Of a stretch of DNA of 64,000 nt, positions 1 to 64,000 are shown piece after piece. Both the position numbers and the translations under genes were made by a program. Location of the stretch: the NCBI RefSeq assembly GCF_900106035.1, contig NZ_FNUC01000004.1:1922001-1986000 (forward strand). The letters are read 5' to 3'. The notes beneath the pieces were generated by a model, which had not been told where the DNA came from, made no database searches, and saw only the letters and a list, made by a program, of their open reading frames with translations. Origin of the DNA: Jiangella alba. Its GTDB lineage: Bacteria > Actinomycetota > Actinomycetes > Jiangellales > Jiangellaceae. Each line of letters begins with the position of its first letter. Within the stretch, counting starts at the first letter, position 1.

Positions 1-384
1 GGCCCGCACTGGCTGCAGCTCGGCCTGCCCGGCCTGCTGCCCGGACCGGCCGCCCTGGCCGATCTCCTCGACGTCGACCTCGCCGCCGAGGCGCACCCCG
101 CGCCGGTCAGCGGCGGCGGCCGCCGTCAGCCGGTCCCGGACGTCGCCCGCGCCGTACTGGGCGACGCGCCGTCGGACTACGTGGAGCACGACGACCTGCG
201 GGTCGGCGACACCTCCGTCGACTGGTGGCCACTCGGCGCCGACGTCCACGCCGCGACGCTCGACGGCCTGGCCCGCGGGCTGGCCTGGACGACCGGGCAG
301 TGGGGGAAGCGGTGGGTGCTGGCGGAGGTGTTGGCGGATCCGGGTGCGCTGCCTGGCTTGCTGGCAGACGACGCGTTCTCCTGA
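1..384 (+). CDS. C-terminal part of a sacsin/Hsp90-type ATPase-like protein (5' end outside window)
   Basis: An open frame enters from the left edge and ends at TGA; only the last 127 residues are visible. The tail (a VDWW motif, then an ATLDGLARGLAW segment and a leucine-rich final helix) resembles, from memory, the C terminus of actinobacterial proteins with a sacsin-type GHKL ATPase domain, often annotated as Hsp90-like chaperones. The ATPase domain itself lies outside the window, so the function is inferred only from this tail. It converges on the leftward membrane-protein operon, separated by a long hairpin. Confidence 0.55.
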   Translation, partial: GPHWLQLGLPGLLPGPAALADLLDVDLAAEAHPAPVSGGGRRQPVPDVARAVLGDAPSDYVEHDDLRVGDTSVDWWPLGADVHAATLDGLARGLAWTTGQWGKRWVLAEVLADPGALPGLLADDAFS

Positions 385-393
385 GCCGGGCCC

Positions 394-487
394 GCGGGGT
401 TCGGGGGGACGCCGTCTCCGCCCGCCTCGCTCGTTCCTCGCTCGGACGCCCGCAGCCCACCCCTGACGGCGTCCCCCCGAACCCCGC
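394..487. terminator. Bidirectional terminator: 23-bp perfect inverted repeat
   Basis: Arms at 394-416 and 465-487 are perfect reverse complements (23 bp) around a 48-nt loop. The element fills the gap between two convergent genes, as expected for a shared transcription stop. There is no clear T-tract. Confidence 0.6.
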
Positions 488-546
488 TCAGGTGGTGCCG
501 CGGCTCGCCCGGGTGCCCGAGTCCGCCGTCTCCTGGGGGTGGCTGG

Positions 547-1956
547 TCAGAAGCGGCGGCCGCCGCCGGAACGCCGGGACGAGCGCCGGCTCGAGCCGCC
601 GCCGAAGCTGCGTCGCCGGCTGCGTCCGCCGGACCCGCCACCCCAGCCGCCCGAACCGCCGGAGCCGTCGCCGGACGAGCTCATGGCGCTGCTGGCGGCC
701 TTGCCCAGCGACCGGCCATAGCTCGCCAGGCGGGCACGGGGCCGCCGCGACTCCCAGCGGCTGCGCAGCCGGCTGCGCGCCACCGAGTGGTCGTTGTGCG
801 GGAAGCGCCAGGTGCCGGCGGTGCCGTTCCAGTAGCCCTCGATGTAGGCGACGAGGTCTTCGCCGCCCTCCCAGTAGCTGCCGCGCCCCGCTTGCCGGGT
901 CTGCGGCGCCTCGCCGGCGTCGAACCGGACGGTGCACTGGTCGCAGAGCGGCACGTCGCGGCTGACGCCGTGCTCGGGGGTCCACTGCCGCTCCTGCGTG
1001 CTGGGGCCGTGCCGCGGGTCGAAGAAGCACGGCGGCGTCGGTTCCGGCACCGGCCGGCCCTGCTGCAGCGCCGTGAGGCAGGCGATGCGGTAGCGCGCGC
1101 CGCCCAGCAACGACGTCACCGCCTGGACGTCGTCGTCGGTGGCGGCCTGGTCGAGCCGGTGCCGGGCCTTCTCGACGGTGTCGAGGATCTCCTTCGTCAG
1201 CTTCGCCTGCTCGATGTCGGACGTCGTCGGCAGGTCGGACACGCGGTCGGACAGCTCGATGACCTCTTCGGTCAGCAGCGGCCGGACGACGTCGAGGTGG
1301 CGCTGCTCCTCGGCCTGGCGGCGGCGCCGCGCGCTGAGCGTCGTGCCGCCCCACCAGACGCCGGCGATGCCGGCCGCGCCGCCCGCCCACGGCGCGACGT
1401 CGACGTAGAACGGGTGGTCGACGTCGGAGGCGCGGTCGATGAAGCGGTCGATCATGGGGCCGTAGTCGGGGGCGCAGCACTCGACCGCCTGGTCGATGGC
1501 GTCCTCGACGTAGTACGTCGGGCCCTCCTCGCTGTGCTGCACACCCCAGAGGCCGCGGCCGTCGTAGGAGCTGTCGGCCACCGACATGACGAGGTAGACG
1601 CCGTCGACGCCGACGCGGTCGTACAGCTGCGACGCCAGCTCCTCACCCTCGTAGAGCAGCTCGCGGCCCACCAGACGGTCCTGGCCCTCGGGGTCGAGCC
1701 GCCACGCCGGGACGACGGCGATGCGCATGCCGGTGGGGGCCGACGCGGCCGCCTCGTCGAGGTCGGCCGCTTCGGCCGAGCCCAGGGCGCCGGCGGCGTC
1801 GGGGTCGACCCACACGCCCGGCTCGGCCAGCTCGACGGCGACCTCGTCGAGGTAGCGGTCGACGTCGTCCTCGTCGGCCGCCGCGGGCAGCGTCGCCGCC
1901 CACAGGCCGGCGGCGGTCAGCGCGAGCGCGGCCGTGCCACGCAGGACGGGCCTCAT
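547..1956 (-). CDS. TPM-like secreted/membrane protein with Cys motif and Gly/Arg/Ser-rich tail (paralogue A)
   Basis: 469 residues. It starts with a signal peptide ending near AAADEDD, followed by a TPM-like alpha/beta extracellular domain (about residues 30-190), one membrane segment near residue 200 (GGAAGIAGVWWGG), a charged helical region, and a cysteine-bearing motif CFFDPRHG followed about 20 residues on by VPLCDQC. The last 50 residues are a Gly/Ser/Arg tail, common in TPM proteins. The ATG overlaps the stop of the upstream paralogue by 4 nt (ATGA), so the two are translationally coupled. The role is unknown; TPM domains are tied to membrane quality control in other lineages. The domain call rests on fold-like pattern rather than a search. 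Confidence 0.6.
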   Translation of the reverse strand: MRPVLRGTAALALTAAGLWAATLPAAADEDDVDRYLDEVAVELAEPGVWVDPDAAGALGSAEAADLDEAAASAPTGMRIAVVPAWRLDPEGQDRLVGRELLYEGEELASQLYDRVGVDGVYLVMSVADSSYDGRGLWGVQHSEEGPTYYVEDAIDQAVECCAPDYGPMIDRFIDRASDVDHPFYVDVAPWAGGAAGIAGVWWGGTTLSARRRRQAEEQRHLDVVRPLLTEEVIELSDRVSDLPTTSDIEQAKLTKEILDTVEKARHRLDQAATDDDVQAVTSLLGGARYRIACLTALQQGRPVPEPTPPCFFDPRHGPSTQERQWTPEHGVSRDVPLCDQCTVRFDAGEAPQTRQAGRGSYWEGGEDLVAYIEGYWNGTAGTWRFPHNDHSVARSRLRSRWESRRPRARLASYGRSLGKAASSAMSSSGDGSGGSGGWGGGSGGRSRRRSFGGGSSRRSSRRSGGGRRF

Positions 1957-3266
1957 CGGGCGGTCCCGGCCAGGCGGTCGCGGCAGCCGGCACAGACCGG
2001 AACCTCGCGCGAACGGCCGCCGGGCGGGACGTACATCCAGTCGGTCACCGACACTCCATGGCGCTGGTCGAAGAAGCAGTCGGCCCGTCGTGCGGGCAGC
2101 GGACGGCCGGCCAGCCGCGCCTGCGCGCACGCCAGGCGCCACCGACCGTACTCGACCGTCGCCCGGACGGCGCGCAGCACGTGGTCGTCAGGCGCGCCGT
2201 CGACGGCGGAGCCGGCCGCGGCGTAGGCGTCCATGGCGGCCTGCACGTCGGCGGCGACGGCGGGGTCGGCGACGTGGGTGTCGGCGGCGTCGAGCTCTTC
2301 GCCGAATCGGGTGACGTCCTCGCGGGCCAGCTCCTGCCGGTCGTCGAGGGAGTCGGCCTCGTCGTCGAGCACGTCGAAGGACGGCCGGTAGAGCGCCGGG
2401 CCCTCGGTGTCGCCGCCGGCGCGGCGGCGGTGCCACCAGAACGCCGCACCGGCCGCGGCTGCCAGCACGACCAGCGCGATGACCAGCGGCAGCACCCAGC
2501 CGGCGCCGCCGGAGTCTTCGGGCGCGCCGGACACCCCCAGCTCCGTCAGCGCGTCGTCGAGGATCGCGACCTGCTGCGACCGGGTGTGCCGCCCGATCGC
2601 GGTCTCGACCGCCTCACGCACCGGCGCGTCGACCGAGATGGCGGCGCCGTATGTGCCCGCCCCGCCGAACACCACGAGGTAGATGCCGTCGGGCCCGCCC
2701 GCCGCGTCGACGGCGTCGATGAACGCCGCGGCCCGCGCATCGTCGTCGTCGCCGGGCTGGTCGGAGAGCGCCGTGGCCGGGAGGACGGCGATATACACGG
2801 CCGGCGAGCGGCCGTCGACGCGGTCGGCCAGCCGCTCGGCCTCGGCCTCCGGCACGATGCCCGACTGCGTCTCGTCGACGTACACGGGTGCGGACGCCCA
2901 CGCCAGCGCCACCTCTCCCGGGACGTCGCTGGGCGCCGGCTCCTCGGCCCGCGGCGCCATCCCAGCAAGCGTCGTCGCTGTATCGGCCGCGGCGCTAGCG
3001 GCCGCTGACCGGCCGGGCGGACCGAACGCCGTGAGCCCGCTGCTCCTCCCGGGGTCCGCGGCCGCTGACCGGCCGAGCGTCGCCGGCACACCGGCGGCAG
3101 GGCCGACGGTTGCCGCCGGGCCGGGCACCGTGGTCCGGGCCGCATCGGCTCGGGTCACCGTCGCCGGCGCCTCCGCGGCATCGGCCGTGGCGCCGGCGGC
3201 CGCCGCCGGGCCGAGCGCCGTCGCGGCGACCAGCAGCAGTGCGGCCGCCGGGTGAGTCAGCCGCAT
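1953..3266 (-). CDS. TPM-like membrane protein with Cys motif (paralogue B)
   Basis: 437 residues, first gene of a two-gene operon. The ATG at 3266 is preceded by GAGGAG and begins a signal peptide (MRLTHPAAALLLVAATALG). An Ala/Pro-rich linker of about 90 residues follows, then a TPM-like extracellular domain (about 120-250), a single transmembrane helix (WVLPLVIALVVLAAAAG), and a cytoplasmic acidic helical region. It ends with CFFDQRHG and VPVCAGC, matching the motif of its downstream partner. The shared C-terminal CFFDxRHG / VPxCxxC layout looks like a metal-binding knuckle and suggests the two proteins arose by duplication and act together. No named family was assigned with certainty. Confidence 0.6.
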   Translation of the reverse strand: MRLTHPAAALLLVAATALGPAAAAGATADAAEAPATVTRADAARTTVPGPAATVGPAAGVPATLGRSAAADPGRSSGLTAFGPPGRSAAASAAADTATTLAGMAPRAEEPAPSDVPGEVALAWASAPVYVDETQSGIVPEAEAERLADRVDGRSPAVYIAVLPATALSDQPGDDDDARAAAFIDAVDAAGGPDGIYLVVFGGAGTYGAAISVDAPVREAVETAIGRHTRSQQVAILDDALTELGVSGAPEDSGGAGWVLPLVIALVVLAAAAGAAFWWHRRRAGGDTEGPALYRPSFDVLDDEADSLDDRQELAREDVTRFGEELDAADTHVADPAVAADVQAAMDAYAAAGSAVDGAPDDHVLRAVRATVEYGRWRLACAQARLAGRPLPARRADCFFDQRHGVSVTDWMYVPPGGRSREVPVCAGCRDRLAGTAR

Positions 3267-3294
3267 GCGTTGCTCCTCGCCGGATCGGGGTGGG

Positions 3295-3897
3295 TCAGCG
3301 CCCCCGATCCTCACATGCCGCGATGAACTCCAGCGCACGGCCGTGCATGAGGCCGGCCGCCTCGGCGTCGAACTCGCCGGTCAGCGACGGATCGGCGAAC
3401 AGGTGCGCCGCCACCCCCGGGTAGCCGAAGTAGTGGTACTCGGCGCCGGACGCGGCGGCGGTCTCGGCGAACTCACGGTTGGCGTCGTCTTCGCGGAACG
3501 GGTCGAGCTCGGCCTCGTGCACCTGGACCGGAACGGCGGACGGCCACAGCTCGGCGCCGACCACCCGGACCGGCACCGAACCGTGGAACGCCAGCGCGCC
3601 GCGCGCCCCCGGCCGCGACGTGACCAGGTGCACCACGGAGATGACGCCGTTGGAATAGCCCGCGTAGACGACGTCGGGCCTGACGCCGTCGACCGCCGCG
3701 TCGGTGCGTCGCAGCAGCTCGTCCTGCCCGCCGCACTTCTCCAGGAACTCGAACGCCTCGTCGTAGCCGTCGAAGACCGCGCCGCCGTAGAGGTCGGGCA
3801 CATGGACGACGTGACCGGCCGCGCGCCACTGCTCGGCGGTCTGCAGCACCCCGGGCCGGAGCCCGAGGACGGAGTGGAACAGCACGATCTCGGTCAT
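3295..3897 (-). CDS. Dienelactone hydrolase family protein
   Basis: 200 residues, alpha/beta-hydrolase type. MTEIVLFHSVLGLRPG gives the first strand and oxyanion region. GYSNG, in the position of the nucleophile elbow, carries Ser where most dienelactone hydrolases have Cys. Late His residues occur in GVAAHLF. The length is close to small DLH-family hydrolases, and the substrate cannot be told. I chose ATG 3897 over an upstream in-frame start because the hydrolase core begins there. It lies 28 bp upstream of the TPM-like operon on the same strand and may be cotranscribed. Confidence 0.75.
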   Translation of the reverse strand: MTEIVLFHSVLGLRPGVLQTAEQWRAAGHVVHVPDLYGGAVFDGYDEAFEFLEKCGGQDELLRRTDAAVDGVRPDVVYAGYSNGVISVVHLVTSRPGARGALAFHGSVPVRVVGAELWPSAVPVQVHEAELDPFREDDANREFAETAAASGAEYHYFGYPGVAAHLFADPSLTGEFDAEAAGLMHGRALEFIAACEDRGR

Positions 3898-3945
3898 GTC
3901 TTCGGTTCTACCGGACGGCACCGACAATGTCGGCCGGATCCCAGG

Positions 3946-5403
3946 TCAGCTCACGCCGAGCAGGTCCTCGATCGGCGTGATCGCGAAATAGACCACGAAC
4001 AGCGCCGCGATGATCCACAGCAGCGGGTGCAGCTCGCGCACCTTGCCCTTGGCCAGCTTGATGATGACGTACGACAGGAACCCGGCGCCGATGCCGGTGC
4101 TGATCGAGTACGTGAACGGCATCAGCGCCAGCGTCAGGAACGCCGGGATCGCGATCTCGAGGTCGTCCCAGGCGATCTCGCGGACCTGGCCCATCATCAG
4201 GAACCCGACGAGCACCAGCGCCGGCGCGGCGGCCTCGTTCGGCACCATCGCCACGACCGGCGCCAGGAACGTCGCGAGCAGGAAACAGATGCCCGTCACG
4301 ACGCTGGCCAGGCCGGTGCGGGCTCCTTCGCCGACGCCCGACGCGGACTCGATGTAGGACGTGTTGCTCGACACCGACGCGGCACCGCCGGCCGCCGCGG
4401 CCACGGAGTCGACCAGCAGGATCTGCGTCGTCTTCGGCGGGTTGCCGTCCTCGTCCAGCAGCCGGCCCTCGGCGCCGACCGCGACCATCGTCCCCATCGT
4501 GTCGAAGAAGTCGGCCAGCATCAGCGTGAACACGAACAGCAGCACGCTCACGACGCCGACGGACTCCCACGAGCCGAGCAGGCTGAAGTTCCCCAGCAGC
4601 GAGAAGTCGGGGAGGTCGACGATCTGGTCGGGCCACTGTGGCGCGTTGAGGTTCCAGCCGCCGGGGTTCTCGGCGGACGTGCCGAGGTCGGCGATGCTCT
4701 CGACGACGACCGCCAGCACCGTCGTGCCGATGATCGTCCACAGGATCGCGCCGCGCAGCTTCAGCGAGTAGAGCACGATCACGGCGATCAGCCCGGCGCA
4801 GAACACCGCCACCGGCCACGTCGTCAGCGAACCGCCCTCGCCCATGCCGATCGGCGGCGACGGGTTGCCCGTCGACTGGACGAACCCGGCGTTCACGAAG
4901 CCGACCAGCGCGATGAACAGGCCGATGCCGACGCTGATCGCGGTCTTCAGCTGCCGCGGGACGGCGCTGAACACGGCCTGCCGGAACCCCGTCAGCACGA
5001 GGACCAGGATCACCAGGCCCTCCATCACCACCAGGCCCATGGCGTCGGCCCACGTCATCTGCGACGCCAGCCCGAACGCGACGAACGCGTTCAGGCCGAG
5101 GCCCGCGGCCAGCGCCAGCGGGAAGTTCGCGACCACGCCCATGGCGATCGTCAGTACGCCGGCCACCAGCGCCGTCGTCGCCGCGACGGCCGCGAGGTCG
5201 GGCGCGTCGCCGCCGCCGAGGAAGGTGCCGTCGACGTCGGCGACGGTGCCGATGATCAGCGGATTCAGCACGATGATGTAGGCCATCGTGAAGAACGTGA
5301 CTACGCCGCCGCGGACCTCGCGGCCGATCGTCGATCCACGCTCCGCGATCTTGAAATAGCGGTGCAACGCAGTGGGCTCGCTCGTCGTCTCGGTGTCGCT
5401 CAC
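3946..5403 (-). CDS. NCS2-family purine permease (AzgA/PbuG type)
   Basis: 485 residues with 12-14 hydrophobic segments. The N terminus (RYFKIAERGSTIGREVRGG) and VTFFTMAYIIVLNPLII are hallmarks of the adenine/guanine/hypoxanthine permease branch of NCS2. GLGLNAFVAFGL and SSNTSYIESASGVGEGARTG mark the substrate-binding half-helices. It sits in the membrane and imports purine bases with a cation. The start is GTG 5403. It is divergent from the DUF2530-like gene with about 95 bp between them. Confidence 0.9.
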   Translation of the reverse strand: MSDTETTSEPTALHRYFKIAERGSTIGREVRGGVVTFFTMAYIIVLNPLIIGTVADVDGTFLGGGDAPDLAAVAATTALVAGVLTIAMGVVANFPLALAAGLGLNAFVAFGLASQMTWADAMGLVVMEGLVILVLVLTGFRQAVFSAVPRQLKTAISVGIGLFIALVGFVNAGFVQSTGNPSPPIGMGEGGSLTTWPVAVFCAGLIAVIVLYSLKLRGAILWTIIGTTVLAVVVESIADLGTSAENPGGWNLNAPQWPDQIVDLPDFSLLGNFSLLGSWESVGVVSVLLFVFTLMLADFFDTMGTMVAVGAEGRLLDEDGNPPKTTQILLVDSVAAAAGGAASVSSNTSYIESASGVGEGARTGLASVVTGICFLLATFLAPVVAMVPNEAAAPALVLVGFLMMGQVREIAWDDLEIAIPAFLTLALMPFTYSISTGIGAGFLSYVIIKLAKGKVRELHPLLWIIAALFVVYFAITPIEDLLGVS

Positions 5404-5484
5404 GGGCGTGAGGATGCCAGAAGATCGTTGCGGGACGAATACGGCGGGCTGTGGATCGGCTCGCCGCGACGGATGCGGCCGGGC

Positions 5485-5490
5485 TAGCCT
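5485..5490 (+). promoter_or_regulatory. -10 box TAGCCT for a leaderless start at 5498
   Basis: TAGCCT ends 7 nt before ATG 5498 and no Shine-Dalgarno is present, so transcription probably begins at or next to the start codon. No good -35 is visible. Confidence 0.5.
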
Positions 5491-5497
5491 GGGACAT

Positions 5498-7069
5498 ATG
5501 GCGAAGCGTCGGCGGCGGTCCCCGGGGGAGCCCGAGCCCGAGGTCGAGGCGGCCGAGACCGATGAGGTTCAGCCGCTCGACCTCGACGGCGTCCGCACGG
5601 TCGCGGTCGTCACCGTCCTCTGGGCGGTCGCGTTCGTCCTGCTCGCGCTGCGCATGGACACCCTCCAGGACGAGGGCCGCGGCTGGTGGGTCTGGACCTG
5701 CCTCGCCGGCGTGGGGCTCGGGCTGCTGGGCCTCGAGTACACCCGCAAGCGGCGCGACGCGCTCGAGTTCGAGCGTGAGGAGGCGGCGGCCGAGGCCGCC
5801 GGTATCGCCGCTGACGACGACGGTGCCGCCGGCGGCGAGGTGCTGACGCGCGGCGAGGTCATCGCCCGCGACGGCGACGACGCCCGGGCCGCTGACCCGC
5901 GGTCTGCTGACCCGCGGCCTGCTGACCTGCGGGCCGCTGACGTGCCGACGGCCGGTGGGCCGTTCGCGGGCCGGCCGCAGAGCGCGCCCGACTCCGTCAC
6001 TCGGCCCATCGACACCGGCGGCAACCTTCCGCCGGTCCGTCCCGACACCACTCGTGCCGACGCCACCCGCGTCGACATGCCGTCCACCCGGCCCGGCGCC
6101 CATCCCGATCCGCGCGGCGGACGTCAGGACACCACCGCCCACGGCCGGCCGGGCACCGCTGAGCGTCCGCCCTTCGCGGCGACGGGGGAGCGGCCGGCTC
6201 CGGGGCAGCGGTCCGGCCCGGGCACCGGCGAGCACCCTGTCACGCCGACCGGGCAGCGGCCGGTGCCGGGCACCGAGCGCCCCGGTGCGCCGACCGTCCA
6301 GCGGCCGGCTCCGGGGACCGCCGAGCGTTCCTTCGCGGCGACGGGAGAGCGCCCGGCTCCGGGCCAGCGGTCCGGCCCGGGCACCGGCGAGCACCCCGTC
6401 ACGTCCACGGGCCAGCGGCCGGTACCGGGCACCGAGCGCTCCGGCGCGCCCACGGGCCAGCGTCCGGCTCCGGGCACCGGCGAGCACCCCGTCACGTCCA
6501 CGGGCCAGCGCCCGGTACCGGGCACCGAGCGCTCCGGCGCGCCCACGGGCCAGCGTCCGGCTCCGGGCACCGGCGAGCAGCCGCTCCCGCCGACGGGCCA
6601 GCGGCCGGCTCCTGCGCAACGCCCGTCGACCCCGCAGCGCCCGGCCGCGCCCCAGCGACCCGCCGCCGCGTCGCAGCCCGGCCCGGCGACCGGTGAGCTC
6701 CCGGCGACCGGTGAGCGCCCGGTGGCGCCGTCCCGGCCCACGACCGGTGAGCACCCCACGACCGGCGACCGTCCGGTGCCGCCGCCGGCTCGCCCGGCCA
6801 CGCCGCCACGGCCGAGCGCCACCGAGAGCCCGTCCGATCGCCGTCCGGCCCCGCCGCCTCGCCGCACGTCGGCGTCCGAGCTGTTCGGCGACGCGCCGAC
6901 GCGCCCGGCGCCGTCCCCGCTGGACGACGACGAGCCGCTGCTCGACACCATGTTCGGCGGCCGCAGCGCCGTCGCCGACGAGCCGGCCGCCGAGGCCGCC
7001 GACACCGACGACACCGAGGGCGGCAGCCGTTACCGCGGCCGCCGCGCCCGCCGCTCCGACTCCGCCTGA
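5498..7069 (+). CDS. DUF2530-like membrane protein with long Pro/Gly-rich repeat tail
   Basis: 523 residues. Residues 28-95 hold two transmembrane helices (VRTVAVVTVLWAVAFVLLAL and WWVWTCLAGVGLGLLGLEY) followed by RKRRDA, the usual layout of short DUF2530 proteins. The rest, over 400 residues, is a low-complexity tail rich in Pro, Gly, Thr, Arg and Gln with QRPAPGT and GEHPVTSTGQRPVPGTE repeats, far beyond the normal family length of about 80. The tail probably faces the cytoplasm. The function is unknown. ATG 5498 is chosen for the leaderless -10 box and because the upstream frame lacks a plausible start. Confidence 0.65.
   Translation: MAKRRRRSPGEPEPEVEAAETDEVQPLDLDGVRTVAVVTVLWAVAFVLLALRMDTLQDEGRGWWVWTCLAGVGLGLLGLEYTRKRRDALEFEREEAAAEAAGIAADDDGAAGGEVLTRGEVIARDGDDARAADPRSADPRPADLRAADVPTAGGPFAGRPQSAPDSVTRPIDTGGNLPPVRPDTTRADATRVDMPSTRPGAHPDPRGGRQDTTAHGRPGTAERPPFAATGERPAPGQRSGPGTGEHPVTPTGQRPVPGTERPGAPTVQRPAPGTAERSFAATGERPAPGQRSGPGTGEHPVTSTGQRPVPGTERSGAPTGQRPAPGTGEHPVTSTGQRPVPGTERSGAPTGQRPAPGTGEQPLPPTGQRPAPAQRPSTPQRPAAPQRPAAASQPGPATGELPATGERPVAPSRPTTGEHPTTGDRPVPPPARPATPPRPSATESPSDRRPAPPPRRTSASELFGDAPTRPAPSPLDDDEPLLDTMFGGRSAVADEPAAEAADTDDTEGGSRYRGRRARRSDSA
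6386..6571 (+). repeat. Tandem 93-bp repeat (two near-identical units) inside the DUF2530-like gene
   Basis: Units begin at 6386 and 6479, exactly 93 bp (31 codons) apart, and differ by only a few bases. A degenerate third copy begins at 6572 and an older relative begins at 6227, 159 bp earlier. All spacings are multiples of three, so the frame is kept. Confidence 0.85.
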
Positions 7070-7305
7070 CGCGCCGGGGTCACCCGCCGGCCCGTCGGCG
7101 CCCGCCGTCGCGCGTCGACGCGCGACGACGCGCGACGACGCGCCGGCATCACCGGCGCCGGCACCCCGCCGAAGCCATCCACCCGACGCCCCTCGACGGC
7201 ACCGTCAGCCGGCCCTCAGCCGCGCCTCGCCGACCCCGGCGCACGCCGAACCGGCCGGAACCGGGACCAACTACGCCAGCACCAAACCGCAAGAACACGA
7301 CTGGC

Positions 7306-7339
7306 CTTTAGCAAAGGTAATGAGTTAGACTAAGCAAAG
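7306..7339 (+). promoter_or_regulatory. Promoter/operator of marR-MFS operon; leaderless start
   Basis: An AT-rich island holds the palindrome CTTTAGCAAAG (7306-7316), a related TAAGCAAAG (7331-7339) and a -10 TAGACT (7326-7331), 7 nt before GTG 7339. The two TWAGCAAAG copies flanking the -10 look like a site for the MarR product of this operon. The leaderless start is inferred from spacing. Confidence 0.5.
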
Positions 7340-7830
7340 TGCCAGCCGCGAAGATCTCCCAGAACACCGCGCCCCAGAGCCAGCCGGCGCGCTCGGGCCC
7401 GGCGCAGCCGCGTACCCAGGCGGGCCTGGCCAGCTCCCTCCGCATCGCCGTCGGACGGCTGAACCGCCGCATCCGCAACCAGCGCGAGGACGACGCCCTG
7501 ACGCTGAACCAGCTGTCCGCGCTGGGCATCCTGGAGCGCAAGGGGCCGCTGCCGGTCGGCGAGCTGGCCGCGTGCGAGCGCATCCGCCCGCCGTCCATGA
7601 CGCGCATCGTGTCCGGCCTCGAGGAGCTCGGCCTCGCCGTCCGCGAGCCCGACCTCGACGACCGCCGCGTCATCAACGTCCGCATCACCGAGGCCGGCAA
7701 GGCGCGTACCGCCGCCGACCGCAAGCGCCGCGACGCCTGGCTGACGCACAAGCTGCGTGATCTCTCGCCGGACGAGCGCGAGCGGCTGCGTGCGGCGCTG
7801 CCGGTGCTCGAGAAGCTGGCCGGCCTGTGA
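7339..7830 (+). CDS. MarR-family transcriptional regulator
   Basis: 163 residues. The winged helix-turn-helix spans about residues 45-125 (LTLNQLSALGILERKGPLPVG, PPSMTRIVSGLEELGL, then the wing DLDDRRVINVRITEAG). The last helix aids dimerisation. MarR proteins bind short palindromes and release on ligand binding. The stop overlaps the MFS start (GTGA), so it is coupled to the transporter and most likely controls it and itself through the motifs in front. GTG 7339 is set by the -10 box. Confidence 0.9.
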   Translation: MPAAKISQNTAPQSQPARSGPAQPRTQAGLASSLRIAVGRLNRRIRNQREDDALTLNQLSALGILERKGPLPVGELAACERIRPPSMTRIVSGLEELGLAVREPDLDDRRVINVRITEAGKARTAADRKRRDAWLTHKLRDLSPDERERLRAALPVLEKLAGL

Positions 7831-9146
7831 GTCCTACCTTCCATTCCCTCCGGCACCGCAATTACCGGCTGTACTGGTCGGGGATGTTCCTGTCCAACGT
7901 CGGCACCTGGATGCAGCGCATCGCGCAGGACTGGCTGGTGCTGGTCGTGCTCGGCGGCGGCGCACAGGCGGTCGGCATCACGACGGGCCTGCAGTTCCTG
8001 CCGTTCCTGCTGGTGGCGCCGTTCGGCGGGCTGCTCGCCGACCGGTTCGACAAGCGCCGCCTGCTCATGCTCACGAACTCCTTCCTGGGTGTGGTCGGGC
8101 TGACGCTCGGCGTGCTGACGCTCACCGGGGTGGCGCAGATCTGGCACGTCTACGTGCTCGCGTTCCTGCTCGGCGTCGGCACGGCGCTGGACAACCCGTC
8201 CCGTCAGGCGTTCGTGTCCGAGCTGGTCGGCCGCGACGACCTCACCAACGCGGTCGCGCTGAACAGCGCGTCGTTCAACGCGGCGCGGCTGATCGGCCCG
8301 GGCATCGCCGGCATCCTCATCGGCCTCATCGGCACCGGCTGGGTGTTCGTGCTGAACGGCGCGTCGTTCATCTCGCCGATCCTGGCGCTGGCGCTGCTGC
8401 GTGGCACCGGCGGGCGGCCGAAGCGCGACCCCGAGCGGGCGGGCACGCTGTCGCAGCTGCGCGAGGGCGTGTCGTACCTGGGGTCGCGACCGGACCTGCT
8501 GATGGTCGTCGCGATCATGTTCGGCCTCGGCACCTTCGGCATGAACTTCCAGATGACCATGGCGCTGATGGCCACCGACGTCTACGGCAAGGGCCCCAGC
8601 GAGTACGGCCTGCTGGGCTCGATCATGGCCATCGGCACGCTGTCCGGCGCGCTGGTCGCGGCGCGGCGCAAGGTGCCGCGACGACGGCTGATCGTCGGCG
8701 GCGCCGTGGTGTTCGGCGTGCTCGAGGTGGCGGCCGGGCTGATGCCGACCTACGCGCTGTTCGCGATCTCGCTGATCCCGCTCGGCATCATCGCGATGAC
8801 GGTCATGACGGCGGCCAACGCGTACGTGCAGACGACGGTGCCGCAGTACGTCCGCGGCCGCGTCATGTCGCTCTACATGATGATCTTCATGGGCGGCACG
8901 CCGTTCGGCGCCCCGGTCATCGGCTTCGTCGCCGACGCGTTCGGCGCGCGCTGGTCGCTGCTCGGCGGCGGCATCCTGACGGCGGCGTTCGCCGTCGCCG
9001 CGCTGGTCGTGCTGGCTCCGCGCAGTGGCGTGGTGGTGCGCACGCGGCTGCGGCCGCGGCCCGGGCTGGTCGTCGTCACCACCGCGCCGGCGACGGCGCC
9101 CAGCCTGGCGCCCGCCGACGAGCCGGCCCCGGTGCGGGTGGCCTGA
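7827..9146 (+). CDS. MFS transporter (DHA3/EntS-like exporter)
   Basis: 439 residues with about 12 transmembrane helices. It opens with the SLRHRNYRLYWSGMFLSNVGTWMQ signature (given here as two adjoining pieces, SLRHRNYRLYW and SGMFLSNVGTWMQ) of MFS_3 exporters. GGLLADRFDKRR is the loop 2-3 motif A. GTG 7827 overlaps the marR stop by 4 nt. By analogy it exports a small toxic compound or siderophore. The substrate is unknown. Confidence 0.88.
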   Translation: MSPTFHSLRHRNYRLYWSGMFLSNVGTWMQRIAQDWLVLVVLGGGAQAVGITTGLQFLPFLLVAPFGGLLADRFDKRRLLMLTNSFLGVVGLTLGVLTLTGVAQIWHVYVLAFLLGVGTALDNPSRQAFVSELVGRDDLTNAVALNSASFNAARLIGPGIAGILIGLIGTGWVFVLNGASFISPILALALLRGTGGRPKRDPERAGTLSQLREGVSYLGSRPDLLMVVAIMFGLGTFGMNFQMTMALMATDVYGKGPSEYGLLGSIMAIGTLSGALVAARRKVPRRRLIVGGAVVFGVLEVAAGLMPTYALFAISLIPLGIIAMTVMTAANAYVQTTVPQYVRGRVMSLYMMIFMGGTPFGAPVIGFVADAFGARWSLLGGGILTAAFAVAALVVLAPRSGVVVRTRLRPRPGLVVVTTAPATAPSLAPADEPAPVRVA

Positions 9147-9149
9147 CGC

Positions 9150-10895
9150 TCACATCCGCTCGGGCGCCGCGATGCCCAGCAGCGCCAGGCCCTCGCGCAA
9201 CGTCGCCTTGGTCAGGCGGCACAGCGCGAGCCTGTTTCCGCGCCGGGGCTCCGGCGCCGTCAGCACCGGGCAGGCCTCGTAGAAGTCGGTGAACGCTCGC
9301 GCGGTGTCGTAGAGGTACGTGCACAGCCGGTGCGGCTCCAGCGTCGCGGCGACGTCGGCGAGCGTGTCGCCGAACGCGTCGAGCGCCAGGGCGAGCGCCC
9401 GCTCGGCCGGGTGCAGGTCTGCCGCCGGGTCGACGACGGGGCCGGGCTCGCCCTCGGCGCGGCGCAGGATCGCGGCGATGCGTGCGTGGGCGTACTGCAG
9501 GTAGCCGCCGGTGTTGCCGGTGAACGAGACCATGCGGCCGACGTCGAAGGTGTAGTCCTTGGTGCGTGACGTCGACAGCTCGGCGTACTTGACCGCGCCG
9601 ATGCCGGTCAGCTCGGCGACGTGGTCGGCCGCGGCGGCGTCGAGCGACGGGTTCTTCGCGGCGACGACGGCCCGGGCGCGCTCGACGGCGGCGTCGAGCA
9701 GGCTGCCGAGCGTGACGGTGTCGCCGGCCCGGGTCCGGAACGGGCGCCCGTCCGGGCCCAGCACCGTGCCGAACGAGACGTGCGCGACCTCGACGTCGCC
9801 GGGCAGCCAACCGGCCCGCGTGGCGGCCTCGACGACCAGCCGGAAGTGCAGCGCCTGCCGTGCGTCGACGACGTAGAGGATGCGACCGGCGCGCAGCTCG
9901 GCGACCCGGTACCGCAGCGTCGCGAGGTCGGTGGTGTCGTAGCCGTAGCCGCCGTCGCGCTTGCGCAGGATCAGCGGCACCGGCGCGCCGTCCGGCCCGG
10001 TCTCCGTCGCGGACAGGACGACCACCGCGCCGTCGCTCTGAACCGCGACACCCGCCCGCGTCAGTTCGTCCACCACACCGGCCAGCCGGTCGTTGTAGAA
10101 CGACTCGCCGGCGGAGTCGGCCGGGGTGAGCAGCACGTCGAGGCGGTCGTAGAGCTGCCGGAACGCCGCCTCGGACTCGGCCACGATCTCCCGCCAGACG
10201 GCGATCGTCGCGGGGTCGCCCGACTGCAGCGCGACGACCCGCGACCGGGACCGTCCGGCGAACTCGGCGTCGGCGTCGAACCGGGCCCGCGCCTCGCGGT
10301 AGAGCCGGTCCAGCGCCGACACCGACGACTCGCCGGACAGGTCGCCGTGCCGCCACGCCGCCTCGGGATGCTCGTCGAGGTACTGGATGAGCATGCCGAA
10401 CTGCGTGCCCCAGTCGCCCAGGTGGTTCTGCCTGACGACGTCGTGGCCGAGCCGGCCGAGCACGCGGGCGAGGCAGTCGCCGATGATGGTCGAGCGCAGG
10501 TGCCCGACGTGCAGCTCCTTCGCGATGTTGGGCGCGGAGTAGTCGATGACGACGCGCCGGCCGGTCTCGGCGCGAGGCACGCCGAGATCGTCGTGCGCCA
10601 GCCGCGCGGCCACCCGCCGCCACACCGCAGGCGCCGCCACCGTCAGCTCGAGGAACCCCGGCCCGGACACCCGGACACCGGCCAGCAGGTCGGTGCGCAC
10701 CGCCTCGGCCACGCGGCCCGCCAGCTCGGCCGGCGCCCGGCCGGCCCGCCGGGCCAGTGCGAGGGCGGCGCCGGACTGGAAGTCGGCGCGCTCACTCGGC
10801 CGGACCAGAGGGTCGGCACCGGTCAGCGCGGGGTCGGCGACGGCGATGCCGTCGGCCACCGCAGCGGCGACCTCTGCCAGCAGCGAGTTCGTCAT
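9150..10895 (-). CDS. argS: Arginyl-tRNA synthetase
   Basis: 581 residues, class I aminoacyl-tRNA synthetase that charges tRNA-Arg in the cytoplasm. The N-terminal Add-1 domain is followed by the HIGH motif in the form HVGH within KELHVGHLRSTIIGD. The KMSKS region is the usual weak ArgS form (GTVLGPDGRPFRTRAGD). The DALR anticodon-binding domain ends in the typical ...PERM. ATG 10895 is used because the conserved N-terminal domain begins there. It is divergent from thpR with a 53-bp gap. Confidence 0.95.
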   Translation of the reverse strand: MTNSLLAEVAAAVADGIAVADPALTGADPLVRPSERADFQSGAALALARRAGRAPAELAGRVAEAVRTDLLAGVRVSGPGFLELTVAAPAVWRRVAARLAHDDLGVPRAETGRRVVIDYSAPNIAKELHVGHLRSTIIGDCLARVLGRLGHDVVRQNHLGDWGTQFGMLIQYLDEHPEAAWRHGDLSGESSVSALDRLYREARARFDADAEFAGRSRSRVVALQSGDPATIAVWREIVAESEAAFRQLYDRLDVLLTPADSAGESFYNDRLAGVVDELTRAGVAVQSDGAVVVLSATETGPDGAPVPLILRKRDGGYGYDTTDLATLRYRVAELRAGRILYVVDARQALHFRLVVEAATRAGWLPGDVEVAHVSFGTVLGPDGRPFRTRAGDTVTLGSLLDAAVERARAVVAAKNPSLDAAAADHVAELTGIGAVKYAELSTSRTKDYTFDVGRMVSFTGNTGGYLQYAHARIAAILRRAEGEPGPVVDPAADLHPAERALALALDAFGDTLADVAATLEPHRLCTYLYDTARAFTDFYEACPVLTAPEPRRGNRLALCRLTKATLREGLALLGIAAPERM

Positions 10896-10948
10896 GCGCA
10901 GCCATGGTGGCAGCGCCCGCCGCGGCCGCGCCATGCAATTGTTGGCGG

Positions 10949-11503
10949 GTGAGGCTGTTCGCCGCGATCGACCCGTCGCCCGACGCGGTCGCGCGGCTGG
11001 CCGCCGTTGCCGACGGGGTGCGCGACGACGTGCTGCGCTGGTCCGACCCCGCCGGCTGGCACCTGACGCTCGCGTTCTACGGCGAGGTCGGCGCTGACCA
11101 GGTGGACGAGCTGACGCAGCGGCTGACCCGGGTGGCCCGCCGGCACCCGGCCACGCGGGCGCGCATCGCCGGCGCCGGACGGTTCGGCCGCACGGTGCTC
11201 TGGGCCGGCATCGACGGCGACGGGGCCGCCCTGCGCGCGCTGGCGGGGTCGGCGAGCGCCGCCGGCCGGCGGACCGGGGTCGGGACGGACGACCGGCAGC
11301 GGTTCCGGCCGCACGTCACCCTGGCCCGGGCTCGCGGGCGCGACGGCGCCGACCTGCGGCCGTACGTCGCGCGGCTGGAGTCGTACACGGGACCGTGGTG
11401 GGACGCCGACGCCGTGACGCTGTTCCGGTCGCGGCCCGGCGGGCCGGGGCACGGCCCGCGATACGAGCCGCTGGCCCGCTTCGCGCTGACCGGCCGCCGC
11501 TGA
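10949..11503 (+). CDS. thpR: RNA 2',3'-cyclic phosphodiesterase (2H family)
   Basis: 184 residues. The two catalytic HxTx motifs are present: HLTL at about residue 38 and HVTL near residue 126. The N terminus MRLFAAIDPS is typical of ThpR, which hydrolyses 2',3'-cyclic phosphodiester ends of RNA. GTG 10949 directly precedes RLFAAID. A second 2H protein lies at 17988-18581, a different branch of the fold. Confidence 0.9.
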   Translation: MRLFAAIDPSPDAVARLAAVADGVRDDVLRWSDPAGWHLTLAFYGEVGADQVDELTQRLTRVARRHPATRARIAGAGRFGRTVLWAGIDGDGAALRALAGSASAAGRRTGVGTDDRQRFRPHVTLARARGRDGADLRPYVARLESYTGPWWDADAVTLFRSRPGGPGHGPRYEPLARFALTGRR

Positions 11504-11508
11504 CGCCG

Positions 11509-11592
11509 TCAGAACAGCGTGGCCACCGCGACGACGAGCACCATGAGGACCAGGACCGCGGTCACCAGTTGCCGGGTGGTCTTCGGGCGCAC
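11509..11592 (-). CDS. Small single-pass membrane protein, 27 residues
   Basis: A very short frame reads MRPKTTRQ, then one hydrophobic helix (LVTAVLVLMVLVVAVATLF) to the stop. A perfect AAGGAGG lies 8 nt before GTG 11592, which selects this start over an in-frame GTG six codons upstream. The positive N terminus predicts an N-in orientation. It converges on thpR with 5 bp between the stops. No family is recognised; the ribosome-binding site is the main argument for expression. Confidence 0.5.
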   Translation of the reverse strand: MRPKTTRQLVTAVLVLMVLVVAVATLF

Positions 11593-11821
11593 CGTGGCCG
11601 CCTCCTTCACAGGGTCGTCGGGGTCAGCTTACGCGTCGCTCTCGGCGCGCCGAACCGCTGGTCGTCGCGGTGAATTCACCATTCCGTGACCAATCCAATG
11701 ACTAATTGATCTGACGTTGCAAATACGTTGCGTGCGAGCCTCCTGCCAGCACGGATCGCGTTCTACTGCCGTAGATTGCTGACCGCGTGGCCGACCGTCA
11801 GAGGGACCGAACGGATGATCC

Positions 11822-11941
11822 CCATAGTCGTCGCTGACCTCTATGGTTGTGTCAGGAACACGACGGGGGAATGGGTTCCTGCGAGTAAGTGGAACCAACA
11901 ACGCGCCCGGCCGCTGACACGAATCGCGGCCGGGCGTTGTT
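11822..11941 (+). ncRNA. Candidate small structured RNA upstream of a terminator
   Basis: The 350-bp gap between the small membrane protein and serC has no convincing gene. It holds a hairpin CCATAG/CTATGG (11822-11827 with 11841-11846), a second GGTTCC/GGAACC (11874-11879 with 11891-11896), and then the terminator stem 11897-11941. An AT-rich stretch at 11670-11740 could contain a promoter. The RNA reading is inference; these could be unrelated short dyads. Confidence 0.35.
11897..11941. terminator. Strong hairpin terminator downstream of serC
   Basis: AACAAC plus GCCCGGCCGC pairs with GCGGCCGGGC plus GTTGTT, 16 bp with a 2-nt bulge and an 11-nt loop. It lies 18 bp past the serC stop on the minus strand. 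Confidence 0.75.
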
Positions 11942-11959
11942 ATTGACAGCTTCGGTGAC

Positions 11960-13117
<1,158 letters not shown>

Positions 13118-13178
13118 TTACGGAAGTGTGACGACACTGTCAGGTAGGCCATTGTGCCGCATGACCCCGGGCATGCGA

Positions 13179-13210
13179 GCGCCGGTCCGTCAGCTGACAC
13201 GGACCGGCGC
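13179..13210 (-). terminator. Terminator after the citrate synthase gene
   Basis: Perfect 11-bp stem GCGCCGGTCCG/CGGACCGGCGC with a 10-nt loop, 24 bp beyond the citrate synthase stop and before serC. Confidence 0.6.
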
Positions 13211-13233
13211 GTGGCGTCGTACGTTGCTGGTGG

Positions 13234-14340
13234 TCAGGCGGCCCAGGCAGGGCTCCAGCCGGGGACGGTGTCGGGGGTGCGGGCGCCCGGGCCGGTGTAC
13301 TTGGCCGACGGGCGGACCAGCCGGCCGGTCTTCTTCTGCTCGAGGATGTGCGCGCACCAGCCGGCCGTGCGGGCCGAGGTGAACATCGACGTGAACATGT
13401 TCGCCGGGACCTCGGCGAAGTCGAGCACGATGGCGGCCCAGAACTCCACGTTGGTGGCGAGCACGCGGTCGGGCTTGCGCTCGTGCAGCTCCGAGAGCGC
13501 CGCCTTCTCGAACGCCTCGGCGACCTCGTAGCGGGGCGCGCCCAGCTCGCGGGCGACGCGGCGCAGCGTGCGGGCGCGGGGGTCCTCGGCGCGGTAGACG
13601 CGGTGACCGAAGCCCATGAGCCGCTCGCCGCGGTCGAGGATGCCCTTCACGTAGCCGACGGGGTCGCCGGTGCGCTCGATCTCCTCGATCATGGCCAGCA
13701 CCCGCGACGGCGCGCCGCCGTGCAGCGGGCCGCTCATCGCGCCGACGGCCGCGGACAGCGACGCGGCGACGTCGGCGCCCGTGGACGCGACCACCCGCCC
13801 GGTGAACGTCGACGCGTTCATGCCGTGCTCGGCGGCCGATGTCAGGTACGCGTCGACGGCGGCGGTGTGGCGGGGGTCGGGCTCGCCGCGCCAGCGCACC
13901 ATGAACTGCTCGACGATGCTGCCCGCCTGCGCCACGACGTCCTCGGGGACAGCCTCCTGGCCGGCCCCCACGCGCGCCGACTGGGCGACGAACGAGAGCA
14001 TGGCGGACGCGCTGCGCGCCAGCTGGTCGCGGGCGTCGTCGTCGCTGGTGTCGAGCAGCGGCTGGAAGCCCCAGAGCGGCGCCAGCGTGGCGACCGAGCT
14101 CTGCACGTCGACCCGGACGTCGCCGGTGCGGACCGGCAGCTCCAGCGGCTCGGCCGCCGGCAGGCCGGGATCGAACGCGCCGTCGACCAGCAGACCCCAC
14201 ACGTTGCCGAACGGCACCCGGCCGACCAGGTCGTCGATGTCGACCCCGCGGTAGCGGAGCGCACCGCCTTCCTTGTCGGGCTCGGCGATCTGGGTCTCGA
14301 ACGCTACGACACCCTCAAGGCCATGCTTGACCTCGGTCAT
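13234..14340 (-). CDS. Citrate synthase (short actinobacterial CitA/citrate synthase 2 type)
   Basis: 368 residues. It condenses acetyl-CoA with oxaloacetate (possibly propionyl-CoA as in methylcitrate synthases). The N terminus EGVVAFETQIAEPDKEGGALRYRGVDI (cited as EGVVAFETQIAE and LRYRGVDI) is the family start. Catalytic histidines are in GPLHGGAPSRV and MGFGHRVY, and the Asp lies in the later conserved block. ATG 14340 has GGAG 6 nt upstream and is preferred over an ATG four codons earlier. The shorter length separates it from the roughly 430-residue GltA. Confidence 0.9.
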   Translation of the reverse strand: MTEVKHGLEGVVAFETQIAEPDKEGGALRYRGVDIDDLVGRVPFGNVWGLLVDGAFDPGLPAAEPLELPVRTGDVRVDVQSSVATLAPLWGFQPLLDTSDDDARDQLARSASAMLSFVAQSARVGAGQEAVPEDVVAQAGSIVEQFMVRWRGEPDPRHTAAVDAYLTSAAEHGMNASTFTGRVVASTGADVAASLSAAVGAMSGPLHGGAPSRVLAMIEEIERTGDPVGYVKGILDRGERLMGFGHRVYRAEDPRARTLRRVARELGAPRYEVAEAFEKAALSELHERKPDRVLATNVEFWAAIVLDFAEVPANMFTSMFTSARTAGWCAHILEQKKTGRLVRPSAKYTGPGARTPDTVPGWSPAWAA

Positions 14341-14390
14341 TGACATCTCCATTCGTGGTGCGCTCGCGGGCCCCCACGACCATCATGCCC

Positions 14391-14418
14391 CGCAACTGGT
14401 GGCTCTCCACAAGTTGCG
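14391..14418. promoter_or_regulatory. 12-bp inverted repeat between citrate synthase and pdxH
   Basis: CGCAACTGGTGG and CCACAAGTTGCG are complementary except for one position, with loop CTCT. Placed between divergent promoters, it could be an operator for an unidentified regulator. Confidence 0.35.
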
Positions 14419-14530
14419 ACAATGTGAATGTGCGGTTTCCCACAGTGGCCTCCGCCACGTCGCTGTGGTGGGCGGCGTTCTGTCTGGCGGGGGTGACAGA
14501 GTGGAGGACGTGGAGGAAGGACTGCCGCGC

Positions 14531-15181
14531 ATGCGCCGCCGGTACACGTCCGGGCGGCTGCTCGAACGCGACCTCGCGCCCGACCCGTTCGACGAGTTCC
14601 GCGCCTGGCTGCACGACGCCGTCACCATGGGCATGGCCGAACCCAACGCCATGGTCCTCGGCACCACCGGCGCCGACGGCCGGCCCAGCAGCCGGACGGT
14701 GCTGCTCAAGGGCATCGACGACGGCGCGTTCGTGTTCTTCACCAACACCGCCTCGCGCAAGGCGACGGAGATCGCGGCCAACCCGTGGGTGTCGCTGTGC
14801 TTCCCGTGGATCGCCATGGAACGCCAGGTCCTCGTCTGCGGCGCCGCCTCGACGGTGTCCCGGGAGGCGACGCTGGCGTACTGGCTGACCCGGCCGCGCG
14901 AGTCCCAGATCGGAGCCTGGGCCAGCCACCAGTCGACGGTCATCGGGACGCGCGAGGTTCTGGAGGCGTCGGCCGCGGCGGTGGGCGAGCGGTTCCCCGG
15001 CGAGGTGCCGCTGCCCGACTTCTGGAGCGGCTACCGGGTCGTGCCGGACACCGTCGAGTTCTGGCAGGGCGGGGTGGCGCGGCTGCACGATCGGCTGCGG
15101 TATCGGCGTGCCTCCGGCGGCGAGGATTCTGCCTCCGGCGGCCAGGAGGACGCCTGGGTGGTGGAGCGGCTCGCACCCTGA
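14531..15181 (+). CDS. pdxH: Pyridoxamine 5'-phosphate oxidase
   Basis: 216 residues. This FMN enzyme oxidises pyridoxine/pyridoxamine 5'-phosphate to PLP. Seen: EPNAMVLGTT, RTVLLKGID and FFTNTASRK (FMN and phosphate binding), RQVLVCG, ESQIGAWAS, and the C-terminal VEFWQGG...RLHDRLRY block. A short insert before the end contains two copies of ASGG(E/Q)D/E. ATG 14531 is preceded by GGAGGAAGG. GTG 14501 is a real alternative, since some homologues extend about ten residues ahead of the MRxxY motif. Confidence 0.93.
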   Translation: MRRRYTSGRLLERDLAPDPFDEFRAWLHDAVTMGMAEPNAMVLGTTGADGRPSSRTVLLKGIDDGAFVFFTNTASRKATEIAANPWVSLCFPWIAMERQVLVCGAASTVSREATLAYWLTRPRESQIGAWASHQSTVIGTREVLEASAAAVGERFPGEVPLPDFWSGYRVVPDTVEFWQGGVARLHDRLRYRRASGGEDSASGGQEDAWVVERLAP

Positions 15182-15805
15182 GCGGGTTCGCGTGGGCCGG
15201 GCGCGCGTTGGCCGGGTATGCCGCGTTGGCCAACCCCCTGCTGCTCTCGATTGTCGGGAGCGCGGGCGGCCGCCTCAAGCGGACCTCATGGTTGGCGCTT
15301 CGCGCGTCGGAGGACCGCTTGACCCGGCCGTCCGCGCCCCCGTTCAAGCAGCGTCAGGGGGCCGGCCGAAAGAGGGCCTGGGCTTCCAGCTCTGCTGGGG
15401 TTCTGGTCCGCTGGCCACTCACTGGCCGTGGGCGGCGTTGGCTACCGGCTCCGCTTCGGGACCTGGTCCGCTGGCCGCTTGCGGCTATGAGTGCGTTTCG
15501 GCTGCCGGCTCCGCTCGGCGCGGGTTCGCTGGCCGCTGCCAGGTCTGCTCATGGGGTCGGCAGCGGGTCTGGTTCGGAGGTTGACGAGAACGCCAACTGT
15601 TGGCGTTCTCGTCAACACTCCGAAATGAGCTCGGCCCCACCCCGTAGAACCGGCGCCCCACCGCGGGGCTTCGCCGCGGACCGGACCTCCGATCCGGCGT
15701 GCTCGGCTCGGCTCGTCGTTCGCCGGCCGCCGTCCGGCCGGCTCGTTCTTGGCATGGCCACGTTGGGCCGGCCGGTGGCGCACCGGGCCTGACGCCCGCA
15801 CCGGG
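15182..15805. other. Gene-free GC-rich stretch with degenerate GGTCCGCTGGCC-like repeats
   Basis: About 620 bp without a frame that looks coding: several long frames coexist and none resembles a protein. The middle holds loose repeats of CTGGCCGCTTGCGGC / TGCCGGCTCCGCT type and one very strong palindrome (listed separately). Nothing else is recognised. Confidence 0.6.
15573..15624. repeat. Near-perfect palindrome, 18 + 7 bp arms around a single T
   Basis: Arms 15580-15597 and 15599-15616 (GTTGACGAGAACGCCAAC and its complement) are perfect with a 1-nt centre. After a one-base bulge at 15617 a further 7 bp (TTCGGAG/CTCCGAA) pair. It could be a cruciform-type extragenic repeat, a terminator for pdxH, or a high-affinity operator. 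No second copy was noticed in this window. Confidence 0.7.
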
Positions 15806-16054
15806 AAACGTCCCTAGAAATGGGACGACCCGTGGGCTGCTTCCACGCTGAGCGACACAAGGTCGTCAGTCGTGGCCCGGACGGACCAGCGCCGGGAGCC
15901 CACGGGTCGGGTGACTGCTCGGTAGTGCCAGCAACCAAGCCGGCGAACCGCTGGGGTCACCCCCAAGTCCTGCGACGAGCAGGGCTGCTAGCGAGCAGCC
16001 ACCTCACGAGTCCGATAGCTATTCATCTACTGGACCACCTCCTCTCCGTGTGCC
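15806..16054 (-). ncRNA. Structured RNA candidate with own promoter, short leader ORF and terminator-like end
   Basis: On the minus strand a promoter (16061-16088) is followed by an RBS and a 12-codon ORF, then about 170 nt rich in nested stems. These include CGACCCGTGGGCT with its complement (15826-15838 with 15897-15909), and inside it CCACG/CGTGG, CTG/CAG and GCGAC/GTCGT. The 3' end is CGTCCC/GGGACG (15822-15827 with 15809-15814) followed by TTT. The terminator stem shares bases with the base of the long helix, so the two may compete. I recall similar sequence between unrelated genes in other actinomycetes but cannot name the family with certainty. Confidence 0.6.
15988..16026 (-). CDS. 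12-codon leader ORF within the structured RNA
   Basis: AGGAGG at 16038-16043 lies 11 nt before ATG 16026. The ORF reads MNSYRTREVAAR and ends in TAG. Beyond the TAG the same frame stays open for 57 more codons to a second TAG near 15817. It could be a leader peptide that senses translation, or chance. Confidence 0.4.
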   Translation of the reverse strand: MNSYRTREVAAR

Positions 16055-16060
16055 CACCAC

Positions 16061-16088
16061 GTTATGCGCCTACCCGACCCCGCGGCAA
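16061..16088 (-). promoter_or_regulatory. Promoter of the structured RNA
   Basis: On the minus strand -35 TTGCCG (16083-16088), a 16-bp spacer and -10 CATAAC (16061-16066) precede the RNA. The predicted start is near 16054. Confidence 0.5.
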
Positions 16089-16130
16089 CGCCTTTTTCGT
16101 GGGGTGAACGCGGGAACAAAACGGGGTGTG

Positions 16131-16808
16131 TCAGGCGATCGCGATCCAGGTCGAACGGGCCCGGCCGAGCACCCGGCCGTCGGCGCCGTAGAGAGTGGAG
16201 TCGGTCCAGGTCTTGCGGCCCTCGGTGCCGACGAGCGCGCCCATGACCAGGCACGATTCGCTGGGCAGCGGGAGGTCCGTGACGGCGGCGGTGATGCGGC
16301 CGAGCACCATGGGACGGCCCTCGATGGGCGCCGACCAGCCGCCTGGGCAGTCGAGAGCGGCCCAGACGAACTCGGGGGCGCCGGCGACGTCGGGGGCGAC
16401 GGACCAGAGGCAGGCGGTGCGGCCGTCGCCGACGCGGCCGGGGAACAGGCGCAGGCCGTCCTCGGGGGAGCGGGCCGGGCCGCAGACGAAGCACTCGGGG
16501 AACGGGTGGGCGGTGAAGCCCGGGTACCGCGCCGAGATCTCCGCGACCTCGTCGACGGGGACGGGCGGGACGGCGGCGAGGTCGTCGGGGGCGGCGGCGA
16601 CGACCGCGACCAGGGTGGAGCCGTCGGACAGCTCCAGGGCATCGGGCGCCGACGGCCGCACCGTCAGCGGTGTGTCGAGCGGCGGCGGCGTGCGCAGCGT
16701 GACCGTCGCCGGACCCTCGCCGAGGCGGCCCGCCAGCAGGCCGGCCACGTACCCGCCGTTGCCCGACGTCGTGGGACCGCGGAACCGGGACCGCACCGTC
16801 ACCGTCAT
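16131..16808 (-). CDS. Hotdog-fold thioesterase-like protein
   Basis: 225 residues. It looks like a double hotdog acyl-CoA-binding protein: SGNGGYVAGLLAGRL near the N terminus, then a mid-protein HPFPECFVCGPARSPEDGLRLFPG (cited as HPFPECFVCGPA and DGLRLFPG), a Cys-containing junction common in actinobacterial thioesterase-superfamily proteins, and WAALDCPGGW in the second half. The substrate is unknown. A TACCCT box lies 8 nt before ATG 16808, so the mRNA may be leaderless. It is divergent from nagA, with the structured RNA promoter just behind its stop. Confidence 0.65.
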   Translation of the reverse strand: MTVTVRSRFRGPTTSGNGGYVAGLLAGRLGEGPATVTLRTPPPLDTPLTVRPSAPDALELSDGSTLVAVVAAAPDDLAAVPPVPVDEVAEISARYPGFTAHPFPECFVCGPARSPEDGLRLFPGRVGDGRTACLWSVAPDVAGAPEFVWAALDCPGGWSAPIEGRPMVLGRITAAVTDLPLPSESCLVMGALVGTEGRKTWTDSTLYGADGRVLGRARSTWIAIA

Positions 16809-16865
16809 GGTGACCGAGGGTAGCGATACGGTGCGGACCGAGACGAAAGAGCCCGGGAGGAACGC

Positions 16866-17996
16866 ATGACGGTGATCGCCGGTGCGCAGATGGTCACGCC
16901 CGACGGCGTGGTGCAGGACGGCTGGCTGCAGACCGACGGCGAGCGCATCGCCGCGCTCGGGTCCGGCCCGCCGCCGGCGAACGCCGACCGCGACCTCGGC
17001 GGACGCTGGCTCGTGCCCGGGTTCGTCGACATGCACACGCACGGCGGGGGCGGCGGCAGCGTGGTGGGCGCCGACGACGAGGCCGTGCGCACGTTCGTCG
17101 CCACGCACCGCCGCCACGGCACCACGTCCATTGTCGCGAGCCTGGTCACCGGTGAGTACGACGCGCTCGAGCACGACGTGCGGGTGCTGGCCGAGCTGAC
17201 CGGCGAAGGGCTCGTCGCGGGCGTGCACCTGGAGGGGCCGTGGATTTCGCCGGCCCGCAAGGGCGCCCACGACGAGCGCGCCCTCCGCGTGCCCGAACCG
17301 GACGCCGTCGACCGTCTGCTCAAGGCCGGCAACGGCACGGTCCGCATGGTCACCCTCGCGCCCGAGCTCGACCACGGTCTCGACGCGGTGCGCGCGGTCG
17401 TCGCGGCGGGCGCCGTCGCCGCCGTCGGGCACACCGACGCGACCTACGACGTGACGAGGCAGGCGATCGACGCCGGCGCGACGGTCGCGACGCACCTGTT
17501 CAACGCGATGGCGCCGGTGCACCACCGCGACCCGGGCCCCATCGTGGCGCTGCTGGAGGACGAGCGGGTCACGGTCGAGTTGATCCTGGACGGCGTCCAC
17601 CTGCACGCCGCCATCGCCCGCATGGTGCGCAGCGCCGCCGGCCCGCAGCGCATCGCGCTGGTCACCGACGCCATGGACGCGACGGACATCGGCGACGGCG
17701 AGTACGTGCTCGGCGACATGGCGGTCCGGGTCCAGGACGGGGTCGCCCGGCTGGTCGAGGGCGGCTCCATCGCCGGCAGCACGCTCACCATGGACCACGC
17801 CTTCCGCTTCGCCGTCCAGCAGGCCGGGTTCACCGTGCCCGAGGCGGTGCGCGCGACGTCGGCCACGCCGGCCCGGCTGCTCGGCCTCGACGGCCGCACC
17901 GGCGCGCTCGTCCCCGGCCTCGACGCCGACCTCGTCGTGCTCGACGCCGACCTCGCCGTCGACGCCGTCATGGCCCGCGGGGAGTGGTCACCCTAG
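16866..17996 (+). CDS. nagA: N-acetylglucosamine-6-phosphate deacetylase
   Basis: 376 residues, amidohydrolase superfamily. It removes acetate from GlcNAc-6-P during amino-sugar and peptidoglycan recycling. Seen: FVDMHTHGGGG (HxH metal site), HLEGPW with the metal Glu, GHTDATYD, HLFNAMAPVHHR, LILDGVHLH, and LVTDAMDA with the catalytic Asp. The C-terminal strands close the beta-sandwich. ATG 16866 has GGAGGAACGC in front. Its 3' end overlaps the convergent 2H gene by 9 bp. No nagB or PTS gene is nearby. Confidence 0.95.
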   Translation: MTVIAGAQMVTPDGVVQDGWLQTDGERIAALGSGPPPANADRDLGGRWLVPGFVDMHTHGGGGGSVVGADDEAVRTFVATHRRHGTTSIVASLVTGEYDALEHDVRVLAELTGEGLVAGVHLEGPWISPARKGAHDERALRVPEPDAVDRLLKAGNGTVRMVTLAPELDHGLDAVRAVVAAGAVAAVGHTDATYDVTRQAIDAGATVATHLFNAMAPVHHRDPGPIVALLEDERVTVELILDGVHLHAAIARMVRSAAGPQRIALVTDAMDATDIGDGEYVLGDMAVRVQDGVARLVEGGSIAGSTLTMDHAFRFAVQQAGFTVPEAVRATSATPARLLGLDGRTGALVPGLDADLVVLDADLAVDAVMARGEWSP

Positions 17997-18581
17997 GGCG
18001 AAGCTGGCCAGCACACGGGACCGCTCCGGCTGGTACCACGCGAGGTCGACGCGGTCGGCGACGCAGGTGACGGGGACGGTGTCGCCCAGGGCGTCGCGGG
18101 TGGAGGCCACCGACACGTCCGCCGAGAGCTGGTCGAGGGTGAGGTGCGGCACGACGTCGGGGAACTCGCCGCCGTACGGCGGGCACTGCGGGAACGCCGC
18201 GACGAGCGCCTCGGTGAGCGCGCGGAACGGGTCGGCCGGCTCGGGCGCGAGGTAGACGATGCCGTTCGGGAACGTCTCCAGGCGGCGCAGCGTGAACGTG
18301 ATCGGTTCCGCGGCCGCGGCGATGGCCGCCACGGTGTCCAGCGCGGCGGGATCGGGCGCCGGCAGGAACGGCGCCAGCGCCGTGATGTGCGCGTGCGTGA
18401 ACGCCGGGTCGGGGGAGACGTACGCGCGGTCGTAGTGCTCGAACCGGCCGCGCACGAACGTCTCCAGTGCCGGAACGGGAACCTGCAGGACCGTGTAGCC
18501 CACCAAGGGTGTGTCTCCCGGGTCCGTGGCCTGCTGCGCGGCGCCCAGGCGGCGCCTCGCGGCGTTCTCGTCAGTCGTCAT
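17988..18581 (-). CDS. 2'-5' RNA ligase family protein (2H phosphoesterase fold)
   Basis: 197 residues. It carries one HxT motif in HAHITALAPF and a second in PHLTLDQL, the hallmark of the 2H fold. Compared with ThpR it is of the YjcG/mll-type that acts on unknown 2',3'-cyclic or 2'-5' linkages. It is the last gene of a leftward cluster behind parA and the small basic protein, 85 bp after the latter. A 19-bp inverted repeat spans its start. Confidence 0.8.
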   Translation of the reverse strand: MTTDENAARRRLGAAQQATDPGDTPLVGYTVLQVPVPALETFVRGRFEHYDRAYVSPDPAFTHAHITALAPFLPAPDPAALDTVAAIAAAAEPITFTLRRLETFPNGIVYLAPEPADPFRALTEALVAAFPQCPPYGGEFPDVVPHLTLDQLSADVSVASTRDALGDTVPVTCVADRVDLAWYQPERSRVLASFALG

Positions 18582-18668
18582 AGAACCCCGCTATGACTCC
18601 TTCCTCGGCCTTGCGAGGCATCCACCTGGACGCCGCTCGCGACGGCCGAGACCCGGGAGACACACCCT
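18506..18668. repeat. Long-range 19-bp perfect inverted repeat
   Basis: AGGGTGTGTCTCCCGGGTC at 18506-18524 is exactly complementary to 18650-18668, with 125 bp between. The left arm is inside the 2H coding sequence and the right arm ends at the stop of the preceding gene. In the interval a CCTCG/CGAGG hairpin (18604-18618) also occurs. Confidence 0.7.
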
Positions 18669-18954
18669 ACTCATCGGCCCAGGCGCGCAGCACGTGCGCG
18701 GCCGCCTCCTCCGCCGTCCAGCCGTAGCCGTCGGCCTTGCGCCGCAGCCGCTTGCGGTCGCGCTTGGACAGCGCGACCACGACCTCGGCGTCGTCGTCGC
18801 CGGGGCGCGCCTTCTTCTTCTTGTGCTTCTTGACCGCCTTGGCGACGTCGGCTTCGTCGACGGAGAGCGAGGAGAGGTGCGGCGCGGCGGAGCGGACGGT
18901 GCCGTCGGGACGGCGGACGAGGGCCGGCCGCGGCGGAGGCAGCGACGAGCTCAT
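18667..18954 (-). CDS. Small basic protein coupled to ParA
   Basis: 95 residues, unrecognised. It has a Pro-rich N terminus, a Lys cluster (KKHKKKKARPG), an acidic patch, then RDRKRLRRKADGYGWTAEEAAAHVLRAWADE (cited as RDRKRLRRKADGYGW and AAAHVLRAWADE). ATG 18954 overlaps the parA stop by 4 nt (ATGA). The basic and helical make-up plus coupling suggest a DNA- or RNA-binding partner of the ATPase, much as ParB-type or small RHH partners go with ParA. This is inference only. Confidence 0.6.
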   Translation of the reverse strand: MSSSLPPPRPALVRRPDGTVRSAAPHLSSLSVDEADVAKAVKKHKKKKARPGDDDAEVVVALSKRDRKRLRRKADGYGWTAEEAAAHVLRAWADE

Positions 18955-19751
18955 CGGGACACCCCCTTCGAGAACGGTCCGGCGCCGGCCCGGGACGTGC
19001 TCAGCAGCAGCGCGAGGTAGCCGGCGAAGATGCGGCCGGCCTCGCGCGCGCCCGGCGACGGCCAGCGCTGCACCGGCACCCCGGCGCCCTGGGCGCGCGA
19101 GATGGCCGAGCGCTCAGGCAGCACGGGGTCGATGACGAGGTCGCGGTAGGCGGCGATCAGCTCGTCGAGGCGGTAGCGGTGCTCGGCGGAGCCGGCCCGG
19201 AACCGGTTGACGACGATGCCGGCCGGCCGCAGCCGCAGGTTGTGGGCGCTGCGGACGGCGTCGACGGCGTCGAGTGCCTGCTGGGCGCCGGCCAGCGCGA
19301 ACGCCGTCGGCTCGGTGACGACGAGCGCGGTGTCGCTGGCCGCCAGCGCGTTGCGGGTCAGCTCGGCCAGGCTGGGCGGGCAGTCGATCAGCACGAGGTC
19401 GGCGTCGCGCAGGCCGGCCAGCGCGGTGCGCACGTGGTGGCGTCCGGCCGGGCCGTCGGGCGGATGGTTGCGCCGCTCCAGCGCGGGCTCGCCGGCGAGG
19501 ACGCGGACCGGCTCGCCCCAGCCGCTGACGGCGAGCGCGTCGCCGATGGCCACGGGGTGGTCGCCGGTGAGGACGTCGTTGGCGGTGAACCGCACGCCGT
19601 CGGGCGCCAGCACGGTGGTGGCGTTGCCCTGAGGGTCGAGATCGACGACGACGCAACGCAGCTTCTGCGCGGCCGCCGCGCCGGCCAGCCCGAGCGTGAC
19701 CGACGTCTTCCCGACGCCGCCCTTGAGGCTCAGGACGCTCACCACCGGCAC
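18951..19751 (-). CDS. ParA/MinD-family ATPase
   Basis: 266 residues. The deviant Walker A SLKGGVGKTSVT, with signature Lys, starts at about residue 8, Walker A' VVVDLDPQGNAT follows, and ADLVLIDCPPSLAELTRNAL is Walker B. It is a chromosomal orphan ParA, not next to parB or an origin, so it may position a protein cluster rather than segregate DNA. GTG 19751 is used; GTG three codons later is possible. It is coupled to the small basic protein and followed by the 2H gene. Confidence 0.88.
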   Translation of the reverse strand: MPVVSVLSLKGGVGKTSVTLGLAGAAAAQKLRCVVVDLDPQGNATTVLAPDGVRFTANDVLTGDHPVAIGDALAVSGWGEPVRVLAGEPALERRNHPPDGPAGRHHVRTALAGLRDADLVLIDCPPSLAELTRNALAASDTALVVTEPTAFALAGAQQALDAVDAVRSAHNLRLRPAGIVVNRFRAGSAEHRYRLDELIAAYRDLVIDPVLPERSAISRAQGAGVPVQRWPSPGAREAGRIFAGYLALLLSTSRAGAGPFSKGVSR

Positions 19752-19942
19752 CCCGTGAGTCTGTCACGAGGTGCGCCCCGGCGTCTCGGTCCGGAGCCCG
19801 GTGAGCGATCGAAACCGGAAACGAGACGCGGTCGCGATAAGCTCGACGTATCGACCCGAGACCCCGGCGGGTCGATCGGCGAACGACGGCACTACCAGCC
19901 GCAGCGCCATGGAAATCTGAGTGATGCGAGGAGAGCCGTCGG

Positions 19943-20626
19943 GTGAGCGACCTCATCGATACGACAGAGATGTACCTCAAGACGATCTTCGAGCTCGAAG
20001 AGGAAGGCATCGTCCCGCTCCGCGCGCGCATCGCCGAGCGGCTGCACCAGTCCGGTCCCACCGTCAGCCAGACCGTCGCCCGCATGGAACGCGACGGCCT
20101 GCTGCACGTCGACGAAGACCGTCACCTCGAGCTGTCCGAGAAGGGCCGGCTGCTGGCCATGCGCGTCATGCGCAAGCACCGCCTGGTCGAGCGGCTGCTG
20201 GTCGACGTCATCGGGCTCGACTGGGAGCTGGTGCACAACGAGGCCTGCCGCTGGGAGCACGTGGTCTCCGAGGCGGTCGAACGCCGCCTCGTCGACCTCC
20301 TGCACGAGCCGGCCGCCGACCCCTACGGCAACCCGATCCCGGGTCTGGCCGAGCTCGGCAGCTCCACCGAGGTCGAAGAGTTCCGTTCCGGCGTCCGGCA
20401 GCTGCGCCAGGCCGGCACCACCGACGGCGCCGAGGTCGTCGTCCGGCACATCGGCGAGCCGTTGCAGGTCGACGAGAAGCTGCTGGCCAGCCTGCGCGAG
20501 GCCGAGATCGTCCCGGGCCGCACCGTGCGCGCCACCACCACCGACAACGGCGTGCAGGTGCGCAGCACCGAGACCGTCGAACTGTCCGCGGCCGACGCCT
20601 CGCACATCTTCGTGAGCGTCCCGTGA
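19943..20626 (+). CDS. ideR: Iron-dependent repressor IdeR/DtxR
   Basis: 227 residues. It represses iron uptake and siderophore genes when Fe(II) is bound. Winged HTH: RARIAERLHQSGPTVSQTVARMER (cited as RARIAERL and SGPTVSQTVARMER). All DtxR metal ligands are at canonical numbers: Met10, Cys102, Glu105, His106 (site 1 set) and His79, Glu83, His98 (site 2 set). A C-terminal SH3-like domain (about 150-227) separates it from short MntR proteins. GTG 19943 follows GAGGAGAG. It is coupled by GTGA to a rhodanese gene. Confidence 0.93.
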   Translation: MSDLIDTTEMYLKTIFELEEEGIVPLRARIAERLHQSGPTVSQTVARMERDGLLHVDEDRHLELSEKGRLLAMRVMRKHRLVERLLVDVIGLDWELVHNEACRWEHVVSEAVERRLVDLLHEPAADPYGNPIPGLAELGSSTEVEEFRSGVRQLRQAGTTDGAEVVVRHIGEPLQVDEKLLASLREAEIVPGRTVRATTTDNGVQVRSTETVELSAADASHIFVSVP

Positions 20627-20946
20627 GCGCCGCCGAGGTCACCGTCGACGAGCTGATGGCGGTGTGGAAGGACGGCGGCGCCGCCATCGTCGACGTCCGC
20701 GAGCCGGGCGAGTACGTCGAGGCGCACATCCCGGGCGTGCAGCTGATCCCCATGGGGTCGGTCATCGAGCAGATCGACGACATCCCGCGCGACCGCACCG
20801 TCTACCTCGTGTGCGCGGTCGGCGGGCGCAGCGGCCAGGTGGCCGACTACCTCGACGCGCAGGGCTACGACGTCCGCAACGTCGCCGGCGGCACCCAGGC
20901 ATGGGTTCGCGCCGGGCACCCGGTCGAGACCGGCCTGCCGGAGTAG
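20623..20946 (+). CDS. Single-domain rhodanese (sulfurtransferase)
   Basis: 107 residues. One rhodanese domain: VDVREPGEYVEAHIPG (CH2A-type motif) and the active-site loop YLVCAVGGRSGQVADYL with Cys64. It moves sulfane sulfur from a donor to an acceptor such as cyanide or thiols. GTG 20623 overlaps the ideR stop, so the two are made together. The pairing is a plausible link between sulfur transfer (Fe-S supply) and iron control. A terminator follows. Confidence 0.9.
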   Translation: MSAAEVTVDELMAVWKDGGAAIVDVREPGEYVEAHIPGVQLIPMGSVIEQIDDIPRDRTVYLVCAVGGRSGQVADYLDAQGYDVRNVAGGTQAWVRAGHPVETGLPE

Positions 20947-20964
20947 CCAGGAGACGATCATGCA

Positions 20965-20990
20965 GCGGGCGGCCGGATTCGGCCGCCCGC
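20965..20990 (+). terminator. Intrinsic terminator of the ideR-rhodanese operon
   Basis: Perfect 11-bp stem GCGGGCGGCCG/CGGCCGCCCGC with loop GATT, then TTGCTGTTGT. Confidence 0.85.
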
Positions 20991-21010
20991 TTGCTGTTGT
21001 CGGGGACTGA

Positions 21011-21271
21011 TCAGACGCGGCGGACGTGCCGTACCAGCATCGCCGGGGTGTCGCGGGCCCCTCGGCCCTGCGGCGCCACGACGCCGGTGATCTCGACGTC
21101 GTCGCCCAGTTCGGCGGCGTTGTCGAACGGGCCGAGCAACTCGAACCGCTCGCCGGCGGCATCGAGCTCGAGGAACCCCTCACGCTGGGCGAGCACGAGC
21201 CTGCCCCGGCGGGTGACAGCGGTGAGCGGGTCGGCGAAGTCCGTCATGGTCTCGAACTGACTCCTCGTCAT
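21011..21271 (-). CDS. Small OB-fold-like protein of unknown function
   Basis: 86 residues. The pattern RRGRLVLAQREGFLELDAAGERFELLGPF and DDVEITGVV suggests a five-strand beta barrel. The C terminus is basic (VRHVRRV). No family name could be given. ATG 21271 is reported; ATG 21247 (MTDFADPLT) is equally possible, and neither has a convincing Shine-Dalgarno. It sits between the rhodanese terminator and prs. Confidence 0.55.
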   Translation of the reverse strand: MTRSQFETMTDFADPLTAVTRRGRLVLAQREGFLELDAAGERFELLGPFDNAAELGDDVEITGVVAPQGRGARDTPAMLVRHVRRV

Positions 21272-21352
21272 GAGCACTGAGTATGGATGGCGGGTTCGGG
21301 CGCCGTCTGGGAAATGCCCGGATTGGTCCCCGATATGCGCGTGAGCTGCCTC

Positions 21353-22297
21353 TCACGCGTCGTGGAAGAGCGCGCTCACCGACTCGCCGTTGTGGATGCG
21401 GCGGATCGCCTCCGCGAGCAGCGGCGCCACGGACAGCACCGTCAGCTTCGGGTGGGCGGCGCCGTCGGCGAGTGGCACGGTGTTGGTGCAGACGATCTCC
21501 TCGACGTCCGGCTGGTCGCCGAGGCGGCGCAGCGCGTCGTCGGCGAACAGGCCGTGCGTGCAGGCGATGCGGATGGACCGGGCGTCGCGTTCGCGCAGCC
21601 GCTCCATCAGCTCGATCAGCGTGCTGCCCTTCGCGATCTCGTCGTCGAGCACGATGATGTCGCGGCCCTCGACCTCGCCGATGATGGCGGTGATCGTCAC
21701 CTTGTCGTCGGCGAAGCGCTGCTTCGCGCCGGCCGCCACGGGCACGCCGAGCATGCGGGCGAACGCCGAGGCCGGCTTGGCGTTGCCGAGGTCGGGCGAC
21801 ACGACGACGGTGTTGGAGAGGTCGTGTCCCTGGAAGTGCGCCGCCAGCTCGCGCAGCGCGTGCAGCTGGTCGACCGGCACGCTGAAGAAGCCGTGCACCT
21901 GCGGCGAGTGCAGCGTCATCGCCAGCACGCGGTTGGCGCCGGCCGTGGTGAGGAGGTCGGCCATCAGCCGCCCGCCGATGGAGATGCGCGGCGCGTCCTT
22001 CTTGTCCGACCGCGCGTAGGCGTAGTGCGGCATGACGACGGTGGTGCGCGCGGCCGAGGCGCCCCGGGCGGCGTCGAGCATGAGGAACAGCTCGACCAGG
22101 TGCTCCTGGACCGGCGGGACGATCGGCTGGATCAGGAACACGTCGTGCTCGCGGCAGTTCGCCTGCAGCTGCACCTCGAGGCAGTCGTTGGCGAAGCGCT
22201 GGATGCGCACGGGGTTGAGGGAGGCGCCCAGCTGGGCGCAGATCTCGGCGGCCAGTTCCGGGTGGGCGCTGCCGCTGAAGACGGCGATGTCTCGCAT
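21353..22297 (-). CDS. prs: Ribose-phosphate pyrophosphokinase family protein
   Basis: 314 residues. It makes PRPP from ribose-5-phosphate and ATP. Seen: FSGSAHPELAAEIC at the N terminus, PYARSDKK-type loop as MPHYAYARSDKKDAPRISI, and the PRPP-binding loop as IIVLDDEIAKGST, which differs from the usual VDDMIDTGGT form. The divergence suggests a second, non-housekeeping paralogue. ATG 22297 has GAGAGAGGGCAGC upstream. Confidence 0.85.
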   Translation of the reverse strand: MRDIAVFSGSAHPELAAEICAQLGASLNPVRIQRFANDCLEVQLQANCREHDVFLIQPIVPPVQEHLVELFLMLDAARGASAARTTVVMPHYAYARSDKKDAPRISIGGRLMADLLTTAGANRVLAMTLHSPQVHGFFSVPVDQLHALRELAAHFQGHDLSNTVVVSPDLGNAKPASAFARMLGVPVAAGAKQRFADDKVTITAIIGEVEGRDIIVLDDEIAKGSTLIELMERLRERDARSIRIACTHGLFADDALRRLGDQPDVEEIVCTNTVPLADGAAHPKLTVLSVAPLLAEAIRRIHNGESVSALFHDA

Positions 22298-22376
22298 GGT
22301 CGCTGCCCTCTCTCGCGTCGAGTCGGCGTGGTCGAGGTGTCGTCGGCCGGCTGCGGCTGCCGCCGCGGGCAGCATC

Positions 22377-22847
22377 TCACACGTGCGGGGCCCGGCCGTC
22401 ATGCGGCGCGACGATCGCCGCGACGATCTCGCCGAGCTGGTCGATCTGCTCGGGCGTGAGCGGGTCGAAGAGGACGCCGCGGACCTCCTCGACGTGGCCC
22501 GGCGCGGCCTCGGCCAGCACCGCGAAGCCGTCGTCGGTGAGCGAGGCGACCGTGGTGCGGCCGTCGGTGTCGTGCTTGCGGCGACGCACCCAGCCGGCCT
22601 GCTCGAGCCGGGACACGGCGTGCGACAGCCGGCTCGGCGACGAGCCGACCAGGCGTGCCAGCCGCGTCATCGTCAGCTCGCGGTTCGGCGCCTCGGAGAG
22701 CATGGCGAGGATCATGTAGTAGGCGTGCGGCATGCCGGCGTCGCGTTGCAGCTGCCGGTCCAGGGAGGCCCACAGCAGCTGGTTGGCCAGCAGGTAGGTC
22801 CGCCACACCGTCTGTTCGTCCTCACTCAGCCACCGCGTCGACTTCAC
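22377..22847 (-). CDS. MarR-family regulator, leaderless start
   Basis: 156 residues. Winged HTH at about 45-115 (ELTMTRLARLVGSSPSRLSHAVSRLE, shown as TMTRLARLVG and SRLSHAVSRLE; wing RRKHDTDGRTTVASLTDDG). The start is GTG 22847: a -10 box TATGCT (22855-22860) lies 7 nt before it, whereas an ATG at 22859 falls inside that box. A perfect palindrome at 22869-22882 overlaps the -35 region and faces the VOC gene, so the protein probably represses both directions. Confidence 0.88.
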   Translation of the reverse strand: MKSTRWLSEDEQTVWRTYLLANQLLWASLDRQLQRDAGMPHAYYMILAMLSEAPNRELTMTRLARLVGSSPSRLSHAVSRLEQAGWVRRRKHDTDGRTTVASLTDDGFAVLAEAAPGHVEEVRGVLFDPLTPEQIDQLGEIVAAIVAPHDGRAPHV

Positions 22848-22854
22848 GTCGCAC

Positions 22855-22882
22855 AGCATACGATGATGGTTGAAGGTTCAAC
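22855..22882 (-). promoter_or_regulatory. MarR operator GTTGAA-GG-TTCAAC and marR promoter
   Basis: GTTGAAGGTTCAAC (22869-22882) is a perfect 6-2-6 dyad of the TTGAA-N2-TTCAA kind bound by MarR proteins. On the minus strand it supplies the -35 TTGAAC, 15 bp from -10 TATGCT. On the plus strand it sits just upstream of the VOC gene. Confidence 0.65.
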
Positions 22883-22898
22883 TATCCGAGGAGGGGCT

Positions 22899-23375
22899 GT
22901 GGAGGTCAAGGAGCTGGGGCACCTCGTGCTCTACGTGCGCGACATCGGGCGGTCGGTGGCGTTCTACCGCGACGTGCTCGGCTGGCGGCAGGTGCTGCCG
23001 AAGCCGGACGGCGCCGGGTCCGGCCCGCTGCCCATGCCGTTCGCCATGTTCAACGCGCCGTCGGGCCGCACCCACCACGAGCTGCTGCTGATCGAGGTCG
23101 GCCCCGACGCGGCGGGGCTGCCGGCCGGGCGGCGGGTCGGGCTGTACCACTTCGGCCTGAAGATCGGCACGTCCGACGACGAGCTGCGGGCGGCGCTGCG
23201 GACGCTGCAGGAGGCCGGCGCGACGGTGCTCGGCGCCACCGACCACGTGGTGACGCACAGCCTCTACATCGCCGACCCCGACGGCAACGAGATCGAGCTG
23301 TACGTCGACGTGCCCGGCATGGACTGGGACGACGCGGAGCTGCTGGCCTCGCCACCGCGTGCGCTCCAGCTCTGA
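22899..23375 (+). CDS. VOC-family (glyoxalase/ring-cleavage dioxygenase fold) protein
   Basis: 158 residues. Two beta-alpha-beta-beta-beta modules: VKELGHLVLYVRDIGRSVAFYRDVLGW (cited as LGHLVLYVRDIGRS and AFYRDVLGW) with a metal His, GLYHFGLKI with a second His, and YIADPDGNEIELYVD with the metal Glu. It resembles catechol 2,3-dioxygenase-like lyases. GTG 22899 follows GAGGAGG. It shares the MarR operator region and is the likely MarR target. Confidence 0.82.
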   Translation: MEVKELGHLVLYVRDIGRSVAFYRDVLGWRQVLPKPDGAGSGPLPMPFAMFNAPSGRTHHELLLIEVGPDAAGLPAGRRVGLYHFGLKIGTSDDELRAALRTLQEAGATVLGATDHVVTHSLYIADPDGNEIELYVDVPGMDWDDAELLASPPRALQL

Positions 23376-23388
23376 CGGGGCGCCGCCC

Positions 23389-23394
23389 TAGGGT
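23389..23394 (+). promoter_or_regulatory. -10 box TAGGGT for leaderless ATG 23401
   Basis: TAGGGT ends 6 nt before the start codon and there is no Shine-Dalgarno. Confidence 0.5.
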
Positions 23395-23400
23395 GGGCCG

Positions 23401-23781
23401 ATGATCGCTGCCATCATCGGCGTCGTCGTCGACTGCCCCGACCCGAGGGAGCTCGCGCCGTTCTACGAGGCGCTGCTCGGTGCGCGACGCACTCGCGACA
23501 CCCCTGACTGGGTCGAGCTCGAGGCCGGCCCGCTGACCCTGTCGCTGCAGCGCACCCGGCATTTCATCGCACCCGATTGGCGCCGCGGCGACCCGCCTCA
23601 GCAGCTGCATCTCGACCTCACCGTCACCGATCTCGATGTCGGCGAACGGCGGGTGGTCGAGCTCGGCGGCTCGGTGCTCGAATCGTCGGACAAACCGATC
23701 GGGTACCGGGTGTTCGCCGACCCCGTCGGTCATCCGTTCTGCCTCGTGACGCCGGAGGGCATCGCGCCGTACGTCACCTGA
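23401..23781 (+). CDS. VOC-family glyoxalase-like protein
   Basis: 126 residues, single VOC repeat pair typical of short Glyoxalase_6-type proteins: IIGVVVDCPDPRELAPFYEALLG, later QQLHLDLTVTDLDVGERRVVELG, and GYRVFADPVGHPFCLVTPEG. The usual first metal His is replaced by Val-Val-Asp context, so catalysis is doubtful; such proteins often bind drugs. It is read from its own leaderless promoter 25 bp after the previous VOC gene. Confidence 0.8.
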   Translation: MIAAIIGVVVDCPDPRELAPFYEALLGARRTRDTPDWVELEAGPLTLSLQRTRHFIAPDWRRGDPPQQLHLDLTVTDLDVGERRVVELGGSVLESSDKPIGYRVFADPVGHPFCLVTPEGIAPYVT

Positions 23782-23868
23782 CGTAGGCGCGATGCCGCAT
23801 CCTGACGGATGTGTGCGAGCAGCGCGCACGCGAGCGTGGGGTTCCACACACCCGCTCAGGAGGTATCC

Positions 23869-25176
23869 GTGAGAACCCGTAGCACCATGCTCGGCCTCGC
23901 CGCCGGCGCGGCCGCGCTCGCCCTGGTGGCGACGGGCGTGCCGGCGACGGCCGCGCCCGCGTCGCCGGAGCCCGTCGCGCCGGTCACCCGGTGGGCCGAG
24001 CGGCACGCCGTCCCCGTCCCCGACGATCCGGCCCGGCCCGGACGCGACCTCCTGACGGTGGCCGCCGCCACCGCCGGCGCACGGGTGATCGGGCTCGGCG
24101 AGCCCGGACACCTGATCGGCGAGGTCACCGAGCTGAAGGCGCGCTACCTGCGCCACCTCGTCACGTACGGAGGCGTCCGCGCGGTCGCGTTCGAGATGGA
24201 CTGGACCGCGGCGCTGCCCCTGAACGACTACGTGCTCGGCCGCCGCGACGACCTCGAGGCCGTGCTGGGCACGCTGGAGGACATCTGGCAGACCACCGAG
24301 ATCCGCGACCTGTTCCAGTGGCTGCGCCGGTACAACGACACGCACGCCGGCGACGTCGAGGTGGCCGGGGCGGAGTACTTCGCGACCGGGCTGGCCGCCT
24401 ACGACGCCGTCGCGGACTACGTCGCCGCGAACGCGCCGGACCGGACGGCCGACCTGGAGGCGCAGTACGAGTGGGTGGAGCCCGAGGACGACGACATCGG
24501 CGCGCACCTGGGCACCTACATGGCGGAGCCGGACAAGGCGCCGTACGTCCAGGCCGCGTACGAGGTCGAGCGCATCGTCGCGTCCATCGACCCCGGGCCC
24601 GGGCACGAGGTCGTCGCGCAGCACGCGCGGCAGATCCGGTTCTGGTACGAGGCGTTCAGCCTGCCGTGGGGCGACATCCCCACCTACCGCGACGCCCGGG
24701 CGGCCGAGAACGTGCGCTGGTGGCAGCGGCACACGGACGCACGCACCGTCTACTGGGCGGCCTCGGCACACGTCGCCGACGCGCCACGGCTGACGCTCAC
24801 CGAGCCGGGCGAGGACGACACCGTCTTCGCCAGCGCGGGCTCGTACCTCGAGGACTGGTACGGCCGCGGCTACGTGCCGATCGGGTTCACCTTCGACCAC
24901 GGCACCCACCGGACCGGCGACGGCGCCACCGTCGAGCTGCCGCCGGCGCTCGACGGCTGGTTCGAGCGGCCGCTCGGCGACGTCGACGCGGACCGGTTCG
25001 TGCTGCGGATCGACCGGGCCGGCCCGCCCGCGGTGCGCGACTGGCTCGACGCCCCGCTCGTGACGCGCGGCCGGCCCGAGTACGGCGTCGCGTCGATCGC
25101 GTACGGCGGCACCCTGGGCGAGTGGTTCGACGTCGTCGTCCACACCCAGGCGGTCACCCCGGCCCAGCCGCTCTGA
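23869..25176 (+). CDS. Secreted erythromycin-esterase family protein
   Basis: 435 residues. GTG 23869, with AGGAGG ahead, opens a signal peptide (MLGLAAGAAALALVATGVPATA). The mature part has the EreA-like active region: VIGLGEPGHLIGEV with His, AVAFEMDWTAALPLNDYV with Glu, and a later WAASAHVADAP His. EreA hydrolyses the macrolide lactone, but many members have unknown targets, and a secreted version with GEPGH in place of GEATHG is atypical. Resistance is therefore not claimed. Confidence 0.82.
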   Translation: MRTRSTMLGLAAGAAALALVATGVPATAAPASPEPVAPVTRWAERHAVPVPDDPARPGRDLLTVAAATAGARVIGLGEPGHLIGEVTELKARYLRHLVTYGGVRAVAFEMDWTAALPLNDYVLGRRDDLEAVLGTLEDIWQTTEIRDLFQWLRRYNDTHAGDVEVAGAEYFATGLAAYDAVADYVAANAPDRTADLEAQYEWVEPEDDDIGAHLGTYMAEPDKAPYVQAAYEVERIVASIDPGPGHEVVAQHARQIRFWYEAFSLPWGDIPTYRDARAAENVRWWQRHTDARTVYWAASAHVADAPRLTLTEPGEDDTVFASAGSYLEDWYGRGYVPIGFTFDHGTHRTGDGATVELPPALDGWFERPLGDVDADRFVLRIDRAGPPAVRDWLDAPLVTRGRPEYGVASIAYGGTLGEWFDVVVHTQAVTPAQPL

Positions 25177-25192
25177 CGCCGGGGCCCGCGGC

Positions 25193-25915
25193 ATGCCGAT
25201 CGAGAGCGGTCATCGCGCGTCGGACTCGCCCTACGTGGCACGGGTCTGGTGGGGTCGCACGTCCGGCACCGGGCGGATGACCTCGGTCGCGTCGTCGACC
25301 TGGGAGCTGGTGTTCTGGACCGACGGCGGCGTCGTGCACGCCGGCGTCCGCGGGCCCGAGACGTCCGCGTCCACCGCGGAGATCACCGGCGACTCGGAGG
25401 CGTTCGGCATCGCGTTCGCGCACGGCACGTCGATGCCGCGGCTGCCCATCGCCGAGCTCGTCGACGGCGAGCTGGAGATGTCGCGGGTCACCGCCCGGAC
25501 GTTCGCGCTGGGCGGCGACGAGTGGGAGATCCCCGGCATGGACGACGCCGAGGCGCTGGTCCAGCGGCTGGTGCGCGACGGCGTGATCGTCCGCGATCCG
25601 ATGGTCGACGAGGTCGTGTGGGGCGGCATCGCCCGCGTGGGTGCCAGGTCGGTGCAGCGGCGGGTGGCCGCCGCCACCGGCCTCACCCAGGGCGCGATCC
25701 GGCAGATCGAACGCGCCCGCCTGGCCGCGATGCTGCTCGGCGAGGGTGCGGAGCCGCTCGACGTCGTGCACCGGTGCGGCTACTACGACCAGCCGCACCT
25801 GGCGCGTTCGCTGCAGCGGTTCATCGGCCGCACCGCGACCCAGCTGCGGCAGGGCGACGCCGACGACGACGTGCTGTCGCTCCTGTACAAGCCCGAGGAC
25901 GCGGACGGTCCCTAG
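25193..25915 (+). CDS. AraC-family transcriptional regulator
   Basis: 240 residues. N-terminal sensor half of unknown ligand, and a C-terminal double HTH: GARSVQRRVAAATGLTQGAIRQIERARLAAMLL (cited as SVQRRVAAATGLTQGAI and IERARLAAMLL), then VVHRCGYYDQPHLARSLQRFIGRTATQL, the AraC signature. It precedes an alpha/beta hydrolase and a DHFR-like gene on the same strand and probably controls them. Confidence 0.85.
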   Translation: MPIESGHRASDSPYVARVWWGRTSGTGRMTSVASSTWELVFWTDGGVVHAGVRGPETSASTAEITGDSEAFGIAFAHGTSMPRLPIAELVDGELEMSRVTARTFALGGDEWEIPGMDDAEALVQRLVRDGVIVRDPMVDEVVWGGIARVGARSVQRRVAAATGLTQGAIRQIERARLAAMLLGEGAEPLDVVHRCGYYDQPHLARSLQRFIGRTATQLRQGDADDDVLSLLYKPEDADGP

Positions 25916-25969
25916 CGTCGTTCATGGCGGTGACGGACACCGCAGGACCGGACGAAGGGCCTGACGACC

Positions 25970-26788
25970 ATGCACCACGGCACGATCACCTCGGCCGACG
26001 GCACCCGCATCGCCTACACGGCGTGGGGCGCCGGCCACCCGATCGTCATCATCGACGGCGTGACCGCCTATCGCGCCACCACCCCCGAGAACGCGCCGAC
26101 GGCGGAACTGCTCGCCGACGAGTTCCTCGTGATCAACTACGACCGCCGCGGCCGCGGCGAGAGCGGCGACACCCTGCCCTACGCCGTCGAGCGCGAGTTC
26201 GACGACCTCGCCGCGATCATCGACCAGGCCGGCGGAGGCGGCCCGGCGACGGTGTTCGGCTGGTCCTCCGGCGGCAACCTCGCGCTCAACGCGGCACAGG
26301 CCGGCGCCCCGATCGCCCGCATCGCGCTGTTCGAGCCGAACGCCGTCGTCGACGACACCCGCCCGCCGCTGCCGGCCGACTACGTCGACCAGGTCGAGGC
26401 CGCCGTCGCCGCGGGCCGGCCCGGCGACGCCGTCGCCCTGTTCCTGACCGCGGCGGTCCTCCTGCCGGACGAGATGGTCGCCGAGCTGCGTCAGGACCCC
26501 GCGGAGTGGCCTGTGCTCGAGGCGGTCGCGCCCACCATCGCCTACGACGGCCGCAACGTCGGCGACGCGATGTCGGGCAGGCCGCTGCGGGCCGGCCTCT
26601 GGGACCGCGTCGACGTGCCGGTCCTCGTCATGAACGGCAAGGACACCTGGCCGTTCCTCGCCACGGCGGCAGAGGCCATCGCCAGGCACCTGCCCACCGC
26701 GACGCACCGGGTCGTCCCGGGCGAGGAGCACAGCACGACGCCCGAGGTGCTCGCCGCCGAGCTCCGCGCGTTCGTCAAGGAGGCCTGA
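25970..26788 (+). CDS. Alpha/beta-fold hydrolase
   Basis: 272 residues. Nucleophile elbow GWSSGGNLAL (Ser near 103), oxyanion region in ITSADGTRIAYTAWGAG, acid in VLVMNGKDTWPF, His in VPGEEHSTTP. The substrate is unknown. It is followed by the DHFR-like gene one base after its stop, so the two are an operon, with the AraC regulator ahead. Confidence 0.85.
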   Translation: MHHGTITSADGTRIAYTAWGAGHPIVIIDGVTAYRATTPENAPTAELLADEFLVINYDRRGRGESGDTLPYAVEREFDDLAAIIDQAGGGGPATVFGWSSGGNLALNAAQAGAPIARIALFEPNAVVDDTRPPLPADYVDQVEAAVAAGRPGDAVALFLTAAVLLPDEMVAELRQDPAEWPVLEAVAPTIAYDGRNVGDAMSGRPLRAGLWDRVDVPVLVMNGKDTWPFLATAAEAIARHLPTATHRVVPGEEHSTTPEVLAAELRAFVKEA

Positions 26789-26789
26789 C

Positions 26790-27353
26790 ATGGGAACGAT
26801 CGTGCTCACCGAGTTCATCTCGCTCGACGGCGTCGTCGAGGCGCCCGGCGGCGAGGACTTCAAGTACCAGGACTGGAGCTTCGAGTTCGACCGCGGCGCC
26901 GACGGCGAGCGGTTCAAGGAGACCGAGGCGCTCGGCTCCACCGCGCTGCTGCTGGGGCGCGCCACCTACGACGGGTTCTCCGAGGCCTGGCCGCAGTACG
27001 AGGGCGAGCTCGCCGACAAGTACAACAGCATGCCCAAGTACGTCGTCTCCAGCACGCTCACCAACCCGACCTGGCCCAACACCACCGTGCTCTCCGGCGA
27101 CCTCGTCGAGGAGGTGACCCGGCTCAAGCGGGACGTCGACGGCGAGATCTCGGTGGCCGGCAGCATCCGGCTGGCCCAGGGGCTGCTGGCGCACGACCTC
27201 GTCGACGAGATCCACCTCATGACGTTCCCCGTCGTCCTGGGCCACGGCCGCAAGCTCTGGACCGCGACCCCGGACAAGCTCGTGTGGAAGCTGTCCGAGG
27301 CCACGACCTACGGCGACGGCGTCCTCGTGACCATCTACCAGCGCCGCAGCTAG
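26790..27353 (+). CDS. Dihydrofolate reductase family protein (RibD C-terminal-like)
   Basis: 187 residues. TEFISLDGVVEAPGGEDF is the family N terminus, LLLGRATYDGFSEAWPQ binds the nucleotide, and EISVAGSIRLAQGLLAHDLVDEIHLMTFPVVLGHGRKLW (cited as SVAGSIRLAQGLLAHDLVDE and VVLGHGRKLW) is the core. These NADPH-type reductases are distinct from folate-pathway DHFR; the substrate is unknown. The stop TAG is part of a palindrome shared with the convergent gene. Confidence 0.85.
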   Translation: MGTIVLTEFISLDGVVEAPGGEDFKYQDWSFEFDRGADGERFKETEALGSTALLLGRATYDGFSEAWPQYEGELADKYNSMPKYVVSSTLTNPTWPNTTVLSGDLVEEVTRLKRDVDGEISVAGSIRLAQGLLAHDLVDEIHLMTFPVVLGHGRKLWTATPDKLVWKLSEATTYGDGVLVTIYQRRS

Positions 27354-27363
27354 GGATCCCTAG
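27350..27363. repeat. 14-bp perfect palindrome CTAGGGATCCCTAG spanning two convergent stops
   Basis: The two TAG stops of the convergent DHFR-like and SRPBCC genes form the ends of the palindrome. CTAG is rare in GC-rich genomes. Confidence 0.8.
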
Positions 27364-27806
27364 TGCCAGTTGCTGATCTGGACGTCGTCGGGCGCGGGGT
27401 GGCCGGAGCCGGTCTCGGCGAACTCCTTGAGGCTCATGAGGAACGTGGCCCACTTCGTGCTGCAGTGGTACATGAACTCGACCGGCTCCCGCCAGCCCTC
27501 GTGCTTGAACAGCACGACGGTGAAGTCGTCCTCCTGCTTGAGGTCGAAGCGGATCCGGGTCCCGATCCACTCCGCCGGGCCGTCGACGACCTCCCAGCGC
27601 ACCAGCTCGGCGGGGACGGTCTCGAGCACCTTCATGTCGAAACCGTCCTCGCCGTGCGGCGCGTCGAAGCGGAACCTGATGACGTCGTCGCCGGCGTCTT
27701 TGGTCTTGACGGTCCACCAGCCGGCCAGCCCGTCGATCGTGGTGAGGGCCGCGTAGACGGTGCCGGGCGTGGTGGTCGCGCCGATGCGGTGCAGGATCTC
27801 GGCCAT
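27360..27806 (-). CDS. SRPBCC (AHSA1/START-like) protein
   Basis: 148 residues with the helix-grip pattern: ILHRIGATTTPGTVYAALTTIDGLAGWWT at the N terminus, then strands, and a C-terminal helix KWATFLMSLKEFAE. Such proteins bind hydrophobic ligands. ATG 27806 was chosen because the domain begins there. It is downstream of the ArsR-SRPBCC operon on the same strand, 95 bp after arsR, and may be a third member. Confidence 0.8.
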   Translation of the reverse strand: MAEILHRIGATTTPGTVYAALTTIDGLAGWWTVKTKDAGDDVIRFRFDAPHGEDGFDMKVLETVPAELVRWEVVDGPAEWIGTRIRFDLKQEDDFTVVLFKHEGWREPVEFMYHCSTKWATFLMSLKEFAETGSGHPAPDDVQISNWH

Positions 27807-27901
27807 GGTGTGTCCTCTTCCTGAGGTGGCGCCCGGTGTCCGGGCGCGCTTCGGTAGCGCCGCCACGGTCGTGACGGCGAGTGGGTCCGGGCGCCGGGGG
27901 G

Positions 27902-28240
27902 TCAGCCCTGACGTCGGCGCTGGATCGCCTCGGAGATGCGCTTGATGCGGCCCAGCCGGGCGTCCCAGGTGGCGCCGACGGAGGTCAGCTGGGCGACCGC
28001 GCGGGCCAGTTGGGACTCGTCGACGTCGTAGCGGCGTTCCCGGCCCGACGGCGTGCCGTGCACGAGCCCGACGCGGTCGAGGACGCCGAGGTGCTTGGCG
28101 ACCGCCTGCCGCGACACCGGCAGCCGTTCGCTCAGCGTCGTCGCCGTGCCTCCGCCGCCGGCCAGCAGCAGGTCGAGGATGCGCCGCCGGGTCGGGTCGC
28201 CGACCGCCGACCAGAGCTCGTCGTCGATCGGGCCGGTCAT
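27902..28240 (-). CDS. ArsR-family transcriptional regulator
   Basis: 112 residues. Winged HTH: DDELWSAVGDPTRRRILDLLL, LPVSRQAVAKHLGVLDRVGLV (recognition helix) and the wing GRERRYDVDE. No metal-binding Cys pair is seen, so it is of the SRPBCC-associated class. The ATG overlaps the stop of the upstream SRPBCC gene (ATGA). Two identical dyads in front of the operon are the probable binding sites. Confidence 0.9.
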   Translation of the reverse strand: MTGPIDDELWSAVGDPTRRRILDLLLAGGGGTATTLSERLPVSRQAVAKHLGVLDRVGLVHGTPSGRERRYDVDESQLARAVAQLTSVGATWDARLGRIKRISEAIQRRRQG

Positions 28241-28704
28241 GGCGCCGACACCAGGCGGTCGACGTAGGCGACGAGGCGCGGCAGGAAGTGGTCCCAGCCG
28301 GCGACGTTGCCGCGGTACATCTCCTCGAGCACGGCCGCCTCCCAGCCGCGTTCGCGGAATCCGGTCTCGCGGAACCGCACCAGCGTGCCGGTGCCGGACG
28401 GCTCGAGGTCGAACGTCACCAGCAGCGAGTTGCCCGCCGTCGCCGCGGCGTCGTCGTCGTAGACCCAGCGGAACGCGAACCGCCGCGGCGGGTCGGCCTC
28501 GACGACGGTGATCGCCTCGACCTTGGCGTCGGGCCCGGCCGGGTCGCCGAAGGTGATGGAGCCCGTGGCGCCGGGGACCGCGGCGCCCAGCTCGGCGTCG
28601 TCGGGCCACCATTCGCGCAGGTGCTCGGGCATGCTGAGGACCTCGTAGACGATCTCGGGAGCGGCCTCGATGTGGAGCTCCCGTTCGATGCTGCCGTACT
28701 CCAT
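28237..28704 (-). CDS. SRPBCC (AHSA1-like) protein, first gene of ArsR operon
   Basis: 155 residues. SIERELHIEAAPEIVYEVLSMPEHLREWWPDDA is the usual start of activator of Hsp90 ATPase homologue 1-like proteins (cited as HIEAAPEIVYEVLS and HLREWWPDDA), and GWDHFLPRLVAYVDRLV is the final helix. ATG 28704 starts the domain; upstream in-frame starts lie in the operator region. It is coupled to arsR, a common gene pair of unknown physiology. Confidence 0.85.
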   Translation of the reverse strand: MEYGSIERELHIEAAPEIVYEVLSMPEHLREWWPDDAELGAAVPGATGSITFGDPAGPDAKVEAITVVEADPPRRFAFRWVYDDDAAATAGNSLLVTFDLEPSGTGTLVRFRETGFRERGWEAAVLEEMYRGNVAGWDHFLPRLVAYVDRLVSAP

Positions 28705-28722
28705 CGCGCTGTCCCGTCTTCT

Positions 28723-28784
28723 CGCAACTAGTGGTTGCGTATGACTGTAGAACGGCAGGTCCCGATGCGCAACCCTTGGTTGCG
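28723..28784 (-). promoter_or_regulatory. Two identical ArsR-type operators CGCAAC-N5-GTTGCG
   Basis: Perfect dyads at 28723-28739 and 28768-28784 share the CGCAAC/GTTGCG arms and differ only in the 5-nt centre. Their centres are 45 bp apart. They fill the 80-bp gap between the GNAT stop and the SRPBCC-arsR operon start, so autoregulation is likely. Confidence 0.75.
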
Positions 28785-29324
28785 TTACGGCTGGAGGGTG
28801 AGCGTGGCGCGGCGGGCCGGCGTCTCGCCGGCAGCGGTGGCGCGGTTGCCGGACGGCTCGGCCGGCGGCCCGACGGTGAACCCGAGCGTGCGCAGGAACG
28901 CCTGCCCCGGCGGCCATGCGTTGTGCGCCGACGCGGTGACGGTGTCGAGGCCGCTCTCGCGCGCCTCGTCGAGCAGGACGCGGGCGACGGCGGCGCCGAC
29001 GCCGCGGCCGCGGTGCGACGGCGCCACGAGGAACAGGCCCACCGCGACGGCGGTGCGGTGCGGGTGCCCGAGCACGGCGTCGATCAGCCCGACGATCTTC
29101 TCGCCGTCGCGGATCGTGAACAGCCGCTTGTCCTCGAACGACGCGCCCTCGGGCAGCGCGTAGAACAGACTCTGCACGTCGCCCGGTCCGGACGGGCCGC
29201 CGGTGGTCGCCTCGAACCAGTCGTCGCAGGCGGCGAAGAGCTCCAGCAGCCCGGGCTCGTCGTCGGGCTCCAGTTGCTCGCGGACGACGAGGCGCCCGGT
29301 TGCGGTGGCGACGGTCCAGATCAC
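28785..29324 (-). CDS. GNAT-family N-acetyltransferase
   Basis: 179 residues. GNAT core: ATGRLVVREQLEPDDEPGLLELF (beta1/alpha1), VGLFLVAPSHRGRGVGAAVARVLLDEAR with the acetyl-CoA-binding RGRGVG loop, and AFLRTLGF. The substrate is unknown. The GTG start lies only 13 bp from the end of an IS982 element, which has probably replaced its native promoter. Confidence 0.85.
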   Translation of the reverse strand: MIWTVATATGRLVVREQLEPDDEPGLLELFAACDDWFEATTGGPSGPGDVQSLFYALPEGASFEDKRLFTIRDGEKIVGLIDAVLGHPHRTAVAVGLFLVAPSHRGRGVGAAVARVLLDEARESGLDTVTASAHNAWPPGQAFLRTLGFTVGPPAEPSGNRATAAGETPARRATLTLQP

Positions 29325-29337
29325 GCGTTCACCCTAG

Positions 29338-30332
29338 ATGAGTGAGTCCGATTGATCGTTAGTGGTCGTAGGCGATCAGGGATCGTTTGGCTTGGGTGCC
29401 GGTGTGCCAGTTGTGCCAGATCGCGGTGGCGAGGGCGAGTAGTCGTGCGGCGATGCGGGCGTGGACTCCGTTCAGGGTGCGGGCGCCGTGTTCCTCGAGG
29501 GTGAGCTGGCCTTTCAGGGTGTCGAAGACGGCTTCGATCCATTGGCGGACCCGGGCCAGTTTGCCCCGTCTGGTCGGTTCGTCTTTGCGGTCGGGGCGGA
29601 TCAGGTGCGCGCCCAGGCTGGTGACGAACTGGTCGAAGTCGCGCCCGGCGAACCCTTTGTCGGCGAGGATGACCTGCCCGGACGCGACGAGGTGGTGGTC
29701 GTGGTCGAGGAGCGCTCGGGCGGCGTCGCGTTCGCCGATCTTGGGGTTGGCCAGGCCCCAGATGATCGGCATGCCCTCGGCGGTGGTGACCAGGTAGAGC
29801 CGGAATCCCCAGAAGTACCGCGAGTGACTGGCGCAGTAGCCGTAACCGGCGTGCCCGGCCAGGTCCGAGCGCTTCACCGTCTCCCGCGACGCCGCGCACG
29901 GCAGCGGGGTGGAATCCAGCAGCCGCAGATCGTCGTGCCAGGACGGCGTGTCCCGGGCCAGTTCGGTGATGACCGCGGCGAGCAGCCCTCCCAAGGACCG
30001 GAGTCGTTTGCCGTATCCGGACTGGCCGGGCAGGTAGGGGAACAGTCCGCCCAGCCGGGCGCGCGCGAACCGGACCCACCGCCGTTCCGACGCCACGCCG
30101 AGCAGCTGCTGCGCCACCGCCAGGGTGATCAGTTCACCGTCGGACAGCCCCGGCTTGCGGCCCGGCCGGTGATCACGCGACCACCCCAACACCGGGAAGA
30201 CACGATCCTCGACATGGACATAGAGTGCGGTCAGGAGGGCGTCAAGATCATTGCTCACACACTGATCCTCGACGCCCTCCACCCATGTCTATCGACAGCG
30301 ACACACCCACAAGATCAATAGGACTCACTCAT
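29338..30332. mobile_element. IS982-family insertion sequence, 995 bp
   Basis: Terminal inverted repeats ATGAGTGAGTCCGATTGATC (29338-29357) and its partner at 30313-30332 match at 19 of 20 positions. CTAG flanks both sides and may be a 4-bp target duplication or, being self-complementary, part of the ends. One intact transposase fills the element. It lies between two divergent genes. Confidence 0.85.
29359..30258 (-). CDS. IS982-family transposase
   Basis: 299 residues, apparently intact. Family blocks: MSNDLDALLTALYV, LSDGELITLAVAQQLLG, LLDSTPLPCAASRETVKRSD (first Asp), GYGYCASHSRYFWGFRLYL, VILADKGFAGRDF (second Asp), and RVRQWIEAVFDTLKGQL (Glu), giving a DDE set. The C terminus AIWHNW...SLIAYDH is typical. 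GTG 30258 matches the usual family N terminus and has GAGG upstream; a GTG 24 nt earlier is less likely. Confidence 0.92.
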   Translation of the reverse strand: MSNDLDALLTALYVHVEDRVFPVLGWSRDHRPGRKPGLSDGELITLAVAQQLLGVASERRWVRFARARLGGLFPYLPGQSGYGKRLRSLGGLLAAVITELARDTPSWHDDLRLLDSTPLPCAASRETVKRSDLAGHAGYGYCASHSRYFWGFRLYLVTTAEGMPIIWGLANPKIGERDAARALLDHDHHLVASGQVILADKGFAGRDFDQFVTSLGAHLIRPDRKDEPTRRGKLARVRQWIEAVFDTLKGQLTLEEHGARTLNGVHARIAARLLALATAIWHNWHTGTQAKRSLIAYDH

Positions 30333-30381
30333 CTAGGTGATGTCTCCGGAACCGCGGCGGGGCGCCGGACGTCTGATCATC

Positions 30382-30864
30382 GTGAGGCTGAACGGGGTGC
30401 TGACGGCTGCCGTGGCGGCGACGGTCCTGCTGCTGACGGCGTGTGGCGACGACGTGCCCGCCACGGGCGGCGACGACCCGACGGCGACGTCCACGTCGTC
30501 CGGCGAGCCCAGCGTCACGCCGTCGGTGCCCACCGACGAGCCGACGCCGCCCGACGACCTGCCCACCGACGTCCCGACGACGTCGCCGACCGACCCGGGC
30601 ACCACGCCGCTGCCGTCGGAGACCCCGGTCCCGCAGCCCACCACCGTGCCCGAGGGGCCGGTCCAGCTGACCGGGTTCCCGACCCCCGGTGTCGAGGCCG
30701 GCTGCTGGCTGCTCGACGGCTACCTGCTGATGGGCGGCGACCAGGAGCTCATCGCGTCCGGCCGTGAGGTGCAGATCACCGGCGAGGTGCAGACCGACGT
30801 CATGACCACGTGCCAGCAGGGCACGCCGCTGCGGGTCGACTCCGTGGTCGGCATCGAGCCCTGA
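30382..30864 (+). CDS. Secreted lipoprotein with Thr/Pro/Ser-rich linker
   Basis: 160 residues. A signal peptide ends in the lipobox LLTAC (Cys21), so it is probably lipid-anchored outside the membrane. A disordered D/T/P/S-rich linker (about 25-95) leads to a small C-terminal domain with two Cys (GCWLLDGYLL and MTTCQQGTPL), perhaps a disulfide. GTG 30382 gives the normal signal peptide. The IS982 end is 50 bp upstream, so the original promoter may be displaced. The family is unknown. Confidence 0.7.
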   Translation: MRLNGVLTAAVAATVLLLTACGDDVPATGGDDPTATSTSSGEPSVTPSVPTDEPTPPDDLPTDVPTTSPTDPGTTPLPSETPVPQPTTVPEGPVQLTGFPTPGVEAGCWLLDGYLLMGGDQELIASGREVQITGEVQTDVMTTCQQGTPLRVDSVVGIEP

Positions 30865-30899
30865 CACCGCCGCGACCCCACGGGACCCGGGGACGCTAA

Positions 30900-30936
30900 A
30901 CGGCCGGGGCGGTCCGCTGTGGACCGCCCCGGCCGT
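30900..30936. terminator. Bidirectional terminator, 16-bp perfect stem
   Basis: ACGGCCGGGGCGGTCC pairs fully with its complement at 30921-30936; the loop is GCTGT. On the minus strand it is followed by TTT, ending hsp20. Confidence 0.85.
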
Positions 30937-30954
30937 CGGTGTTCGCGCCCCGCG

Positions 30955-31380
30955 TCAGGCGGCGCGCTGCACCTCGATGCGGGTGGGCGAGGTGCCCGCG
31001 TAGACGCCGGACACCGTCACGGTGAGGACGCCGGCGTCGTAGCTCGCGCTGACGGCGCTCGGGTCGGCCGCGACCGGGAGCGCGACGGTGCGGCGGAAGC
31101 TGCCGTAACGGACCTCGCGGACCCGGCGGCCGGTGCCGTTCTCGTCGCGGACGTCCTTGCGCTCGCCGCGCACGACCAGCCGGCGCCCCTCGACCTCGAC
31201 GGTGACGTCGTTCTCCGGGTCGATTCCCGGGAGGTCGAAGCGGGCCACCAGGTCGTCGCCCTCGCGAGCGAGGTCGGCGGCGGGGGCGAAGCCCTTGGTG
31301 GAGCCGGCGGTGACGGGCGCGTCCCAGAACGTGCGGAACAGGCGGTCGACGTCGGCGAACGGTGCGAGGGTGGTGCTCAT
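30955..31380 (-). CDS. Small heat-shock protein, Hsp20/alpha-crystallin family
   Basis: 141 residues, an ATP-independent holdase. The alpha-crystallin domain is about 40-130: DLVARFDLPGIDPENDVTVEVEGRRLVVRGER (cited as ARFDLPGIDPENDVTVEVEG and LVVRGER), YGSFRRTVALP, and AGVLTVTVSG, the GVL motif. The C-terminal I-x-I is present in altered form (RIEV). ATG 31380 has AAGGAGAG upstream. A HAIR element in the promoter region points to HspR repression. Confidence 0.92.
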   Translation of the reverse strand: MSTTLAPFADVDRLFRTFWDAPVTAGSTKGFAPAADLAREGDDLVARFDLPGIDPENDVTVEVEGRRLVVRGERKDVRDENGTGRRVREVRYGSFRRTVALPVAADPSAVSASYDAGVLTVTVSGVYAGTSPTRIEVQRAA

Positions 31381-31435
31381 GGCGACTCTCCTTCGTGGTC
31401 AGAGTACCTGGGATCACCAGGTCTGACGGCTATAA

Positions 31436-31456
31436 CTTGAGTCGACCACGCTCAAT
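31436..31456 (-). promoter_or_regulatory. HAIR-like element (HspR operator) at the hsp20 promoter
   Basis: CTTGAGT-N7-GCTCAAT matches the HAIR consensus CTTGAGT-N7-ACTCAAG at 12 of 14 positions. On the minus strand it overlaps a TTGAGC/TATAGC promoter, so binding would block hsp20 transcription until heat shock. Confidence 0.7.
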
Positions 31457-31488
31457 TCCCGGCGTTCGCCGTGGGCGATGCGCCGCTG

Positions 31489-32370
31489 CTAGACGGCGGC
31501 GCGGTGGCCCACGTGGACGCTGCGCGCGCTGAGCGAGCACACGTCGTCGCGGTGGCCGAGCCAGGCGTCGTCCTCGGGGTCGAGCAGGCGGGCCCACGCC
31601 GCCTCGTCGTCCGGGCGCAGTTCCTCGTCGGCGACGGCGCGGCCGACCCGGTGCCGCAGGCTCAGTAGCACCGAGCGCAGATCCTCGTCGCACAACGGCA
31701 CCGGGCGCTCGAACGTGAACGTTTTCGTGGTGACGTCGACGAGGCCGGCCCGGCGCAGCGCGGTGCACCAGCCGTACGGCATCGCGACGCTGCCCGGGAC
31801 GCCGGCCCGCATGCGCGCGAACCAGCGGTCCTCGGCGGCGGCCAGCCGCACCTCGAGACCGGGCTCGCCGACGCCGACGTCCCACGGCAGGTGCTGCGCG
31901 GGCAGCCCGCCCTCGGCCAGCGCGATCCGGCCGCCGGGCGCGAGCAGCGCCGCCAGCGCGTCGATGGCCGCCTGCTGGTCGGCGAGATGGTGGATCGACG
32001 ACGACGCCCAGATGATGTCCGCGCCGCGCGCCACCAGCGGCAGGACGGCGAGGTCGGTGTCGAGGTCGGCGCGCAGCAGCCTGATGTGGCCGTCGTCGAC
32101 GCCGGCCTCGAGGATGCGCCGGCGCGCCGCGTCGAGCACGTCGCCGTCGCCGTCGACCCCGACGACGAACGCGGGCGGCGGCAGCGCGGCGCCCAGTGCG
32201 ACCGCCATGCCGGCGCCGCCGCAGCCGATGTCGACGGCCAGCCGGTCGCCGGGCCGGGCCAGCTCACCGGCGACGGACGTGTACCAGGCGGCGTCGTCGG
32301 CGACGGCGGCGCACAGCCGCTCGGCCTCGTCGGCCCAGTTGATGACGATGGCGTGGTGGTGGACGTTCAT
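31489..32370 (-). CDS. Class I SAM-dependent methyltransferase
   Basis: 293 residues. SAM motif I is LAVDIGCGGAGMAVALG at about residue 47, motif II region FVVGVDGDGDVLDAARRR, and IIWASSSIHHLADQQAAIDALAALLAPGGRIALAEGG (cited as WASSSIHHLADQQAAI and LLAPGGRIALAEGG) covers motifs post-II/III. The substrate is unknown. It sits 51 bp after the zinc-ribbon gene on the same strand. Confidence 0.85.
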   Translation of the reverse strand: MNVHHHAIVINWADEAERLCAAVADDAAWYTSVAGELARPGDRLAVDIGCGGAGMAVALGAALPPPAFVVGVDGDGDVLDAARRRILEAGVDDGHIRLLRADLDTDLAVLPLVARGADIIWASSSIHHLADQQAAIDALAALLAPGGRIALAEGGLPAQHLPWDVGVGEPGLEVRLAAAEDRWFARMRAGVPGSVAMPYGWCTALRRAGLVDVTTKTFTFERPVPLCDEDLRSVLLSLRHRVGRAVADEELRPDDEAAWARLLDPEDDAWLGHRDDVCSLSARSVHVGHRAAV

Positions 32371-32420
32371 CGCGGTCCCCCCTCGACCGGCTCCGTTGCC
32401 GGCCTGGACCTGTCGTACGG

Positions 32421-32630
32421 TCAGCCGCAGCCGCAGGCACCGCCACAGCAGCCGCCGCCCGTGGGTGCGGAGTCGCCGCCGGCTCGGCCGGCCAGGCCCA
32501 CGGTGGTCAGCAGCTTCACGGTGTCGTCGTGGCCGGCCGGGCAGAGCGCCGCGGCGCTCGCGTCGGCCATGGGCCGCACGACGTCGAAGGTCGAGCCGCA
32601 GGAGCGGCAGCGGAACTCGTAGGTCGGCAC
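32421..32630 (-). CDS. FmdB-family zinc-ribbon protein
   Basis: 69 residues. [20 protein letters not shown] is the FmdB/CxxC_CXXC_SSSS N terminus, with a second partial site in ALCPAGHDD where one Cys is His. The tail GGGCCGGACGCG is Cys/Gly-rich and could bind extra metal. GTG 32630 starts the motif directly. It is divergent from rpmE2. Confidence 0.8.
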
Positions 32631-32690
32631 GTCGTCGAGGATACCGGGCCGCGGCGCTCGCGGGAATGTCCGGCGGCCGAGGCATGTTGT

Positions 32691-32705
32691 TGAGAACGAC
32701 AATCA
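32691..32705 (+). promoter_or_regulatory. Possible Zur box before rpmE2
   Basis: TGAGAACGACAATCA has the TGA...TCA frame and 10 of 15 matches to the actinobacterial Zur consensus TGAAAATGATTTTCA. It lies 14 bp before the start of the zinc-free L31 paralogue, a classic Zur target. The internal symmetry is imperfect. Confidence 0.4.
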
Positions 32706-32718
32706 GAAGGAGGCTGTC

Positions 32719-32964
32719 GTGAAGAAGCACATCCACCCCGACTACCGCCCGGTCGTCTACCGCGACGCCGACGCCGGCCTGGCGTTCCTCACCCGCTCGA
32801 CCGCCCGCGCCGACCGCACGGTCGTCTGGGACGACGGCGCCACGTACCCGGTCGTGGACGTCCAGATCTCGTCCGCCAGTCACCCGTTCTACACGGGGAA
32901 GGCGCGGGTGCTGGACTCCGCGGGCCAGGTCGAGAAGTTCCGCCGGCGCTATAGCGCGCGCTGA
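32719..32964 (+). CDS. rpmE2: Ribosomal protein bL31, type B (zinc-independent)
   Basis: 81 residues. [20 protein letters not shown] is the type B start; the CxxC pairs of the zinc form are absent. In zinc-poor cells this form replaces the Cys-containing L31 on the ribosome and frees zinc. AGAAGGAGG precedes GTG 32719. The C terminus [22 protein letters not shown] is normal. Confidence 0.95.
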
Positions 32965-33081
32965 GCGGCACTTCGTCGGCGCCGGCCGGCTCATCGTGCC
33001 CAGTTCGCTGAGCACGGCGTTCGTCTAACTCGGCGTTCGCCGCGCGCCGGGTGGGCACGCCCCGCCCCGGACCGGGTGGGT

Positions 33082-33104
33082 CACCTACGGGCTGGCACCG
33101 ACAA
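33082..33104 (-). promoter_or_regulatory. RecA-NDp/PafBC-like promoter motif (degenerate repeat copy)
   Basis: On the minus strand TTGTCGGTG-N8-TAGGTG, close to TTGTCRGTG-N8-TANNNT. The flanks resemble the copies at 38339 and 61888. It lies just behind the ECF sigma gene and no gene starts directly downstream. Confidence 0.4.
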
Positions 33105-33112
33105 GCTCGCGT

Positions 33113-34357
33113 CTACCCGGGCCGACGTCCCGTCCCACGGAGGCCGGCGGCCTGAGTCAGCAGAGACGACCGTTCCACCTCGTTGGCGGTCAAGGCGGCG
33201 GCTTCCTCGTAGGAGGCCGCCGCTTCCGCCGTCCGGCCCAGCCGCCGCAGCAGGTCGGCCCGGACGGCCGGCACGCCGTAGTACCCGCGCAGCCGTGCGT
33301 CGTCGCCCAGTGAAGCGACCTCGGCGAGCGCCGGCCCCGGCCCGGCCACGTGCGACCACGCGGCCACTCGGGCCAGCGCCGTCACGGGTGACGGCGCCAC
33401 GGCCAGCAGCAGGTCGTACAACGCGACGACCTGGGGCCAGTCGGTCGCCTCGTACGTCGCCGCCTCCGAGTGCACCGCCGAGATCGCCGCCTGCAGCGCG
33501 TACGGCCCGGCCCGCCCCGGCACAGCGCGCCGCATGGCCTGCGCCGCCAGCGCGCACCCGGCCGAGATCAGCGAACGGTCCCAGCGCGACCGGTCCTGCG
33601 CCGACAGCAGCACCAGCCCGCCGTCGTCGTCGAGGCGGGCCGGGCGCCGGGCCGCGGCCAGCCGCACGGTCGCCAGCAGGCCCAGCACCTCGGCTTCGTC
33701 CGGCATCAGCTCGGCGAGGACCTCGGCCAGCTCGGTCGCCGTGCGGACGAGTTCCGGCCGGCCCAGCCCCGAGCCCCGCGACGCCGTATGGCCCTCGGTG
33801 AGCAGCAGCGTCACCACCGCCAGCGCGGCGGGCAGCCGGTCGGGCAGTTCGTGCTCCGCCGGCACCCGGTACGGGATCCCGGCCGCCTGGATCTTCTTCT
33901 TCGCCCGGGTCAGCCGCGCCGCCATCGTCGGTTGCGACACGAGGAACAGCCGCGCGACGTCCGGTGTGGGGACGCCGCAGACCAGGCGCAGCGTCAGCGC
34001 GACCCGGCTCGGCAGCGACAGCGCCGGATGGCAGCACGTGAACACCAGCCGCAGCCGTTCGTCCTCGATCGCCTCACGGCCGGCCGGCGCGTCGTCGCCG
34101 GGGACGATGAGCAGCGGCAGCTTGCGGGCCAGCGTCTGCTCCCGCCGCCTGGCGTCCAGGGCGCGGTTGCGGGCGACGGTGGTCAGCCAGGCGGTGGTGT
34201 CGTCCGGCACGCCCTGACGCGGCCACAGCTCGACGGCCGCGGCGAACGCCTCCTGGACGGCGTCCTCAGCGGCGCCGAGGTCGCGGGTGACGCGCACCAC
34301 CGTGGCCAGGACGCGGGCCCAGCCCCGGCGGTGCGCGCCGGCGACCTCGTCGGTCAC
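33113..34357 (-). CDS. ECF sigma factor of the DGPF-associated (ECF42-like) type
   Basis: 414 residues. Sigma2 (WARVLATVVRVTRDLGAAEDAVQEAF) and sigma4 (LPSRVALTLRLVCGVPTPDVARLFLVSQPTMAARLTRAKKKI, cited as DVARLFLVSQPTMAARL) occupy the first 180 residues. The remaining 230 residues form the helical C-terminal extension (DUF6596/TPR-like) of this class, which replaces a classic anti-sigma factor. GTG 34357 overlaps the stop of the DGPF gene. The pairing with a YCII/DGPF protein is the known conserved context of ECF42 sigma factors. Confidence 0.88.
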   Translation of the reverse strand: MTDEVAGAHRRGWARVLATVVRVTRDLGAAEDAVQEAFAAAVELWPRQGVPDDTTAWLTTVARNRALDARRREQTLARKLPLLIVPGDDAPAGREAIEDERLRLVFTCCHPALSLPSRVALTLRLVCGVPTPDVARLFLVSQPTMAARLTRAKKKIQAAGIPYRVPAEHELPDRLPAALAVVTLLLTEGHTASRGSGLGRPELVRTATELAEVLAELMPDEAEVLGLLATVRLAAARRPARLDDDGGLVLLSAQDRSRWDRSLISAGCALAAQAMRRAVPGRAGPYALQAAISAVHSEAATYEATDWPQVVALYDLLLAVAPSPVTALARVAAWSHVAGPGPALAEVASLGDDARLRGYYGVPAVRADLLRRLGRTAEAAASYEEAAALTANEVERSSLLTQAAGLRGTGRRPG

Positions 34358-34707
34358 ATCCCGGTGTCCCACAGCGGCCGGATCTCCGTACCGGTGCCGG
34401 TCGGGCAGTGCCGGGCGATCTCGACGGCGTCGTCGAGATCGGCGGCCTCGACGATGTAGAAGCCGGCGAGGTTCTCCTTCAGCTCGACGTACGGCCCGTC
34501 CGTCACCAGCAGCTCCTGGTCCGGCCCGGCCGGGCGCAGCGTGGTCGCCGTCGTGGACGGCCGCAGCGCCTCGCCGGAGAACTCGATGCCGCGCTCCCGC
34601 AGGTAGGCGATGAACGCCCCGTGCTCGTCCAGCGCCGCCGTGCGCTCGGCCTCCGGCACCGCGTCCCAGTCGGTGTCCCGTTCGAACAGCATGAGCATGT
34701 ACTTCAT
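34354..34707 (-). CDS. YCII-related DGPF-family protein
   Basis: 117 residues. MKYMLMLFERDTDWDAV start, VTDGPYVELKENLAGFYIVEAADLDDAVEIA core with the DGPY form of the DGPF motif. It is read before and coupled to the ECF sigma gene. In this gene pair the sigma factor is thought to drive DGPF genes; the biochemical role of DGPF proteins is unknown. Confidence 0.88.
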   Translation of the reverse strand: MKYMLMLFERDTDWDAVPEAERTAALDEHGAFIAYLRERGIEFSGEALRPSTTATTLRPAGPDQELLVTDGPYVELKENLAGFYIVEAADLDDAVEIARHCPTGTGTEIRPLWDTGM

Positions 34708-34803
34708 GACGCCTCGTCCTTCCGTCTCGGTGGCTGTCTATCACCGTTGACGAACGAGCCGTGAGGGAATCGACATAGGCTCGGCGGCAACATGGGAGGT
34801 GCG

Positions 34804-36168
34804 ATGAGCGAGCAGGTCGATGTGGTCGTTCTGGGGCTCGGCGTCGGTGGCGAGCAGGTCGCCGGATCGCTGGCCGAGGCGGGTCTGAACGTGGTCGGCA
34901 TCGAGGGCCGGCTGGTCGGCGGCGAATGCCCCTACTACGGCTGCATCCCGACCAAGATGATCATCCGGGCGGCCGACCTGCTGACCGAGGGGCGACGCGT
35001 CGACGGCATGGCCGGTCACGCGGACGTCACCCCCGACTGGGCGCCGGTCGCCGCGCGCATCCGCGACGAAGCCACCGACGACTGGAACGACCAGGTCGCC
35101 GTCGACCGCCTCGTCGGCAAGGGCGCGCGGTTCGTCCGCGGCTGGGGCCGCCTGGCCGGTCCGGGCCGGGTCGAGGCCGGCGGGACGGTGTACGAGGCGG
35201 GCCGCGCGGTGGTCGTCGGCACCGGGACGGCGCCGTTCGTGCCGCCGATCGACGGGCTGGCCGGCACCCCGTACTGGACCAACCAGGACGCCGTCCGGGC
35301 CAAGGAGCTGCCGGCGTCGCTGCTGGTGCTCGGCGGCGGCGCCATCGGACTGGAACTGGCGCAGGCGCTGGGCCGGTTCGGCGTGCGGGTCACCGTCGTC
35401 GAGGCGGCCGACCGGCTGCTCGGCGTCGAAGAGCCCGAGTCGTCCGAGCTGGCCGCGCGGGTGCTGACGGCTGAGGGCGTCGAGGTGCGTGTCGGCGCCG
35501 GCGCCGAGGCCGTCCGCCACGACGGCGAGTCGTTCACCGTCACGCTCGGCGACGGCGCCGAGCTGAGCGCCGAGAAGCTGCTGGTGGCCGTCGGCCGGCG
35601 CACCGACCTCGCGGCCATCGGCGTCGACACCGTCGGCCTCGACCCGTCCGCCCGCTTCCTCGAGGTCGACGACCGCCTGCGGGCCGGTGACCGGCTCTGG
35701 GGCGTCGGCGACGTCACCGGGCACGGCGCGTTCACCCACATGGCCACCTACCAGGCCGACATCGTCACGCGCGACATCCTCGGCCAGGACGGCCCGCCGG
35801 CCGACTACCGCGCGCTGCCTCGCGTGACGTTCATGGACCCCGAGATCGGCGCCGTCGGACTCACCGAGGCGCAGGCGCGCGAGCAGGGCCTGGACGTCCG
35901 CACCGGCAGCACGCAGGTGCCGTCGACGTCGCGCGGCTGGATCCACAAGGCCGGCAACGACGGCTTCATCAAGCTGGTCGCCGACGCCGGCCAGGGCGTG
36001 CTGGTCGGCGCCACGTCGGCCGGCCCGACCGGCGGCGAGGTGCTCGGGGCGCTGTCGGTCGCGGTGCACGGCCGGGTGCCGGTCGAGCAGCTGCGGCACA
36101 TGATCTACGCCTACCCGACCATCCACCGCGGCATTCAGGACGCGCTGCGCGAGCTCGACCTGAGCTGA
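34804..36168 (+). CDS. FAD/NAD(P) disulfide oxidoreductase (mercuric reductase/lipoamide dehydrogenase-like)
   Basis: 454 residues. FAD-binding VVVLGLGVGGEQVAGSLAEAG, redox disulfide GGECPYYGCIPTKM, NAD(P)-binding LLVLGGGAIGLELAQALGRFG, second FAD motif LWGVGDVTGHGAFTHMA, and dimer domain HMIYAYPTIHRG with the catalytic His region. The CPYYGC spacing equals CVNVGC of the family. The substrate is not determined: no MerA NmerA domain or Hg-binding C-terminal Cys is present. ATG 34804 follows GGGAGG. Confidence 0.88.
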   Translation: MSEQVDVVVLGLGVGGEQVAGSLAEAGLNVVGIEGRLVGGECPYYGCIPTKMIIRAADLLTEGRRVDGMAGHADVTPDWAPVAARIRDEATDDWNDQVAVDRLVGKGARFVRGWGRLAGPGRVEAGGTVYEAGRAVVVGTGTAPFVPPIDGLAGTPYWTNQDAVRAKELPASLLVLGGGAIGLELAQALGRFGVRVTVVEAADRLLGVEEPESSELAARVLTAEGVEVRVGAGAEAVRHDGESFTVTLGDGAELSAEKLLVAVGRRTDLAAIGVDTVGLDPSARFLEVDDRLRAGDRLWGVGDVTGHGAFTHMATYQADIVTRDILGQDGPPADYRALPRVTFMDPEIGAVGLTEAQAREQGLDVRTGSTQVPSTSRGWIHKAGNDGFIKLVADAGQGVLVGATSAGPTGGEVLGALSVAVHGRVPVEQLRHMIYAYPTIHRGIQDALRELDLS

Positions 36169-36172
36169 CGGG

Positions 36173-37342
36173 TTACTGCAGCCAGCCCATCGGGTCGGTG
36201 AAGTTGCCGTTCACCAGCACCTCGAAGTGCAGGTGGCACCCCGTCGACGACCCGGTGGTGCCGACCCGGCCGATGAGGTCGCCGGCCGCCACGGACTGGC
36301 CGCGGCTCGAGCTGAACGCCGACAGGTGGTTGTACGTCGTGGTGACGTCCATGCCGTTGACGTCGCCGTGCGAGATCTCGATGCGGTTGCCGTAGGCGCC
36401 CGCGTAGCTCGCGGAGTCGACGGTGCCCGGGTAGGCCGCGTAGACCGGCGTGCCGCAGGCCGCGCCGAAGTCGGTGCCGCTGTGCAGCTTGTAGACGCCG
36501 GTCAGCGGGTGCACGCGCATGCCGTACGGCGACGTGATGCTGCCGCTGGACGGGCGCTGGAAGACGCCGTCGCCGCTGGGCGGGGGCGTGTCCGTGGTGC
36601 CGTTGTCGCCGTCGTCGCGGTCGCCGCGGTCGGGCTGGTTCTCGGCCTCCTCGCGATCGCGGGCGGCCTGCTCCGCGGCGGCGTGGATCTCGCGCGCCTT
36701 CTGCAGCTGCTCGCTGGCGGCGGCGGAGGCCGTCGAGGCCTCGTCCAGCGCGGCGGTGGCCTGCTCGGACAGCTCCACCGCGGCGGCCGCGGACTCCGCC
36801 GCGGCGGCCGCGTGGCCGTCGGCCCGGCTGGCGGCGTCGGTCGCGTTGGCGCGCGACTCCGCCGCCTCGGCGAGGACGCTGTCCTGGACCCGCATGAGTT
36901 CCGAGACGCCGGTGGACCGGGCCTGGAACTCCTCGGGGTCGGCGATGCCGAGCTGCATGAGACCGCTGAGCTCGGAGTTGGTCATGTAGGCGTGCGCGGC
37001 CAGCCGGCCCAGCGTCTCGCGAGCGGTGTCGGCCGCAGCGGCGGCGTCGGTGCTCTCGCCGCGGGCCCGCTCGGCCCGGGCGGTCGCCTGGTCGGCGGCC
37101 GTCCGTGCGTCGGCGGCTGCCTGGCTGGCCTGCTCGGCCCGCTGCTGGGCGGCCTGCTCGGTCTGCTGGGCGGTGGTGAACGCCGCCTGGGCGGACTCGA
37201 GGTCGGCCTGCGCCTCCTCGACCGAGGGCACGGTGGACGCTGCTCGGGGATCAGGCGCTGCCGTCGAGGACGTCATTCCCCAGGTGAGGCACCCGGCGGT
37301 GACAGCTGCGGCCATGATCGGCCCCAGAGATCGTCTCCTCAC
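36173..37342 (-). CDS. Secreted M23 endopeptidase with coiled-coil (cell-wall hydrolase)
   Basis: 389 residues. A signal peptide (MAAAVTAGCLTWGMTSSTAAP) is followed by an Ala/Glu/Gln-rich coiled coil (about 35-230), a D/G-rich linker, and a C-terminal LytM domain (about 260-389). The Zn ligands are in KLHSGTDFGAACG (His and Asp) and GCHLHFEVLV. It probably cuts peptidoglycan cross-links. GTG 37342 follows GGAAGGG and a good -35/-10 promoter. Confidence 0.9.
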   Translation of the reverse strand: MRRRSLGPIMAAAVTAGCLTWGMTSSTAAPDPRAASTVPSVEEAQADLESAQAAFTTAQQTEQAAQQRAEQASQAAADARTAADQATARAERARGESTDAAAAADTARETLGRLAAHAYMTNSELSGLMQLGIADPEEFQARSTGVSELMRVQDSVLAEAAESRANATDAASRADGHAAAAAESAAAAVELSEQATAALDEASTASAAASEQLQKAREIHAAAEQAARDREEAENQPDRGDRDDGDNGTTDTPPPSGDGVFQRPSSGSITSPYGMRVHPLTGVYKLHSGTDFGAACGTPVYAAYPGTVDSASYAGAYGNRIEISHGDVNGMDVTTTYNHLSAFSSSRGQSVAAGDLIGRVGTTGSSTGCHLHFEVLVNGNFTDPMGWLQ

Positions 37343-37376
37343 TCGGGGCCCTTCCTGTCTGCGGTCATCGGCGGCT

Positions 37377-37419
37377 ACTGTAAGCGGGCTTTGCCCGATA
37401 TACAACCAATGGCTGTACT
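37377..37419. promoter_or_regulatory. Overlapping divergent promoters for the M23 and HTH genes
   Basis: Minus strand: -35 TTGTAT (37400-37405), 17 bp, -10 TACAGT (37377-37382). Plus strand: -35 TTGCCC (37391-37396), 17 bp, -10 TGTACT (37414-37419). The two overlap around the dyad CGGGC-TTT-GCCCG, a possible operator. Confidence 0.6.
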
Positions 37420-37433
37420 CCCAGGAGGCGACC

Positions 37434-38006
37434 GTGCTCGACGCCGGAGCCGAGTTGGAGGCCGCTCTGCGCCCTCTGACCTGGCCCGATGCCGAGTTGG
37501 TGGTCGGTGGCGGCAACTATCTGCGGATGGGCGGAACCTGGGTCTACACCGCCACGCGCCAGCCCGTCCCCGGCGCCGAGGACGTCACCTTCGGTCGCCG
37601 CTACGCCGGCGCCCCTCGTGCCAGCCGCGAGGACGGCGAGGTCGTCCTGCTCGACCGCGACTGGCTGGAAGGCCCCGACGCACGTCCTGAGCTGCGGTGG
37701 TGCATCCCGCTGGCCACGCTCGGCGGCGCGTCGGCGACCGTGGAGGTGCCGGTCGACGAGGTCGTGGCGCGGTCCGCGGTCGTGGTCGGCCTGTGGGCCC
37801 CCGAACTCGACCCGGCGGCCCTCCTGACGGCGTCGGCGATCGCCCGGCTGCTCGGTGTGACCAGAAGCACGGTCAACGCCTACCACGCACGCCAGCAGAT
37901 GCCGCCGCCCGTCGCGACGCTGAACCAGCGGGTGCCGCTCTGGACCCGGCCCGTCATCGACCACTGGGCCGCCCGCCAGACCCGTCGACGGCGACCTGCG
38001 CTCTGA
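37434..38006 (+). CDS. Unknown protein with C-terminal helix-turn-helix
   Basis: 190 residues. AGGAGG precedes GTG 37434. Residues 1-125 form an unrecognised beta-rich domain (LVVGGGNYLRMGGTWVYTATRQ). Residues 128-190 hold a MerR/excisionase-like HTH (TASAIARLLGVTRSTVNAYHARQQMPPP) and a basic end (RQTRRRRPAL). It may bind the dyad it shares with the M23 gene. No family was assigned. Confidence 0.6.
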   Translation: MLDAGAELEAALRPLTWPDAELVVGGGNYLRMGGTWVYTATRQPVPGAEDVTFGRRYAGAPRASREDGEVVLLDRDWLEGPDARPELRWCIPLATLGGASATVEVPVDEVVARSAVVVGLWAPELDPAALLTASAIARLLGVTRSTVNAYHARQQMPPPVATLNQRVPLWTRPVIDHWAARQTRRRRPAL

Positions 38007-38338
38007 GCCTCGTCCGCGCGCCGGGCCATCGTCCGTGGGGCGGGCCCGGCGCGCGGGTTGGGCTTCGCCTGTCGGCCGGGCTGCATTCGTGGGTTTGGCG
38101 CCGTCTGCGGGGCCAGGCCTCGCTCGGGGTCGACCACGCCCGCGAGGTCGGCCACGCCAGTGGGCCGGGCTTTGCTCGTGGGTCCGGGCTCGCCGGTGGG
38201 ACGGGGCTCGCTCGTGGGCCGGGCTTCGCTCGTGGGTCGGGGCTCGCCGGTGGAACGGGGCTCGCCGGTGGGACGGGCCTCGTCCGAGGAGCCGCCGGGC
38301 CGGTGCGCCGGCGCCGGTCGGCTCGTTCGCGGCGACTC

Positions 38339-38360
38339 TGTCGGTGCCCGCCCGTAGGGT
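38339..38360 (+). promoter_or_regulatory. RecA-NDp/PafBC-like motif in a dispersed repeat
   Basis: TGTCGGTG-N8-TAGGGT exactly fits the TGTCRGTG-N8-TANNNT layout of DNA-damage promoters driven by PafBC. No plus-strand gene follows before the convergent ROK gene, so it may be a relic or drive an untranslated RNA. Confidence 0.45.
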
Positions 38361-38404
38361 GGGCCTCCCACCCGGCCGGGCGGGGTGTCACCTCGGCGCG
38401 ATTC

Positions 38405-38452
38405 GGCGCACGCGGCATCCGGCGCACGCGGCATCCGGCGCACGCGGCATCC
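38405..38452. repeat. Three perfect tandem copies of a 16-bp unit
   Basis: GGCGCACGCGGCATCC occurs at 38405, 38421 and 38437 with no interruption. No spacers, so not CRISPR. Confidence 0.9.
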
Positions 38453-38548
38453 GGGCCGGCACACCCATCGCACCACGAGCGGCCCCGAGGTACGTGGAGC
38501 GGGTGTCCGGCCAGCGGGCCGGTGCAGGGGGCGCGGGCGGCGGGGCGG

Positions 38549-39751
38549 TCAGGTCGCGACGGCCGCGTCGACGGCGGCGGGAGCGTAGACGTGGCCGGTG
38601 ACGAGGGCGGCCATGCCGGCGGCGGCCGGGTGGTGGGCGGTGCTCGGGACGATCTCGAGCTCGCTGGTCAGCCGGTCCAGCGCGTCGGCCCGCACGGCGG
38701 CGCTCACCTCGTCGACGACGGCGGGGAGGCGGCCCAGGGCGCCGCCGAGCACGATGGTCCGCGGGTTCACCAGCGCGACCAGTCCGGCCAGCGTCCGCCC
38801 CAGCAGCCCGGCCGCGTCGCGCAGGTCGGCGGATCCGGCCAGCCGTTCGGCCAGGTCATCCGACGACGACGGCGTCACGCCGCGGCGGCGCAGCAGCGCG
38901 TAGCCCGACGCGTACGCGGCCAGGCACCCCGTCCGCCCGCACCGGCACACCGGCCCGGCCCCCGCCCCGGTCCCCGACACAGACGCCGGCAACGACGCCG
39001 GCCCGGCCCCTGACGGAGCCGCCGACAACGACGCCGCCCCAGACCCGCCGACCCGGATGTGCCCGATGTCCCCGGCCGCGCCGTCGAACCCCCGCAGCAG
39101 CGCACCGTCCAGCACGAGTCCGGCGCCGATCCCGTGCGCGTACTTCACGGCCAGCAGCGGCGTCACGCCGGGCCGGTCGGCCGCCTCGCCGAGCGCGTGC
39201 GCCCGGGCGTCGTTCTCCAGCAGCACCGGCACCGGCCAGTGGGAACCGATGACGGCGGCGATCGGGAACCCGTCCCAGCCGGGCATGACCGTCGCCGGGC
39301 GGAGCAGGCCGGTCGCCGGCGACACCGGGCCGGGTAGCGCGACGCCGACCCCGACCAGCGTCTCGCCGGCACCGGACGCCAGCAGCGACGCACCCACTTC
39401 GCAGACCGAAGCGAGCACGGACGCGGGCGGCCCGGCGATGTCGAGGGGCAACTCGCGCTCGCGCAGGCTGCGTCCGGTGAGGTCGGTGACGGCGATGCGC
39501 CCGGTGTGGTGGTCGAGGTCGAGGACGAGCACGACGCGGCCGCGGTCGGCGAACCGGATCAGCGCCGCCGGGCGGCCGCCGGTCGGCCCGGCCGGACCTG
39601 CCTCGTACACCAGCCCGGCCCGGAACAGCGCGTCCAGCCGCTCGAACAGCGTCATCCGGGACAGCCCGGTCTCGGCCAGCAACTGCCGCCGGGTCCAGCC
39701 GTCGCGGGACCGGATCAGCTGCAGCAGCCATCCGGGCGACGTCCCTGCCAC
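38549..39751 (-). CDS. ROK-family transcriptional repressor
   Basis: 400 residues. N-terminal winged HTH (WTRRQLLAETGLSRMTLFERLDALFRAGL), then the sugar-kinase-like ROK domain with KYAHGIGAGLVLDGALLRG, GDIGHIRVGG and the zinc motif CRCGRTGCL, where the usual following Glu is Ala. A 30-residue Ala/Ser/Gly-rich insert interrupts the zinc loop region. Kinase residues cannot be fully judged. GTG 39751. It faces the glycoside hydrolase gene and probably senses its sugar substrate. Confidence 0.88.
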   Translation of the reverse strand: MAGTSPGWLLQLIRSRDGWTRRQLLAETGLSRMTLFERLDALFRAGLVYEAGPAGPTGGRPAALIRFADRGRVVLVLDLDHHTGRIAVTDLTGRSLRERELPLDIAGPPASVLASVCEVGASLLASGAGETLVGVGVALPGPVSPATGLLRPATVMPGWDGFPIAAVIGSHWPVPVLLENDARAHALGEAADRPGVTPLLAVKYAHGIGAGLVLDGALLRGFDGAAGDIGHIRVGGSGAASLSAAPSGAGPASLPASVSGTGAGAGPVCRCGRTGCLAAYASGYALLRRRGVTPSSSDDLAERLAGSADLRDAAGLLGRTLAGLVALVNPRTIVLGGALGRLPAVVDEVSAAVRADALDRLTSELEIVPSTAHHPAAAGMAALVTGHVYAPAAVDAAVAT

Positions 39752-39773
39752 GGTAGCCCCTTACGTCCAGTGA

Positions 39774-39782
39774 TTTGACAAA
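39774..39782. promoter_or_regulatory. Operator-like TTTGACAAA between ROK and GH63-like genes
   Basis: TTTG-A-CAAA is symmetric about one base and contains a TTGACA -35. It lies in the short gap upstream of both divergent starts, where the ROK protein would act. Confidence 0.4.
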
Positions 39783-39843
39783 ACTAGGACGATATCGAAA
39801 CCTGGTCGGGACGACTACCCGTCGGAGGGCGAAGGAGACGCGC

Positions 39844-41163
39844 GTGCGGGTCCCGGTCAGCGACGTGGGGCTCGGCGACCGCGCGGCCGACGTCCTGCGC
39901 GGCAACGACCTCGGCTCCATGACGGCGGCGGCGCCGCGGCTCTACCCGCACATGTGGAGCTGGGACTCCGGGCTGATCGCGGTCGGGCTGGCCCGGCTGT
40001 CGGTGCCGCGCGCCATCACCGAGCTGCGCACGCTGCTGCGGGCCCAGTGGGCGACCGGGATGATCCCGCACATCGTGTTCTCCGAGGGCGACGGCTACTT
40101 CCCGGGCCCGCAGCGGTGGGCGACGGAGTCCGCGGCGGCCGCGCCGGCCGCCGTCCGCACGTCCGGCATCTGCCAGCCACCCGTGCACGCCCTCGCGGTC
40201 CGCCGCATCCTCGACGCCGGTCGTGCGGCCGGCGGGGCCGACCGCGCGGAGGCCGAGGCGTTCGTCCGCGACACCTTCGGCGCCTGGCTGGCCTGGCACC
40301 GCTGGCTGGCCACCGCGCGCGACCCGGACGGCCGCGGGCTGGTCGAGATCCACCACGGCTGGGAGAGCGGCATGGACAACTCGCCGCGCTGGGACCAGCC
40401 CTACGCCGCGGTCGTCCCGGGCGACGACCTGCCCGGGTTCGTCCGCACCGACGTCGACCACGTCGGCGACCTGCGCGAGCGGCCCACCGACGCCGAGTAC
40501 GGCCGGTACCTGTGGATCGTCGAGCAGCTGCGCCGGGTCCGCTACGACGACGACGCGGCCCGCGAGGTCGTCGGGTTCCGGGTGGCCGACGTGTTCATGT
40601 CCGCCATCCTCGCCGTCGCCAGCGACGAGCTGGCCGGCATCGGCGACGAGCTGGGCTTCGACGACGACGCGGCCGAGCTGCGCGAGCTGGCCGCCCGGTT
40701 CCGCGCCGGTGTCCGGTCGACGGTGTCGCCGTCGACGGGGCTGGCCCGCGACCTCGACCGCCGGTCCGGACGCTGGATCGCGACGGAGACGGTGGCCGGC
40801 TTCGCGCCGCTGTTCTGCGGCGTCGACGACGGGTCGCAGCGGGCGCTGTTCTGGGGCGAGCGCTGGTGCGGCCACCCCGCGCTGGCGCATCCGCTGCCGC
40901 CGTCGGTCTCACCGGCCGACCCCGGCCTGCGGCCGCGCACGTACTGGCGCGGCCCCGTCTGGCCGATCGTGTCGTGGCTGTTCAGCTGGGCGTTCGAGCG
41001 TCAGGGCGACGACGACGGCGCCCGGCGGCTGCGCGCGGCGTCGCTGCGGCAGCTGGCCGGCGGCGACTTCGGCGAGTACTACGAGCCGTTCACCGGCGAG
41101 CCGCTGGGCAGCCTGCACCAGTCCTGGACGGCGGCCGTCGCCCTGGACTGGCTGGCGCGCTGA
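39844..41163 (+). CDS. GH63-type glycoside hydrolase, glucosylglycerate hydrolase-like
   Basis: 439 residues, (alpha/alpha)6 barrel. APRLYPHMWSWDSGLIAVGLA is the family N-terminal block, HHGWESGMDNSPRWD holds the acid Asp, and GEYYEPFTGEPLGSLHQSW the base Glu. It resembles mycobacterial glucosylglycerate hydrolase, which releases glucose from a compatible solute used under nitrogen limitation. GTG 39844, with AAGGAG ahead, is preferred over an upstream ATG inside the promoter. It is divergent from a ROK repressor. Confidence 0.82.
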   Translation: MRVPVSDVGLGDRAADVLRGNDLGSMTAAAPRLYPHMWSWDSGLIAVGLARLSVPRAITELRTLLRAQWATGMIPHIVFSEGDGYFPGPQRWATESAAAAPAAVRTSGICQPPVHALAVRRILDAGRAAGGADRAEAEAFVRDTFGAWLAWHRWLATARDPDGRGLVEIHHGWESGMDNSPRWDQPYAAVVPGDDLPGFVRTDVDHVGDLRERPTDAEYGRYLWIVEQLRRVRYDDDAAREVVGFRVADVFMSAILAVASDELAGIGDELGFDDDAAELRELAARFRAGVRSTVSPSTGLARDLDRRSGRWIATETVAGFAPLFCGVDDGSQRALFWGERWCGHPALAHPLPPSVSPADPGLRPRTYWRGPVWPIVSWLFSWAFERQGDDDGARRLRAASLRQLAGGDFGEYYEPFTGEPLGSLHQSWTAAVALDWLAR

Positions 41164-41164
41164 C

Positions 41165-44100
41165 TCAGTCCGGCGGCAGCGCCGCCGCCCGGATGATCTC
41201 CTGGTCGATCCGGTTGCCCGCGGCGTCGGCCGCGCCGAAGCGCAGCGAGACGAACCCCGTGTGGCCGCGCGGCGGACGGTTCGGCAGGTGCGCCGAGAAC
41301 GTGTCGCCGGAGCGGCGCACCCGCAGCGGCCGCCAGCCGGCGCCGTCGTCGTAGGAGGCCTCGACGGTGAGGGCGGTGACCCGCGGGTCCGCACCGGCCA
41401 GGTGGCCGACCTCGACGGAGATCTCGTTCGGCCCGCGCCGGTCCCGCGGCGCCGGGAGCCGGTTGGTGAGGTCGGCGTCGAGGTCGTGCTCGAGGGTGAG
41501 CAGCGGCACCACGGTGGGTTCGCCGCCGGCCGGTGTCGTGTCGGAGTCGAACGTCCACGAGGTGCGGGTGCGGGTCGAGAGCTCGGCCCACGTCGTCCGG
41601 TTCTCCAGTGAGTAGTCGATGCGGTACGTCTCCTCGCCGGGCGGCAGATCGATGGTGCCGGCCGGCGCCACGATGCCGGTCGCCTCGCCGATCAGCTCGT
41701 CGCCGTGCCAGACCTGGAACAGCTGGCGGTAGCCGGCGCCGTCCGTGCCGCCCGCCCACGCTTCGCCGAAGTTGCCGGCGGCGTCGACGAAGCCCGCGAT
41801 GGGGATGATCAGCTGGTCGCCGCGGCGGGTCATCGGCCGCTGGTCGTCGAACCCGGGGACGAGCGGCTGCCGCAGCCACGAGTGCTCACCGTCGGCCACC
41901 GGCCCGATCGGGCCCTGAAGCCTGAGCTCGGTGACGGCCGGGCGGGGCCACAGCCCGTTGTACGGCTCCTGCGGGGTCTGCACGACGTGCTGCCAGAGCA
42001 TGCTCGGGTCGTCGACGTAGTAGGCGGTGCGGCTCATCGGCGCCTCCGGCACCGGCATCGGCAGTGACGCGGAGAACTCGTGCTCGGCGGCGAAGGGGTA
42101 GGCCACCTCGGTCAGCGACCCGCTCAGCTGGACGCCGAGGTCGTGCCGGACGGCGGCGAGGTCCGCGGCGCGGTCGACGTAGCTCAGCTCCGCCGGGATC
42201 CGGCCGCGTTCGAGGTGCACGAGGTCGTAGACGTACGGGCTGGACGGCGTCCCCGTCGCGCTCGCGGTGACGACGCCGTCGCCCAGCCGGTCCAGCAGGG
42301 CCCGGCCCTCCTCGTGCGACAGCCGCACGGTGGGCACGTCGAGCCGGTGCACGTCCGGGCCGACCTGGTCGTTCGACCCGGGCACGTCGTTGTAGACGGC
42401 GACCAACGCGGCGCCGGCCGCGGCGGCCCGGTTCGCCTGCACGGCGACCGGGACCGCGTCGGAGCGGCGCACCAGCGCCAGCGCGCCGTCCAGGTCCGCG
42501 GCGGCGACGTCCGCGGCGGTGCCGTCACCGGCGTCGACGACGGGCAGCGTCAGCTCGCCGTCGAGCCTGGGGAACTGCGAGAGGACGTCGCTGAACTCCA
42601 ACGGCGAGTAGTACGACGGCGCCAGGTCGACGCCGTCGACGTCGAGGGTGATGTCCGGAGCGGCCAGCCGGAACCGCGACGACGCGTTGAACGAGCCGAT
42701 CGTCACCTCGTCCGTGGGCTGCAGGAACACCCGCTCCTCCAGCTGCGCGCCGGGCGGGTTGACCACGAAGTCCACGGTCGCGGGGCCGTTCTCGGGGGTC
42801 CGCGCCCAGCCGAACCCGACCGAGCCGCCGACGTTCGCCCGGGTCTCGTGGTCCGGCGTCGCGATCTCGACCTCGACGGCGTCGCGGGCGTCCAGGACCA
42901 GCGCGGTGTCGCCGGTGATCGTCACCTCGGGGTCGCCGACCAGCGAGGAGTAGAGCGGCGTCGCCGAGTGGGGGTCGCCGTCGCTGTCGGCCCAGGCCGG
43001 CTTGGTCACGAGCCACGTCATGACGGAGTACGTCCCGGCCGGCACCCGAGCGCACCAGGTCATCAGGTCCGACACGTCCTCGCACGTCCCGCGCAGGACC
43101 GGCTCGCCGGTGCGCACGTCGACGACGGGGGAGGCGACGTAGCCGGTGAGCTGCGGCTCGGCCGGCCGTCCGTCCGCGGCGATCGCCGTCATGGTGAGGT
43201 CGAAGTACTCCGCCTCGACGGTGTACCCGAGCGGCAGTCGCAGCGGGTCCGCCGCGTCGGCGGGCGTCGCCAGCAGGTAGCCGGCGTAGTCGCCCGCCGG
43301 CCCACCCGCCGCGTCGAGCACCACCTCGGCGCTGCCGGTGGCGCCGGGTGCGAGCGTCAGGGTGGACGGCGTCACCGTCAGGTCCCCGGCGGCGGCGCCG
43401 GGCACGTCCACGGCGAGGTCGACGGTGACCGGCGCGGCGGTCGTGTTGCGGTACTCGACGGTGCGCCGCAGCGGCTGCGCGGGGACGTCGCCGGGGAACG
43501 GCAGCAGGCCGAAGCTCAGGTCGCCGCCGGACGCCAGCACCGGGGCGGCCAGCAGCCGGCCGACGTCGATCCGTCCGCTGCCCTGCGCGGTGACCTCGAC
43601 GCCGTCGGTGGGCACGGCGGTCGAGGTCAGCGCGGCCCGCAGCTCCGGCCCGGTGAGGTCGGGCCGGGCCTGCGCCAGCAGCGCGGCGGCGCCCGCGACG
43701 TGCGGCGTGGCCATGGACGTGCCGGAGTAGGCGACGTACGGGTCGCCGCCGCCGGCCCGTGCGGCGGAGATCTCCACGCCCGGCGCCGTGACCTCGGGCT
43801 TGAGCTGGTAGCCGCCGTACGACGGGCCGCGGCTGGAGAAGTCGGCCAGCTGGTCGTCGCGGTCGACGGCGCCGACGGTGAGCGCCGAGGGGGCCTCGCC
43901 CGGGCTGCCGACGCACGCGTCGCAGTGGTTGTTGCCCGAGGCGACCACGAACAGCGTGCCGTGCTCGGCGCTGAGCCGCTCGACCGCGCCGGTCAGCAGC
44001 GGCGCCTCGAAGTCGCCCGGGCCCAGGCCGAGGCTCATGTTGACGATCTGGGCGCCCTGGGCCGCTGCCCACTCCATGCCGGCGATCGCCCAGGACACCT

Positions 44101-45028
44101 GGCCCTGGGCCTGGCGGTTCAGCACCTTGCCGCTGATCAGCCGGGCGCCCGGCGCGACGCCGCGGCGGGCCCCGTCCGACGCCGCACCCGTGCCGACGAG
44201 GATCGAGGCGACGTGCGTGCCGTGCCCGGCGCCGTCGCCCGCGTCCGGCTCGTCGGTGAAGTTCACCGCCGTGCCGACCTGTCCGGCGAGGTCGGGGTGC
44301 GTGTCGTCGATGCCGGAGTCGAGCACGGCGACCGTGACGCCGTCGCCGTCGACGCCCGCGTCCCAGGCGGCCGGCGCGGAGATCTGGCCGGTACTGCGGT
44401 CCAGCCGGGCCTCCGTCCGGGCGTCCAGCCAGACCTTCTCCACCGCGCCCAGCGGGTCGCCGCCGGCCAGCGGCCGCGGCCCGGCCAGGGCCAGCACCGC
44501 CGCGCCGAACTCGTCCGGGTCGGCGTCCACCGCGACGGCGTTGACGCTGGTCAGCTGCAGCGTGGCGGTGGTGCCGGGCACGGGCGAGGCGTCCAGGGGC
44601 CGCACGGCGTCGTCGGCGTAGTCGAGGATCAGCGGCAGCGTCGCACCGGCGTCCTGCGCGGCCAGCGCCGTCACGTCGAACAGGGCGGCGTCGAGGCGGT
44701 CCGGCACCAGCGCGGCGACGTCGGAGGGCACCACCCGCGTGATGCCGTCGCGGGAGCTGGCGTGGAACTGCGGGACGACGCCGCCGGGCCGCGGCGCGGG
44801 GTCGACGGAGATGCCCTCGTACCCGTCGGCGCCGCGTTGGAGGTGCACGCGGTCGCCGGTGACGAGGGTGACGGTCGTGGTCTGCGGCTCGACGCCGAAC
44901 GCCGTCACCGCGTCGTCCGTCGAGGCCTCCTCGCCGGCCTGCCCCGGCGCCGCGCCGAGGGTGGCGAGCAGCGACCCGCCGACGAGGATCGCGAGGAGAC
45001 GCCTGGACCTGTCCGACCGACCGCTCAT
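41165..45028 (-). CDS. Large secreted subtilisin-like serine protease (S8)
   Basis: 1,287 residues. A signal peptide (LLAILVGGSLLATLGAAPGQA) and propeptide lead to the S8 domain: Asp in AVLDSGIDDTHPDLAG (about 237), His in GHGTHVASILVG (about 272), Ser in YSGTSMATPHVAGAAALLAQ (about 436). The 800-residue C-terminal part has beta-sandwich domains and a PA-like insert (about 850-920). It is exported and degrades protein. ATG 45028 has AAGGAG 9 nt upstream and beats GTG 45046. Gene-free DNA of 300 bp separates it from the divergent caspase-helicase gene. Confidence 0.93.
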   Translation of the reverse strand: MSGRSDRSRRLLAILVGGSLLATLGAAPGQAGEEASTDDAVTAFGVEPQTTTVTLVTGDRVHLQRGADGYEGISVDPAPRPGGVVPQFHASSRDGITRVVPSDVAALVPDRLDAALFDVTALAAQDAGATLPLILDYADDAVRPLDASPVPGTTATLQLTSVNAVAVDADPDEFGAAVLALAGPRPLAGGDPLGAVEKVWLDARTEARLDRSTGQISAPAAWDAGVDGDGVTVAVLDSGIDDTHPDLAGQVGTAVNFTDEPDAGDGAGHGTHVASILVGTGAASDGARRGVAPGARLISGKVLNRQAQGQVSWAIAGMEWAAAQGAQIVNMSLGLGPGDFEAPLLTGAVERLSAEHGTLFVVASGNNHCDACVGSPGEAPSALTVGAVDRDDQLADFSSRGPSYGGYQLKPEVTAPGVEISAARAGGGDPYVAYSGTSMATPHVAGAAALLAQARPDLTGPELRAALTSTAVPTDGVEVTAQGSGRIDVGRLLAAPVLASGGDLSFGLLPFPGDVPAQPLRRTVEYRNTTAAPVTVDLAVDVPGAAAGDLTVTPSTLTLAPGATGSAEVVLDAAGGPAGDYAGYLLATPADAADPLRLPLGYTVEAEYFDLTMTAIAADGRPAEPQLTGYVASPVVDVRTGEPVLRGTCEDVSDLMTWCARVPAGTYSVMTWLVTKPAWADSDGDPHSATPLYSSLVGDPEVTITGDTALVLDARDAVEVEIATPDHETRANVGGSVGFGWARTPENGPATVDFVVNPPGAQLEERVFLQPTDEVTIGSFNASSRFRLAAPDITLDVDGVDLAPSYYSPLEFSDVLSQFPRLDGELTLPVVDAGDGTAADVAAADLDGALALVRRSDAVPVAVQANRAAAAGAALVAVYNDVPGSNDQVGPDVHRLDVPTVRLSHEEGRALLDRLGDGVVTASATGTPSSPYVYDLVHLERGRIPAELSYVDRAADLAAVRHDLGVQLSGSLTEVAYPFAAEHEFSASLPMPVPEAPMSRTAYYVDDPSMLWQHVVQTPQEPYNGLWPRPAVTELRLQGPIGPVADGEHSWLRQPLVPGFDDQRPMTRRGDQLIIPIAGFVDAAGNFGEAWAGGTDGAGYRQLFQVWHGDELIGEATGIVAPAGTIDLPPGEETYRIDYSLENRTTWAELSTRTRTSWTFDSDTTPAGGEPTVVPLLTLEHDLDADLTNRLPAPRDRRGPNEISVEVGHLAGADPRVTALTVEASYDDGAGWRPLRVRRSGDTFSAHLPNRPPRGHTGFVSLRFGAADAAGNRIDQEIIRAAALPPD

Positions 45029-45046
45029 CACCGCGGGCTCCTTCAC

Positions 45047-45350
45047 TGGGGGTGCCCATCAGTGTTCGAGCCGGTGCGATGACGGCGCCAGTGTCCGCCG
45101 GTGGCGAATGCCCGCCATGACACCATCTCGCCATGGCCGGGAATGTGGAATTCCCATGATCGAATGAGCGTGCCGGCTTATACGTGATTGTTTTCTAGAT
45201 CACCACGATCCTCTCGTCCGAGTACTCCATCGGGTGTTCGGACCATATTCCTCCAAGATCCGACATACGTCGCGATGCGTACCTAGTCTGCGAGAGAACC
45301 GCAGGTGAACGGGGTGTTCACCGGCGGCAGGCCAGACGCGAGGGAGCCTG
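45047..45350. promoter_or_regulatory. Divergent intergenic region; -10 TAGTCT at 45284-45289
   Basis: An unusually AT-rich stretch (45150-45290) with CCGACA, an 18-bp spacer and TAGTCT on the plus strand, 61 nt before the caspase-helicase start. No coding frame is convincing and no clear operator is seen. Confidence 0.4.
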
Positions 45351-48300
45351 ATGAACGAGCCGTCGATGCATGCGCGGATCGAACCCGTCCGGGATCGGTT
45401 CGTGGCCGTCCGTCCGGCCACGGTCACGCTTCCGGCACCGCCGCGGCGTACGCCCGAGGCGTCGCTGCGATTCCCGTCCGCCGTGGAATCCGCCGCGGTT
45501 CCGGCCGTCCCGGACGCCCGCCGGCTGCCTGCCGGCGATCGCGCCGCGCTGCTCGTCGGCACGGCCGTCCACGACCACGCCGGGTACCCGCTGCTGCCTG
45601 TCGCCGCGGCCGGGCTGCGCCAGCTGCGCCAGGTCCTGGAGCGCGCCGACGTCGGCATGGTCGACACCTGCCAGGTGGTCGCCGACGGCAGCCGCGGCGA
45701 GATCATGCGGGCGGTCGAGACGTTCCTCGACGAGCGGGCGCTGGCCGACACCGTGCTGGTGTACCTCACCGGCTACGCGCAGGTGTCCGGTGCCGACGGA
45801 CGGCTCTACCTCGCCGCCGCCGACACCGACCCCGCCGACCTCGAGCGCACCGCCGTCCCGGCCGACTTCCTCCGCGACCAGCTGCAGGAGTGCCGGGCGG
45901 CCAGCAAGGTCGTGCTGCTCGACGCCTGCCTGCCCGGCGCGGAGACCGACCGGTTCGCCGTCCAGCGCAGCCAGGTCATGCTCGAGCCGGCCGGCGTCTA
46001 CGTCATCTCGGCGTCGCCGGCCCCGCAGCCGGCGTCCGTCATGGCCGAGCCGGTGCCGCAACTGGGCACGTCGCGGTTCACCGGCGAGATCGTCGAGGGG
46101 CTGCGCACCGGCCGGGTCAAGGACGGCCTCGGGCCGTGGGTCACCGCCGAGGACCTCGCCCGGTACCTCACCACCAAGCTGGTCGCGCAGGGCGTGCCGG
46201 CCGAGCAGCTGCCGGCCACCTCGACGCTCGCCGTCACCGGCAACCACGTCATCGCGCGGTCGGCCGTGCGCGCGCTCAGCCTGCTCGACGGCAACGGCGG
46301 GCGCGACGTCCGCGGCACCTCCGCCGGAGCGGGCGGCGCCGTCGCCGTCCCCGCCGACGGGACCGCCGGCGCGTCCGGTGGCGCGGGAGCGGCCGGCGGC
46401 GACCACGGCGACCAGGTCGCCGACCCGGGCTGGCGCGAGGTCATCGCCTACTACCGCTCCTGCCTGGCCGAGGCGCCGTCGCCCGAGGCGCTGCCGGTGC
46501 GCGGCGCCGAGTCCGCCGACTGGTTCCCGATGGCCGACGGCGCCGAGGCGCTGCTCAGCGGCGCCGAGCCGACGACGCTCGCCCCGGCCGGCGTCGACAC
46601 CTTCGACTGGAAGGAACGCGACGTCTGGTACGGGTATCCGCTGGTCACGCTGGCCGGCGCCGGGCGCCGCCACTCGGGCGACCCGCTGGCCCCGTCCACC
46701 GTCGCCCCGCTGCTGGTCCGCCGCGCCGAGGTCACCGTCGACGCCCGCGGCGCCGCCGCCCTGCGCCCGGTCGGGCCGGTGCTGCCGCACGCCGGCATCC
46801 TGCAGGCCTGCCTCGACGACCAGGAGGCGGCCAGCGTGCTGGCGGCCTGGCGGCAGAGCTGGAAGCCGGGCGACCGCGACCAGCTGCTGGTGGCGATCCG
46901 GCAGCTGCTGAAGCGACTCGGCCTGGACGAGCTGAGCCGTCTCGACCCCGCCGCGCTGGGCGCCGTCGACCAGAAGACCGCCAACCGCACCGGCGTCCAC
47001 AACACCGCCGGCGTGCTGTACGTCGAGTCCGAGCGGGCCGCCCAGCAGGCCGTCGCCGCCGAGCTGGCCGAGCTGGGGGAGCGGCTGGCCGACGTGCCCG
47101 GCACCGCGCTGGAGTTCCTGGGCAAGCCGGTCGGGCTGCGCACCACCACCCGCGCCGCCGTCGCGCCGGTGCTGCCGGCCGAGCTGAACGAGAGCCAGCA
47201 GACGGTGCTGACGGCGGCCATGTCGCGGCCGCTCACCGTCGTCACCGCGCCGCCCGGCACCGGCAAGGACGAGCTGCTCGTCGACGTCGTCGCCACTGCG
47301 GTCGCCGCCGGGCAGAAGGTGCTGGTCGCGTCCGCCGACGACGCCGCGCTGCAACGGCTGGCCGACCGGTGCGGCTCGCTCGTCACCGGCCTGCTGATCA
47401 AGACCGGCGACGCACAGGCCCGGGCCGAGGAGAAGCAGGTCGTCCGCGAACTGCTCCGCTCCACCAAGGACGCGTCGGGCGGACGCAGCCGCGGCTCCGT
47501 CGCCGCCGAGCTGGCCGCCGCGCAGCTGCAGGTCAAGGCATGGCGCAACCGCCTGGCCGAGCGGAACGACCTCGAGACGCTGCTGCGCAAGACCACAGCC
47601 GCGCGGTCCGCCGCGGCCGAGCGGCTGGGCGTGCCGCCCGAGCTGCTGGCCGCCGCGTGGCGCGGCGACGACGCCGGGCTGTCCGACTGGGTCGACCGCG
47701 CGCGCACGCTCACCGAGACGCACCTCATGGGCGGGCTGCGCCGTCGCAACCTGGTGCTCGCGTTCGTCCGCGCCATGGCCGACGCCGGTGCCGACTCCGG
47801 CGCTGCACGCGAGCTGCTGCTCGACCCCGCAGCGTTCGACTCGCTCATGCTGTTCGCGCGGGCCGAGGACCGGTTGCGCGAAGACCGGCGCGAGGCGCTC
47901 GCCGTCAGCGACGACGCGCTCGACCTCGAGGGCCGCGAGCTGTCGGCGCGGGTCGCCGAGCTCTCCGCCGAACTGCTCGCCGTCGTCGTGGCGGAGCAGG
48001 CCGGCACCGCCCGCGAGCGGCTGGAGGCGCGCCGCATCGCGCTGGAGCCGGGCGGCCGGAACCGGCAGAGCAGCCACCGCGAGCTGCTCAGCCACCTCGG
48101 TGGCTGGGCGGTCACGCCGCGCGACGCCGGCCAGTTGGCGCTGGAGCCGGGCATGTTCGACCTCGTCGTCATCGACGACGCGCACCACTGCCCGGTGTCC
48201 GCCGCGCTGCCGCTGCTGTTCCGCGCCCGCCGTGCCCTCGTCGTCGGCGACCCGCGGCAGCGGCTGCGCACGCCCGGCCTCAGCGACCACCGGCTGCGCC

Positions 48301-49349
48301 GCGCCCGCCGCGCCGCCGGCCTGAGCGCCGGCTTCCTGTCCGAGCGGCGGCTGTCCTTCCGCGGCGACTCCGTCTTCGACGCCGCGCTGCCCAACGTCGA
48401 GGAGTCGCTGCTGCTCGACGAGCACGACGGCGCGCACCCGGGCATCGCCCGCATCGTCGACGAGCACTTCTACGGGGGCCGGCTGACCGTTGTCACCGAC
48501 GTCGGCGCGCTGCCCCGCGCGCACGACGCCGAGACCGGCGACGCGACGCTGCTGCTGTGGGAGGACGTCACCGGCACGCCCGAACGCGGCGCCAACGGCG
48601 GGTCGTGGCGCAACCAGGCCGAGATCGACCGCGTCGTGTGGGCGGTCAAGGAACTGCGCGAGCAGCTGCCCGCCGACGCCACCGTCGCCGTCGCCACCCC
48701 GTTCCGGGCCCAGGCCGAGGAGTTGCGGTCGCTGTTCCGGTTCGAGCCGGTGCCGGTGGCCTGCGTGGCCGACGGCGACGCGGTCGACTGCGACGCCGTC
48801 GTGCTGTCGCTGGTCGCCGGCGACGGCATGCCGGAGCAGACGCTGCGCTGGGCGCAGGGGCAGACGGCGCTGTGGAGCGGCGCGCTGGCCCGGGCGCGGG
48901 CGCACGTCGTCACCGTCGGGCAGCACGGGTTCTGGTCGCGGCAGGCCGGGCTGCCGGCGCTGCTGGCCCGCATGTCGTCCGTCCGCTCGTTCCACGTCCG
49001 GCCCAACCCGCCGGCGCCGATGGAGTCGGCCGTCTTCACCGACCCGCTGGTCGAGGCGCTGTGCACGCGGCTCGAGGCGGCCGGCGCCGGCGACGTCGAG
49101 CCGAACGCCGTCGTCGACGGCTACCGGGTCGACGTGCTGGTGCGCACGCCGTCCGGTAGCACCGCCGTCCTGCTGGACCGCGGCTGGCCGGGCGAGGACG
49201 CCGCGCGCCACCTGCGGCTGCTGCTGCGCCGGCGGCGGCTGCTGACCGGGCTGGTGCCGGAGTCGGGGCTGCCGCCGGTGACGCGGGTCCTGCGGGTGCC
49301 GACGTGGCAGGTGCGCTCCGGCGAGCCGATCGACGGTCTTCTCGACTGA
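45351..49349 (+). CDS. Caspase-like / SF1 helicase-like / restriction-endonuclease-like fusion with degenerate active sites
   Basis: 1,332 residues. Residues 63-215 look like a peptidase C14 (caspase) fold: AALLVGTAVHDHAGYPLLPV, TVLVYLTGYAQV where the catalytic His should be (Tyr142), and VVLLDACLPG with Cys193. A Gly/Ala linker (318-358) leads to a UPF1-like SF1 helicase core: LNESQQ, Walker A APPGTGKDE (Lys639 kept, Asp640 for Ser/Thr), Walker B FDLVVIDDAHHC (Asp943 for Glu), VVGDPRQ, LDEHDGAHP (1023-1030) where relatives have an HYRSH-type motif, ATPFRAQAEEL and LARARA. The end (1230-1332) resembles MTES_1575-type nuclease domains, with VDVLV and a LLDRG in place of the acidic pair. It may be a regulatory or sensor pseudoenzyme. 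ATG 45351 has GGGAG close upstream. Confidence 0.75.
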   Translation: MNEPSMHARIEPVRDRFVAVRPATVTLPAPPRRTPEASLRFPSAVESAAVPAVPDARRLPAGDRAALLVGTAVHDHAGYPLLPVAAAGLRQLRQVLERADVGMVDTCQVVADGSRGEIMRAVETFLDERALADTVLVYLTGYAQVSGADGRLYLAAADTDPADLERTAVPADFLRDQLQECRAASKVVLLDACLPGAETDRFAVQRSQVMLEPAGVYVISASPAPQPASVMAEPVPQLGTSRFTGEIVEGLRTGRVKDGLGPWVTAEDLARYLTTKLVAQGVPAEQLPATSTLAVTGNHVIARSAVRALSLLDGNGGRDVRGTSAGAGGAVAVPADGTAGASGGAGAAGGDHGDQVADPGWREVIAYYRSCLAEAPSPEALPVRGAESADWFPMADGAEALLSGAEPTTLAPAGVDTFDWKERDVWYGYPLVTLAGAGRRHSGDPLAPSTVAPLLVRRAEVTVDARGAAALRPVGPVLPHAGILQACLDDQEAASVLAAWRQSWKPGDRDQLLVAIRQLLKRLGLDELSRLDPAALGAVDQKTANRTGVHNTAGVLYVESERAAQQAVAAELAELGERLADVPGTALEFLGKPVGLRTTTRAAVAPVLPAELNESQQTVLTAAMSRPLTVVTAPPGTGKDELLVDVVATAVAAGQKVLVASADDAALQRLADRCGSLVTGLLIKTGDAQARAEEKQVVRELLRSTKDASGGRSRGSVAAELAAAQLQVKAWRNRLAERNDLETLLRKTTAARSAAAERLGVPPELLAAAWRGDDAGLSDWVDRARTLTETHLMGGLRRRNLVLAFVRAMADAGADSGAARELLLDPAAFDSLMLFARAEDRLREDRREALAVSDDALDLEGRELSARVAELSAELLAVVVAEQAGTARERLEARRIALEPGGRNRQSSHRELLSHLGGWAVTPRDAGQLALEPGMFDLVVIDDAHHCPVSAALPLLFRARRALVVGDPRQRLRTPGLSDHRLRRARRAAGLSAGFLSERRLSFRGDSVFDAALPNVEESLLLDEHDGAHPGIARIVDEHFYGGRLTVVTDVGALPRAHDAETGDATLLLWEDVTGTPERGANGGSWRNQAEIDRVVWAVKELREQLPADATVAVATPFRAQAEELRSLFRFEPVPVACVADGDAVDCDAVVLSLVAGDGMPEQTLRWAQGQTALWSGALARARAHVVTVGQHGFWSRQAGLPALLARMSSVRSFHVRPNPPAPMESAVFTDPLVEALCTRLEAAGAGDVEPNAVVDGYRVDVLVRTPSGSTAVLLDRGWPGEDAARHLRLLLRRRRLLTGLVPESGLPPVTRVLRVPTWQVRSGEPIDGLLD

Positions 49350-49433
49350 CCGTTTGCGGGAGGTTTGTCTACAAGTCATCCGGAGTGGGAAGGCTCGACG
49401 ACACGTGTGCCGTGACGTCGAAAGGACCCCACC

Positions 49434-50285
49434 ATGCGCCTGCTCCGCACCGCCGTCCCCGCGGTTCTGGCAGTCTTGGGACTGATGGCCGGGACCACTC
49501 AGCCCGCTTCGTCGGCCGATCCGTCGCCCCGCGACCGGCCGCTCACCGTCATGAGCTTCAACATCCACCACGGCGTCGGCGTCGACGGCCTGCTGAACCT
49601 GCAGCGAGTCGCCGACGTCATCAAGACCGAGGGCGTCGACGTCGTCGGCCTGCAGGAGGTCGACCGCCACTGGGGCGAGCGCAGCGACTTCGTCGACCAG
49701 GCCGCCTGGCTCGCCGACGAGCTGGACATGCACGTCGTGTACGGCGCCAACCTCGACCTCGACCCGGCGCAGCCGGGCGAGCCGCGCCGTCAGTACGGCA
49801 CCGCGATCCTCAGCGAGCGGCCGATCCGCGACTGGGACAACACCTACCTGCCCCGCTACGAGGGGCACGAGCAGCGTGGCCTGCTGCGCGCCCGCATCAA
49901 CGTGCGCGGCGTCTGGGTGAGCGTCTACAACACCCACCTGCAGCACAACGACGCCAACGAGCGGCTTGAACAGGTCGCGGCGATCGAGGCGCTGATGGGC
50001 GAGCCGGACGAGTCGGTCGTGCTGCTCGGCGACCTCAACGCCGTCCCGTCGTCGCCGGAGATCCGCGAGCTCGTCGACGACCTCGTCGACACCTGGGAGG
50101 CCGCCGGCGTCGGCGACGGCAACACCTATCCGGCGGAGGACCCGAACGCCCGCATCGACTACGTCCTCACCTCCGGCGACGTCATCGTCCGCACCGCCGC
50201 CGTGGTCTCGACCGACGCGTCGGACCACCTGCCGGCCAAGGCGGAGGTGCTGTTGCCCGGTTCCCACGTTGGCCTGGGCCGTTAA
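49434..50285 (+). CDS. Secreted endonuclease/exonuclease/phosphatase (EEP) family protein
   Basis: 283 residues. Signal peptide (AVLAVLGLMAGTTQPASSA), then the EEP set: VMSFNIHHGVG (Asn), VVGLQEVDRHWG (metal Glu), VYNTHLQHN (His), VVLLGDLNAVPSS (Asp/Asn), IDYVLTSGDV and SDHLPAKAEV (catalytic Asp-His). It is exported, so it likely acts on extracellular phosphodiesters or phospholipid head groups. ATG 49434 follows AAAGGA. It lies 84 bp after the caspase-helicase gene but has its own spacer. Confidence 0.9.
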   Translation: MRLLRTAVPAVLAVLGLMAGTTQPASSADPSPRDRPLTVMSFNIHHGVGVDGLLNLQRVADVIKTEGVDVVGLQEVDRHWGERSDFVDQAAWLADELDMHVVYGANLDLDPAQPGEPRRQYGTAILSERPIRDWDNTYLPRYEGHEQRGLLRARINVRGVWVSVYNTHLQHNDANERLEQVAAIEALMGEPDESVVLLGDLNAVPSSPEIRELVDDLVDTWEAAGVGDGNTYPAEDPNARIDYVLTSGDVIVRTAAVVSTDASDHLPAKAEVLLPGSHVGLGR

Positions 50286-50312
50286 GAGTTAGGGCAAATT
50301 TCTGAGGGGCGG

Positions 50313-50344
50313 ATCCGCCGGTTCGGGCAACCGGGCCGGCGGAT
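50313..50344 (+). terminator. Hairpin after the EEP gene
   Basis: ATCCGCCGG/CCGGCGGAT, 9 bp with a 14-nt loop that can itself pair GGTT/AACC. Confidence 0.5.
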
Positions 50345-50429
50345 TCGGGCAAACGCGTGAGGGTGCCGATCCGCGTATCGTGACGGTATGAATCGAAGGT
50401 CAGATCATGATCGAGCGAAGGAGGTTCCG

Positions 50430-51002
50430 ATGACGACGGTCACGGTGCCCAACGAGCTCCTGGCCATCGAGGATTGGGATGCACTCGAGGAGACCGACGC
50501 CAACCGGTACTGGGAGCTCGTCGACGGGACGATCATCATGAACTCGTTCCCGACGGCCGGCCATCAGTTCGTTGCGCACCGACTGGTCAACCTGTTGGAC
50601 GCGCAGTTGCCCGAGGGCCTGGTCGCGCTTCAGCACCTCGGTCTGACCATCGAGGCGCGGTTCCCACCGACAGTGCGCGGCCCGGACGTCGTGGTGTTCT
50701 CCCGGGCGCAGGTGAAACTGGATGTCGCCAGGATCGACCCCGCCGACGTGCAGTTGGTCGTCGAGGTCGTCTCGCCAGGGTCGAGGCGCACCGACCGCAT
50801 AGCGAAGGTCGCCGACTATCAGTACGCTGGCATTCCGGCGTACTGGATCATCGACCCGGCGGCGGCTGAGGGCGATGCGTTCGTCGCGTACGAGCTGGCC
50901 GGCGGCGCCTACAAGGAGGTCGCGCGCGGCTCAGGTGTCATCACCCTCGAGCGGCCGTTCCCGGTCACCATCGACGTCGGCGCGCTGCTGACGCTCGACT
51001 GA
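50430..51002 (+). CDS. Uma2-family PD-(D/E)xK nuclease-like protein
   Basis: 190 residues. [26 protein letters not shown] with the first acid, [36 protein letters not shown] with the Glu and Lys. Uma2/DUF820 proteins share a restriction-endonuclease fold and are often amplified in genomes; the role is unknown. ATG 50430 has AAGGAGG. A -10 TATCGT (50376-50381) would start the mRNA at about 50388, where another ATG in frame occurs. Confidence 0.88.
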
Positions 51003-51006
51003 GGGC

Positions 51007-52011
51007 ATGCGCGCCTGGCGGGTCACGACGCCCGGCCCGATGGCGAGCCGGCCGCTGACCCTCGTCGACGACGCGGTGCCCCGACCTGGCCCCGGCGAGC
51101 TACTGGTCCGCGTCCTGGCCTGCGGCGTCTGCCGCACCGACCTCCACGTCGCCGAGGGCGACCTGCCCGTGCACCGTCCGCACGTCGTGCCCGGCCACGA
51201 GGTGGTCGGCGAAGTCGTGACGGCCGACGGTTCCGGCGGGTTCGCGCCGGGCGACCGCGTCGGCATCGCGTGGCTGCGCGGCACCGACGGGACCTGCGCC
51301 TACTGCCGCCGCGGCGCCGAGAACCTGTGCCCGGCCTCGACCTATACCGGCTGGGACGCCGACGGCGGGTATGCCGAGTACGCCACCGTCCCGGCCGCGT
51401 ACGCGCTGGCGCTGCCGTCCGGCTACGACGACGTCGAGCTGGCGCCGCTGCTGTGCGCCGGCATCATCGGCTACCGCGCGCTGTTGCGCGCCGAGCTCCC
51501 TCCCGGCGGACGGCTGGGCATCTACGGGTTCGGCGCCAGCGCCCACCTCGCGGCCCAGGTCGCGCTGGCGCAGGGGGCCACCGTCCACGTGCTGACCCGC
51601 AGCCCGGCCGCTCGTGAGCTGGCCCTCGAACTGGGTGCGGCCTCCGCCGGCGCCGCGGCCGACCCACCGCCCGAGCCGCTCGACGCCGCCATCCTGTTCG
51701 CGCCGGTCGGCGACCTCGTCCCGCCGGCGCTGGCCGCGCTCGACCGCGGCGGCACGCTCGCCGTCGCCGGCATTCACCTCACCGACGTGCCGCCGCTGAA
51801 CTACCAGCGGCACCTGTTCCAGGAACGGCAACTGCGCAGCGTCACCGCCAACACCCGCGACGACGCCCGGGCGTTCCTCCGCTTCGCCGGCGAGCACCGG
51901 CTGCGGGTCACCACGACGCCGTATCCACTCGGCCGCGCCGACGCTGCGCTCGGCGACCTCGCCGCCGACGCCGTCAGCGGTGCCGCTGTACTCGTCCCCG
52001 ACCTCGGTTGA
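51007..52011 (+). CDS. Zinc-dependent alcohol dehydrogenase family protein
   Basis: 334 residues, MDR superfamily. Catalytic zinc: CGVCRTDLH and PGHEVVGEV. Structural zinc lobe: [14 protein letters not shown], which has three Cys; the first of the usual four is replaced (GTDG). Rossmann motif [15 protein letters not shown]. The final 38 bp overlap the convergent antiporter gene. The substrate is unknown. Confidence 0.9.
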
Positions 52012-53176
52012 GCACCCGCCGCCGCACCACGTCACGGAACCACGGCGTGTCCGGCAGCCGCGCCAGCAGCGGCCCGAGCACCACCGTCAGCAGCACGTAC
52101 GTCGTCACCAGCGGCGCCAGCGTCGGCTCGATGCCGGCGCTGACGGCCAGCCCGGCGATCACGACGGAGAACTCGCCCCGCGGCACCAGCGCCAGCCCGG
52201 CCCGCCACCGTCCCGGCTCGGCGATGCCGGCGCGCCGGGCCGCCAGCCACCCGGTGAGCACCTTCGTCGCCGCAGTGACGACGGTCAGCGCCAGCGCCGG
52301 CAGCAGCACCGGCCCGATGTCGGCGGGATCGGTCGTCAGCCCGAAGAAGATGAAGAACACCGCCGCGAACACGTCGCGCAGCGGCGTCAGCAGCTCCGAC
52401 GCGTGCTCGGCCACCGGGCCGGAGATCGCGATACCGACCAGGAACGCCCCGACGGCGGCCGACACGTTCACCTGCTCGGCGACGCCGGCCACCACCATCG
52501 TCAGCCCGAGCACGCCCAGCAGCAGCGCCTCCCGCTGACGTGGCGAGAACAGCGTCGAGATCGCGTGGCCGTGCCGCAGCGCCAGGTACAGGATCACCAC
52601 GGCCGCGGTGACGGCGATCGCCAGCGTCCGCGCCCCCTCGGCCAGCCCGGCGCCGATCACCAGCGTCGACAGCACCGGCAGATAGAACGCCATCACCAGG
52701 TCCTCGATGACGAGCACCGACAGCACCACCGGGGTCTCGCGGTTGTTCAGCCGGCCGAGGTCGCGCAGCACCTTCGCGATGACGCCCGACGACGACACCC
52801 ACGTCACGCCCGCCAGCGCGACGGCGGCCACCGGGCCCCAGCCCATCAGCAGCGCGAACGCCGCGCCCGGCAGCGCGTTGAGCAGCGCGTCGTACAGGCC
52901 GGACAGCGCCGAGCGGCGGATGTTCGTGACCAGTTCGCCGGCCGAGTACTCCAGCCCCAGCATGAGCAGCAGCAGGATGACGCCGACCTCGGAGCCGACC
53001 TCGAAGAACTCCTCGCTGGCCGACAGCGGCAGCAAACCTCCCTGCCCGAACGCCAGCCCGGCCAGCAGGTAGAACGGGATCGGCGACACCCCGGCGCGGC
53101 CGGCCAGCCGGCCCAGCAGCCCCATCCCCAGCAGGAGCGCACCGATCTCGATCAGGAGGGTGGTGGTCTCCGCCAT
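51974..53176 (-). CDS. CPA2-type K+(Na+)/H+ antiporter membrane subunit (KhtU-like)
   Basis: 400 residues with about 12 transmembrane helices. [37 protein letters not shown] and [19 protein letters not shown] carry the conserved acids, and [20 protein letters not shown] is typical. It lacks a C-terminal TrkA domain; that part is supplied by the gene 12 bp upstream. Together they resemble KhtTU, which expels K+ at high pH or methylglyoxal stress. Confidence 0.9.
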
Positions 53177-53188
53177 CGGGGCAGCGGA

Positions 53189-53683
53189 TCAGTTCGCGCC
53201 GTCGGCGACGAGGCGGGTCAGCGCGTCGAGGCCCTCGCGGGTGCCGACCGCGACCAGGAGGTCGCCGGCGCGCAGTGGCGCGTCCGGCCCCGGCGACGGC
53301 TGAACGGCGCCGTCGCGGAGCAGCGCGACGATGGACGCGCCGGTGCGGGTGCGGGCCCGGGTGTCGCCGAGCGCGCGACCGGCGAACGGCGACCCGGCGG
53401 TGACGGCGATCTGCTCGGTGTACAGCCCGGCGGCGTGGTCGCGCAGCGCGGCCAGCTGGCCGAGCACGACGGACGCGCCCAGCAGCCCGGCCAGCGTCTC
53501 GGCTTCGTCGTCGGTGAGCGTGATGGGGTCGCGGCAGGAGTCGGGGTCGTCGACGTCGAAGACGGCCAGCGTGCGCTCGCCGGAACGTTGCGTCAGGACA
53601 CTGACCCGGCGCCCGGACTCGGTGAGCACGTCGTGTCGCACCCCGATGCCCGGCAGGTCGACCTGTTCGATGCGCACCGCCAC
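53189..53683 (-). CDS. TrkA-C regulatory subunit of the antiporter (KhtT-like)
   Basis: 164 residues. An N-terminal domain (VRIEQVDLPGIGVRHDVLTESGRRVSVL) typical of KhtT, then a TrkA-C domain (ALGDTRARTRTGASIVALLRDGAVQPSPGPDAPLRAGDLLVAVGTREGL, cited as RTRTGASIVALLRDG and LRAGDLLVAVGT). It gates the antiporter in response to nucleotide or pH. GTG 53683; the gene order regulator-channel is the KhtT-KhtU order. Confidence 0.88.
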   Translation of the reverse strand: MAVRIEQVDLPGIGVRHDVLTESGRRVSVLTQRSGERTLAVFDVDDPDSCRDPITLTDDEAETLAGLLGASVVLGQLAALRDHAAGLYTEQIAVTAGSPFAGRALGDTRARTRTGASIVALLRDGAVQPSPGPDAPLRAGDLLVAVGTREGLDALTRLVADGAN

Positions 53684-53716
53684 ACCCTCGACATTACCTC
53701 CGGGCGCGGCGGCGGC

Positions 53717-54094
53717 TCAGCGGGCGTCCAGCGCCTTGAGCATGCGCTGCAGCGCGACCTGCCGGTACGAGCCGTCCAGCAGCTCGCCGACCTCCGTCCA
53801 GTCGACGTCGGCAGCGGTGAAGTCGAGGGCCAGCCAGCCGCTGGGGCCGTAGTAGGCGGGCACGTAGAAGCGCGGGTCCTGGACCAGGGCCGGCCGGTCG
53901 GCGGCGTCGGGCTTGAAGATCACCGCGAACGGGTGGTCGTCGTTGCCCTCGAAGACGGCGAACATCTTCTTCCCCGCCCGGAACGTCGGCCGGCCCCACG
54001 CCTCCACCTCGGCCGACTCGGGGAAGCGCAGGCAGATGGCGCGCAGCTCGTCGAGGTACGGGTCGTCGTCGGTGTACATCCGTGGGTGCGCCAC
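53717..54094 (-). CDS. MmcQ/YjbR-family protein
   Basis: 125 residues. MAHPRMYTDDDPYLDELRAICLRFPES start, EAWGRPTFRAGKKMFAVFEG, ADRPALVQDPRFYVPAYYGPSGWLALDF: the CyaY-like double-wing fold used for DNA binding in YjbR proteins. GTG 54094 is chosen because a TACGCT box lies 6 nt upstream (leaderless) and homologues start here. Confidence 0.85.
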   Translation of the reverse strand: MAHPRMYTDDDPYLDELRAICLRFPESAEVEAWGRPTFRAGKKMFAVFEGNDDHPFAVIFKPDAADRPALVQDPRFYVPAYYGPSGWLALDFTAADVDWTEVGELLDGSYRQVALQRMLKALDAR

Positions 54095-54161
54095 CAGGTC
54101 AGCGTAGCGGCGTCCGATTCCTTCAAGACGCACTCGCGGGCGGGGTCGTAGCGTCGTCGGC

Positions 54162-54575
54162 ATGACACAGCCACGTTTCAACGCCATCGGCTTGGCGGTC
54201 GCCGACATGGGCCGCTCGCTGGAGTTCTACCGCGCGCTCGGCCTCGACGTCCCCGACGGCGCGGAGGACGCGCCGCACGCCGAGATCCCGCTCGCGCCGG
54301 GCGTGCGGCTGCTGCTCGACACGCACGCGTCGATCGCCGGGTTCGACCCCGGCTTCACTCCGCCGTCGGGCGGCAGCGGCAGCCTCGCCTTCGACTGCGG
54401 CGACCCGGCCGGCGTCGACGCGGCGTACGAGCGAATGATCGCCGCCGGCGCCGCGAGCCACCTCGCGCCGTGGGACGCGTTCTGGGGGCAGCGCTACGCC
54501 GTCGTGCAGGACCCGGACGGCAACGGCGTCGACTTTTATGCCGCGCTGCCGGGCGCTACGCCACCAGGGTCGTGA
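54162..54575 (+). CDS. VOC-family protein
   Basis: 137 residues. FNAIGLAVADMGRSLEFYRALGLDV, ASHLAPWDAFWGQRYAVVQDPDGNGVDFYA: the single-chain fold of bleomycin-resistance/glyoxalase-type proteins. The ligand is unknown. -10 TAGCGT (54149-54154) is 7 nt from the ATG, so the mRNA is probably leaderless. Its end overlaps the convergent AraC gene by 20 bp. Confidence 0.85.
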   Translation: MTQPRFNAIGLAVADMGRSLEFYRALGLDVPDGAEDAPHAEIPLAPGVRLLLDTHASIAGFDPGFTPPSGGSGSLAFDCGDPAGVDAAYERMIAAGAASHLAPWDAFWGQRYAVVQDPDGNGVDFYAALPGATPPGS

Positions 54576-55488
54576 GCGTGACGCCGGACAGCGAACGCGC
54601 CTCGCGGGACAGGTGCGCCTGGTCGGCGTACCCGGCCGCATAGGCGGCGTCGGCGGCCGGCGCGCCGGAGCGGCCCAGTTCGAGCGCGCGGTGCAGCCGC
54701 AGGATGCGCGACAGCGTCTTCGGCCCGTACCCGAACGCGTCGAGGCTGCGGCGGTGCAGCTGGCGGGCGCTCAGGCCCACCTCCCGGGCGACGTCGCCGA
54801 CGGCGGCGCCCTGCCCCAGCCGCCACGCCACCCGCTCGACGACGGGATCGGCGGGCGCCCCCTCACCCAGCCTCCGCACGGCGACGGCCTCCAGCAGCGC
54901 GCCCGGGTCGGCGGGCCGGCCGTCGGCGAACCGGCGGGCGGCTTCCAGCAGCGCGCCCGGGTCGGGCGGCGACGTGTTGCCGGGTCTGCGTCTGGCCTCC
55001 AGTCGCGCGCCTGGGGCGGCCGGCCGCCCGTCAGCGAGCCGGCCGGCGGCTTCCAGCAGCGCACCGGGGTCGGTCGCTTCGGCGATCGCGGCTGCCTCGC
55101 TCCCGGTGATCCGGGCCGCTGGTCCGGCCCGCCCGTCCGCCGCCATCTCCGCTGCCTCGGCGGCTTCGGCCAGTTGTTCGGCCAGCCGGCGCACCTCTGC
55201 GCCGGGCCAGAGCGCGTCGAGGGGCACCCGCTGGTCGCGCAGCTCGTGCGCCGGCAGCCCGAGCACCCGCGGCCCGACTCCGGCGCTGAGCCGCAGCCCG
55301 ACGAACGGCGTGCCGGCCCGCCACGACGCGAGGTGCGCGACGGTGTCGGGCCCGGCCACCACCAACCGGCCGCCGGACCAGAGCAGGTCGAGGCAGCCGT
55401 CGGGCAGCACCCGGTGCTCCTCGTCCGTCGTGACCGTCGACGACCAGACCACCGCGTGCGCGATGGTGGATGGTCGCTCGCGATACAT
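54556..55488 (-). CDS. AraC-family regulator (DUF6597-type sensor) with internal repeats
   Basis: 310 residues. The N-terminal sensor (HRVLPDGCLDLLWSGGRLVVAGPDT) is the DUF6597 type. Residues 135-215 contain three copies of DPGALLEAA.R.ADGRPA, an in-frame expansion of the linker. The C-terminal HTH is VGDVAREVGLSARQLHRRSLDAFGYGPKTLSRILRLHRAL and AAYAAGYADQAHLSREARSL. ATG 55488 is set by the promoter 6 nt upstream. It may be induced by DNA damage (see promoter). Confidence 0.85.
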   Translation of the reverse strand: MYRERPSTIAHAVVWSSTVTTDEEHRVLPDGCLDLLWSGGRLVVAGPDTVAHLASWRAGTPFVGLRLSAGVGPRVLGLPAHELRDQRVPLDALWPGAEVRRLAEQLAEAAEAAEMAADGRAGPAARITGSEAAAIAEATDPGALLEAAGRLADGRPAAPGARLEARRRPGNTSPPDPGALLEAARRFADGRPADPGALLEAVAVRRLGEGAPADPVVERVAWRLGQGAAVGDVAREVGLSARQLHRRSLDAFGYGPKTLSRILRLHRALELGRSGAPAADAAYAAGYADQAHLSREARSLSGVTLTTLVA

Positions 55489-55494
55489 GCCCTC

Positions 55495-55517
55495 ACTGTG
55501 CCACTCGGCACCGACAA
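55495..55517 (-). promoter_or_regulatory. RecA-NDp/PafBC-like promoter of the AraC gene
   Basis: TTGTCGGTG (55509-55517), exactly 8 bp, then CACAGT (55495-55500), 6 nt before ATG 55488. The -35 half is a perfect match to TTGTCRGTG. The -10 keeps the key A and final T but has C for the first T. Confidence 0.5.
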
Positions 55518-55529
55518 GCATGCGCCTCG

Positions 55530-56366
55530 TCAGGTGAAGGCGGCGCGGTACTCCCGCGGTGTCATCGCCTTGAGCTCGCGGAAGCGCCGGTTGAAGTTCG
55601 AGAGGTTGCCGAACCCGCAGGACGCGGCGATGTCGGCGACGGCGCGGTCGCTCTCGGAGAGTAGCCGGCACGCGGCGCCGACGCGCAACTCCGTCAGGTA
55701 GGCGGTGAACGTGCGGCCGGTCGCGCGGCGGAAGAACCGGCTGAACGCGGCCGGCGACAGGTGCGCGACGGCGGCGACGTCGTCGAGGGCGATCGGCTCG
55801 CCGTACCGTTCGTGCAGGTAGCCGAAGACGTCGTCCATCCGACGGCGGCTGTCGGGCCGGTCCGGCGAGCGGTAGCCGGTGCTGGCCAGCGGCCGCCCGG
55901 GCGCGCCGTCGGCCAGCCGGACCAGGACGTCCAGCAGGCCGAGCGTGCCGTCGGCGCCGTTCAGCTCCGTCAGCGCGACGATGCGCCGCACGAGGTCGTC
56001 CGAGGCGGCCAGTTCCAGGCCGCGCCCGGCCGCGTCCAGCAGCGCACCCACCGCCGCGAACTCCGGCACGTTGAAGAGTCCGGGGCCGAGGAAGTCCGCC
56101 CGGAAGTGGATGACGACCGCCTCGTTGTCGCCCGGCGCCGCCGACACGAACGCGTGCGGCACGCCCGCGCCGAGCAGCGTCAGCTGGCCGGGGTCGTACG
56201 GTTCGATGCCGTCGCCCGCGTACCGGGTGCCGGTGCCGGACGTGATCAGCGTCAGCTCGATCTCCGGATGGAAGTGCCAGCTGAAGGCGAACGCGGCGCT
56301 GCGGTACAGGTAGCGCTTCCACGACAGGCCGCCCGTGGTGCCGATGTGCTCGAGGGCGGGTCGCAT
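55530..56366 (-). CDS. AraC-family regulator with cupin sensor
   Basis: 278 residues. Cupin domain with HFHPEIELTLITSGTGTRYAGD, and C-terminal HTH ALDDVAAVAHLSPAAFSRFFRRATGRTFTAYLTELRV plus IAASCGFGNLSNFNRRFRELKAMTPREYR. -10 TATCGT (56373-56378) is 6 nt from ATG 56366. It faces the PhyH gene and is its probable regulator. Confidence 0.9.
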   Translation of the reverse strand: MRPALEHIGTTGGLSWKRYLYRSAAFAFSWHFHPEIELTLITSGTGTRYAGDGIEPYDPGQLTLLGAGVPHAFVSAAPGDNEAVVIHFRADFLGPGLFNVPEFAAVGALLDAAGRGLELAASDDLVRRIVALTELNGADGTLGLLDVLVRLADGAPGRPLASTGYRSPDRPDSRRRMDDVFGYLHERYGEPIALDDVAAVAHLSPAAFSRFFRRATGRTFTAYLTELRVGAACRLLSESDRAVADIAASCGFGNLSNFNRRFRELKAMTPREYRAAFT

Positions 56367-56527
56367 GCCTCGACGATACGGTGCGCGCGCCATTTGCCCG
56401 AGGTGCGGCCCGAAACGGCCGCGAGAGTATCGGAAACCGTCATCGTCGGCGTGGTGCCGCGGGGTGCCGGCCCTGGAGCATTGACCTCGGCGCCCTACCC
56501 GAGACCCTTCCCTTCCTGGAGGACCCG

Positions 56528-57340
56528 ATGACCACGTCGACCGCTCTCGACACGCCGTACGACCTCGCGGCGGACCAGATCTCCGCGTTCGACCGGGACG
56601 GCTTCGTCCACCTGTCCGGCGTGCTCGACCCGGAGGTCGTCCGGCACTACGAGCCAGAGATCACCGAGAAGGTGATCGAGCTGAACACCATGCATCTGCC
56701 GATGGAGGAGCGCTCGACGTACAACAAGGCGTTCCTGCAGGTCGGCAACCTGTGGCAGCACAGCGAGCTGGTGAAGGAGCTCGTGTTCTCGCAGCGGCTG
56801 GCCAAGATCGCCGCCGACCTCCTCGGCGTCGAGGGCGTGCGGCTGTACCACGACCAGGCGCTGTACAAGGAGCCCGCCGGCGGCATCACCCCGTGGCACG
56901 CCGACCAGTACTACTGGCCGTTCTCGAGCGACCGCAGCTGCACCATCTGGCTGCCGCTGCAGGAGACGCCGCTTGAGATGGGTCCGCTGTCGTTCGCCGC
57001 CGGCAGCCACCGGTTCGAGCACGGCCGCGACCTGCCCATCAGCGACGAGTCCGAGGTCGCGCTGCAGGCCGCGCTCGCCGAGCAGAACCTGCCCGTCGTC
57101 AACGAGCCGTTCGCCCTCGGTGACGCCAGCTACCACCTCGGCTGGACCTTCCACCACGCCGGCCCCAACGTCGGCGTCGACCCTCGCCGCGTCATGACCG
57201 TCATCTACATCGACGCGGACATGGTCGTGGCCGAGCCGGTCAACGACCACCAGGTCGGCGACCTCGCCGCCTCCCTCCCGGGCGTCAGGCCGGGCGAGGT
57301 GGCGGCCAGCCCGATGAACCCGGTGCTCTACCGGCGCTGA
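56528..57340 (+). CDS. Phytanoyl-CoA dioxygenase family protein (Fe(II)/2-oxoglutarate oxygenase)
   Basis: 270 residues. Facial triad PWHADQYYWPF (His, Asp) and WTFHHAGPNVG (His), with Arg in VDPRRVMTVIY for 2-oxoglutarate. Such enzymes hydroxylate lipids, sugars or secondary metabolites; the substrate is unknown here. ATG 56528 has GGAGGA upstream. It is divergent from an AraC regulator. Confidence 0.9.
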   Translation: MTTSTALDTPYDLAADQISAFDRDGFVHLSGVLDPEVVRHYEPEITEKVIELNTMHLPMEERSTYNKAFLQVGNLWQHSELVKELVFSQRLAKIAADLLGVEGVRLYHDQALYKEPAGGITPWHADQYYWPFSSDRSCTIWLPLQETPLEMGPLSFAAGSHRFEHGRDLPISDESEVALQAALAEQNLPVVNEPFALGDASYHLGWTFHHAGPNVGVDPRRVMTVIYIDADMVVAEPVNDHQVGDLAASLPGVRPGEVAASPMNPVLYRR

Positions 57341-57911
57341 GGACGGCGTTGAGGTCACGGCAGTCGCGGTTCAGTGGGCGTGCTCGCCCGGTCTCGCCGA
57401 GGTGGCGGACCGGCGGGCGCGCCCACAGGCATGCCGCCACCCACTCTGTTCCTTGCGCGGGGGAGCGGGGGGCGCTCGGCCGCGCGGGCCGCTCGGCCGA
57501 GCGGGCGTGCTCGACCGGGGCCGAGCTGACCGCCTGCGGCCGCCCGGGGCAACGGTCCGCAGTGCGACGACGGCCCGGCGCCTCGGACACTGGCGGCGAC
57601 CCCGGGCGTAGCCGTCGCGGCCGTCGCGGCGGCCGCGACGGCCGGCGGCGACCTGGGTGTGGCCTTCGCGGGCGACCTCGGGCACCAGCTGGATGACCCG
57701 TCCGCCTGGGGCGACCTCGCACCGGCGCCGGTCCGGGGCGTGACCGTCGCGGACCGAGTCGGGCGCCGGTCGGGGAACCCGTGTGCATGGCGCGACCTCA
57801 GGCGCCGGGCCGGGGGCGGCTAGCGCGTGGCCGGACCGACGTGGGTCGCGGCGTCCATCACACGGCACCGCGCCGCTGTGCTGGCGATCGGGGGATCGCG
57901 GCGGCGCGGGC
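57341..57911. other. Gene-free GC-rich stretch with hairpins
   Basis: About 570 bp. Frames on both strands are open only because of composition and read as Arg/Pro-rich nonsense. It contains CGCTCGGCCGAGCG and a 12-bp hairpin CGGCCGTCGCGG/CCGCGACGGCCG (57618-57644) that could terminate the PhyH transcript. Confidence 0.55.
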
Positions 57912-58739
57912 TCAGGACATCAGCGTGTTCAGTTCTCCGTAGGCGAGCCCTCCCTCCAGCGCGGTGTACGTGCCGTCGTCGAACAGCTCGCGCGCCGCCC
58001 GCTGGGCCACCGCGTAGGCGGCCGCGGCGACGGACGAGCCGAGACTGATGCGGGCGGCTCCGGCGGCGGCGAGCTCGCGCACCGGCGGGGCGGACGGCCC
58101 GGCGAGGACGTTAACCGGCCCGTCGATCTCCGCGGTCAGGCGGGTGAGCGTGGGCACGTCGACGACACCGGGGACGAAGATGCCGGACGCACCGGCGGCG
58201 AGGTAGGCACGCGCCCGGGACACGGTGTCGGCGAGACGGGTGGCGGGGTCGCCGACGCCGCGAAGGTAGGTGTCGACCCGGGCGTTGAGGTAGAACGGCA
58301 CGCCCGCGGCGTCGGTGGCGGACCGGGCCGCGGCCAGGCGCTCGGCCTGCTCGGCGGGGTCGCGCAGCGCGCTGGGATCGCTGGGGTGGACGTCCTCGAT
58401 GTTGGCCCCGACGGCGCCCGTGGCCAGCACGCCCTCGAAGGTGACGCCGACCTCGGCGGGCGTGGCGCCGAACCCGCTCTCGACGTCGGCGGTGACGGGG
58501 ACGCCGACCGCCGACACGACGCGACTGGTGAGGGTCAGCACGCTGTCGCGGTCGATCTGGTCGCCGTCGGCCGTGCCGAGCGCCCACGCCACTCCGGCGC
58601 TGGTGGTGGCCACCGCCGCGGCGCCGGCGGCCTCGACCAGCCGAGCGCTCAGAGGATCCCAGGCGTTCGGCAGCAGCAGCGGGGACCTGGGCCGATGCAG
58701 CGCACCGAACCGCTCGGCGGTGTCGCGAAGAGTCGTCAT
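57912..58739 (-). CDS. Isocitrate lyase/PEP mutase superfamily protein
   Basis: 275 residues, TIM barrel. LLLPNAWDPLSARLVEAAGAAAVATTSAGVAWALG, VTADVESGFG with the metal acids, GANIEDVHPSDPSAL, and YLNARVDTYL are the family blocks. The Cys of true isocitrate lyases (KKCGH) is absent, so it is nearer PEP mutase/oxaloacetase types. ATG 58739 is used; an upstream TTG is less likely. A TTGTCGGAC-N8-TTGACT arrangement stands 6 nt before it. Confidence 0.85.
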   Translation of the reverse strand: MTTLRDTAERFGALHRPRSPLLLPNAWDPLSARLVEAAGAAAVATTSAGVAWALGTADGDQIDRDSVLTLTSRVVSAVGVPVTADVESGFGATPAEVGVTFEGVLATGAVGANIEDVHPSDPSALRDPAEQAERLAAARSATDAAGVPFYLNARVDTYLRGVGDPATRLADTVSRARAYLAAGASGIFVPGVVDVPTLTRLTAEIDGPVNVLAGPSAPPVRELAAAGAARISLGSSVAAAAYAVAQRAARELFDDGTYTALEGGLAYGELNTLMS

Positions 58740-58897
58740 GAGGGAAGTCAACCAGCCGGGTCCGACAAGGTCCGGCGGCTTTCGGCCGCCACCGGGGTGG
58801 CGGCCTGAAGGCGTGGCGGGTGCAGCAGCGGAGAGCAGGGCGCCACATCCCGGGCACCGCCGTCATCGCGGGGTGGCCGACCGGTAGCGTGGCGAGG

Positions 58898-60130
58898 GTG
58901 ACCGAGCAGCCATTCGTCATCGTCGGCGGCGGACTCGCCGGAGCCAAGGGCGCCGAGGCGCTCCGCGACCAGGGGTACGACGGCCCGCTGGTGCTCATAG
59001 GCGACGAGCCCGACCGCCCGTACGAGCGCCCGCCGCTGTCGAAGGGGTACCTCCTCGGCAACGACGAACGCGACAGCGCGTTCGTCCACGACGCCGGCTG
59101 GTATGCCGAGCACGACGTCGACTTGAGGCTGGGCGCGACGGTGGTCGAGATCGACACCCGGACGCGCACCGTGGTGCTCGATGACGGCGGCACCGTCCGG
59201 TACGCGAAGCTGCTGCTGGCCACCGGCTCCAGCCCGCGCCGTCTGAGCATCCCGGGCGCCGACGCCGCGGGCGTGCACTACCTGCGCCGGCTGCCCGACT
59301 CCGACGCCATCAAGTCGACGCTCGCATCGGTGCGCCGGCTGCTGGTGGTGGGCGGCGGCTGGATCGGCCTCGAGGTCACCGCGGCCGCCCGCGCCGCCGG
59401 CGTCGAGGTCACCATCGTCGAGGCGCAGGAATTGCCGCTGCTCGGCCCGCTGGGCCCGGAGCTGGCCCGCGTCTTCGCCGACCTCCACGTCGAGCACGGC
59501 GTCACGCTGCGCACCGGCGTCGGCATCGAGCGGTTCACGGTCGACGGCGACCGCGTGAGCGGCGCGGTGCTGGCCGATGGCAGCCACATCGAGGCCGACG
59601 CGGTGGTCGTCGGGGTCGGCGCGGCCCCGAACCTGCAGCTGGCCGCCGCGGCCGGGCTGCGCGTGCACTCGGGCGTCGTCACCGACGCGAGGCTGCAGAG
59701 CAGCGACCCCGACATCGTCGTGGCCGGCGACATCGCCGAGGCCGACCACCCGCTGCTCGGGCCGGGCATCAGGGTCGAGCACTGGGCCAACGCGCTCAAC
59801 CAACCGGCGGTGGCGGCGTCGACGATGCTCGGCGGCGACGCCGTCTACGACGAGCTGCCGTACTTCTACACCGACCAGTACGACCTCGGGATGGAGTTCC
59901 ACGGCCTGGTCACGCCGGACAACTACGACGACGTCGTGTACCGCGGCGACGTCGCGGCGCGCGAGTTCATCGCGTTCTGGCTGCGCGAGGGCAAGGTCGT
60001 CGCCGGCATGAACGTCAACGTCTGGGACGTCGACGGGCCGATCAAGGCGCTGATCCGCTCCGGCGAGCGGGTCGACGTCGCGCGGCTCGCCGACACCGGC
60101 GTGCCGCTCGAGGAGATCGCGGGCGGCTGA
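58898..60130 (+). CDS. FAD-dependent ferredoxin reductase-like oxidoreductase
   Basis: 410 residues. FVIVGGGLAGAKGAEALRDQG (FAD), PYERPPLSKGYLLG, LLLATGSSPRRL, RLLVVGGGWIGLEVTAAARAAG (NAD(P)H) and DIVVAGDIAEADHPLLG. It resembles rubredoxin/ferredoxin reductases of oxygenase systems, but no oxygenase is near. -10 TAGCGT is 7 nt before GTG 58898 (leaderless). It is followed by a Ddn-like gene after 8 bp. Confidence 0.9.
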   Translation: MTEQPFVIVGGGLAGAKGAEALRDQGYDGPLVLIGDEPDRPYERPPLSKGYLLGNDERDSAFVHDAGWYAEHDVDLRLGATVVEIDTRTRTVVLDDGGTVRYAKLLLATGSSPRRLSIPGADAAGVHYLRRLPDSDAIKSTLASVRRLLVVGGGWIGLEVTAAARAAGVEVTIVEAQELPLLGPLGPELARVFADLHVEHGVTLRTGVGIERFTVDGDRVSGAVLADGSHIEADAVVVGVGAAPNLQLAAAAGLRVHSGVVTDARLQSSDPDIVVAGDIAEADHPLLGPGIRVEHWANALNQPAVAASTMLGGDAVYDELPYFYTDQYDLGMEFHGLVTPDNYDDVVYRGDVAAREFIAFWLREGKVVAGMNVNVWDVDGPIKALIRSGERVDVARLADTGVPLEEIAGG

Positions 60131-60138
60131 GCGCGGCC

Positions 60139-60564
60139 GTGCGCGACGCCACCGCCCGCCGGCTGTCCCGCCTGCACATCGCGCTCTACCGGGCGACGCG
60201 CGGGGTGCTGGGCCGGCGGCTCGTGCGCAACGACATGCTGCTGCTCACCACGACGGGGTCGCGGACCGGCCGGCGGCACACCGTGCCGCTGCTCTGTCTG
60301 CACGACGACGATCACCTGGTGGTCATCGCGTCGTGGGGCGGCCGGCCGCGGCATCCACAGTGGTACACGAACCTCGTCGCGCACCCGGACGTCACGGTGC
60401 AGGTGCGCGGCCGCCGCTGGCCGGCCAGGGCCCGGACGGCGACGCCGGAGGAGCGGGCGGTGTGGTGGCCGCGCGTCCTGGCCGCGTACAAGGGCTACCG
60501 CCTCTACGAGTCCAACACCGACCGCGTCATCCCCGTCGTGTTCCTGGAGCCGCCCTCGCCGTGA
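60139..60564 (+). CDS. Ddn-like F420-dependent nitroreductase/quinone reductase family protein
   Basis: 141 residues. LLTTTGSRTGRRHTVPLLCLHD binds the F420 phosphate region, and VVIASWGGRPRHPQWYTNLVAHPDVTVQVRGRRW is the barrel core. The family reduces quinones or nitro compounds with F420H2. It follows the FAD gene after 8 bp and is probably cotranscribed with it. Confidence 0.88.
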   Translation: MRDATARRLSRLHIALYRATRGVLGRRLVRNDMLLLTTTGSRTGRRHTVPLLCLHDDDHLVVIASWGGRPRHPQWYTNLVAHPDVTVQVRGRRWPARARTATPEERAVWWPRVLAAYKGYRLYESNTDRVIPVVFLEPPSP

Positions 60565-60583
60565 CCATGGCAGGGTGGACGGC

Positions 60584-61360
60584 ATGGACCGCTCGTACGT
60601 GGTGACCGGCGGCGGCCGCGGGGTGGGCCGGGCCGTCGTAGAACGGCTGCTCGACGCCGGCGGCACGGTCGTGGCGCTCGATCTCGACCCGACGGCGCTC
60701 GGCTGGCTGCGCGACCACCCGGCCGGCACCCGGGCGCTGGCGGTCGCCGGCAGCGCGTCCGACGACGGCGTCGCCTGGCACGCCGCCGACCTCGCCGAGT
60801 CGGCGGCGCCGCTGGCCGGGTGGGTGAACAACGCGGCGGTGTTCCGCGACGCGTCGGTGCACACGACGGACGCGGCCGAGACGTCGCGGCTCATCGCGCT
60901 CAACCTTGACCCCGTCGTCGTCGGCTGCACCACGGCGGTGCGCCGCTTCCTCGCCCACGGTCAGGGCGGCGCCATCGTCAACGTGTCGTCGCACCAGGCG
61001 CAGCGTGCCGTGCCCGGCTCGCTGCCGTATGCCACGGCGAAGGCGGCGGTCGAGGGCCTGACCCGGGCGCTCGCGGTCGAGTACGGCGGGCGCGGCATCC
61101 GCGTCAACGCCGTCGCGCTGGGATCCATCGCCACCGAGCGCTACGACGCCTACCTCGCCGGGCTCTCGCCGTCGGCGGCCGCCGAGGTCGAGGCGCAACT
61201 GCGGCAGCTGCATCCGGCCGGGCGGGTGGGGCGGACGGACGAGGTCGCCGCGGTGGTGACGCACCTGCTCTCCGACGACGCCTCGTTCGTCACCGGCGCC
61301 ACAGTGCCGGTCGACGGCGGGCGCGCGGCGCTCGGCCTCGACCCCGAAGCGCCGGCCTAG
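60584..61360 (+). CDS. Short-chain dehydrogenase/reductase (SDR)
   Basis: 258 residues. VVTGGGRGVGRAVVERLLDAG (NAD(P) binding), VNNAAVFRD (NNAG-type), VNVSSHQAQRAVPGSLPYATAKAAVEGLTRAL with Ser, Tyr and Lys of the active site, and SFVTGATVPVDGGRAALG at the end. The substrate is unknown. It comes 19 bp after the Ddn-like gene. CAGGGT 7 nt upstream may give a minor leaderless start. Confidence 0.9.
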   Translation: MDRSYVVTGGGRGVGRAVVERLLDAGGTVVALDLDPTALGWLRDHPAGTRALAVAGSASDDGVAWHAADLAESAAPLAGWVNNAAVFRDASVHTTDAAETSRLIALNLDPVVVGCTTAVRRFLAHGQGGAIVNVSSHQAQRAVPGSLPYATAKAAVEGLTRALAVEYGGRGIRVNAVALGSIATERYDAYLAGLSPSAAAEVEAQLRQLHPAGRVGRTDEVAAVVTHLLSDDASFVTGATVPVDGGRAALGLDPEAPA

Positions 61361-61361
61361 C

Positions 61362-61721
61362 TCACAGGTCGGCGGGGTCCATCACCCGGCGCACCTCGAC
61401 GAGGTCGTACGCAGCCTCCGGGATCTGCGCCGCGATCTCCGTCGCCCGCTCCACGCTCGCGCAGTCGACCAGGTAGTAGCCGGCCAGCACCTCTTTGGCC
61501 TCGGTGAACGGGCCGTCGGTGACCGCCGGCACGCCGTCGCGCACCCGCACCGTGCGCGCCGCGTCGACGGTGAGCCCGGACGACGCGACGTACTCGCCGG
61601 AGGCGACCAGCCGCTCGGTCAGCTCGCGGTGCCGGCGCATGAGGTCGTCGCCGACGCGGTCGCCGTCGTAGACCCGCTGCCAGGTCTCGTCGGTTCCGTA
61701 GATGAGCATCATGTACTTCAC
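61362..61721 (-). CDS. YCII-related DGPF-family protein (second copy)
   Basis: 119 residues. MKYMMLIYGTDETWQRVYDGD, VTDGPFTEAKEVLAGYYLVDCASVERATEIAAQIPEA with the DGPF motif. Unlike the copy at 34354 it has no sigma-factor neighbour, so it may be a distant target of that ECF factor. GTG 61721 is 7 nt from -10 TATGCT (leaderless). Its stop is 1 bp from the SDR stop. Confidence 0.88.
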   Translation of the reverse strand: MKYMMLIYGTDETWQRVYDGDRVGDDLMRRHRELTERLVASGEYVASSGLTVDAARTVRVRDGVPAVTDGPFTEAKEVLAGYYLVDCASVERATEIAAQIPEAAYDLVEVRRVMDPADL

Positions 61722-61728
61722 GTCTCGG

Positions 61729-61738
61729 AGCATAGGGT
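61729..61738. promoter_or_regulatory. Overlapping divergent -10 boxes for two leaderless genes
   Basis: Minus-strand TATGCT (61729-61734) and plus-strand TAGGGT (61733-61738) share two bases. Each ends 7 nt before a GTG (61721 and 61746). The two genes therefore cannot be transcribed from both boxes at once. Confidence 0.6.
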
Positions 61739-61745
61739 TTCTGGT

Positions 61746-62357
61746 GTGGCGCGGCCGAACAGCACCGTGGTGGTCATCGCCGGCGACGAGTCGGCCCGAG
61801 TGGTGGCCGGGCTGGACGGGCTGGCCAACGTCCGGGCCGTCCAGCGGCCTGGCGGGGACATGACCCGCCCGGCTGGGAGGGAACCCCACCCTACGGGCGG
61901 GCACCGACACTCGCCGCGAACGCCCGGCGACGACGCCGCGCAGCGGGTCCGCGCGGCCGTCGCCCAGTCGCACGCCGCCTACGTCGTGCACGACGTCGAC
62001 CCGCTCGGCGAGGTCGGCGCCGCCTGGGCCGGGTTCTTCGACCGGACGGCGCCGGCCGGAACGCTGGAGGTCGCCGTCGAGGCGGCGCTGCGGTCGCTGC
62101 GCACCGAGGCCGCGGCGCTGCCCGACTACTACGTCGTCCTCGACCCCGACGCGCTGCCGGAGACCCGGCGGCACTGGTGGTTCGGCGTGCTCGCGGGGGT
62201 CTCGCCGAACCGCGTCGTGCCGGCCGCGGCCGACGTCGCCACCGTCCGCGACACCATCGGAGCGCTGCGGTCCGGCCGCTGGTGGCCGGACCCGCCGGAC
62301 GAGTGGCTGCACGGCCTCGGCCGGGTCGTCCCCGACCGCGCCGTCCTGCTGGGCTGA
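61746..62357 (+). CDS. Unknown protein, with an in-frame dispersed-repeat insertion
   Basis: 203 residues, no family recognised. It begins with a strand STVVVIAGDESARVVAGLDG and later has AAYVVHDVDPLGEVGAAW and PDYYVVLDPDALPETRRHWWFG, an alpha/beta pattern. Residues about 36-62 (Arg/Pro/Gly/His-rich) are encoded by a dispersed element also seen at 38327, with a PafBC-like motif on the opposite strand, so this part is probably an insertion. GTG 61746 is set by the -10 box. Confidence 0.6.
   Translation: MARPNSTVVVIAGDESARVVAGLDGLANVRAVQRPGGDMTRPAGREPHPTGGHRHSPRTPGDDAAQRVRAAVAQSHAAYVVHDVDPLGEVGAAWAGFFDRTAPAGTLEVAVEAALRSLRTEAAALPDYYVVLDPDALPETRRHWWFGVLAGVSPNRVVPAAADVATVRDTIGALRSGRWWPDPPDEWLHGLGRVVPDRAVLLG
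61888..61909 (-). promoter_or_regulatory. RecA-NDp/PafBC-like motif within the coding sequence
   Basis: Minus strand TGTCGGTG-N8-TAGGGT, identical in both boxes and in the 8-bp spacer to 38339-38360. It would read antisense to the host gene toward the DGPF gene. Confidence 0.45.
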
Positions 62358-62362
62358 TCGCG

Positions 62363-62381
62363 GCAGGTAAGTCAAGCCTTA
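62363..62381. promoter_or_regulatory. Possible IdeR/DtxR box upstream of the HelD-like gene
   Basis: GCAGGTAAGTCAAGCCTTA matches 14 of 19 positions of TWAGGTWAGSCTWACCTWA, 7 of 9 in each half. It lies 56 bp before the helicase start. IdeR is encoded in this window. Confidence 0.35.
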
Positions 62382-62436
62382 CTCTCGCGGGAATCCGGCC
62401 TCATAGTGGTGAGCCGGATCGAGAGAAGGGCTGCAG

Positions 62437-64000
62437 TTGTTGACGACGCACGACGAGGGCGCCGCGGCGCAGGCCGAGGTGGAGCAGGCGCACGTGGCCG
62501 CCATGTACGGGCTGCTGGACGAGCGGCTGGCGGAGGCACGGACGCAGCTGGCGGACGTGCTGAGGTCGCCGTCCGCGGGCCCGGGCGAGGTGTTCGCGCG
62601 CGACGTCGCCGCGGACCGTCTGGCGCGCCGGGTTCGCCGGCTGGAGGCGGCCGAGCAGGGGCTGGTGTTCGGCCGCATCGACGGCGCGGAGGGCACCGTC
62701 CTGCACATCGGCCGGCTCGGCCTGCACGTCGACGGCCGGGACCTGCCGTTGCTGGTCGACTGGCGGGCGGAGGCGGCGCGGCCCTTCTACGCGGCGACCG
62801 CCGTCCAGCCGATGGGGCTGCGCCGACGCCGTCACCTGCGGGTCGAGGGCCGGACGGTCCGCGCGGTGAGCGACGAGCTGCTGGACGGATCCGCGGCGGA
62901 GGCCGGTGACGTCGTCGGCGACGGGCCATTGGTGGAGGCGCTGGCGGCGCGGCGCACGGGGCGGATGCGTGCGGTGGTCGAGACGCTGCAGGCGGAGCAG
63001 GACGAGATCGTCCGGTCGCCGCATCGAGGGGTGACGGTCGTACAGGGCGGTCCCGGCACGGGCAAGACCGTCGTCGCGCTGCACCGGGCGGCGTACGTGC
63101 TGTACGCGTTCCCGGACGCCGCTGCGGGTGGCGTGCTGGTGCTCGGGCCGAACCCGCGGTTCCTCGACTACATCTCCCAGGTGCTTCCGTCGCTGGGAGA
63201 GAACGACGTGGTCATGTCGACGTGCGTGCAGCTCGGCGGGGTCGTGCCCGCGGCCGTGGCGTCGTTCGACGCGGCGCGCCGCAAGGGGAGTCTGGCGCAG
63301 GCCGGGGCGCTGGCGGAGCTGGTGGGCTCCATGCAGGCGCCTGACGGCGGCTTCGCGGTTCGGGTCGGGCGGGAGTGGGTCCGTCTGGGCAGCGCGGACG
63401 TCGCGGAGTCGCGGGCGGCCGCGCGAGCGAGCGGCCTGGCGCACAACCCGGCCCGGGAGGTGTTCAAGGAGCACCTGGTCGACGCCGTCACGGATGCGCT
63501 GGAGCGCAGCGCCGCCGAGGACCTGGAGCGCATCGATGCCGAGATCGCGGCGAGCACGGGCCTGGATCTCGACGCCCTGGCCGCGTCGGGCCTGCGGGCG
63601 CTCGGCTTCGACGACGGGCCGTCCGCGGACCCGGCCGAGGTGTTCGACGCGGCCGCCGCCCGGGCGAACCTCATGGGCGACGCCTACGTCGACCGCGCGG
63701 TCGAGTCGCTCTGGCCGCGGCTGACCGCCGAGGCGCTCGTGCGGACCCTGCTGGGACACGCTCCCGGCGCGCCGTGGACCGATGCCGACGTGCCGCTGCT
63801 GGACGAGGCGGCCGAGCTGGTGGACGGGCCGCCGGAACGCACGTTCGGGCACGTCGTGGTCGACGAGGCGCAGGAGCTGACCGCCATGCGGTGGCGCATG
63901 GTGCTGCGCCGGTGCCCGGCCAGGTCGATGACGCTGGTCGGCGACTTCGCCCAGGCGGGCCCGGCGACGACGGCGGGCGACTGGCCGCAGGCGCTCGGCC
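62437..64000 (+). CDS. HelD/HelR-like RNA polymerase recycling ATPase (3' end outside window)
   Basis: 521 residues visible. The N terminus is a long coiled coil (AQAEVEQAHVAAMYGLLDERLAEARTQL) as used by HelD to enter the RNA polymerase channel. GLVFGRIDG and LLVDWRAEAARPFYAAT follow, then Walker A VVQGGPGTGKTVVALHRAAYVLY, and Walker B HVVVDEAQELTAMRWRMVLRRCP with SMTLVGDFAQAGP before the cut. In actinomycetes such proteins remove stalled polymerase and can protect from rifamycins. TTG 62437 has GAAGGG 6 nt upstream; TTG 62440 is an alternative. Confidence 0.88.
   Translation, partial: MLTTHDEGAAAQAEVEQAHVAAMYGLLDERLAEARTQLADVLRSPSAGPGEVFARDVAADRLARRVRRLEAAEQGLVFGRIDGAEGTVLHIGRLGLHVDGRDLPLLVDWRAEAARPFYAATAVQPMGLRRRRHLRVEGRTVRAVSDELLDGSAAEAGDVVGDGPLVEALAARRTGRMRAVVETLQAEQDEIVRSPHRGVTVVQGGPGTGKTVVALHRAAYVLYAFPDAAAGGVLVLGPNPRFLDYISQVLPSLGENDVVMSTCVQLGGVVPAAVASFDAARRKGSLAQAGALAELVGSMQAPDGGFAVRVGREWVRLGSADVAESRAAARASGLAHNPAREVFKEHLVDAVTDALERSAAEDLERIDAEIAASTGLDLDALAASGLRALGFDDGPSADPAEVFDAAAARANLMGDAYVDRAVESLWPRLTAEALVRTLLGHAPGAPWTDADVPLLDEAAELVDGPPERTFGHVVVDEAQELTAMRWRMVLRRCPARSMTLVGDFAQAGPATTAGDWPQALG

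Follow-up and report, generated by a model that had tools for sequence, protein, structure and literature searches.

Caspase pseudoenzymes are known from animals and cyanobacteria, and inactive effectors have been proposed for bacterial conflict systems. The EACC1-caspase two-gene conflict system is System 4 of Kaur et al. 2020, and the section on this system names no fused helicase (PMC7159879). Bacterial pseudo-orthocaspases are described by Klemencic et al. 2019; in the passages that concern them, YS and YN variants occur in bacteria, YS is the commonest variant, and three pseudo-variants are counted among 636 actinobacterial sequences (PMC6426788). In the open-licence literature, nothing was found on the protein described here or on a fusion of a dead caspase with a UPF1-type helicase.

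The window is a stretch of 64,000 nucleotides from Jiangella alba. It contains a caspase-helicase gene with an open frame throughout, and a search of its own genome with this frame gives a single match. The features of the gene are listed in Table 1. Like the caspase gene of the EACC1-caspase system, it joins an N-terminal EACC1-associated caspase to a variable C-terminal module, in this case a helicase and a nuclease-like end. Its motif-intact relatives resemble that system further, as all eight have a small EACC1-like gene immediately upstream. Unlike that system, the Jiangella locus has no 5' gene for the EACC1 transmembrane component, the caspase His and the helicase motifs are gone, and the gene is carried by every Jiangella genome examined. 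As in the YS variant (PMC6426788, passages on bacterial pseudo-variants), a p20 fold has a broken His-Cys dyad with Tyr in place of His; unlike the pseudo-orthocaspases treated there, the Jiangella protein mostly keeps the Cys beside this Tyr and is fused to a dead helicase.

Table 1. Features of the caspase-helicase gene and its downstream neighbour, with positions in the window.
Feature	Positions	Strand	Observation
Whole gene, 1332 aa	45351..49349	+	Pseudo-caspase, middle domain, pseudo-SF1 helicase, nuclease-like end
Caspase p20-type domain, EACC1-associated type, residues 65-279	45543..46187	+	NF047832 140.2 bits; MALT1-like model
Tyr142, catalytic His position	45774..45776	+	Tyr in 13/13 Jiangellaceae rows; His in 8/8 motif-intact relatives
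Cys193, catalytic Cys position	45927..45929	+	Cys 12/13, Gly 1/13; Cys in 8/8 motif-intact relatives
Gly/Ala-rich linker, residues 306-358	46266..46424	+	Mostly low model confidence; fast evolving
Middle domain, residues 359-606	46425..47168	+	Found in caspase-less relatives too
UPF1/IGHMBP2-type SF1 helicase core, residues 611-1195	47181..48935	+	Pfam AAA_11/AAA_12; model pLDDT 87.8
Walker A Lys639-Asp640	47265..47270	+	Ser/Thr 0/14; Lys replaced by Ala in 2/14
Helical insertion in first RecA-like domain, about residues 700-905	47448..48065	+	Helices in model
Walker B Asp942-Asp943	48174..48179	+	Position 943: Asp 13/14, Glu 1/14
Gly1027 replacing Arg of LDEH(Y/F)RCHP	48429..48431	+	Gly 14/14; Arg in 8/8 motif-intact relatives
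MTES_1575-like nuclease fold, residues 1215-1332	48993..49346	+	Leu in catalytic Glu position
EEP (endonuclease/exonuclease/phosphatase) gene	49434..50285	+	Pfam PF03372; starts 84 bp past the caspase-helicase gene

The window protein scores just above the cut-off of 140 bits for the NCBIfam family NF047832 (caspase, EACC1-associated type), and this cut-off is exceeded in 10 of the 12 Jiangella genomes. The Pfam C14 model detects the domain in only one of 13 orthologues. The predicted model of the domain is similar to MALT1 (VIA Z 22.6, rmsd 2.3, 200 aligned). The catalytic dyad is broken throughout the Jiangellaceae, where His is absent from all 13 rows and the one replacement of Cys193, by Gly, is in genome G002. 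With a p20 fold and without an intact dyad, the domain is a pseudo-orthocaspase. No fold is assigned to the middle domain, since the fold matches listed are caspases and are uninformative on this domain.

The helicase part matches Pfam AAA_11 and AAA_12 in 13/13 orthologues. Its model is similar to SETX, UPF1 and IGHMBP2 (Foldseek E 3e-19 to 2e-16), with 392 residues aligned to the IGHMBP2 structure 4b3g at Z 25.4, and in this comparison of the predicted model the fold of two RecA-like domains is retained. In core fold and in profile matches it resembles UPF1/IGHMBP2-like SF1 helicases, a group to which the helicases of MkoA, Hhe, ProA and PLuB, all anti-phage proteins, belong. The window protein matches the PADLOC profiles of MkoA (2.8e-24) and Hhe (6.7e-8) and the NCBIfam profiles of ProA (1.1e-8) and PLuB (3.1e-9), the latter two far below cut-off. 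The best stretch of each of these matches is in the helicase part; the Mokosh MkoA match has two stretches, the best of which aligns profile positions 791-1039 of 1112 with residues 935-1155 of the protein. Unlike these helicases, the Jiangellaceae proteins have lost the Walker A Ser/Thr, the Walker B Glu (except in one species, genome G001 of the sister genus) and Arg1027.

The remaining positions in what we take to be Walker A and B and motifs Ia, III, V and VI have diverged to different degrees. In motif Ia, Asn663 is Asp in 14/14 orthologues and Asn664 is Asp in 12/14. In motif V, neither the Gln nor the Glu is present in any of the 14 degenerate orthologues. Lys639 is kept in 12/14, with Ala in G015 and G011, Asp942 in 13/14, the motif III Gln in 10/14 and Arg1181 of motif VI in 12/14. 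Because Cys193, Lys639, Asp942, the motif III Gln and Arg1181 are mostly kept, ATP binding or an odd cysteine chemistry is possible in most species. The helicase part has a mean net charge of -14.3 in the Jiangellaceae (-19 to -8, n=14) versus +4.6 in the motif-intact relatives (0 to 12, n=8). Most of this shift is in RecA2 (-10.7 versus +0.2), and the caspase, middle and C-terminal domains show hardly any difference in charge between the two groups.

An earlier note had read the gene as a C14-like caspase domain with Cys193 and Tyr142 in the His position, followed by an SF1 helicase that keeps Lys639 and has Asp640, Asp943 and an Arg-less LDEHDGAHP. Each of these residues is found where the note placed it, including Asp942 and the LDEHDGAHP stretch at 1022-1030. 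The catalytic columns were correctly placed, since the motif-intact relatives carry H142, C193, K639, S640, E943 and R1027 in 8/8 alignment rows each. Caspase and helicase folds are both recovered by profile and fold searches, and the orthologues do not keep the residues in question (His 0/13, Ser/Thr 0/14, Glu 1/14). The loss of catalytic residues in the Jiangella protein is well supported.

The nuclease-like end, predicted as a helix, three strands, a helix and a strand, is below the Pfam MTES_1575 cut-off, with an E-value of 0.047 in one of 13 orthologues. In profile-profile comparison (hhalign) with the ends of four outgroup helicases, it has 94.7% probability at E 6.2e-8; three of these four ends exceed the Pfam MTES_1575 cut-off and that of L063 does not (29.1 of 38.2 bits). 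The fold is thus homologous to the MTES_1575/DUF559 restriction-like nucleases, and the Asp of GYxxD is invariant, as in those nucleases. Unlike in those nucleases, the catalytic Glu of the E-C-D stretch is replaced in 31/31 rows (Leu 25, Val 2, Ile 2, Phe 1, His 1). This agrees with the earlier description of an end without the usual catalytic pair. The Glu is also missing in all eight motif-intact relatives, and its loss is therefore older than the Jiangella event. The note's proposal that the architecture was kept while catalysis was lost largely holds, with caspase and helicase residues lost across the lineage; the present role as sensor or scaffold that it also suggested is putative.

Of the 22 genomes in the family, 14 carry an orthologue: 12/12 Jiangella (one of them split across two contigs) and 2/2 of the sister genus g2. 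Among the other eight genomes, two have only short helicase matches and six have no match. The reading frame is intact in 13/13 full-length rows at identities down to 60%. Whole-gene dN/dS is 0.16-0.45 and that of the caspase domain 0.07-0.42 (11 pairs). These values are rough, since dS probably comes out too low for genes this rich in GC. Only the linker and, for distant pairs, the N-terminal tail depart from a ratio well under 1. In matched pairs it falls mostly between that of the slower EEP, dehydrogenase and antiporter neighbours and that of the faster Uma2 and S8 neighbours; in most of these pairs, three neighbouring genes evolve somewhat more slowly. As judged from these alignments, the Jiangella orthologues are a conserved gene under purifying selection with lineage-wide loss of catalytic residues. 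A single decayed copy is ruled out by carriage in 14 genomes and by the open frames.

Eight colinear, motif-intact relatives occur elsewhere in the class, and three of them have 30-33% pairwise identity to the window protein. An HMM built from seven of their upstream proteins finds an EACC1-like gene directly upstream at 8/8 motif-intact loci versus 0/24 degenerate loci, of which 23 have upstream DNA (only 0.6 kb in G311) and one, G013, has none. The gene is likewise absent from 9/9 named-record loci, where the best match in the window has an E-value of 0.44, and from the DNA that precedes the N-terminal fragment in G013 (L017). Combined, these searches cover 14/14 Jiangellaceae genomes. The EACC1 name is based on gene position, a hydrophobic segment and the name of the caspase family; the upstream proteins have no match in Pfam (six proteins) or NCBIfam (four proteins), and one that was searched against plasmids has none there.

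A second degenerate clade is present in another family, mostly upstream of Fpg/Nei genes, and its helicase is not acidified (mean +7.2). Three genomes of that family (G057, G324 and G371) contain a motif-intact copy alongside a degenerate one. A single origin of the two degenerate clades is suggested by their shared LDEHD but is opposed by the tree and the AU test. In the tree without motif columns, the Jiangellaceae are placed beside G058, G259, G331 and G336 (86/79), the second clade is placed beside G057a, G324a, G321 and G371a (99/97), and a single degenerate clade is disfavoured by the AU test (p=0.024). Two independent losses are favoured by this topology, which is not decisive because the stems of the two clades are long (0.9 and 0.61).

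The reading preferred here, at a probability of about 0.6, is that the Jiangella protein is a domesticated pseudoenzyme, derived from an EACC1-caspase-helicase conflict gene and now serving as a non-enzymatic multidomain scaffold. Its ancestor would be the caspase gene of an EACC1-caspase two-gene system, fused to a UPF1-type SF1 helicase with a nuclease end already lacking its catalytic Glu. The earlier note knew of no described system with this exact arrangement. This agrees with the section on System 4, where no fused helicase is named (PMC7159879); the proposed ancestor is nevertheless of the known EACC1-caspase kind. In the common ancestor of Jiangella and the sister genus, the EACC1-like membrane partner would have been lost, the gene fixed beside the EEP gene and the helicase part turned acidic; the His of the caspase would have gone, as would the motifs for ATPase activity and RNA/DNA contact. 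The present-day protein most likely carries out neither proteolysis nor ATP-driven movement; the pseudo-caspase and a rigid platform of two RecA-like domains would bind protein partners, with binding itself as the output. We infer an ancestor that was active and had an EACC1-like partner, a present protein that is inactive in vitro, its role as a scaffold and the identity of its partners.

The acidified helicase domain favours a protein scaffold over an unlikely nucleic-acid receptor, in which the dead helicase would still bind RNA or DNA and the pseudo-caspase would recruit an effector. Such receptors have a parallel in inactive STAND NTPases, proposed in a passage of PMC8195603 to keep nucleic-acid binding, and both the helicase fold and, in 12/14, Arg1181 are kept. 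The motif Ia Asn-to-Asp replacements, the loss of Arg1027 and of both motif V residues, and the acidification, in 14/14, argue against it. The receptor reading fits the second degenerate clade better, because that clade is not acidified. An active site of non-standard chemistry, using Tyr142/Cys193 or a shifted nucleotide site, would be consistent with the invariance of Tyr142, which shows no drift, and with a Cys193 kept in 12/13. It is improbable, weakened by the loss of Cys193 in one of 13 and of Lys639 in two of 14 and opposed by the loss of Arg1027 and motif V.

We give little credence to a decoy or dominant-negative inhibitor of an active EACC1-caspase-helicase, by analogy with cFLIP and caspase-8. 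Inactive effector copies are proposed as decoys in PMC7159879, cFLIP is mentioned in a passage of PMC6426788, and the three genomes with both copies would fit. All 12 Jiangella genomes, however, carry one NF047832 caspase each and no second copy (among 14 control genomes, one gave a signal, below cut-off). It is therefore unlikely that the Jiangella protein restrains an active paralogue, and 11 of the 14 degenerate-copy genomes of the other family showed no motif-intact full-length copy, although G311 has a fragment of an additional copy. Slow decay of a useless, still readable gene would account for the further single losses inside the clade (Lys639 in two, Cys193 in one). It is hardly credible against the intact frames, the low dN/dS outside the linker and the distant-pair N-terminal tail, and the fixed neighbour gene.

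A wider reading extends the domesticated scaffold to both families and is held only tentatively. A whole caspase-helicase immune enzyme may have been turned at least twice independently, within one bacterial class, into a fixed core protein that has neither partner nor catalytic activity. The Jiangella form is acidic and possibly a protein hub or nucleic-acid mimic; the form in the other family is basic and possibly tied to the base-excision-repair genes fpg/nei. If this is true, non-enzymatic regulatory scaffolds recurrently arise from bacterial immune genes. The Jiangella case shows a multi-enzyme protein losing several active sites and its likely membrane partner and becoming fixed; motif-intact relatives serve for comparison, and the second family offers a parallel. 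The role of a dead immune enzyme becomes testable through simple gene removal.

A horizontally mobile defence gene was also considered and is unsupported in Jiangella. Of 16 plasmid records that match, none does so over more than 80% of the query, 15 matching the caspase part only and one the helicase part only. The identity of each orthologue to the window gene tracks that of the EEP gene (Spearman 0.93, 13 genomes, rounded identities), and the EEP neighbour is constant. It is directly downstream in 10/10 and 9/9 loci of two sets that share five genomes and together cover 14/14 Jiangellaceae genomes. The EEP gene may have no connection with the caspase-helicase protein. By eye, the EEP protein has a signal-peptide-like start.

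The gene lies in a genome of 7.68 Mb. A protein scan with its product matched nine named loci, seven of them from Jiangella, and the closest match has 95% identity. The helicase motif names used below (Walker A, Walker B, Ia, III, V and VI) are those that we take to apply.

Layout of the gene, its neighbours and the degenerate loci of the second family, f17
Feature	Position	Strand	Remarks
MGH1-like glycoside hydrolase	39775-41163	+	PF22422, E 7e-104
Large S8 subtilase with PA domain	41165-45046	-	divergent from the gene
Whole gene	45351-49349	+	1332 residues
N-terminal tail	ahead of residue 65		variable
Caspase domain	residues 65-279		NF047832 "caspase, EACC1-associated type", 140.2 bits against a cut-off of 140
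Linker	residues ~306-358		Gly/Ala-rich
Middle domain	residues 359-606		
SF1 helicase core	residues 611-1195		UPF1/IGHMBP2 type, with helical insertion
End domain	residues 1215-1332		helix/strand order of a restriction-like nuclease (model)
EEP (Exo_endo_phos) gene	49434-50285	+	signal-peptide-like start by eye; directly 3' of the gene, 14/14 Jiangellaceae
Uma2 family putative restriction endonuclease	50388-51002	+	at several Jiangellaceae loci a relative comes next after EEP
14 f17 loci	L124, L128, L130-L141		degenerate lineage; 9/14 without alignable caspase

Two AlphaFold2 models were built from alignments of the window protein and its relatives. The first covers residues 50-606 (N-terminal half; 22 sequences, mean pLDDT 77.5, pTM 0.49), and its caspase part resembles MALT1 (Foldseek best E 9.8e-10; by VIA, Z 22.6, rmsd 2.3, 200 aligned). 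The second covers residues 600-1332 (C-terminal half; 31 sequences, pLDDT 87.8, pTM 0.87) and matches SETX, UPF1, IGHMBP2 and NSP13. SETX is the best Foldseek match (E 2.8e-19); the model also aligns to NSP13 9i51 (Z 26.6, rmsd 3.5, 333 aligned) and IGHMBP2 4b3g (Z 25.4, rmsd 3.4, 392 aligned). The caspase and helicase folds proposed in the earlier note were therefore both found. The end domain is under the cut-off of the Pfam MTES_1575 model, but its profile-profile alignment to the ends of four outgroup helicases has 94.7% probability (E 6.2e-8); three of these four ends exceed the Pfam cut-off and one (L063) is below it. The proteins at L054, L057, L059 and L063 are SF1 helicases with MTES_1575-matching ends and no recognised caspase domain, and form a wider family that is kin to the helicase part of the window protein.

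Motif columns were read from an alignment of the window protein and 35 further sequences. Eight colinear proteins from other families (G058, G259, G057a, G324a, G321, G331, G371a and G336) are labelled motif-intact, a label that describes their sequence. All eight have the caspase His and Cys, the Walker A Lys and Ser, the Walker B Asp and Glu, the motif III Gln, the Arg of H(Y/F)RCHP, the motif V Gln and Glu, and the motif VI Arg1181. In the Jiangellaceae, in contrast, the caspase His is replaced by Tyr in 13/13 sequences, while Cys is kept in 12/13. Walker A retains Lys in 12/14 and Ser/Thr in 0/14, and Walker B retains Asp942 in 13/14 and Glu943 in 1/14. Gln970 of motif III is present in 10/14 and Arg1181 in 12/14; Arg1027 and the motif V Gln and Glu are each present in 0/14. 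These column counts show with high confidence that the whole lineage has lost the residues for the classical activities, and Lys639 and Cys193 are still dropping out in single lineages. In the nuclease end, the catalytic Glu is replaced in 31/31 rows, motif-intact rows included, so the loss of that site came earlier; both Asp columns are invariant in these rows. The earlier note's observation is confirmed, its reading of a retained architecture with catalysis lost in several domains is supported, and the window protein is not a single decayed copy.

The family search covered 22 genomes, and an order-level search gave the identical 22. The protein is present in 12/12 Jiangella genomes (in one, split across two contigs) and in 2/2 genomes of genus g2. 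Of the remaining eight genomes, two have short helicase matches only and six have none. The 13 full-length rows range from 97% to 60% identity to the window protein, and this identity tracks that of the EEP gene (Spearman 0.93, 13 genomes), as expected under vertical descent. By the Nei-Gojobori method (11 pairs), dN/dS lies between 0.16 and 0.45 over the whole gene and between 0.07 and 0.42 within the caspase domain, with dS probably underestimated in GC-rich DNA. In distant pairs it reaches 1.0 in the linker and 0.67 in the N-terminal tail. Among the neighbours, for the pairs computed, it is 0.05-0.35 for EEP, 0.12-0.19 for a dehydrogenase, 0.07-0.23 for an antiporter, 0.24-0.57 for Uma2 and 0.38-0.45 for the S8 protease. 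The gene is thus constrained, though less than three neighbours in most matched pairs.

A second degenerate clade occurs in family f17, where a profile search of 100 genomes, together with members found earlier, gave 14 degenerate proteins. These retain the Walker A Lys in 0/14, the Walker B Glu in 3/14 and Arg1027 in 8/14. The caspase columns are empty in 9/14, and the other five lack His and Cys. Within the nine genera that hold them, degenerate proteins are present in 14/15 genomes searched, and three additional g39 genomes carry a degenerate copy (G421 judged on the Walker B region only). Motif-intact copies are sporadic (g39, 1/3; g216, g203 and g228, 1/2 each); the second g203 genome, G311, carries a fragment of another copy. 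G057, G324 and G371 each carry one motif-intact and one degenerate copy. G421 has an additional broken copy (C11:108908-111287, partly covered by L183), in which motif-intact stretches (DEASQC, LDEHYRCHP and QGGERD) lie in separate frames. This copy is probably of the active type and has decayed; the genome carries a degenerate copy as well.

In the maximum-likelihood tree (41 rows, motif columns excluded), the two degenerate clades adjoin different motif-intact groups. The degenerate group had already been named on the basis of the motif table when the tree was first viewed. A single common degenerate clade is disfavoured (p=0.024), as is one that unites all motif-intact rows (p=0.027), although long branches limit this test.

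An HMM was trained on the small proteins encoded directly upstream of seven motif-intact relatives. It matches upstream of 8/8 motif-intact relatives, including G336, which is outside the training set (E 4.6e-14). We take this small protein for EACC1, the putative membrane partner in two-gene conflict systems as outlined by Kaur et al. (PMC7159879), because of its position, the type of the caspase and a hydrophobic segment that contains small residues; no Pfam or NCBIfam model supports the name for the upstream proteins searched. The HMM has no match in 24 degenerate loci, 14 from f17 and 10 from Jiangellaceae; the window is one of the 10, and the best match in it has E 0.44. Of the 24, G013 has no upstream DNA and G311 only 577 bases. 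It also has none in nine named-record loci or upstream of the G013 N-terminal piece (L017). Together these searches span 14/14 Jiangellaceae genomes, with five genomes common to both locus sets. As these systems are outlined there, the ancestor of the window protein would be of the EACC1-caspase kind; the present protein is not placed among them because it lacks two of their defining features.

In 12/12 Jiangella genomes, this protein is the only NF047832 match; of 14 control genomes, one matched, below cut-off. Since there is no second match, a role as brake on an active sister caspase is hardly likely. The net charge of the helicase domain is -14.3 in the Jiangellaceae (-19 to -8, n=14) versus +4.6 in the motif-intact relatives (0 to 12, n=8). 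Most of this shift is in RecA2 (-10.7 versus +0.2), and no comparable shift occurs in the other domains of the Jiangellaceae protein. The f17 degenerate helicase domain is not acidified (+7.2). Taken together, this acidity and the missing motif Ia, Arg1027 and motif V speak against ordinary nucleic-acid binding and favour a protein scaffold. With moderate confidence, we read the protein as a domesticated scaffold, which would bind partners. Residues 416-430, 462-476, 685-699, 1093-1107, 1119-1133 and 1310-1324 are among the best-conserved stretches in divergent orthologues and are candidate places to seek partner surfaces.

Tyr-for-His variants are already described among pseudo-orthocaspases, with pseudo-variants in 3 of 636 actinobacterial sequences in that account (PMC6426788). 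Effector domains of related systems are reported to be often inactive (PMC7159879), and inactive NTPases may serve as receptors (PMC8195603). Searches of open-licence papers found none that describes the window protein or a dead fusion of caspase and UPF1 helicase.

In the Jiangellaceae, the EEP gene shares the strand and follows after 44-185 bp in 10/10 and 9/9 loci, which together represent 14/14 genomes. In the f17 clade, an Fpg/Nei glycosylase gene (Pfam) is downstream on the same strand in 13/14 loci, at 362 bp or less in eight and up to 5.8 kb in the rest. In the G010, G001 and G002 loci (L145, L147 and L148), an M23 peptidase cluster gene is upstream in place of the S8 subtilase.
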